This document shows positions 1-35,757 of a DNA stretch of 35,757 nt, in pieces. The stretch lies in NCBI GenBank assembly GCA_012521085.1, contig JAAYNB010000148.1:1-35757 (forward strand). Direction: 5' to 3'. Position 1 is the first letter of the stretch; every line of letters starts with the position of its first letter. The DNA is from Clostridiales bacterium (GTDB lineage Bacteria > Bacillota > Clostridia > Peptostreptococcales > Natronincolaceae). The notes below the pieces were generated by a model. It made no database searches, was not told where the DNA came from, and worked only from the letters and a program-made list of their open reading frames with translations. A program made the position numbers and the translations under genes.

Positions 1-330
1 ATAAAAGATATGAATGGAAATAGAAAAATAGCAGTTTTAGGAAATATGCTAGAACTGGGACAATTCTCCGAGAAAGTTCATAGAAATGTAGGAGAACATG
101 CTGTAGATAAAATAGATATACTAATTAGTATAGGAGATTATGCTAAATGGATAGCAGAGGAATTTAAGAAATATGATAATAAAAAAGATGTATATACTGT
201 AAATTCTAATAATGAAGCTTGTGATATATTAAATAGAATATTAAAAGAAGATGATATAGTCTTATTAAAAGGTTCTAGGGGAATGAAACTAGAAGAAATT
301 GCAGTATATTTACAAGAGAGGTGTAATTAG
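1..330 (+). CDS. murF: UDP-N-acetylmuramoyl-tripeptide--D-alanyl-D-alanine ligase, C-terminal part (truncated by window start)
   Basis: Translation ..KIAVLGNMLELGQFSEKVHRNVGEHA..VLLKGSRGMKLEEI matches the MurF C-terminus; immediately precedes mraY. Confidence 0.93.
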   Translation: MKDMNGNRKIAVLGNMLELGQFSEKVHRNVGEHAVDKIDILISIGDYAKWIAEEFKKYDNKKDVYTVNSNNEACDILNRILKEDDIVLLKGSRGMKLEEIAVYLQERCN

Positions 331-1326
331 ATGTTACAACAAAAACAGTTAATATATACAATAATAATAAGTTTTATTACCACTTTAATCTTAGGACCCT
401 TGATTATACCCTTTTTAAAAAGGCTAAATGTGGGTCAAACTATTAGGGATGATGGTCCCCAAAGCCACTTAGTTAAAAGTGGTACCCCTACCATTGGTGG
501 AATTATTATTATATTATCTATATTAATAACTTCACTTACATCAGGTATGGTAAATAAGGATTTGATTGTTGCCTTATCAGCTACCCTAGCTTTTGGGCTA
601 ATAGGATTTATTGATGATTTTATTAAAGTAGTACTAAAAAGGTCCTTAGGATTAAGAGCATATCAAAAATTACTATTACAAACATTTGTAGCTATATTAC
701 TTGCCATATATCAATCTAACACTTCCATAGTAGGTACCAAGATAATTATTCCATTTATTGATGGTAATTTACAAATAGGCAATATAAATATACCCCAGTA
801 TTTAGACTTAGGAATTTTTTATATTCCATTTATTATATTTGTAGTAGTTGCCACAGTAAATAGTGTTAATTTAACAGATGGATTAGATGGATTAGCTTCA
901 GGAGTTACATTGATTATAACAGGATTTTTTAGCTTATTAGCAATGAGTTGGGGATATAATAGTTTAGCCATATTTGCCAGTGCCATAACTGGAGCTTGTT
1001 TAGGATTTTTAAGATATAATACTCATCCAGCTCAGGTATTTATGGGTGATACTGGTTCTTTAGCATTAGGTGGTGGCGTAGCAACTATAGCAATACTAAT
1101 GAATGTGGCATTAATCATACCAATTGTAGGAGGAATATATTTTGCTGAATCATTATCAGTAATTATACAAGTTATTTCATTTAAAACTAGAGGAAAAAGG
1201 GTATTCAAGATGAGTCCCCTGCATCATCATTTTGAACTTAGTGGTTGGGCAGAAACAAAAGTTGTCACAGTGTTTTGGATAGTGACAGTTATTTTATGTC
1301 TAATAGGAATATTAGCCCTTAATTGA
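331..1326 (+). CDS. mraY: phospho-N-acetylmuramoyl-pentapeptide-transferase
   Basis: Polytopic membrane protein with NLTDGLDGLA, MGDTGSLALGG and SPLHHHFELSGW motifs. Confidence 0.98.
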   Translation: MLQQKQLIYTIIISFITTLILGPLIIPFLKRLNVGQTIRDDGPQSHLVKSGTPTIGGIIIILSILITSLTSGMVNKDLIVALSATLAFGLIGFIDDFIKVVLKRSLGLRAYQKLLLQTFVAILLAIYQSNTSIVGTKIIIPFIDGNLQIGNINIPQYLDLGIFYIPFIIFVVVATVNSVNLTDGLDGLASGVTLIITGFFSLLAMSWGYNSLAIFASAITGACLGFLRYNTHPAQVFMGDTGSLALGGGVATIAILMNVALIIPIVGGIYFAESLSVIIQVISFKTRGKRVFKMSPLHHHFELSGWAETKVVTVFWIVTVILCLIGILALN

Positions 1327-1343
1327 GAAAGAAGGTATGAAAG

Positions 1344-2711
1344 ATGAATCTAAAAAATAAAAATATATTGGTTATTGGATTAGCAATATCAGGTGTGCCT
1401 TTAGTAAAGGTATTATCAAAACTAGGTGCCAATGTAATCGTAAATGACTTAAAACCATCTCATATGTTAAAAAGCAGTTTAGAAGAATTAAAAGATTATA
1501 ATTTTAAAACAATTTTAGGTAGACATCCCGATGATATTAGAGAATTAGGGGATATAGATTTAGTTGTAGTATCACCAGGTGTACCATTAAATATTGATTT
1601 TATAAAAAAATTAAGAGATGCAAATATAGAGATAATAAGTGAGATAGAAATGGCATATCGTATTAATAAAGCAGAAATTATTGCCATTACAGGAACAAAT
1701 GGTAAGACCACAACTACAGCTTTAACTAGTGAAATATTTAAAAATGCTATTAAAAAGGTATATGCAGTGGGAAATATTGGTGTATCAGCAACAGAAAAGG
1801 CTGTAAAAAGTAAAGAGGATGAAATCATGGTTATGGAGGTAAGTAGTTTTCAATTAGAAGGAATTGTTAATTTTCGTCCTAAAGTGGCAGCCATATTAAA
1901 TATAACCCCTGATCATTTAAATAGACATGGTACCATGGAGAATTATATAGATATTAAATTTGATTTGTTTAAAAATCAAAATGAAGATGATTTTGCAATT
2001 ATAAATTATGATGATGAGATATGCAGAAAAAAAAGTACAGATATTAAAAGTAAAGTTATTTTTTTTAGTAATAATACAATATTAGATGAAGGTGTTTTTG
2101 TAGAAGATAATAATATTGTCGTAAAATATGAAGGACAAAAAAATATAATTATATCCACCAATGATATAAGAATACCTGGAGAACATAATATAGAAAATGC
2201 ACTTGCAGCAACAGCCATGGCCTTTATTATGGGAATAGATGCTAAAATTATTAATAGGACTTTAAAAGAATTTAATGGTGTAGAGCATCGTATTGAACAT
2301 GTAACTAGTATTAACAATATTAATTTTGTAAATGATTCAAAGGCTACAAATACCGATGCAGCTATTAAAGCTATTAAAGCCATAAATGGTCCAATAATTT
2401 TATTAGCAGGTGGATTAGATAAAGGCAGTGAATTTGATGATTTTATAAAATCCTTTGATAAAAAAGTAAAAAAAGTATTTTTATATGGAGAAACTGCAGA
2501 AAAAATATTTATGACAGCAAAAAAATTAAATTTTAATGAAGCCAAAATAGTAAAATCTTTAGATAAGGCTGTTAATTTTGCCTACGACGAAGCAGAGCCA
2601 GGAGATACCATATTATTATCACCTGCTTGTGCCAGTTGGGATATGTATAGTAGTTTTGAAGAAAGAGGAAATCATTTTAAACAATTAGTAAGAGATTTAG
2701 GGAGGTCCTAA
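1344..2711 (+). CDS. murD: UDP-N-acetylmuramoylalanine--D-glutamate ligase
   Basis: GTNGKTTTTAL P-loop, NITPDHLNRH, LLSPACASWDMYSSFEERG. Confidence 0.98.
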   Translation: MNLKNKNILVIGLAISGVPLVKVLSKLGANVIVNDLKPSHMLKSSLEELKDYNFKTILGRHPDDIRELGDIDLVVVSPGVPLNIDFIKKLRDANIEIISEIEMAYRINKAEIIAITGTNGKTTTTALTSEIFKNAIKKVYAVGNIGVSATEKAVKSKEDEIMVMEVSSFQLEGIVNFRPKVAAILNITPDHLNRHGTMENYIDIKFDLFKNQNEDDFAIINYDDEICRKKSTDIKSKVIFFSNNTILDEGVFVEDNNIVVKYEGQKNIIISTNDIRIPGEHNIENALAATAMAFIMGIDAKIINRTLKEFNGVEHRIEHVTSINNINFVNDSKATNTDAAIKAIKAINGPIILLAGGLDKGSEFDDFIKSFDKKVKKVFLYGETAEKIFMTAKKLNFNEAKIVKSLDKAVNFAYDEAEPGDTILLSPACASWDMYSSFEERGNHFKQLVRDLGRS

Positions 2712-2713
2712 GA

Positions 2714-3832
2714 ATGAAAAATAAAACTCCTTATGACCCTGTGGTTATAATCACAGTAGCCCTATTAGTCACTACTGGAATTATAATGGTATTTAGTTCA
2801 AGCTTTTCCTATGCCATGGTAGACTTAGGGGATGGTTATTATTTCTTAAAAAGAATTATAATATGGGCCATTATTGGAGTATTTGCCATGTATTTTTGTG
2901 CTAAATTTAATTATAGAAATTGGACTAAATATGCAAATATTATCTTATTAATTAGTATCATTTTATTAATACTAGTAATAACACCCCTAGGTAAAGAAGT
3001 AAATGGTGCAAAACGATGGATAGCCATAGGACCAATCACAGTAATGCCATCAGAAATAACAAAATTTGCTGCCATAATTTTTGTATCCACTAGCATTACC
3101 AGAAAAAGAGATAAAATGGAAAGTTTTTTTCACGGTGTAGTTCCTTATTTAATATTATCAGGTATATTCTTTTTATTAATTAAAGAACAGCCAGATTATA
3201 GTACAGCTCTTGTAATTGTTTTAATTATAATATCTATGATATTTGTTGGTGGAATGAAATTATCACATTTTATAGGATTAGCTTTAAGTGGTTCTATTGC
3301 TTTTGTTGGATTGCTTTTTTACATCGTCAAACATGGTAAAGGATACAGAGCCAAGAGATTGACAGCTTTTTTAGATCCCTGGGCAGATCCAACTGATTCA
3401 GGATTTCAAGCTATACAGTCCTTATTAGCACTAGGTTCAGGAGGTCTCTTTGGCAAGGGATTAGGTAGAAGTATACAAAAACATTTTTATTTACCGGAAC
3501 CACAAAACGACTTTATATTTGCAATAATAGGCGAGGAACTAGGCTTTATAGGTGGAGTATTTGTTATAATACTTTTTATGTTATTAATATGGAGAGGCAT
3601 TAGAATAGCTATGTATGCTCCAGATTTATTAGGATGTGTAATGGCTACGGGAATTACCTGTATGCTTATAATACAGGTCTTAATAAATATAGCTGTTGCC
3701 ACATCATCTATGCCAGTAACAGGTATACCTTTACCTTTTATTAGTTTTGGTGGAAATGCTCTTGTGATATTTATGGCATCCATGGGAATATTATTAAATA
3801 TTTCAAAAAATACAAATATGAACAGGGGTTGA
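2714..3832 (+). CDS. ftsW: FtsW/SpoVE family SEDS peptidoglycan polymerase
   Basis: SEDS protein: EQPDYSTALV, PEPQNDFIFAIIGEELGFIG, GIPLPFISFGGNAL; FtsW versus SpoVE not distinguishable here. Confidence 0.93.
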   Translation: MKNKTPYDPVVIITVALLVTTGIIMVFSSSFSYAMVDLGDGYYFLKRIIIWAIIGVFAMYFCAKFNYRNWTKYANIILLISIILLILVITPLGKEVNGAKRWIAIGPITVMPSEITKFAAIIFVSTSITRKRDKMESFFHGVVPYLILSGIFFLLIKEQPDYSTALVIVLIIISMIFVGGMKLSHFIGLALSGSIAFVGLLFYIVKHGKGYRAKRLTAFLDPWADPTDSGFQAIQSLLALGSGGLFGKGLGRSIQKHFYLPEPQNDFIFAIIGEELGFIGGVFVIILFMLLIWRGIRIAMYAPDLLGCVMATGITCMLIIQVLINIAVATSSMPVTGIPLPFISFGGNALVIFMASMGILLNISKNTNMNRG

Positions 3833-4938
3833 AATATATGAGGGTGATTATAAGTGGTGGTGGTACAGGTGGACATATATATCCTGCTATTGCCATTGCT
3901 AATAAAATAAAAGAGGAATGTCCTGGGGCAGAAATTTTATTTATAGGTACAGCCAAAGGTTTAGAAAGTGAAATTGTACCCAAAGCAGGATACGAAATTA
4001 AAACCATAACAGTTACTTATCTTAGTAGAAAACTATCTATGCATAATATAAAAAGTGCTGGTATGTTAATGAAAGGTCTTTTGCAGGCTAGAAAAATCAT
4101 AAAAGATTTTAAACCTGATATAGTAATAGGTACAGGTGGATTTGTCAGCGGTCCAGTAGTTTTTATAGCTTCAAAAATGAAAATAAAGACCATCATTCAT
4201 GAACAAAATGTATTCCCAGGTATTACTAACAGAATATTAGAAAATTATGTGGATAGGGTTGCCATTAGTTTTGAAGAGGCCAAAAAATATTTTAAACGAA
4301 AAGAAAAATTAAGGGTTACAGGCAATCCTATAAGACAGGAGTTTTTTAATATCACCATGGAAGAGGCAAAATCTAGATATAAAGCTCAAGGCAATAAACC
4401 TTTAGTATTAATTGTAGGTGGAAGTGGTGGTTCAATTAGTATAAATGAAGCAGTTGTTGAATTTTTAACATTAAGTCCCAAGAATAACTTTGAAGTATTA
4501 TTAGCAACAGGAAAGAGATATTATAATCAGGTTATGGAGCAGATATCAAAGAATAAAGATATATTACAATATAATAGAGTGGTTGAATATATAGATGATA
4601 TGCCCTATGCATTGAAAGCATGTGATTTAATAATATGTAGTGCCGGTGCAATAACTATCACAGAGATTAATGCAATGGGTAAGCCAGCTATTTTAATCCC
4701 TAAAGCTTATACAGCAGAAAATCACCAGGAATATAATGCTAGAGCATTAGAAGATAGGGGAGCAGCAATTCTTATTAAAGAGAAGGATTTAAATGGCAAA
4801 ATTCTATTTAAAAAAATAGAAGAAATTATAAAAGATAAATCCATATTAAATAATATGCAAGAAAATAGCTTAAAATCTTCCAAAAAGAATGCTACCGATT
4901 TAATTTATAATATAATATTAGAAATAAGAAATAAATAA
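3829..4938 (+). CDS. murG: UDP-N-acetylglucosamine--N-acetylmuramyl-(pentapeptide) pyrophosphoryl-undecaprenol GlcNAc transferase
   Basis: ISGGGTGGHIYPAIAIA, HEQNVFPGITNR, GGSGGS; ATG possibly 3838. Confidence 0.97.
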   Translation: MKYMRVIISGGGTGGHIYPAIAIANKIKEECPGAEILFIGTAKGLESEIVPKAGYEIKTITVTYLSRKLSMHNIKSAGMLMKGLLQARKIIKDFKPDIVIGTGGFVSGPVVFIASKMKIKTIIHEQNVFPGITNRILENYVDRVAISFEEAKKYFKRKEKLRVTGNPIRQEFFNITMEEAKSRYKAQGNKPLVLIVGGSGGSISINEAVVEFLTLSPKNNFEVLLATGKRYYNQVMEQISKNKDILQYNRVVEYIDDMPYALKACDLIICSAGAITITEINAMGKPAILIPKAYTAENHQEYNARALEDRGAAILIKEKDLNGKILFKKIEEIIKDKSILNNMQENSLKSSKKNATDLIYNIILEIRNK

Positions 4939-5058
4939 TGAAACTTATCCATAGTAACACCTTTAGAATTCTTGCATAATATAATATTAACTTATTTTGC
5001 AAAATAGTATAAATTGTTTTTCGAAAAGAAATTATATTATGCTCTGGAGGTGGCTTGG

Positions 5059-6312
5059 GTGAGTAAGTTCGTAGTTAATGGAGGACATAAAATTAAAGGA
5101 GAGTTAAGAATAACAGGTGCAAAAAATTCTGTACTACCTATATTATCAGCCACAGTATTAAACGGTAAAATAAATGTTATTCATGATATTCCTGATTTAT
5201 CTGATGTGGAAGTTATGATTAAAATTTTAGAGTCAGTTGGATGTAAAGTAAAAAGAGAAAATGGGACTATAATAGTAGATTCACGACAATTAAACAACCA
5301 TAAAATCCCTGAAGAATTAGTAAGAGAGATGCGCTCATCCATAATAGTATTAGGACCTATGTTGGCAAGATGTGGTCAGGTGGTTGTCAGCTACCCAGGT
5401 GGCTGTGAATTAGGGCCTAGACCTATTGATTTGCATCTAAAATCATTAAGACAAATGGGAGTACATATATTAGAAAAACATGGTTTTTTAATATGTAGTG
5501 TAAAAAAAGAATTAGTAGGTTGTGAAATACATCTAGATTTTCCAAGTGTTGGAGCTACAGAAAATATTATGTTAGCAGCTGTTTTTGCTAAAGGCAATAC
5601 AATAATCAGAAATGCTGCAAGAGAGCCGGAAATACAAGATTTACAAAATTTTATAAATGCAATGGGTGGCAAAGTATCAGGAGCAGGAAGTGCTACCATT
5701 GTAATTGAAGGTGTTGATGAATTACATGATGTAGAGCATACAATTATTCCCGACCGTATAGTAGCTGGAACATATTTAGTTGCTGGAGCTATGACAAAGG
5801 GAGAAATTGTATTGACAAATATAATACCTGAACATTTATTATCCACTATATACAAACTGAAAGAAAGTGGTTGCAATATAGAATATACAAAGGATACAAT
5901 TAAATTAATAGCACCAAGTAAATTACGTGCAATTGAAGCCATTAAAACATTACCATATCCAGGATTTCCAACAGATATGCAATCTCAATTCATGTCTTTG
6001 TTGGCTATTAGTGATGGAATTAGCATTATAAAAGAAAATATTTTTGAAAATAGGTACAAACACGCATATGAATTAATCAGAATGGGTGCTAATATAAAGA
6101 TAGATGGTAGAGTAGCTATTATAAAAGGAGTACATAAATTAACTGGTGCCAATGTAAAGGCTAGAGATTTAAGAGGAGGAGCCTCTTTAATACTAGCAGG
6201 ACTTGTGGCAGAAGGTACTACTACCATCCACAATATAGAACATATTAAAAGGGGTTATGCTCATATTGAAAAAGATTTGAGAATGGTAGGTGCGGATATA
6301 TATAAAATGTAA
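5059..6312 (+). CDS. murA: UDP-N-acetylglucosamine 1-carboxyvinyltransferase
   Basis: GAKNSVLPILSATVL, GGCELGPRPIDLHL, PGFPTDMQSQFM; GTG start at 5059 preceded by GGAGGTGG is better than the ORF-track start at 5014. Confidence 0.96.
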   Translation: MSKFVVNGGHKIKGELRITGAKNSVLPILSATVLNGKINVIHDIPDLSDVEVMIKILESVGCKVKRENGTIIVDSRQLNNHKIPEELVREMRSSIIVLGPMLARCGQVVVSYPGGCELGPRPIDLHLKSLRQMGVHILEKHGFLICSVKKELVGCEIHLDFPSVGATENIMLAAVFAKGNTIIRNAAREPEIQDLQNFINAMGGKVSGAGSATIVIEGVDELHDVEHTIIPDRIVAGTYLVAGAMTKGEIVLTNIIPEHLLSTIYKLKESGCNIEYTKDTIKLIAPSKLRAIEAIKTLPYPGFPTDMQSQFMSLLAISDGISIIKENIFENRYKHAYELIRMGANIKIDGRVAIIKGVHKLTGANVKARDLRGGASLILAGLVAEGTTTIHNIEHIKRGYAHIEKDLRMVGADIYKM

Positions 6313-6455
6313 TGCAATTGTATAATATTAATAAAATATTTAAGTTTGTATTATTTAAGAAAGATTGTAATCCTTAGAAATTTTAAGTTGCAGCTAAAAA
6401 TAGCTGCCTTAAAATTATCATAATTAGTACAAGCTACAAAAGGTAGGAAATAATT

Positions 6456-7241
6456 ATGGATAATACTAATAAAAGATTTAAAAAAAAACATAGAAGTAAG
6501 AAGTTTAAAAAGATAATGACTATCTTATCTTTTATAATACTTTTTTTATTATGGAGTATATATATATTACTTAATTCTGATTTGTTAAATCTTAAAACTG
6601 TTGAAATTTATGGGAATGAAATATTAGAAGAAGAAGAGATTATTGAGACAGGAAAAATAATCTTCAATAGAAATATATTACAATTCAAATTAACTGAATT
6701 GGAAAATAACATTATATCCCATCCCTATATAAAAGAAGTTAATATTAAGAGAAAATTACCCCAAACCCTAACAATTACAGTGAGGGAAAGAGAGAAATAT
6801 GCTATAATACCATATATGGGGTCTTATATCTATATAGACCAAGATAAGGTGGTTTTAGAGTCTTCTGATAGCTATTTGGCAGAGGATTTAGTCCTAATAA
6901 CTGGTGTGGAATTTGAAAGTTTTAAATTAGGACATAAAGTGGATATAAAAAATACAGCTCTATTAGATAGGGCCATAGAATTAGTAGCAGCATCTAAGGT
7001 AATAAATAATGCTGAAATGATATCAGAAATTAATATTGGACAAGAAGATTATATAAAATTAATTACATTTGATGGTATAGAAGTATTATTATCTAAAAGC
7101 ATTGATCCAGTATATGCCATGTTAGCATTTAAAGAAACTTTAACTAATATATATACAAGAAATATAGATAATATAATTGTAGACATGAGATATGATGGAC
7201 AGATATCTATTAGAAATAGAGAAATATGGGAGGAAGAATAA
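6456..7241 (+). CDS. divIB: cell division protein FtsQ/DivIB (POTRA domain)
   Basis: Basic N-terminus, one TM segment, POTRA-like VEIYGNEILEEEEIIETG..HPYIKEVNIKRKLPQTLTITVRER. Confidence 0.9.
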   Translation: MDNTNKRFKKKHRSKKFKKIMTILSFIILFLLWSIYILLNSDLLNLKTVEIYGNEILEEEEIIETGKIIFNRNILQFKLTELENNIISHPYIKEVNIKRKLPQTLTITVREREKYAIIPYMGSYIYIDQDKVVLESSDSYLAEDLVLITGVEFESFKLGHKVDIKNTALLDRAIELVAASKVINNAEMISEINIGQEDYIKLITFDGIEVLLSKSIDPVYAMLAFKETLTNIYTRNIDNIIVDMRYDGQISIRNREIWEEE

Positions 7242-7972
7242 TGGACTTAAGAGGAAAGGTGGCTCTAGGGCTATTATGTGGCATTTTGGGATTAATTATT
7301 TCCATGCAATTTAACACTGTGAAAAGTGCAACAGAAGGAGGGTTTTTATCTGCTCAAAAAGCTCAACAATTATCATTGGAATTAAGAAATCTCAGAGCTG
7401 AAAAAGAGAGATTAAATGAAGAATTAACTGCTTTAGAAAAGAGACTAAAAGAATACGAAATTTCTGAAGCAGATGAAGATTTAATTATCAAAAATTTAAA
7501 AAGAGATTTAGAACGTTATCAATTATTAGCAGGTTATAAAGATGGTGAAGGACCTGGTGTAATCATTACCATAGATGATTCACCTAGTAATGATTATCTT
7601 GATAATGGAGATGGTAGTTTTATAATGTATAATTTTGAAGTTTTATTAGATCTTATTAACAAATTAAATGCAGCAGGTGCAGAGGCCATAGCTATAAATG
7701 ATCAAAGATATACTGCAAATACTGAAATATATTATTCCTCTAATTCATTATTCATTAATTCTGTACCTACACGACCTCCATTTATTATAAAAGCCATAGG
7801 AGATCCTGAGACTTTAGAAGCTGCATTAAATATGAGATATGGGGTTATTTGGGGGTTAAAGCAATATGATAATTTACAAGTAAGTATTAAGAAAGAAGAT
7901 GTCATTATGATACCTAGATATAATAAAGTTATACAATATGAATATGCAAGACCCATTGAAACTACTCAATAA
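7241..7972 (+). CDS. DUF881 family protein (YlxW/YlxX-like)
   Basis: GYKDGEGPGVIITIDDSP and FIIKAIGDPETLEAAL; ATG 7241 preferred to track start 7226. Confidence 0.9.
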   Translation: MDLRGKVALGLLCGILGLIISMQFNTVKSATEGGFLSAQKAQQLSLELRNLRAEKERLNEELTALEKRLKEYEISEADEDLIIKNLKRDLERYQLLAGYKDGEGPGVIITIDDSPSNDYLDNGDGSFIMYNFEVLLDLINKLNAAGAEAIAINDQRYTANTEIYYSSNSLFINSVPTRPPFIIKAIGDPETLEAALNMRYGVIWGLKQYDNLQVSIKKEDVIMIPRYNKVIQYEYARPIETTQ

Positions 7973-7994
7973 ATTTTGAGAAGAGGGAAAAACA

Positions 7995-8717
7995 ATGAAG
8001 AATATATATCAAAAAATAATCCTTTCTTTAATGCTATGTATACTAAGTTTTACAATGGTTTTACAATTCACATATGTTGAAGAGGACTATAGTTTTGTCA
8101 GTTTAAAAAATATTGAAGATTTAAAAACTGCTATTAATAAAGAGGAGGAAGAGATAAAGGACTTAATTGCTTTAATAGAAGCTAATAAAGGAAAATTAAG
8201 AGAATATGGCTCAGCACTGATAACAGAAGGAAGTATACAGGAAGTATTAAGAAGTGAAATAGATAATATGAAAGCATTTAGTGGTTTTAAAGATTTAGAA
8301 GGACCTGGAATTACTGTAAAATTACAAGATAGTGACAGAGATTTATACGAAGGCGAAGATCCAGGTAATTTAGTTATACATGATGGAGATATATTGATAA
8401 TATTAAATGCTTTAAAAATAGCCGGTGCAGAAGTATTATCAGTTAATGGACAGAGGATATTAAGTACATCGGAAATAAAATGTACAGGTCCAACAATAAC
8501 TATTAATAATCATACCTATGGTCAACCTTTTATAATAAGAGCCATAGGAGATCCTGAGACTTTAGATGCAGCAATAAAAGCACCAGGCTCTTATGCGGAA
8601 TATTTAAAAAATGTTTATGGTTTAAAAATAGAGTCATATGTAAGTGATTCAATTAAAATTCCCAAATATGATGGAAATATTCATTTTAAAAATATAACAC
8701 CTGTGGAAGGAGATTAA
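7995..8717 (+). CDS. DUF881 family protein, tandem paralogue
   Basis: GFKDLEGPGITVKLQDSD, FIIRAIGDPETLDAAI; same architecture as the preceding gene. Confidence 0.9.
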   Translation: MKNIYQKIILSLMLCILSFTMVLQFTYVEEDYSFVSLKNIEDLKTAINKEEEEIKDLIALIEANKGKLREYGSALITEGSIQEVLRSEIDNMKAFSGFKDLEGPGITVKLQDSDRDLYEGEDPGNLVIHDGDILIILNALKIAGAEVLSVNGQRILSTSEIKCTGPTITINNHTYGQPFIIRAIGDPETLDAAIKAPGSYAEYLKNVYGLKIESYVSDSIKIPKYDGNIHFKNITPVEGD

Positions 8718-8721
8718 AAAA

Positions 8722-9075
8722 ATGCTATTTGCTATTATTGGTTTAGTTACAGGGGTAATTTTAGGTTTATATCTACCAATAACATATCCAGCCACATATT
8801 CCTTATATATTTCTGTAGCCATATTAGCAGCTATAGACTCTGTATTTGGTGCTATTAGATCAATTTTAGAGGATAGATTTAATACAGAAATTTTTGTTTC
8901 AGGTTTTTTTGGAAATGCAATTTTAGCTGGATTTTTAGCATATATAGGTGATAGATTAGGAGTCCCCTTATACTATGCAGCAATATTTGCCTTTGGAGTA
9001 AGACTATTCCAAAACTTTGCTATTATTAGAAGATATTTATTAGATAAAATTAAATCCGATAAAAATAACATATAA
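8722..9075 (+). CDS. sbp: small basic protein (DUF1290)
   Basis: IDSVFGAIRSILEDRFNTEIFVSGFFGNAILAGFLAYIGDRLGVPLYYAAIFAFGVRLFQN. Confidence 0.93.
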   Translation: MLFAIIGLVTGVILGLYLPITYPATYSLYISVAILAAIDSVFGAIRSILEDRFNTEIFVSGFFGNAILAGFLAYIGDRLGVPLYYAAIFAFGVRLFQNFAIIRRYLLDKIKSDKNNI

Positions 9076-9316
9076 AAACCGTAAAAATATAAAGTGAAAA
9101 TTTAAAAGGAAAATCGAGTTTTCTGTTGAATCTATATACTTAAGATAGAATTTTAATAATAATTATAAAAAAGAACTTAAAATAGGAAATTTTAATGAAT
9201 GAATCCTGTAGATACTTATTTATTATATTACTAATTTTAAATTTGTTCATCTAATAGGAAATAATAAAAGAAGATAAACAGAAAATAGGGCATTCATATA
9301 ACAAGGGGGTAATATT

Positions 9317-10396
9317 GTGTTAGAATTTGACGTAGATATGGATCAATTTGCTCGAATAAAAGTAATAGGTGTTGGTGGTGGTGGCAATAATGCCGTAAAT
9401 CGCATGATAGATTCAGGTTTAAAAGGTATTGAATTTATAGCTATTAATACTGATAAGCAGGCCCTATTCACATCAAAGGCAGAGCATAAAGTTCAAATTG
9501 GTGAGAAATTAACTCGAGGCTTGGGAGCAGGAGCAAATCCAGATATAGGTAAAAGAGCCGCTGAGGAGAGTAAAGAAGATATTGAAAAGATATTAGAAGG
9601 CGCTGATATGGTATTTATTACTGCTGGTATGGGAGGAGGCACAGGTACAGGTGCTGCTCCAATTGTGGCAGAAATAGCTAAGGAATTAGGGATTTTAACA
9701 GTGGGTGTTGTAACCAAACCTTTTACATTTGAAGGTAAGAGAAGAATGGTTCATGCAGAGCAAGGAATTGAAGAGTTAAAAGGAAGAGTAGATACTTTGG
9801 TAACTATCCCCAATGATCGTCTATTACAAGTAATAGAGAAAAAGACAACTATGTTAGATGCATTTATTATGGCAGATGATATTTTAAAACAAGGTGTACA
9901 AGGTATATCTGATTTAATTGCAGTACCTGGTTTAGTAAACCTAGACTTTGCAGATGTAAAAACCATCATGGAAGAGCAAGGTTTAGCTCACATGGGCATT
10001 GGTAGAGCCAGTGGAGAAAATCGTGCAGCAGAAGCTGCAAAACAAGCTATACATAGTCCACTTTTAGAAACATCCATTGATGGAGCAAAAGGTGTTCTTC
10101 TGAATATTACAGGAGGAACAAATTTAGGACTATTTGAAGTAAATGAAGCAGCTGAATTAGTAACACAAGCAGCAGACCAAGATGCTAATATTATTTTTGG
10201 TGCTGTTATTGATGAAAGTTTAGAAGATGAAATCAGAATAACTGTAATAGCCACAGGTTTTGAAAAAGATGTTATTAAAGATGTAGAAGATTCAATTATA
10301 AAACCTGTTGGAACTGATCCAATAGAAATAAAATCAGATAAAGTAAAACAAATTGATGAATTAGATATACCTATTTTTTTAAGAAGAAATAGATAA
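9317..10396 (+). CDS. ftsZ: cell division protein FtsZ
   Basis: [35 protein letters not shown]-terminal DIPIFLRR tail; GTG start with GGGGG upstream. Confidence 0.99.
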
Positions 10397-10401
10397 ATTT
10401 A

Positions 10402-10791
10402 TTATAAAAAAGATTTGCTAAATATATGATGTGAACCCTTTAATCCGGACTTTCGGATAATATTAATTATGCTGGCTTGTTGCCTATACTCAATAGGTGA
10501 CAGGCCGTTTAATTTTTTCTTTATTCTTTTATTATTATACCAGTTAATATATTCTGTAATTTTTTCCCCTAACTGTTTAATGGATGTAAATTTTTCTCCA
10601 TAGTACATTTTTTGATTACTCCCTTGGATTTTAAATTCAGTCACATCTGTAACCCATACTTTATTAGGAGCTGTTACCTGGAACTTTCTATCTAACTTAT
10701 TCTTCGCTATTCTTCCAACTTCACCCTTAAAAGAACTATAACCTCTAGATCTTCTGGTGAATTTTATACATTTTAAATTATTATCTCTCAT
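10402..10791 (-). pseudogene. IS3-family transposase OrfB remnant lacking most of the central catalytic domain
   Basis: NKVWVTDVTEFKIQGSNQK joined directly to MYYGEKFTSIKQLGEKITEYINWYNNKRIKKKLNGLSPIEYR. Confidence 0.85.
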
Positions 10792-11015
10792 AATTCTATA
10801 TACTTTTTTGTGATTGACATTAAAACATTTTCTACATAATTTTTAACCCAATTCTCAATTTGACTATTACTTTTCACACCATGCTTTTCAGCTATAGTTC
10901 CATAGCCACCTGTTTCTCCATTTAAATAATCTTTTACTACTTCTAATTTAAACTCAAATGAATATTTTGATATGATAAAGCCCCCTAAATCTGTGTCCGG
11001 ATTTAGGGGGTAACA
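10430..11015. mobile_element. Internally deleted, decayed IS3-family (IS150-like) insertion sequence
   Basis: Imperfect terminal inverted repeats TGTGAACCCTTTAATCCGGAC (10430) and TGTTACCCCCTAAATCCGGAC (complement, ending 11015), 17/21 identical; IS3 OrfA- and OrfB-like peptides on the minus strand between them. Confidence 0.85.
10788..10980 (-). pseudogene. IS3-family OrfA (helix-turn-helix) remnant
   Basis: Reverse-strand translation SFEFKLEVVKDYLNGETGGYGTIAEKHGVKSNSQIENWVKNY..., no start codon found in frame. Confidence 0.65.
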
Positions 11016-11207
11016 TCAATATTTACCAAATCCTTTTTTATGCAATATTATATAAAATTGGAAAAATGAATTTATATTTCGACTTCAGAAAATGACAGGA
11101 AACCTATAATATCTTTTATATAATATACATATATAATATACATAAATGATTCATTATATGAATATTGTATATTAAAGAATCATATGTCCTTTTGGAGGGA
11201 ATATATT

Positions 11208-12086
11208 ATGATAATTTATGCAGAATATGTTTTTATAGAAAATTTTATAATGAATTATATTATCCTTTCATTAACAAGCAAGTTTAGTAAATATCCCATT
11301 AAAAAATCTAAATTGATTTTAGTAGCTGCTATTAGTTCATTATATGCTTTTATTATTTTTTTTCCATCATTACATTTTCTCTTTTCAATGACAATGAAAA
11401 TAGCTTGTTCCATGTTAATAATTATTTTAGCTTTTACACCCTATAAATTCAAAGATTTTTTTAAATTGTTAGGAATGTTTTATTTAATAACATTAGTATT
11501 TGGTGGTGCAGGTTTAGCTATATTTTATTTTACAAATTTTAATGGCATCATAAGTAATGGTATTTTTTATATAGGAGATATTTCTATTAAAAATATTTTT
11601 ATTGCTTTAGGCCTTGGATACATATTGATAAATTATTGTTGGATATATATACACAAACAATTTTTAAAAGAAAAAATTTTAATGGAAATAAAAATCTTTT
11701 TAAACGAAATGGTAGTAGAAATTACAGGTATAGTAGATACAGGCAATTCTTTGGTAGACCCAATAAGTCAATATCCAGTAATTATAGTGGAGTATGAAGC
11801 CATATCAGAGATATTACCATTGGAAGTACAAAAAATATTTAATTCATCAGACAGTTCAAATTTAATACAAGTTCCTTTATTATTAAATAATAGCAATTGG
11901 ATATCACGGTTTCGTGTAATTCCCTATAATTCTTTAGGAAAAGAAAATGGGTTGTTATTAGCCTTTAAACCAGATTATGTACATATAGACAATGAGAATA
12001 TAAAGAATATTATAATAGCTATTTACAATAAAAAATTATCTAGAGCTGGGGAATATAGAGCATTATTACATCCAGATTTAATATAA
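11208..12086 (+). CDS. spoIIGA: sporulation sigma-E factor processing peptidase
   Basis: [18 protein letters not shown] membrane domain and [12 protein letters not shown] aspartic protease motif; ATG 11208 after TTTGGAGGG; directly upstream of sigE. Confidence 0.93.
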
Positions 12087-12133
12087 AAATAATTAAGTCT
12101 TTCATTAAACTTACCTTAAGGGGGTCTATTAGG

Positions 12134-12868
12134 ATGAGAACTAAAATATCAAAAATAAAATTATGTTTTAGGTATTATTGGATTAAATTATTAAAATTTT
12201 TAAAAATCTATTCAAGTGAAAGTGTATATTATATAGGTGGAAGTGAAACATTACCCCCACCATTATCCAATGATGAAGAAATGTATTTATTGACTAAATT
12301 AAAGAAAGATAGAAATACTGTTAGAAGCATACTAATAGAGAGAAATTTAAGATTAGTAGTATATATTGCAAGGAAATTTGAAAATACTGGTATAGGAGTG
12401 GAGGATTTAATATCCATTGGTACAATTGGATTAATTAAAGCAGTAAATACATTTAATCCAGAAAAGAATATTAAATTAGCCACATATGCATCAAGGTGTA
12501 TTGAAAATGAAATATTAATGTATCTAAGAAGAAATAATAAATTAAAAATGGAAGTATCTTTCGATGAACCATTAAATGTGGATTGGGATGGCAATGAATT
12601 ATTATTATCTGATATACTGGGTACAGATAATGATATAATATATCGTATATTAGAAAGAGAAGTAGATAGAGAACTTTTAAAAATAGCATTGGATAAACTT
12701 ACAAAAAGAGAGCAGAGAATTATGGAATTGAGATTTGGATTGAATAATGGTAAAGAAAAAACTCAAAAAGAAGTTGCAGATATATTAGGAATTTCCCAAT
12801 CCTATATCTCTAGATTAGAAAAAAGAATAGTATTAAGATTACAAAAAGAAATAAATCGTATGGTTTAA
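12134..12868 (+). CDS. sigE: RNA polymerase sporulation sigma factor SigE
   Basis: sigma-70 regions [36 protein letters not shown]; pro-sequence-like N-terminus [14 protein letters not shown]. Confidence 0.96.
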
Positions 12869-12898
12869 TAGAGTTATAAAATATATATATATATTAAT

Positions 12899-12928
12899 TG
12901 CATAAAAATATTTTATGGGTCAATAATC
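12899..12928 (+). promoter_or_regulatory. possible SigF/SigG-type promoter upstream of sigG
   Basis: GCATA (starts 12900), N14, GTCAATAAT (12919-12927) resembling the forespore sigma consensus; AT-rich background. Confidence 0.35.
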
Positions 12929-12974
12929 TAAATATTAAAGGGGTAATTCAAAGTGAAAGGACGTATGAATTACA

Positions 12975-13748
12975 ATGCATATTAATAAAGTAGAAATTTG
13001 CGGAGTAAATACATCAGAATTACCAGTGCTAACCAATGATGAAATGTACGAGTTATTTGACAAAATAAACCAAGGTGACAAAAAAGCTAGAGAAACTTTT
13101 ATAAGAGGTAATTTGAGGTTAGTACTAAGTGTTATACAAAGATTTAACAATAGGGGAGAAGATGTTGATGATTTATTTCAAATTGGCTGCATAGGTTTAA
13201 TTAAAGCCATAGATAATTTTGATTTAAGTCATAATGTAAGATTTTCAACATATGCTGTCCCTATGATTATAGGAGAAATAAGAAGATATTTGAGAGATAA
13301 TAATTCCATAAGAGTTAGTAGATCTTTAAGAGATACAGCATATAAGGCATTACAGGTTAGAGATCAACTTATAAATAAAAATTTAAAAGAACCAGCAATT
13401 TCTGAAATTGCTAAAGAGTTGAATATGCCCAGTGAAGATGTGGTTTTTGCCTTAGATGCTATTCAAGACCCTGTATCATTATTTGAGCCAATATATCATG
13501 ATAGTGGTGATGCCATATATGTTATGGATCAGGTCAGTGATGAAAAAAATGAAGATGGAATATGGATTGACAATATAGCAATAAGAGAGGCTATGAGAAA
13601 GTTAAATGATCGTGAAAAATTAATTTTAACTTTAAGATTTTTTGAAGGCAGGACACAAATGGAGGTTGCTGAAGAAATTGGTATATCACAGGCACAGGTT
13701 TCAAGGTTAGAAAAAACAGCAGTAAAACATATGAAAAAATATATTTAA
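12975..13748 (+). CDS. sigG: RNA polymerase sporulation sigma factor SigG
   Basis: KVEICGVNTSELPVL.., RGNLRLVLSVIQRFNNRGEDVDDLFQIGCIGLIKAIDNFD. Confidence 0.97.
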   Translation: MHINKVEICGVNTSELPVLTNDEMYELFDKINQGDKKARETFIRGNLRLVLSVIQRFNNRGEDVDDLFQIGCIGLIKAIDNFDLSHNVRFSTYAVPMIIGEIRRYLRDNNSIRVSRSLRDTAYKALQVRDQLINKNLKEPAISEIAKELNMPSEDVVFALDAIQDPVSLFEPIYHDSGDAIYVMDQVSDEKNEDGIWIDNIAIREAMRKLNDREKLILTLRFFEGRTQMEVAEEIGISQAQVSRLEKTAVKHMKKYI

Positions 13749-13756
13749 ATTTCTAT

Positions 13757-13796
13757 AAACCCCTAAATCAAAATAATGATTTTAGGGGTTTTACCA
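13757..13796 (+). terminator. intrinsic terminator after sigG
   Basis: AAACCCCTAAAT...ATTTTAGGGGTTTT stem-loop. Confidence 0.8.
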
Positions 13797-13971
13797 TATT
13801 AATTATTATATATACATATAATAATTAAAAGAATTACATATATATGGATAAAATTCATTTAATCTATTATTTTAAAAGTGTTTTTAATTATTTGTAATAA
13901 TAGGGACAAAAAGATTATAGATATATATTATATAGTATAGCTAGTCTTAATTAATATAGGGGGTATAAAAA

Positions 13972-14244
13972 ATGATAAAAACTTCTGATTTACTCCAAAA
14001 AGAAGTGATAAATATAGTAGATGGCAAAAGTCTTGGATATATTATAGATATTGATGTAGATTTTGAACGTGGACGGATTAATTCTATAATTCTTCCTAAT
14101 CAGGAAAAAGTATTAGGTTTTTTTGGTAAGGAAGTAGGATATGAGATTTTATGGAGGGATATAAAGAAAATAGGAATAGATGTGATTTTAGTTGAACTAA
14201 AAAATACCATTTATAGTAATGAAGAGATGGAAGAAATGTTTTAA
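13972..14244 (+). CDS. YlmC/YmxH family PRC-barrel sporulation protein
   Basis: 90 aa, LLQKEVINIVDGKSLGYIIDIDVDFERGRINSIILP; position after sigG is conserved. Confidence 0.88.
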   Translation: MIKTSDLLQKEVINIVDGKSLGYIIDIDVDFERGRINSIILPNQEKVLGFFGKEVGYEILWRDIKKIGIDVILVELKNTIYSNEEMEEMF

Positions 14245-14329
14245 TGAAATATATGTTAGACATATTTAAAATACTATATTATAATGATATATAGAAATAT
14301 AGAACATTAAATGGAAAGGTGAATAAAAG

Positions 14330-14791
14330 ATGAACTGTCCCTTTTGCAATCACTATAATACAAAAGTTGTAGACTCAAGACCTACAGATGAAGGTCAATC
14401 CATTAGACGTAGGAGAGAATGTGTTAAATGTAATAAAAGGTTTACTACTTATGAAAAAATAGAAGAAGTGCCATTAATTGTTATAAAGAAATCTGGAAAT
14501 AGGGAGGCATTTAATCGCAATAAAGTCTTAAATGGAATAATAAAATCATGTGAAAAAAGACCTGTATCTTTAACAGAAATTGAAAACATTGTAAATAAAA
14601 TAGAAAAACATCTATATAATTCTATGGAAAAAGAAATAAAAAGTAAGTATGTTGGAGAACTAGTAATGGAAGAATTAAAAAAATTGGATGAAGTAGCATA
14701 TGTTAGATTTGCATCTGTATATAGAGAATTTAAAGATGTAAATACTTTTATTGGAGAAATTTCAAGATTAATAAAAGAAAAAACTGAATGA
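14330..14791 (+). CDS. nrdR: transcriptional repressor NrdR
   Basis: [42 protein letters not shown] zinc ribbon plus ATP-cone. Confidence 0.98.
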
Positions 14792-14814
14792 TTTAATAAA
14801 TATATATTTTATTT

Positions 14815-14846
14815 CAATACTCTTTTTTAAAAGAGTATTTTTTATT
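14815..14846 (+). terminator. intrinsic terminator after nrdR
   Basis: ATACTCTTTTTTAAAAGAGTATTTTTTATTTTT. Confidence 0.8.
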
Positions 14847-14938
14847 TTTATTATTACATATTTGTATATATTAAGAATTCCAAGGACAATATAAAACTAA
14901 ATAATAGTTAATTATTTTTTAGCCGAGGAGGAAAAATT

Positions 14939-15661
14939 ATGACTATAGGTATGATTTTTTTAATTGTAGTGAGTATATTAATTTTTACAGGATTAGCACA
15001 AAGAGTATTAGATAGAATGAGATTAAATGATATGACAGCTCTAGGTATAATTATAGCCATTATTCTTGCAACAATTTTTATCCCTAATATTAATATTACA
15101 GAAAACTTTTCTATTAATATAGGAGGTTTTGTAATTCCTATGGGTCTAGCCATATATTTATTTATAAAAGCAGATACAAATAAAGAAAAATGGCGCGCTA
15201 TTATAGCTTCTATCACAACAGGGATAATTATCTATATATTACAAAGATACATATTACCTGCAGAACCAGAAGCCCAGTATATTGAACCAAATTATGTATA
15301 TGCCATATCAGCAGCTGTAGTAGCTTATTTAATGGGACGTTCCAGACGCAATGCATTTATTGCAGGTGTAGTGGGAGTAGTAATTAGTGATTTAATACAA
15401 GCTATAATAAATTTTATCAATGACATTCCAGCTCCAACTGATTTAGGCGGAGCAGGTGCCGTTGATACCACCTTAATAGCAGGAATTTTAGCAGTTATTA
15501 TAGCAGAGGTAGTAGGTGAAACTAGAGAAAGATTACAGGGTGGAACAGATAAAAAACATATGAAATTTGAAGGCGGAGAATTTGTCAGTATACATGAAGG
15601 GGCAAATAAGGACTTGAGTGAAAATTCTAGCAAAAAAAGAGGTGGAAGAGTTGAGAAATAA
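14939..15661 (+). CDS. DUF1614-like polytopic membrane protein
   Basis: Multiple TM segments; NINIGGFVIPMGLAIYLF..LIAGILAVIIAEVVGE; overlaps spoIIP start. Confidence 0.65.
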   Translation: MTIGMIFLIVVSILIFTGLAQRVLDRMRLNDMTALGIIIAIILATIFIPNINITENFSINIGGFVIPMGLAIYLFIKADTNKEKWRAIIASITTGIIIYILQRYILPAEPEAQYIEPNYVYAISAAVVAYLMGRSRRNAFIAGVVGVVISDLIQAIINFINDIPAPTDLGGAGAVDTTLIAGILAVIIAEVVGETRERLQGGTDKKHMKFEGGEFVSIHEGANKDLSENSSKKRGGRVEK

Positions 15662-16820
15662 AATAATAATATTTACCATTTTTATTATTATATTTTCAAT
15701 ATCCATAGTAAATGCAGATGATTGGTATGATGGATATGGTAGTTATTACAAAGTATATAATATTGAAGATGATACAATATTATTTCAAATAGCTAGGGAA
15801 GTATCAAGGGGTGATAAATATATAAGTAGTGATAATAAGATGTATGAAATTACAAAAGTCAATAAGAAAGATCATACTGCATATGGAAAATTTATCAAAG
15901 AAATAGAAATACCAAGGATGAATAAAGAAGCTTTTGCTATTAATAAAGATAATGATGAATTACCCACATTTAAATTAGCACAAAATGAAGTGGAAAATAG
16001 AAAAGTTGGTATATATGCAACACATAGTGCAGAATCATATATGCCAAGTGATGGTACAGAAAGTACAGAAGGTGGAGGAGGAATTCTAAAAGTAGCCAAT
16101 AAACTTAAGGAAAATTTCGAAAACTACGGTGTAGAAGCTATATTTGATGAAACCTTACATGAACCCCATGATGCAGGTGCTTACAAAAGGTCTAGAAGGA
16201 CAGCAGTACAGTTAATAAGAGATGCAGGTGTGTATACATTAATTGATGTTCATAGAGATGCAGTACCAGCAGAAGAATATTTAACAGAAATAGAAGGTAA
16301 ACCTGCTACCATGGTAAGATTAGTTGTTGGTAGGAGAAATCAAAATTTTCCAGCTAATGAACAGTTAGCTATAAAAATAAAAGGAGTAGCAGATGAAATG
16401 TATCCAGGATTAGTTAAGGATATATTCTATGCTAAAGGAGATTATAATCAAGATTTGACACCAAGAGCAATATTAGTTGAAATGGGTACTTATGATCATA
16501 CAAGGGAAAGAGCTGAAGTAAGTACAGAATATTTATCAGAAGTAATGACAATAGCTATATTTGGAGGTGTTGAAGAGGGTAAGGAAAATGAGGTATCTCA
16601 GGAAGATAAAAAAGTCACACCTATTAATTTTGAAGGTATTGAGGATATGGATGCAGATACTAAATCCCCCATGAAAGGTGCAATAGGACTAATAGCTGTT
16701 GTATTGATAGGAGGTCTTATATTTCTATTTGTAAGTAATAGCGGTCAGGAATTAAAATCAAAAGTTTCAAATTTAAAACAAGGATTTGGTGGATTTTCAA
16801 ATAGAGGAAATAAAAAATAA
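15651..16820 (+). CDS. spoIIP: stage II sporulation protein P (amidase)
   Basis: VGIYATHSAESYMPSDG...LIDVHRDAVPAE motifs; TTG at 15651 after AGAGGTGG is a plausible start, followed by a signal/TM segment. Confidence 0.88.
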   Translation: MRNKIIIFTIFIIIFSISIVNADDWYDGYGSYYKVYNIEDDTILFQIAREVSRGDKYISSDNKMYEITKVNKKDHTAYGKFIKEIEIPRMNKEAFAINKDNDELPTFKLAQNEVENRKVGIYATHSAESYMPSDGTESTEGGGGILKVANKLKENFENYGVEAIFDETLHEPHDAGAYKRSRRTAVQLIRDAGVYTLIDVHRDAVPAEEYLTEIEGKPATMVRLVVGRRNQNFPANEQLAIKIKGVADEMYPGLVKDIFYAKGDYNQDLTPRAILVEMGTYDHTRERAEVSTEYLSEVMTIAIFGGVEEGKENEVSQEDKKVTPINFEGIEDMDADTKSPMKGAIGLIAVVLIGGLIFLFVSNSGQELKSKVSNLKQGFGGFSNRGNKK

Positions 16821-16845
16821 AATATATAAAAATAAATTATTAATA

Positions 16846-16884
16846 AAAGATATATATGGACATATATGACTATATATATCTTTT
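16846..16884 (+). terminator. putative intrinsic terminator after spoIIP
   Basis: AAAGATATATA...TATATATATCTTTTT. Confidence 0.6.
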
Positions 16885-17005
16885 TATATTAATAAACCTG
16901 CTTGACCCCATCAGATATAAGATGATAATATATGTGATGGCAAGTGCATAAAATTATGATATAATATTAGTAGCAGGTACTAAATAAATAAAAGTAGGTG
17001 TTATT

Positions 17006-18328
17006 TTGAGAGAAAAAGAAATTAAAAATATCATTAGTAAAGTATACCCCAATAGTATAGCTGAAGAAGTAGGAATAGAAAAAGGAGATATTTTACTAAA
17101 TATTAATGGTGAGATTATCGAAGATATTATAGAATATAGATATTATCTAGCAGATGAATATTTAGAGATTGCTATACAAAAACCCGATGGAGAAGAATGG
17201 ATTATTGAAATAGATAAGGAATATGATGAAGATTTAGGTATGGAGTTTGAAAATCCAATTATAGATAGTGCAAAAAGTTGTCAAAATAAATGTATTTTTT
17301 GTTTTATTGACCAACTGCCAAAAAATATGAGAAAATCACTGTATTTTAAAGATGATGACTCTAGATTGTCCTTTTTACATGGGAATTATATTACATTGAC
17401 CAATATGAAAGAGGAAGATATAAATAAAATTATACAATATAGAATTAGCCCCATAAACATTTCTGTACATACTACTAATTATGAACTAAGAAAGAAAATG
17501 TTAAATAATAAAAGGGCGGGTAATATATTAAATATATTAAAAAAATTAGCAGATAATAATATACAGATGAATTGCCAAATTGTATTATGTCCTAATGTTA
17601 ACGATAAAGAAGAATTAGATAAAACTATTTCAGATTTAAAAGATTTAAGCTATTCCATTGGCAGCGTAGCAATAGTTCCTGTTGGGCTGACAAGATATAG
17701 AGAAGATCTATTTCCCATAGAAGCCTTTGATAAAAATAATGCATTAGATACAATTAAACAAATAGAAAATTGGCAAATGAAATTCAAAGAAAAATTAGAT
17801 AAAAATTTTGTATATCTATCAGATGAATTCTTTTTATTGGCAGACAGTTCCTTCCCTGCATATGAAGAATATGATGGTTTTCCACAATTAGAAAATGGTG
17901 TTGGTATGGTGGTAAACTTTGAAAGAGAATTTTATGATTCTTTTGAGGAGTTAGAAGCACAAAGTTTAAATAAAATTAAAAAAATTACTGTAATTACAGG
18001 TACATTAATATATAATAGAATGAAAAAACTTTGTGATGATTTAATGTCTAAGATATCAAATCTTGAAATACAACTCATACCTATTACCAATGATTTCTTT
18101 GGAGGCAAAGTATCAGTTGTAGGACTTATTACAGCAACAGATATATTAAAAAATTTAAAAAATATTAAACTAGGTGAAAAAATAATTATACCTGAAACAA
18201 TGTTAAAATCTGGTGAAGAAATATTTTTAGATGATATGACAGTAACAGAATTAGAAAGAGAGTTGGGAGTTAAGATACAAGTATCAGAAGTAAAAGGAGA
18301 TGCTCTAATTAACAATATATTAAAATAA
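17006..18328 (+). CDS. DUF512 family protein (N-terminal PDZ-like domain, radical-SAM-like core)
   Basis: [67 protein letters not shown]; gene immediately before der. Confidence 0.93.
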
Positions 18329-18356
18329 AAGAATGAGAAAGCTTGGGGTGATGTTC

Positions 18357-19682
18357 ATGGGAAAACCTATTGTAGCAATAGTAGGAAGACCAAATGTAGG
18401 AAAATCAACATTATTTAATAAAATTGCAGGGAAAAGAATAGCTATAGTAGAAGATAGACCTGGAGTAACCAGAGATAGAAACTATACAAAAGTAGAATGG
18501 TTGAATAATGAATTTAATTTAATTGATACCGGAGGAATTGAACCAGATTCAACAGAAATAATTCCTGCACAGATGAGAAGACAAGCAGAATTAGCAATAG
18601 AGACAGCTGATGTTATTGTATTTATGGTAGATGGAAGGGAAGGACTGATTTCATCAGATATAGAGATTGCAGATATGCTGAGAAGATCTAAAAAGCCCAT
18701 AGTATTAGCAGTAAATAAAGTAGATACAAAAGAAAGTTCTCCGCATTTATATGATTTTTATGAATTAGGTTTAGGTGATCCTATGGAGATTTCATCTTCT
18801 CTAGGTTTAGGCATAGGAGATTTATTAGATGAAATCATAAAACATTTTCCAACTGAAGATAGCAGTGAAGAAGATGAGGATGTGATAAAAGTAGCAATCA
18901 TAGGAAAACCTAATGTGGGAAAATCATCTATCCTTAATAAGATATTAGGTGAGGAAAGAGTAATTGTAAGCAATATTGCAGGAACTACTAGAGATGCTAT
19001 AGATACACCCTTTACAGATGGTGAGGATAAATACATCTTTATTGATACTGCTGGTGTGAGAAGAAAGAGCAGAATAACAGATAATGTGGAAAGATATAGT
19101 GTAATAAGATCATTAGCAGCCATAGAGAGAGCAGATGTTTGTCTATTAGTAATAGATGCACAAGAAGGAATTACAGAACAAGATAAAAGAATTGCAGGAT
19201 TTAGCCATGAAGAGGGCAAGGGTTTAATTATAGTAGTAAATAAATGGGATTTAATTGAAAAAGAGACTAATACAATGAATCAGTATATTAAAAGAATTAG
19301 AAATGAACTGGCGTTTTGTGATTATGCTCCTATACTATTTATATCTGCATTGACAGGGCAAAGACTTCCAAAGGTTTTGGAAAAAATTAAATTTGTATCT
19401 AACCAACATAGCTTAAGGATACCAACAGGGGTGCTCAATGATATTATAGGTGAAGCAATGTTGTTAAAACAACCTCCTTCTGATAAAGGTAAGAGACTTA
19501 GAATATTCTATGCTACACAGGCAAGTGTGAAGCCTCCTACTTTTATATTATTCATTAATGATAAATAACTGATGCATTTTTCATACCAAAGATATATAGA
19601 AAATAGAATACGTGAGAATTTTGGATTTGAGGGAACTCCTATAGTGTTTATTAATAGAGAAAGGTCAGGAGATGATAGATAA
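18357..19682 (+). pseudogene. der: GTPase Der (EngA) reading frame interrupted by an in-frame TAA at 19566-19568
   Basis: Two GTPase domains ([26 protein letters not shown]) and KH-like domain; after FILFINDK* the same frame continues [37 protein letters not shown] to TAA at 19680-19682. Could also be functional, or a sequencing error. Confidence 0.85.
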
Positions 19683-20275
19683 TGAAGATATTTGGTATTA
19701 TTTTAATATCCTATCTATTGGGAAACATTTCCCCAGCCTATATTATAGGAAAATTAACTGCAGATATAGACATAAGAGACTATGGTAGTGGTAATGCTGG
19801 TACAACCAATGTATTAAGGACCTTGGGTAAGAAAGCTGCCATATTGACTTTAATATTTGATTGTCTAAAAGGTATGCTATCTGTTATTATAGCAAAATAT
19901 TTAGCCCTAGGAACTTATATGTATCTAATAGCTGGTATAACTGCAGTCATAGGTCATAATTGGCCTGTATTACTTAAATTCAAAGGTGGTAAAGGAGTTG
20001 CTACTACCATAGGAGCAGGTCTGGCTGTATCACCTACTACAGGATTAATCTGTATAGCTATTGGGATATTAGTTTTAATGAAATATAAATATGTATCACT
20101 ATCATCTATGACAGGCGTTACACTATTTGCTATTTTAATGGTCTTTGGAGATAAGTATGAATTTCTTTTTGCATTGATTTTATGTATCTTTGTACTATAT
20201 AGACATAGAGAGAATATTGATAGATTGCGAAAAGGAACGGAAAGAAAAATAACTGAAAGGGTAAAATTAGAATAA
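19682..20275 (+). CDS. plsY: glycerol-3-phosphate acyltransferase
   Basis: DIRDYGSGNAGTTNVLRTLGKK, GHNWPVLLKFKGGKGVATTIG; ATG overlaps the distal der stop (TAATG). Confidence 0.97.
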   Translation: MKIFGIILISYLLGNISPAYIIGKLTADIDIRDYGSGNAGTTNVLRTLGKKAAILTLIFDCLKGMLSVIIAKYLALGTYMYLIAGITAVIGHNWPVLLKFKGGKGVATTIGAGLAVSPTTGLICIAIGILVLMKYKYVSLSSMTGVTLFAILMVFGDKYEFLFALILCIFVLYRHRENIDRLRKGTERKITERVKLE

Positions 20276-20313
20276 GGTAAATCACTTTTTTTAACCAAAT
20301 AAAAAGTGATATA

Positions 20314-20348
20314 AAAAGAGAACTTTTAAAATTTAAAAGTTCTCTTTT
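20314..20348. terminator. bidirectional intrinsic terminator between plsY (+) and eutP-like (-)
   Basis: AAAAGAGAACTTTTAAAATTTAAAAGTTCTCTTTT. Confidence 0.85.
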
Positions 20349-20355
20349 ATATCTT

Positions 20356-20835
20356 TTAGACTATATTTTTTAGACCTTTTATATCCTTATCCCAGGGCAA
20401 AACATCTCCTGGTTCCCTAAGATGTTCATATATTTGCCAAATTCCTTCTCCAGTATATGAGCTAACCTTAAATATGGTTTCACAACCTGCTAATTTTAAC
20501 CATTCCTCTGCTCTCTTAGGATTAGCATTAGGTCTGTCTATTTGAGTAACAATCCCTATTACTTCCCTTGTAACATATGGAACAATATTAGGCGAATAAA
20601 GGGTATATTCTTCTGTAGCACTTAATAAAAAACCTATAACATCAGCTTCGAAGCTGTAGATTCCTAAGGCTGTTGCTAAACTTTTTGTTTCTGCATATTC
20701 ACCAGGCGTATCAATTATTATATCATGATGATTAATATAGTGGGTTTTGTGATATGATATCTTCTTTCCTTGTAATGCTTGAGTAAGCGTGGTCTTACCA
20801 CTACCACTTCTGCCTATTAATATAATTTTTTTCAT
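20356..20835 (-). CDS. EutP/PduV family microcompartment-associated P-loop GTPase
   Basis: MKKIILIGRSGSGKTTLTQALQGKKISYHKTHYI..IIDTPGEYAE..GIVTQIDRPNAN. Confidence 0.88.
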   Translation of the reverse strand: MKKIILIGRSGSGKTTLTQALQGKKISYHKTHYINHHDIIIDTPGEYAETKSLATALGIYSFEADVIGFLLSATEEYTLYSPNIVPYVTREVIGIVTQIDRPNANPKRAEEWLKLAGCETIFKVSSYTGEGIWQIYEHLREPGDVLPWDKDIKGLKNIV

Positions 20836-20846
20836 ATTTTAGTCAC

Positions 20847-21203
20847 CTATGTTCTAGTAATTTTACATATTGTAAACCCAAGATTGTGTTGGGAGTAGTT
20901 TAATATATTTTTTAATGCGGATTCCACATTAGATATGGTACCTGTAATAATTAAAGTACCACTAAATCTATCTACAAAACTAAGATCCACATCAGAATTT
21001 TTAGATGCAATATCTGATGCTATAATAGCCATTTCAGCAGGGGTCATGGTAAGCATACCAATTGCAATGTTATTGTAATCAACTGTTGGATCTAAACCTA
21101 ATTTTCTATATAGTATTTTTTTAGGGTTTGCTATAATATGTGCTAATGTTATTTCTCTGCCTGGTACAGTTTCTTGAATAATTCTCATTAATCTTTCGCT
21201 CAT
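20847..21203 (-). CDS. EutS/PduU-like bacterial microcompartment shell protein
   Basis: RIIQETVPGREITLAHIIANPKKILYRKLGLD..AIGMLTMTPAEMAIIASDIASKNSDVDLSFVDRFSGTLIITGTISNVESAL. Confidence 0.88.
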   Translation of the reverse strand: MSERLMRIIQETVPGREITLAHIIANPKKILYRKLGLDPTVDYNNIAIGMLTMTPAEMAIIASDIASKNSDVDLSFVDRFSGTLIITGTISNVESALKNILNYSQHNLGFTICKITRT

Positions 21204-21447
21204 AACGTCCTCCCCATTTCTATTGTATATATCATATTTTATTAAAAATTATTAATATTAAATAAAAATTTTAATATTAATATATGAAAAAAGATATTAT
21301 TCCTTAGAATATATCCTATCATTTATTCTTTATCAGAACAATAAAATAACAATTTTTTACTGAGATTCAACAAAAAAATCTCTAAAATATAATAAAAATT
21401 GAGAATATTGTCTATATAAATTTAAATATAGAAATCATAGGAGTTGT

Positions 21448-21475
21448 CATATTATTTGGATAAGACTCATATATT
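21448..21475 (+). promoter_or_regulatory. putative SigE promoter of spoIVA
   Basis: CATATT (21448-21453), N14, CATATATT (21468-21475), resembling the SigE -35/-10 consensus, upstream of a mother-cell sporulation gene. Confidence 0.6.
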
Positions 21476-21531
21476 TATATTGTTATTATATAGTGCATAA
21501 TATCTATTTGTACAAATAAAGGAGGGATAGA

Positions 21532-23010
21532 ATGGCAAATGACAGTATCTATAGAGATATAGCAGAACGTACACAGGGAGATATTTATATAGGTGTTGTA
21601 GGACCAGTTAGGACAGGTAAATCCACTTTAATAAAAAGGATTATGGATTTATTAGTCTTGCCAAATATAGATAATACCTATAAAAAAGAAAGGGCTAGAG
21701 ATGAATTACCCCAAAGCGGTTCTGGTAAAACCATTACAACTACAGAACCGAAATTTGTACCCAATGAAGCTGTAGAATTAGTATTAAAAGACAATGCATC
21801 CTTTAAATTGCGTATGATAGATTGTGTAGGATATTTAGTAGATGGTGCAATAGGACATATGGAAGGTAAAGAACCTAGAATGGTAAATACCCCTTGGTTT
21901 GACAAACAAATACCCTTTGAAGAAGCAGCTGAAATAGGTACACAAAAAGTAATAAGAGAACATTCTACCATTGGTTTGGTAGTAACCACAGATGGAAGTA
22001 TTGCTGACATAGAGAGAGAAAATTATGTCAAAGCAGAAGAAAGAGTAATTAATGAATTAAAAGAAATAAGTAAACCCTTTGCTGTAGTTTTAAATAGTAA
22101 GAATCCAGATAATCCAGATACAATGGCTTTAAAAGAAAGTTTAGAAGAAAAATATGATGTATCTGTTGTCATTAAAGATTGTGCAAAGATGAATGTCAAT
22201 GATATAAATGAAATATTAGAAAATGTATTATTTGAATTTCCAATTACAGAAATAAACTTTAACCTTCCAGGTTGGCTAGAAAGTATTGAAAAAGGTCATT
22301 GGTTAAAATCAAATATTATAAAATCTATTATGGATATTACTAAAAAAATTAGAAAATTAAAAAACATAAACAATATGCTTAATGATTTAAATGAAGTAGA
22401 AAATATTAAAAAGATATCTTTAGAAAATATTCAAATGGGAGAAGGTTCTGTATTAATTGATTTGATGGTAGACAATGCTTTGTTTTATAAAATATTAGAA
22501 GAAAAAACAGGCTATGAAATAGAAGGAGATCATCAACTAGTTGGATTAATTACCGAACTGGCAAAAGGAAAACAAGAATATGATAGAATACAAGAGGCAT
22601 TAAATGATGTTAAAGAAATTGGCTATGGCCTTGTACCCCCATCAGTAAATGAATTATCCTTAGAAGAACCAGAAATATTTAAACATGGAAATCAATTTGG
22701 TGTAAAACTACGAGCAAATGCACCATCCTTACATTTCCTCAGAGCAGATATTGCCACAGAAGTCTCACCATTAGTGGGTACAGAAAAGCAAAGTGAAGAA
22801 TTATTAAAATATTTATTAGAAGAATTTGAACAAGATCCTAAAAAAATTTGGGAAACTAATATGTTTGGCAAACCCCTACATGATATGGTGAAAGAACAAC
22901 TTCAAAACAAATTACAGACAATACCAGAAGATACTAGACTAAAACTACAAAGAACATTACAGACCATAATAAATGAAGGTAATGGCAAATTTATAGCTAT
23001 TATTCTATAG
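21532..23010 (+). CDS. spoIVA: stage IV sporulation protein A (spore coat morphogenetic ATPase)
   Basis: GVVGPVRTGKSTLIKRIMDLLVLPNI, QSGSGKTITTTEPKFVP; C-terminal NGKFIAIIL; strong SD AAAGGAGGG. Confidence 0.98.
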   Translation: MANDSIYRDIAERTQGDIYIGVVGPVRTGKSTLIKRIMDLLVLPNIDNTYKKERARDELPQSGSGKTITTTEPKFVPNEAVELVLKDNASFKLRMIDCVGYLVDGAIGHMEGKEPRMVNTPWFDKQIPFEEAAEIGTQKVIREHSTIGLVVTTDGSIADIERENYVKAEERVINELKEISKPFAVVLNSKNPDNPDTMALKESLEEKYDVSVVIKDCAKMNVNDINEILENVLFEFPITEINFNLPGWLESIEKGHWLKSNIIKSIMDITKKIRKLKNINNMLNDLNEVENIKKISLENIQMGEGSVLIDLMVDNALFYKILEEKTGYEIEGDHQLVGLITELAKGKQEYDRIQEALNDVKEIGYGLVPPSVNELSLEEPEIFKHGNQFGVKLRANAPSLHFLRADIATEVSPLVGTEKQSEELLKYLLEEFEQDPKKIWETNMFGKPLHDMVKEQLQNKLQTIPEDTRLKLQRTLQTIINEGNGKFIAIIL

Positions 23011-23064
23011 CTTAGCTACATAGATAGCCACATAGATAAAATCTAACTTAATGTTTTATCTTTT

Positions 23065-23095
23065 AAAAATAGAGGGAAAGTTTTCCTCTATTTTT
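23065..23095 (+). terminator. intrinsic terminator after spoIVA
   Basis: AAAAATAGAGG GAAAGTTTT CCTCTATTTTT. Confidence 0.85.
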
Positions 23096-23243
23096 TGTGG
23101 TTATAATACAAAGAAAAATTAAAAACTAGTTCAAATTTTAATATTAATCAAATGGAAGGTATTAACTAAATATGAGTATAAAAAAGCAGATTATATGGAC
23201 TAGATATAATCTACTAAATATAAAACTAAATGATATGATTTTT

Positions 23244-23633
23244 TCAAATTAATTCTTGTAATTCATTATCTTTTAATATATTTTTTTCATGATCCATTAT
23301 TTCTTCACTTAAATTTTCATAATTTTCTAATGATATTTTAAGAGATGAAATTTCTTCATTAAGTTTTTCTTGAACATTCATTAATTCCTTATTTTCTTTT
23401 TTAAGATTTTTTATTTCTTTTTTAAGTTTAAACTGTTTTACAAATCCAATAAAAGTAGCAATAATAGCGCCAAATGCTGTACAAATAAAAATAATTAATG
23501 CCAGGGATAATTCATATTGTAGCATAAATATTTTTATTGGAACAGGTGTGGCATTTGTAATAGCAAATACAATTAATATAATTGATGCAATTAGGGAAAA
23601 TATAAAATATATTTGCATTATATAAACTACCAC
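23244..23633 (-). CDS. LapA-domain (DUF1049) membrane protein with C-terminal coiled coil
   Basis: Two TM segments with TNATPVPIKIFMLQYELSLALIIFICTAFGAIIA, followed by KEIKNLKKENKELMNVQEKLNEEISSLK. Confidence 0.8.
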   Translation of the reverse strand: MVVYIMQIYFIFSLIASIILIVFAITNATPVPIKIFMLQYELSLALIIFICTAFGAIIATFIGFVKQFKLKKEIKNLKKENKELMNVQEKLNEEISSLKISLENYENLSEEIMDHEKNILKDNELQELI

Positions 23634-23846
23634 CTTATATTATGTATTTAGGTTATTAAATTGGAAACCTATAAACCTTTTTCATAAATATATTTTTTTA
23701 TACCCAATATTACTATTATTATACTATATTTTTTTAGGTTTTGGTAAAAATGTGTAGACTAGGCCATAAAGGGGTATTAAAAAAACTAGATAATAATAAA
23801 ATTAAATTTTAATTATTTATAAAAATTCAAAATGGAGGTTATAGTA

Positions 23847-24389
23847 ATGAAAATAGCTGTAGTAATAGGAAGTATTAGCAAAAATTCATATAATATGAAA
23901 TTAGCTGAATTTATAAAAAGGAGATATGAAGGTAAATTAGAAATGGAAGTATTGTCTTTAAAAGATATACCCATGTATAATATAGATGATGAATTAAATC
24001 CAGCACCTGCAGTAACAGAAATTAAAGGTAAGATAAAAAATAGTGATGGAGTATTATTTGTAACACCTGAATACAATCACTCTATACCTGGAGTTTTAAA
24101 AAATGCTCTAGACTGGTTTTCTAGAGTTGATAGAGTTTTGGCCAATAAGCCAGCAATGATAGTGGGAGCATCTACTGGTATTTTAGGTACTGTAAAAGCT
24201 CAAATACATCTTAGACAGATATTAAATTCAGGAGGAGTGGCGGCTATTACCATGCCAGGTAATGAAGTATTTATCGGGAATATAGAGAATATTATGGATG
24301 ACAATGGCAATTTAACAGATGAATCCACTATTAAATTTTTAGATAAAGTAGTAGATAATTTTATAAAATGGATAGAAAAAGTAGGATAA
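23847..24389 (+). CDS. NADPH-dependent FMN reductase family protein
   Basis: MKIAVVIGSISKNSYNMKLAEFI; TPEYNHSIPGVLKNALDWFSR. Confidence 0.92.
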   Translation: MKIAVVIGSISKNSYNMKLAEFIKRRYEGKLEMEVLSLKDIPMYNIDDELNPAPAVTEIKGKIKNSDGVLFVTPEYNHSIPGVLKNALDWFSRVDRVLANKPAMIVGASTGILGTVKAQIHLRQILNSGGVAAITMPGNEVFIGNIENIMDDNGNLTDESTIKFLDKVVDNFIKWIEKVG

Positions 24390-24401
24390 TATAAATTTTA
24401 T

Positions 24402-24440
24402 AAATAAGCACAAAATATTATAGACTTGTGCTTATTTATT
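24402..24440 (+). terminator. intrinsic terminator
   Basis: AAATAAGCACAA...TTGTGCTTATTTATT. Confidence 0.8.
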
Positions 24441-24527
24441 GCAAAGATATATATAATTGGCTATTATTAATATAGTAAGATTAAATGTTAAATTATTAAG
24501 ATATAATAAAAATAAAGGGGTGTGCTT

Positions 24528-25559
24528 ATGAAAAAGACAGGTTTATTTATTTTAATTATAGCATTATTAATGTTTGTAGTAGCATGCAGTAATGATGCAG
24601 ATGCTCCAGATATGAGTCTTGAAGAGGAAAATCCAGTAGTAGAAGATACAACTGATATAGAAGATAGGATAGTACAGGTGGCAGCCTTAAATGGTCCTAC
24701 AGGTATGGGTATGGTAAAGCTTATGGAGGAAAATGAAAATGACAAAACTCTATTAAAATATGAATTTACCTTAATGAGTAGCCCAGATGATTTAGTAGGA
24801 AAAATAATAAATAAAGAAGTAGATATAGCAGCAGTACCGTCAAATCTAGCCATGGTTCTTTACAATAAAACTGAAGCAGATATACAATTAGCAGCCATAA
24901 ATACATTGGGTGTATCTTATATACTAGAAAATGGAGATAGTATTCAATCCATAGAAGATTTAAAAGGTAAAACAATAAATGTAAGTGGTAAAGGTGCTAT
25001 CCCAGATTTTGCTCTACAGTATATTTTAGATAAAAATGGTTTAGAAATAGATAAGGATGTTATGGTAGACTTTAAATTACAACATGCAGATTTAGCAGCA
25101 GCCATGGTTGAAGGTGATGTTGAAATTGCATTATTACCACAACCTCATGTAACTACTGCTATGATGAGAAACGAAGATATTAGAATTGCATTAGATATGA
25201 CTGATGAATGGAAAAAAGTAAATAGTGATAATAGTGAATTAGTAATGGGTGTTATAATTGTACAAAGAGAATTTGCAGAAAATAATAAAGAGATGTTAGA
25301 TATATTCTTAGAAGAATATAGACAATCAGTAGTTTTTGTAAATGAAGAAATAGATGAAGCGGCACAATTAATAGAAAAGTATGGAATTTTACCAAATGCA
25401 GCTATTGCAAAAAGAGCCATACCATATTCTAATATAGTATATATAGATGCTCAAGAAGGCAAAGAATCTTTAAATGAATTATATGAGATATTATATAATT
25501 TTGAACCTAAATCCATTGGAGGGAAATTAGGTGATGAAGAATTCTATTACAAAAAATAA
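24528..25559 (+). CDS. ABC transporter substrate-binding lipoprotein (SsuA/NMT1-like)
   Basis: Signal peptide with lipobox VVAC; AALNGPTGMGMVKLMEE..IAAVPSNLAMVLYNK..SIEDLKGKTINVSGKG. Confidence 0.87.
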   Translation: MKKTGLFILIIALLMFVVACSNDADAPDMSLEEENPVVEDTTDIEDRIVQVAALNGPTGMGMVKLMEENENDKTLLKYEFTLMSSPDDLVGKIINKEVDIAAVPSNLAMVLYNKTEADIQLAAINTLGVSYILENGDSIQSIEDLKGKTINVSGKGAIPDFALQYILDKNGLEIDKDVMVDFKLQHADLAAAMVEGDVEIALLPQPHVTTAMMRNEDIRIALDMTDEWKKVNSDNSELVMGVIIVQREFAENNKEMLDIFLEEYRQSVVFVNEEIDEAAQLIEKYGILPNAAIAKRAIPYSNIVYIDAQEGKESLNELYEILYNFEPKSIGGKLGDEEFYYKK

Positions 25560-26307
25560 AAAACAATATTTTAAAAATATTTCCATATTTATATTTTGGA
25601 TTTTAGTTTGGCAAAGTCTTCATTTAATCATTGGACGGGACATTTATGTCCCGTCTCCTTTTAGTGTTTTAATTAAATTAAAGGAATTGTTATTTGTTCC
25701 AAGATTTTGGCTTTCAGTGATTTACTCTATTTATAGAGTGTTAGTAGGACTATTATTATCTATAATATTGGGAATTATAGTTGCAATTATATCTAGTTTA
25801 AATAAATATTTTCATGATTTGATAAAACCATTTATGACTATTATTAAATCTACGCCTGTACTATCCTTTATTATAATAGCATTAATTTGGTTTAGTTCTT
25901 CCAATGTACCTATTTTTATTTGTTTTTTAATGTGTTTTCCCATAATATGGACTAATGTAGTAGAAGGAATAAATCAAGTGGATGTAAAGCTTTTGGAGAT
26001 GGCCAAGATTTATAAAGTTAAAAGAATAAATATTCTTAAAAAAATCTATATATCTTCTGTACTGCCATATTTCACAGCTGCTTGTATTACTTGTCTAGGT
26101 TTAGCTTGGAAGGTGGGAGTTGCAGCAGAAGTATTAAGTCATCCCCAAAATTCCATTGGCAGCCATTTATATAGTGCTAAGGTTTATTTGGATTCTACTG
26201 AGTTATTTGCTTGGACATTGGTAGTTATATTACTAAGTTTATTGTTTGAAATAATATTTGCCAAGATTATATATAAAATTACCAATAAAAGATTTTCTAA
26301 ATCATGA
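25534..26307 (+). CDS. ABC transporter permease (SsuC/TauC-like)
   Basis: Polytopic; YVPSPFSVLIKLKELL..EMAKIYKVKRINILKKIYISSVLPYF permease EAA-type loop; overlaps upstream gene by 26 nt. Confidence 0.88.
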   Translation: MKNSITKNKKQYFKNISIFIFWILVWQSLHLIIGRDIYVPSPFSVLIKLKELLFVPRFWLSVIYSIYRVLVGLLLSIILGIIVAIISSLNKYFHDLIKPFMTIIKSTPVLSFIIIALIWFSSSNVPIFICFLMCFPIIWTNVVEGINQVDVKLLEMAKIYKVKRINILKKIYISSVLPYFTAACITCLGLAWKVGVAAEVLSHPQNSIGSHLYSAKVYLDSTELFAWTLVVILLSLLFEIIFAKIIYKITNKRFSKS

Positions 26308-26313
26308 TTTAGA

Positions 26314-27030
26314 ATGGGGATGAAGGTTTTGAACATAGAAGTGAAGAATATATCTAAATCCTATGATGATTTAAAGGTTATAATTGATTTTAATATGTGT
26401 TTTTCATCTAATAGAATACATTGTTTTTTTGGACCATCAGGATGCGGCAAGACAACATTGGCCAATATATTAACAGGAGTTATTAGTGCTGATTCTGGTC
26501 ATGTTATAGGGAAAAACAATAAGAAAATATCTTATATCTTTCAAGAAGATCGTTTATTACCTTGGGCAACGGTAAAAGAGAATATATTATTTGTACTAGA
26601 TAGTTTTCATAATAAATCTGAAGCACAGTTATTAGCAGATAAGTATCTATCAATGGTAGATCTTTTAAAATTTAAAAATCATTATCCCCACCAATTAAGT
26701 GGTGGTATGAAACAAAGAGTATCTATTGCTAGAGCATTTGCCTATGGTGGAGAAATATTAGTAATGGATGAACCTTTTAAAGGTCTACATTTGGGGTTAA
26801 AGAAAAATCTAATGGATTATATTATAGATAATTGGAATCATGAAAGTTCTTTTTTATTTTTTATCACCCATGATATTGATGAGGCCATATATATGGCAGA
26901 TGATATTTATATATTTAATGGTCCACCATTAAAACTTAAAAGAAGGGTTACAATTGATACTTCCAGAGAAGATAGAAGGAATAATAAAAAATTAGAAACT
27001 TACAAGAAAATCATATTAGAAGATAATTAA
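26314..27030 (+). CDS. ABC transporter ATP-binding protein (SsuB/TauB-like)
   Basis: Walker A GPSGCGKTTL, signature LSGGMKQRVSIARAFA, Walker B ILVMDEPF; TTG 26329 is an alternative start. Confidence 0.93.
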   Translation: MGMKVLNIEVKNISKSYDDLKVIIDFNMCFSSNRIHCFFGPSGCGKTTLANILTGVISADSGHVIGKNNKKISYIFQEDRLLPWATVKENILFVLDSFHNKSEAQLLADKYLSMVDLLKFKNHYPHQLSGGMKQRVSIARAFAYGGEILVMDEPFKGLHLGLKKNLMDYIIDNWNHESSFLFFITHDIDEAIYMADDIYIFNGPPLKLKRRVTIDTSREDRRNNKKLETYKKIILEDN

Positions 27031-27079
27031 ATAATGATCATTTTAACTAGATATAGTAAAATACAAGGGAAGGATAATT

Positions 27080-27694
27080 ATGGAGTATAATAAAAGAATT
27101 ATATTTTTAAATGTATTTTTAATCATATTATTTTTTATAGTAGGATTTATGGTAAAGGGATTAGATACGGGTATATTTTTTGATGTTAAGATAATGGATT
27201 ATATTCATAATAATACAAGAGACATAGGTATATCCACAATGAAAATTATATCCCATATGGCATCTGCTAAATTTATTATTCCAATAACAATATTAATTTT
27301 TTTGTATATGTATAAAAATGAAAATATAAAGGGAATTAAACTACTGTTTTTATCCACCCTAGGCAGTTATATGTTAAATGAAATTTTAAAACATATATTT
27401 GTCAGAACAAGACCATTTGCATATTTTTTAGTAATGCAAGGTGGATATAGTTATCCCAGTGGACATTCCATGGTAGCCATGAGTTTTTATACAAGTATGA
27501 CTTATTTATTAACTAAGGCTATAGATGATAAAAAATTACATAAGGTTTTATGGACAGTAAATGCTCTTATTATATTATTAATAGGATTTAGCAGGATATA
27601 TTTAGGAGTACATTGGCCTACTGATGTGTTAGCAGGATTTGGTGTAGGTTATTGTTATTACAATATTAGTAAAATATTAGTAGAGAAATACTAA
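27080..27694 (+). CDS. PAP2 superfamily phosphatase
   Basis: KHIFVRTRPF..YPSGHSMVAMSFY..SRIYLGVHWPTDVLAGFGVG. Confidence 0.93.
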   Translation: MEYNKRIIFLNVFLIILFFIVGFMVKGLDTGIFFDVKIMDYIHNNTRDIGISTMKIISHMASAKFIIPITILIFLYMYKNENIKGIKLLFLSTLGSYMLNEILKHIFVRTRPFAYFLVMQGGYSYPSGHSMVAMSFYTSMTYLLTKAIDDKKLHKVLWTVNALIILLIGFSRIYLGVHWPTDVLAGFGVGYCYYNISKILVEKY

Positions 27695-27720
27695 TTGATT
27701 TAATAATACATAGTAAATTA

Positions 27721-27748
27721 GGAACATTTAACCACAAAGTCCGTCTAA
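27721..27748 (+). promoter_or_regulatory. putative ECF sigma factor promoter
   Basis: GGAAC (27721-27725), N16, CGTCTAA (27742-27748), 34 nt upstream of the YcdB/SLH gene. Confidence 0.65.
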
Positions 27749-27782
27749 CATTATATATAGAGAATAAAAGGAGGATAAGAGC

Positions 27783-30050
27783 ATGAAAAAAATTATAATA
27801 GGAATTATTATTTTCACCTTAGTAATACCTTTATTTAGTGTTAGCGGATTTGCAGATACTAAATCATCTATTTATTCTAAAAATGAGATAGAAAAAATAG
27901 TACGAGAAAAATTGGATTTAGATGATGAATTGAAATTAGAATACAGTAATCTTTTAACACAAGATTTAATGCAAAAAAAGTTTTGGAATATGGAATTTAG
28001 TGGTGAAAATACAAGTATATCCGTAACTGCTAATGCTGAGACAGGAAAAATTACTAGTTTTTACAAATGGATAAAGGATGATAATAAAAGGACTGTAAAT
28101 ATTTTAGCAAATACAGCTAGAAATAATGCAATTAACTTTATCAAATCATTAGAACCTGATAAGTTTAAGGAAACAGAAGAAGTTACAACTAAAACACCTT
28201 CTGTAATTATATATAATCTAGAAAGAGATTATATAGATTTTAATAATTACCATTTTACCTTTGTAAGAAAAATAAAAGATGAATTCTTTCCTAGTAATTA
28301 TTTTAGGGTACAAGTATCTGGTGCAACTGGTGAAGTTATACAGTATCAAATGCAATGGGATGATGTGAGTTTTGATCATAGCAAGAATTTAATATCAGAA
28401 AATAAAGCAAGAGATATTTTTGAAAAAGAGGACCAGATTAAACTAAAATATATGGCTTTAAATGTAAACAATAAAGATCAAGATATTCCAATTCTAACAC
28501 CTGTATATGTATATAATCCAAAGAGTCCTAATATAATTAGTGCCATAGATGGAAGGTTTTTAAACTATGATGAAATATATCATTATGGCTATGATTTATT
28601 TTCAGGGGCTGGCTCAAAAGATATGGCTGTAGCAGAAGAAAGGTCATTAGATAATGGTGGGGAAGTTATACCAGAAGAAGGAGTATTGTCTAAAGAAAAA
28701 GTAGAGAACATGATAATTAACACCATAGGTAGAGAATTAGATATAAAAGATTTAATAGTACAAGACAGTGGGTATTTTAATAATTATTTCAATAGAAGTG
28801 GTAAGTTTTGGAGAACCTATTGGAGAGATTTGGATGGAAAGAAAAGATTATATACTGTAGTGGATGCAGAAAATGGTGATATCCTTTCTTTAGATTATTA
28901 TAAAAATATTGATATTAATGTGGCCTTTGAAAGAGTTATTTCAGATAATAATGAAGTACAGGAAATATCAAAGGCAGATAATATAGATGAGAATAAAATA
29001 AAAAAGGATATTTTAAATAAAGTACAAAATCTATTACCTTTTATTCAAAATGAAGATATAAATTTTGAAATTACAAGGGTATCGGAAAATGAAGATGAAA
29101 AATCTTTAATAAATGTAGATTCTTCTAGATATATTAATAATATTACTTATGATGATAATTATTTAAGGATAAAATATGATTATAATACAGAAGAGATATT
29201 AGGATTTTCCTATAGATGGGATGAAGTAAAGGCCCAATCTCCATCTAATATAATAGATAAAAAATCAATAGTTAAAAAATTCTATGATACAGTAGGTCTT
29301 GAAAAATATCTAATTCAAATTACAGATAAAAAAGCAAAGGAAACCAAGGGTCTAGATATACCATTAAAAGAATTATTACCTATTTATACTTTAAGACCCT
29401 ATAATTTCCGTTATGTAGATGCTGTAAGTGGCAAGTTTTTAGACTATAATGGCGAAGAATATAAAGATGAACCATCATTAACATTAAAGTTTAAAGATTT
29501 AAAGGGATATAAATATGAACAGGAAATTAATTTAATGAACAAAATGGGTATTTTAAAAGAAAAAGGTGATTATTTCTATCCTAATAATTCTCTATTAAAA
29601 AAAGATGCTATAAAGTGGATTGTAGAAATGGGATGGAGAAGAAATGTATATCCATTAGATGGATATTATGAATATTATCAAAGAAAAGATATGCCCATTA
29701 AAGATATAGATAAGGATGACCCCTATTATCCATATATTGTAGCAGCCATAGAAAATGAAATTATTGGAAAAACAGAGGATTTTAAATTAGATGAAAAGGC
29801 TGAAAAACTGGAAATTACAAAATGGATTATAAGAGCAATGAAGCAAGATGAATTAGCTAGATTTACAGAAATATTCCAAAATCCATATGAAGATAAGGAA
29901 AATATTCCACAGGAAGATATAGGCTATGTAGCATTGGCTAAATATTATAATCTATATAGGGATATGGAGACAAATGGAATGTTTGAAGGAGATAGAATTT
30001 TAACTAGGGGAGAATTTATTAAAGCATTATATAATCTGATGAATAGATAG
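27783..30050 (+). CDS. Secreted YcdB/YcdC (PepSY-like) repeat protein with C-terminal S-layer homology domains
   Basis: Signal peptide; repeats with ENTSISVTANAETGKITSFYKW / DSSRYINNITYDDNYLRIKYDYNTEEILGFSYRW; SLH-like C-terminus PIKDIDKDDPYYPYIVAAIENEIIGKTEDF. Confidence 0.8.
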   Translation: MKKIIIGIIIFTLVIPLFSVSGFADTKSSIYSKNEIEKIVREKLDLDDELKLEYSNLLTQDLMQKKFWNMEFSGENTSISVTANAETGKITSFYKWIKDDNKRTVNILANTARNNAINFIKSLEPDKFKETEEVTTKTPSVIIYNLERDYIDFNNYHFTFVRKIKDEFFPSNYFRVQVSGATGEVIQYQMQWDDVSFDHSKNLISENKARDIFEKEDQIKLKYMALNVNNKDQDIPILTPVYVYNPKSPNIISAIDGRFLNYDEIYHYGYDLFSGAGSKDMAVAEERSLDNGGEVIPEEGVLSKEKVENMIINTIGRELDIKDLIVQDSGYFNNYFNRSGKFWRTYWRDLDGKKRLYTVVDAENGDILSLDYYKNIDINVAFERVISDNNEVQEISKADNIDENKIKKDILNKVQNLLPFIQNEDINFEITRVSENEDEKSLINVDSSRYINNITYDDNYLRIKYDYNTEEILGFSYRWDEVKAQSPSNIIDKKSIVKKFYDTVGLEKYLIQITDKKAKETKGLDIPLKELLPIYTLRPYNFRYVDAVSGKFLDYNGEEYKDEPSLTLKFKDLKGYKYEQEINLMNKMGILKEKGDYFYPNNSLLKKDAIKWIVEMGWRRNVYPLDGYYEYYQRKDMPIKDIDKDDPYYPYIVAAIENEIIGKTEDFKLDEKAEKLEITKWIIRAMKQDELARFTEIFQNPYEDKENIPQEDIGYVALAKYYNLYRDMETNGMFEGDRILTRGEFIKALYNLMNR

Positions 30051-30094
30051 TAAAATTAAATAAAAGTTAAATATAATAATTTAAGCAAAAGACA

Positions 30095-30123
30095 TTGACA
30101 AAATATTGATAATCAATTATCAT
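30095..30123 (+). promoter_or_regulatory. SigA-type promoter with overlapping dyad operator
   Basis: TTGACA (30095-30100), 17 nt, TATCAT (30118-30123); dyad TGATAAT-CA-ATTATCA at 30107-30122. Confidence 0.6.
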
Positions 30124-30177
30124 AATTTATACGTAACTGAATATTCTAAAAATTAATTATGATGACAGTAAATAGTT

Positions 30178-30217
30178 ACTCTCGTCCCCTAATATATTAG
30201 GAGACGAGAGTCTTTTC
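30178..30217 (+). terminator. strong hairpin / intrinsic terminator upstream of hisD
   Basis: ACTCTCGTCCCCTAAT AT ATTAGGAGACGAGAGT CTTTTC, 15 of 16 bp paired. Confidence 0.75.
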
Positions 30218-30304
30218 AATATCATAAAATTATAAAAAATAATATTATGTTTAAAAGGCATATTTAATAGTCCTTCTAAGCAGGGTATATGAGGAGTGGT
30301 GAAT

Positions 30305-31576
30305 ATGAAAGTCATAAAAAAAGCGAGAACTAGGACTCTTGAAGAATCAAGGGAATTGACAGCAACAGTTGAAGAAATAATAAATGAAGTTAGAACTAGA
30401 GGAGATAAGGCCTTAATAGAATATAATATTAAATTTGATAAAAACCATAGAAAAGTATTAAGAGTTTCAAGGGAAGAAATAGATGAGGCCTATAGAGAAA
30501 TAGATCCTAAAGTATTAGATGCCATAAAAATTGCAGCAAAAAACATAGAGAACTTTGCATTAGCTCAAAAATCCACACAAAAATCTTTAGAAGAAATAGA
30601 AGTATATCCTGGTGTATTTGCTGGGCACAGGATAATACCCATAGACTCTTGTCTATGTTATGTACCAGGAGGCGGATATCCATTGTTTTCAACAGCATTA
30701 ATGTTGGCTATACCAGCAAAAGTGGCAGGAGTTAAGAGGATAACTGCTTGTTCACCAACTATTCATGGCACGGGGAAAATTCATCCTACCACATTGGTTG
30801 CCATGGATTTGGCTGGAGTAGAGGAAATATATGCCCTTGGTGGAGCTCATGCTATTGCTGCATTTACATATGGAACAGATGAAATAAAATCAGTGGACAT
30901 AATAGTAGGTCCAGGTAATCAATATGTTACTGAGGCTAAAAGACAATGTTATGGAACAGTTGGCATAGATTTTATTGCAGGTCCCAGTGAAGTTTTGATA
31001 ATAGCAGATGAATCAGCTAATCCTGAAATTCTTGCAGCAGATATACTAGGACAGTCAGAACATGATTTAATGGCTAAGGGAATATTAATAACTACCAGTG
31101 AAAAAATAGCATTTGAAACCATAGAGGCAGTTGAAAGACAGTTAAATCTACTACCTACATCAGATATTGCCAGAACAGCTTGGGAAGTAAATGGTGAGGT
31201 AATAGCTGTGGATAATATTGAAGATGCTTGTAAAATATCAAATGAATATGCTCCAGAGCATTTAGAAGTTGTAATTAATAATCCTGAGGAAATTATAGAA
31301 AAATTAACTAATTATGGTTCTTTATTTATAGGAGATATGGCAGCAGAGGTATTTGGAGATTATGTATCTGGCCCTAATCACACATTACCAACTTTAAAGG
31401 CTGCACGTTATACAGGTGGAGTATGGGTGGGGACATTTACAAAGGTATGTACCCATCAAAGACTTACAAAAGAAGGTATGCAAAAATTATCGCCTATTAC
31501 ATCATTAATGGCAAGAGCAGAAGGACTACATGCCCATGCTAATGCAGCTGATATAAGACTAAAATTAATAAAATAA
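30305..31576 (+). CDS. hisD: histidinol dehydrogenase
   Basis: YVPGGGYPLFSTALMLAIPAKVAGV, IVGPGNQYVTEAKRQCYG, DFIAGPSEVLIIADE, GPNHTLPT. Confidence 0.96.
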   Translation: MKVIKKARTRTLEESRELTATVEEIINEVRTRGDKALIEYNIKFDKNHRKVLRVSREEIDEAYREIDPKVLDAIKIAAKNIENFALAQKSTQKSLEEIEVYPGVFAGHRIIPIDSCLCYVPGGGYPLFSTALMLAIPAKVAGVKRITACSPTIHGTGKIHPTTLVAMDLAGVEEIYALGGAHAIAAFTYGTDEIKSVDIIVGPGNQYVTEAKRQCYGTVGIDFIAGPSEVLIIADESANPEILAADILGQSEHDLMAKGILITTSEKIAFETIEAVERQLNLLPTSDIARTAWEVNGEVIAVDNIEDACKISNEYAPEHLEVVINNPEEIIEKLTNYGSLFIGDMAAEVFGDYVSGPNHTLPTLKAARYTGGVWVGTFTKVCTHQRLTKEGMQKLSPITSLMARAEGLHAHANAADIRLKLIK

Positions 31577-31663
31577 TTTTTTTGAAAATATAAAAAAGAA
31601 TAGCCTCATATATTAGGATGAAAGTACTAAAACAAAATATTAAATATAGAGGAGGCTATTCTT

Positions 31664-31898
31664 TATGAATATTGTTATATATGAAATCATGGAAAAATTG
31701 TTGTAGAAAAAAAGTTTAATTTTAAGCTTAAATGATATTTTTAAACTCATTGTGAATAATACAAGTAATTTTTTAAAAGAGATTTGAATAAAGTAGTAAA
31801 AGATGTTTTAAAAACATATGATAAGATAATAAGAAACTTAAAAAATAGAAATCCGATTTAGACTATTGAAAGAAGATATGAAAAAAACTTGACAAAAT
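31664..31898 (+). pseudogene. 5' remnant of a transposase gene, possibly ISLre2/UPF0236-like
   Basis: Degenerate translation MNIVIYEIMEKLL*KKSLILSLNDIFKLIVNNTSNFLKEI.. NKVVKDVLKTYDKIIRNLKNRNPI*TIERRYEKNLTK with stops and a frameshift; family by recall only. Confidence 0.45.
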
Positions 31899-31917
31899 AA
31901 ATTTAATATCATAATAT
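31889..31917 (+). promoter_or_regulatory. promoter of tRNA-Pro
   Basis: TTGACA (31889-31894), 17 nt, TAATAT (31912-31917). Confidence 0.75.
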
Positions 31918-31940
31918 ATATTATGTAACTTAAAAGGTGG

Positions 31941-32017
31941 CGGGCTGTAGCGCAGTTTGGTAGCGTGCATGACTGGGGGTCATGAGGCCGCAGGTTCAAG
32001 TCCTGTCAGCCCGACCA
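31941..32017 (+). tRNA. tRNA-Pro, anticodon GGG
   Basis: CGGGCTG...CAGCCCGACCA acceptor; anticodon arm CATGA-CTGGGGG-TCATG; T-arm GCAGGTTCAAGTCCTGT; encoded CCA. Confidence 0.95.
32001..32017 (+). repeat. att-like direct repeat copy 1 (tRNA-Pro 3' end)
   Basis: TCCTGTCAGCCCGACCA identical to 32192-32208. Confidence 0.9.
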
Positions 32018-32059
32018 TGTTTTTTATTATATGAAACAATGAAATTTCAATACTTTAAT

Positions 32060-32190
32060 CTACTTAACAACTCTTAATTTCTTATCATTCGTGCCATCTT
32101 TCGTGCCACCTTTGAAAATATCATCAAATTCATTTGCAATTTGTTGTTCTACGGATTGTAAATGGTGACCATAGATATCAGTTGTTATAG
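32060..32190 (-). pseudogene. C-terminal remnant of a tyrosine recombinase/phage-type integrase
   Basis: Reverse-strand translation SITTDIYGHHLQSVEQQIANEFDDIFKGGTKDGTNDKKLRVVK*; TDIYGH is the region carrying the catalytic Tyr. Confidence 0.75.
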
Positions 32191-32191
32191 A

Positions 32192-32208
32192 TCCTGTCAG
32201 CCCGACCA
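32192..32208 (+). repeat. att-like direct repeat copy 2
   Basis: TCCTGTCAGCCCGACCA, no tRNA body attached. Confidence 0.9.
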
Positions 32209-32242
32209 ATTGATTAAAATTACAGATTTTAAATACATAATG

Positions 32243-32288
32243 GATACATTGATTTGTAGAAAAATTTCTATAGCAATGTATCTTTTTT
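32243..32288 (+). terminator. intrinsic terminator (probable original tRNA-Pro terminator)
   Basis: GATACATTG...TAGAAAAATTTCTA...CAATGTATCTTTTTT. Confidence 0.75.
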
Positions 32289-32373
32289 ATATTAAAAAGA
32301 CATAATAATCTAAATCTTAGAATAAAATTTATTATTTAATTAAATAATTTAAGTAAAAATTTAAAAAAGACTA

Positions 32374-32402
32374 TTGACAATGTAATGTAAAAGCATTAAA
32401 AT
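32374..32402 (+). promoter_or_regulatory. promoter of ilvBN T-box leader
   Basis: TTGACA (32374-32379), 17 nt, TAAAAT (32397-32402). Confidence 0.75.
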
Positions 32403-32439
32403 ATTCTTAAAATATTTAAAATTCGGAAATAGTTATAAA

Positions 32440-32706
32440 GGCAATGAAGGGAAGGAGTATATATATCCTGGAAATATAGAGAGGAAAAATGTGGGTGGAA
32501 ATTTTCCCAAGGGATATATAGAAGGTAGTCCTGAAGCTGTAGGCTGAAATTTAAGTAAGTCTTAACGGAATCCCACTGTTAGAAGGGAGATAGTATCGGT
32601 ATATAATACCTGTACTATTACTGAGTTGTGTACTTTTTGTACAAAAATAGGTGGTAACGCGAAGATAAACCTTCGTCCTATTAATAATAGGGCGTAGGTT
32701 TTTTTA
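32440..32706 (+). promoter_or_regulatory. T-box leader upstream of ilvB
   Basis: Stem I features (AGTA...AGAGAG...GGTGG...GAA), T-box core AATAGGTGGTAACGCG (32647-32662), terminator AACCTTCGTCCTATTAATAATAGGGCGTAGGTTTTTTT. Confidence 0.92.
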
Positions 32707-32747
32707 TATTATTAATTATAAATAAAAATAATACAGGGGGGAGAAAA

Positions 32748-34442
32748 ATGCAATATACTGGAGGAGAAATAATTGTTAAGTTATTGGAAAATGAAGGGAT
32801 AACAAAGGTCTGTGGTATCCCTGGGGGAGCAAATCTTCCCCTATATGATGCCCTATCTAAAAGTGATAAGATAGAGCATATATTAGCAAGACATGAACAG
32901 GGTGGAGGTTTTATTGCCCAAGGTATAGCCAGAGCTACAGGGAAAGTTGGAGTTTGTTTAGCCACATCGGGCCCAGGTGTAACTAATTTATTAACAGCCA
33001 TAGCTGATGCTAAATTGGATTCAGTTCCATTGGTAGCTATTACTGGTCAAGTATCTTCATCTTTTTTAGGAACAGATGCTTTTCAGGAAGTAGACACATG
33101 TGGTTTGGCCATTCCCATAACAAAACACAATTTTTTTGTACGTTCTGTAGAAGAATTACTACATATTATACCTGAAGCATTTAGAGTAGCTGAGTCTGGT
33201 AGACCTGGGCCAGTACTTGTGGATATACCCAGAGATGTACAAATGGCAAAAATGGAAGTATTAGAGTGGCCTAAGAAGAAAGAAAATAGTCCACTAATAG
33301 AAAATAAAAAAATAGAACCTGTAAATATGGAAGATATTGCAAAAATAGCAGAGGTTATTAACAGGGCAAAAAGACCTATTTTATATATAGGTGGGGGCAT
33401 ATTACAAGCTAATGCCCATGAAGAATTGTATAAATTTGCAAAGAAAAATAATATTCCTGTAGCTTCAACCTTAATGGGTTTAGGCTCATATCCATCTGAT
33501 GATGATTTATACCTAGGTATGTTAGGGATGCATGGCGCACCTCATACCAATATTATATTAAATGAGACGGATTTATTAATTGCTCTTGGAGTAAGATTTG
33601 ATGATAGAGCAACGGGTAATATTACAAAATTCTGTCCAAATGCCACTGTTATACATGTGGATATTGATCCTGCAGAATTAAATAAAAATAAAATTGCTCA
33701 GTATACCCTTGCAGGAGATTTAAAAGAAGTATTGGAGAAATTATTCCCATTACTTAGTGCAGATGATAGACAAAATTGGATTGATGAAATTACAAAGATA
33801 AAAAATGAAAATCCTTTATATATGCCAAGGAAAAAAGGTTTCTATCATCCTTTAAACTTTATAAAAGAAGTTGGTGATATGTTAGACCCAGAGACTATTA
33901 TTACAACGGATGTAGGTCAACATCAGATGTGGGTTGCACAGGCTTATCCTTTCAAAAAACCACGTAAATTATTGACATCAGGGGGTTTAGGTACCATGGG
34001 CTTTGGTTTACCTGTAGCCATTGGTGCTGCATTAGCTAATCCAGATAAAAAAGTAATTTGTATAAGTGGTGATGGTTCATTTTTAATGAATATTCAAGAA
34101 TTAGCTACATTAGCAGAACTAAATCTAAATATTACAGTAATTATATTAAACAATGGATGTCTAGGTATGGTAAGACAACAGCAGGAGCTTTTCTTTAATA
34201 AAAATTATGTGGCCTCTAAGTTTAAAAGTAATCCGGATTTTGCATCTATTGCCAATGCCTTTGGTGTAAAGGGATATGATTTTACCAATGTGAAAGAGGC
34301 GAATGAATTACTTAGAGGAATATTATCTACTTCTGCACCTTCAGTTATAAATGTGCCCATAGATGATAGAGAAAATGTCCTACCAATAGTACCACCAGGT
34401 GCAGCTAATTATCAAATGATAGGGGGTAAGATAATTGAATAA
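32748..34442 (+). CDS. ilvB: acetolactate synthase large subunit
   Basis: GIPGGANLPLYDAL, LARHEQGGGFIAQGIARATGKVGVCLATSGPGVTNLLTAIADA, GDGSFLMNIQELAT..NNGCLGMVRQQQELFF. Confidence 0.96.
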   Translation: MQYTGGEIIVKLLENEGITKVCGIPGGANLPLYDALSKSDKIEHILARHEQGGGFIAQGIARATGKVGVCLATSGPGVTNLLTAIADAKLDSVPLVAITGQVSSSFLGTDAFQEVDTCGLAIPITKHNFFVRSVEELLHIIPEAFRVAESGRPGPVLVDIPRDVQMAKMEVLEWPKKKENSPLIENKKIEPVNMEDIAKIAEVINRAKRPILYIGGGILQANAHEELYKFAKKNNIPVASTLMGLGSYPSDDDLYLGMLGMHGAPHTNIILNETDLLIALGVRFDDRATGNITKFCPNATVIHVDIDPAELNKNKIAQYTLAGDLKEVLEKLFPLLSADDRQNWIDEITKIKNENPLYMPRKKGFYHPLNFIKEVGDMLDPETIITTDVGQHQMWVAQAYPFKKPRKLLTSGGLGTMGFGLPVAIGAALANPDKKVICISGDGSFLMNIQELATLAELNLNITVIILNNGCLGMVRQQQELFFNKNYVASKFKSNPDFASIANAFGVKGYDFTNVKEANELLRGILSTSAPSVINVPIDDRENVLPIVPPGAANYQMIGGKIIE

Positions 34443-34737
34443 TCAAGATGTTGTTATACAGTTAACAGTAAACAATCACCCAGGTGTTATGTCGCATATT
34501 ACAGGACTTTTTACAAGAAGAGCTTTTAACTTAGAGGGTATTTTATGTGGAAGATTGGGAAATGGAAAAATCAGTAGAATATATTTATTAGTGAAAAAAG
34601 ATCAAAGATTAGATCAAATAATAAAACAATTGGAAAAATTATATGATGTATCAGAAGTATTAGTATGTGAGGATTATAATCATAAGATTTTTGATGATAT
34701 TCATAAATTAATTAGAAGTGATGATGTAAAAAAATAA
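34435..34737 (+). CDS. ilvN: acetolactate synthase small subunit (short, single ACT domain)
   Basis: QLTVNNHPGVMSHITGLFTRRAFNLEGILCGR; TTG start overlapping ilvB. Confidence 0.9.
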   Translation: MNNQDVVIQLTVNNHPGVMSHITGLFTRRAFNLEGILCGRLGNGKISRIYLLVKKDQRLDQIIKQLEKLYDVSEVLVCEDYNHKIFDDIHKLIRSDDVKK

Positions 34738-34758
34738 TTATTTGAAGTAAAAAACCTC

Positions 34759-34806
34759 TTTACAAAGAACATTTGTTCTAGTATAATAAAAACAGAACAT
34801 ATGTTT
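34759..34806 (+). promoter_or_regulatory. LexA-type (SOS) regulated promoter with two LexA boxes
   Basis: -35 TTTACA (34759-34764), 17 nt, -10 TATAAT (34782-34787); GAACATTTGTTC (34767-34778) in the spacer and GAACATATGTTT (34795-34806) near the start of transcription. Confidence 0.85.
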
Positions 34807-34825
34807 GCATGAGGAGGGCCAAGAA

Positions 34826-34909
34826 ATGAAAAGAATTATATTCATTGGGACGGTAAAGGAATTAAGAGAATATTTAAGAACATGGAGAAAAACACTTAGT
34901 ATTAATTGA
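34826..34909 (+). CDS. putative 27-aa SOS-controlled small protein MKRIIFIGTVKELREYLRTWRKTLSIN
   Basis: ATG preceded by perfect SD GAGGAGG (34811-34817), directly downstream of the LexA-box promoter and upstream of a terminator; below the length cutoff of the ORF track. Confidence 0.55.
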   Translation: MKRIIFIGTVKELREYLRTWRKTLSIN

Positions 34910-34936
34910 ATTAAAAACTATTTAAAGTTATTATAG

Positions 34937-34974
34937 AGATACTGGAGTTTTATTAAACTTTAGTATCTTTTTTT
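34937..34974 (+). terminator. intrinsic terminator of the SOS-type unit
   Basis: AGATACTGGAGTTT TATT AAACTTTAGTATCTTTTTTT. Confidence 0.88.
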
Positions 34975-35001
34975 AAATTAAATGCAGGAATTTCAATCGA
35001 A

Positions 35002-35757
35002 ATGAAGAAAGATATATTAATGAATAAGCAAGTAGGTGATTTTTTGCATAATAATAAAAAGCATAAAAAAAGAAGATTTACAAGAGGTTTAGGAAAAAAA
35101 ATTATAATAATAATTGTTATATTATATATTATATCTAGAATACCACCATTTTTAACACAAGCAGGTAATAAGGTATATATAGCACAGTTTGGTAATATAT
35201 CAGAACAAGTTTTTGCCGAAGGTTATATTGTTCGTAACGAAAAGGTTATCAAAAATTTTGAAGAAGGTGAAATAAATTTAATAGTTCCAGAAGGTGAAAA
35301 AGTGGCAAAAGGTCAAAAAATAGCCACTATACATTATGGTGAAATAGATGATAAGACCATAAAAGATTTGGATATTATAAATTTGCGAATTGAAAAAATA
35401 AAGGATAAGGACATAGATGACCAAATTTTTAGTAAGGATATAGAAAAAATTGATGAAGAGATATTGAAAATAACTAAAGAAATACAAGATATAATAAAAA
35501 ATAATAAATATGAAAAAATAGATTCATTAAAATTAGACTTGATGGAATTGGTAGACAAAAAAAGTATTTTAAATGGTGAAAAAAGTTTTATGAACACCAA
35601 TTTAGAGCAATTGGAAAGACAACAACAGAGATTACAAGAAAAAGTGGATAATTCAATAGAGATAATTTATAGTGAATTCCCTGGTATTATAGCATTGGGT
35701 AGTGATGGATTAGAAGAAGTTTTAACATTAAATAATATTGAAAATCTAAATGTGGAA
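35002..35757 (+). CDS. HlyD-like membrane-fusion/adaptor protein, 5' part (truncated by window end)
   Basis: Frame open from ATG 35002 (alternative 35020) to window end: basic N-terminus, TM segment KKIIIIIVILYIISRIPPFL, then GYIVRNEKVIKNFEEGEINLIVPEGEKVAKGQKIATIHYGEID and coiled coil; missed by the ORF track because no stop lies in the window. Confidence 0.7.
   Translation, partial: MKKDILMNKQVGDFLHNNKKHKKRRFTRGLGKKIIIIIVILYIISRIPPFLTQAGNKVYIAQFGNISEQVFAEGYIVRNEKVIKNFEEGEINLIVPEGEKVAKGQKIATIHYGEIDDKTIKDLDIINLRIEKIKDKDIDDQIFSKDIEKIDEEILKITKEIQDIIKNNKYEKIDSLKLDLMELVDKKSILNGEKSFMNTNLEQLERQQQRLQEKVDNSIEIIYSEFPGIIALGSDGLEEVLTLNNIENLNVE

Follow-up and report, generated by a model that had tools for sequence, protein, structure and literature searches.

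The window, that is, the whole stretch of 35,757 nt analysed here, is the forward strand of contig JAAYNB010000148.1 of assembly GCA_012521085.1 (Clostridiales bacterium, Natronincolaceae). Between ilvN (34435-34737) and an HlyD-like ORF it carries a monocistronic unit of about 180 nt, which encodes a short peptide, ends with a strong terminator and lies outside any prophage. The elements of the unit and the proposed target of its product are located as follows.

34759..34764, + strand: −35 hexamer TTTACA, with at most one mismatch in 28/28 boxed homologues
34767..34778, + strand: LexA box 1, GAACATTTGTTC, inside the promoter spacer
34782..34787, + strand: −10 hexamer TATAAT, separated from the −35 hexamer by a 17-nt spacer
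34795..34806, + strand: LexA box 2, GAACATATGTTT, where transcription is expected to start
34812..34817, + strand: Shine-Dalgarno sequence AGGAGG, read directly
34826..34909, + strand: 27-codon gene of the minimal MciZ-like peptide, MKRIIFIGTVKELREYLRTWRKTLSIN, with the ATG at 34826 and the stop codon at 34907-34909
34935..34977, + strand: intrinsic terminator with a 16-bp stem and a loop of 4 (34935-34970), followed by a U tract
9317..10396, + strand: ftsZ, whose product is the proposed target, also within the window and 25 kb from the peptide gene

Hence, the promoter, both boxes, the Shine-Dalgarno sequence, the short ORF and the terminator described in an earlier sequence-only reading of this DNA are all found, exact to the base. 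The centres of the two boxes are 28 bp apart. One intrinsic terminator is found against 0.1 expected.

The pair of LexA boxes is not expected by chance: none of the Markov-shuffled 200-bp upstream regions has two boxes, and one box appears in 1.7% of them. The geometry of the promoter is also retained in relatives. In 28/28 boxed copies, which come from 27 genomes, the LexA box starts exactly 8 nt past the start of the −35 hexamer within a 17-nt spacer, and in about half of these homologues a second box follows the first at a distance of 27-32 bp. A boxed copy is present in every one of the 27 genomes with a clear copy of the peptide, and one genome has two. The genome of the window (G000), 91% complete in 279 contigs, has a single LexA on contig C50, which combines the DNA-binding and the peptidase domains. 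Boxes of the same Gram-positive type are found in G000 upstream of recA, lexA, uvrB and a YdjM-like gene (names by reading translations), and the recA box is identical to box 1 of the peptide gene. G000 therefore has the repressor and, with it, the matching specificity. The SOS reading proposed from the sequence alone, and so the membership of the peptide gene in the LexA (SOS) regulon, is strongly supported by the conserved promoter and by the presence of the repressor, and we infer that the gene would be induced by DNA damage.

Additional ORFs follow the SOS peptide in some relatives. At L003, L006 and L007 (G001, G010 and G013) an ORF of about 81-106 aa just downstream has the LexA DNA-binding domain alone (PF01726, E 1e-7 and 6e-7), without the peptidase domain; its product could be a non-cleavable LexA competitor. 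At L082 and L117 a small ORF (MKIVAKPIEMVAWF.../MRIVNQPIQMIAWFKEDG...) is placed directly downstream, 77-88 nt after the start codon of the SOS peptide. No convincing Pfam family is found for it, and it is possibly part of the SOS transcript.

The SOS peptides form a family of 22-37 aa with the consensus MKxFVFxGTVKELRxYLxxWKK. A protein search (E<=1) finds the peptide in 31/60 genomes of relatives. The profile search over 395 genomes of the order gives strong matches in the host's family (19/20 genomes) as well as in two others (f6 and f7). The hosts include Anaerovirgula multivorans, whose lineage is Peptostreptococcales, Natronincolaceae, as well as Natronincola peptidivorans and Alkaliphilus species. 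Class-wide, the profile search adds no members beyond the host's family, only chance-level fragments. The search of relatives suggested in the sequence-only reading thus shows the peptide to be conserved in Natronincolaceae and two more families of the order. The adjoining genes vary among genera, so what is kept is the promoter together with the peptide.

The codon changes are mainly synonymous, with a nonsynonymous/synonymous ratio of about 0.12 of the neutral expectation, and the substitutions concentrate on third codon positions. The amino-acid sequence is conserved, but the sequences of the flanks, leader and terminator are not. This strongly supports the claim that the unit encodes a small protein. 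It also bears on the alternative raised from the sequence alone, in which the product is a small RNA under SOS control and the ORF is fortuitous. Such an RNA would agree with a short, monocistronic transcript ending in a strong terminator; however, the conservation sits at the codon level, which leaves this reading unsupported, and the full transcript is no more stably folded than its shuffles (z −1.2). We consider it very improbable. Programmed +1 frameshifting within codon 18, which would give a longer protein ending in HGEKHLVLIELKTI, had also been considered. The +1 frame indeed exists, with 14 open codons in the window copy, but a similar tail occurs in 0/27 other boxed copies and the conserved end is the zero-frame W-K/R-K. 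The frameshift product is refuted, since no relative keeps that frame, and we give it a practically negligible chance.

The sequence-only reading did not recognise the peptide, and we now identify it as MciZ-like by comparison of profiles. The sole Pfam match of the window peptide at E<=10 is MciZ, PF13072, with E 0.05 and 13.9 bits, which is under the 22.2-bit cut-off; the best member of the SOS family reaches 15.0 bits, also below the cut-off. When genomes are scanned with PF13072 alone, the family does not stand out from chance, and thus profiles of one family against the other are needed. PF13072 was used to gather an independent set of MciZ proteins from 399 phylum genomes, including proteins of 40-44 aa such as MYIIVNKKSIYFYGKVKELRKYLNELSSEYTTVAQFINSKLN. 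Alignment of 24 SOS peptides with 13 MciZ proteins by hhalign gives a probability of 94.8, E 5.4e-8 and a score of 34.4. Of 300 column-permuted decoys the highest-scoring one reaches 19.6, and the profile in reverse 8.9. In the reverse direction, the SOS-peptide profile run over six frames of the 399 phylum genomes hits five loci only outside its own genome. Three are MciZ genes from a single genus, and two, from another genus, encode 41-aa proteins with the layout of MciZ; one of these two proteins matches the window peptide at 15/25 residues. These 41-aa MciZ-like proteins (L205 and L208 of G765 and G947; MQTVSSFKSLIFIGTVRELRLYLRTLPKKMTLRHFLWQQIH) have no PF13072 match in Pfam and modest MciZ profile scores; the PF13072 family model could be widened to them.

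The alignment between the SOS family and MciZ is ungapped over 22 residues. The invariant residues are equivalent, Gly8 of the SOS peptide corresponding to Gly14 of MciZ and Leu17 to Leu23, and Arg14 takes the position of MciZ Arg20. Hence, the SOS peptide has the strand-Gly-helix core of MciZ, with strand beta2 and helix H1. It lacks the last 12-15 residues, including any equivalent of the C-terminal helix, and most of the N-terminal leader, so that its 22-37 aa fall short of the approximately 40 aa of MciZ. Because both the cut-off and the length are missed, we do not file the SOS peptide in PF13072; based on the profile comparisons, we conclude that it is a shortened, SOS-wired variant homologous to MciZ. 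No SulA family match is found for the window peptide in Pfam or NCBIfam at E<=10, and the 27-aa soluble peptide has neither the transmembrane segment nor the LysM domain or its equivalent that mark YneA/SosA. Searching PDB sequences with the profile of the peptides returns unrelated short matches only.

MciZ is a sporulation peptide, the mother-cell inhibitor of the cell-division protein FtsZ, which it caps, and structures are available for the B. subtilis protein (PDB 4U39/2MRW). Its binding to FtsZ needs the Arg20-Asp280 salt bridge, the placement of MciZ beta2 on FtsZ beta9 and that of H1 on H10 (review PMC10089256). In B. subtilis MciZ is under sigma-E control, and synthetic MciZ added from outside filaments the cells at 1-5 uM (PMC5045927). 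FtsZ of the window strongly resembles its B. subtilis counterpart (E 2.6e-143). Its residue equivalent to Asp280 is Glu, and the position is acidic in all aligned relatives. At the sequence level, the reported contacts are conserved in kind in both the peptide and FtsZ. We note that the SOS peptide is 22-39 kb from ftsZ in G000, G003, G006, G010, G013 and G019. G024, G035 and G055, all of family f6, have two full-length ftsZ genes each.

We suggest the following mechanism. In the undamaged cell, LexA dimers bound to the spacer box and the start-site box would hold the peptide gene off. With DNA damage RecA filaments would form and trigger the self-cleavage of LexA, the promoter would fire, and the 27-aa peptide would be made from the strong ribosome site. 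The beta-strand of the peptide is predicted to join the edge of the C-terminal sheet of FtsZ with the peptide helix resting on helix H10, and Arg14 would face the acidic residue at position 280. As a result, the face through which FtsZ polymerises would be blocked, and Z-rings would fail until LexA is restored. The peptide would thus do the job of SulA or YneA using the binding mode of MciZ.

Very probably, then, the unit is an SOS checkpoint gene and its product a LexA-controlled inhibitor of FtsZ, a cut-down MciZ which is functionally a SulA. In its favour are the conservation of the gene and of its LexA-box promoter, the homology of the core to MciZ, the retention of the elements reported to contact FtsZ, the acid kept at FtsZ position 280, and the distribution of YneA and the paralogues described below; we infer that the peptide would bind FtsZ and arrest division. 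The Pfam score below the cut-off, the missing MciZ ends, the Glu in place of Asp280 and a YneA statistic that ignores relatedness are counted against it. These anaerobic bacteria probably halt division upon DNA damage through a previously undescribed route.

YneA is the usual SOS division inhibitor of Gram-positive bacteria, and the distribution of its LexA-boxed form is complementary to that of the peptide. The search with the model NF010723 in the same 60 relatives gives strong YneA matches in 17/35 genomes without the peptide; 16 of these are LexA-boxed, and the remaining one runs into the end of its contig. LexA-boxed YneA is found in 0/25 genomes with the peptide vs 16/35 without it, and a single one of the 25 has a YneA-like match, which has no LexA box. 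Fisher's test gives p 5e-5 for the exclusion, ignoring relatedness; at the level of families the comparison is 3 vs 7, with no overlap. Judging from this distribution, the peptide replaces the division inhibitor YneA across families.

It might also be that the peptide is derived from MciZ and controlled by the SOS response, but acts on another partner, for instance a divisome or replication protein, or merely tunes the dynamics of FtsZ and leaves division running. The absence of the MciZ C-terminal helix would be in line with this, as would W20 and Y16 of the SOS group, which differ from Y26 and K22 of B. subtilis MciZ. However, the retained part is exactly the one reported to contact FtsZ (PMC10089256), and the gene takes the place of a division inhibitor across families, which makes another partner unlikely. 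As a short SOS peptide it also invites comparison with TisB, an SOS-induced toxin acting on the membrane, but direct reading shows a charged sequence without a hydrophobic stretch of membrane-spanning length, and the homology to MciZ argues against a toxin as well; we regard this reading as highly unlikely. The inhibition of FtsZ, as set out above, is thus the preferred reading.

Paralogues of the peptide occur in two other settings. In six genomes a copy is flanked by a DUF368-type gene on one side and a response regulator on the other (names by reading translations; L131, L132, L133, L143, L018 and L079). All six have upstream TCATAT(T/C)-N13-14-AATAnAAT, which resembles the sigma-E consensus; at up to 2 mismatches the background of such a match is about 1% per 150 bp, and 5/6 copies reach this level while one has 3. 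Hence, we describe these promoters as sigma-E-like. In G005 and G015 the LexA and the sigma-E-like promoters are together on the same gene of this locus, and in the remaining four genomes the LexA copy is a distinct gene at another locus, which looks like the partition of promoters after gene duplication. The window copy has the LexA promoter only, and no sigma-E promoter is found at it. The un-boxed paralogues L118 and L119 (G014 and G002) directly follow an ORF with the GGPGVGKS ATP-binding motif.

The second setting is that of prophage early regions, where copies are present at eight loci near RecT, SSB, DnaD-like, DnaB or integrase genes. These MciZ-like peptides of prophage operons (L134, L136, L138-L141, L144 and L145) have in some cases an N-terminal extension (MITFDRTPVIKGESIKIYCFTGKVKDLKTYLRGEKEKAGKIN). 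No relatives are found in phage records, plasmid records or viral contigs, and the prophage copies are thus so far known from host genomes only. The SOS response, the mother cell and the phage early operons are all known settings for division inhibitors. We consider it somewhat more probable than the contrary that one family of FtsZ-blocking peptides is wired to three programmes of division arrest within these bacteria, with the dual promoter in G005 and G015, subfunctionalisation in at least four genomes and copies captured by prophages. If so, the division blocks of the SOS response and of sporulation would be the same device.

In the open-licence literature we find no described SOS division inhibitor for these Clostridia and no report linking MciZ to the SOS response. 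SOS arrest through direct blocking of FtsZ is known from SulA of gammaproteobacteria. If our interpretation is true, it arose here independently, from a sporulation peptide, with about 22 residues. The peptide would then be among the shortest natural inhibitors of FtsZ, and its gene would be a clear example of how promoters are shared out once a very small gene has duplicated.

The closest of the known systems is MciZ (PF13072), with which the SOS peptide shares the hydrophobic strand, the invariant Gly, the helix with the equivalent of Arg20 and the invariant Leu, and the small, soluble and basic character. However, MciZ is longer, with the C-terminal helix and leader that are missing here, and its promoter is of the sigma-E type, whereas that of the SOS peptide is controlled by LexA. 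SulA is similar in its LexA control and in its site of action, since the peptide is predicted to obstruct FtsZ at the same C-terminal face of polymerisation, but it is unrelated in sequence and size, being a larger folded protein which sequesters FtsZ. YneA/SosA of Bacilli and of other families of this order is likewise a LexA-controlled division inhibitor and has the same place in the SOS regulon. YneA is a membrane LysM protein which blocks septal wall synthesis through FtsW (PMC13396833). Unlike it, the peptide is soluble, and in the 60 relatives LexA-boxed YneA is never in the same genome as the peptide. The phage inhibitors lambda Kil and T7 Gp0.4 are also small inhibitors of division, and paralogues of the peptide are found in prophage early operons; however, we claim no relation in sequence to them, and the copy in the window is not in a prophage.
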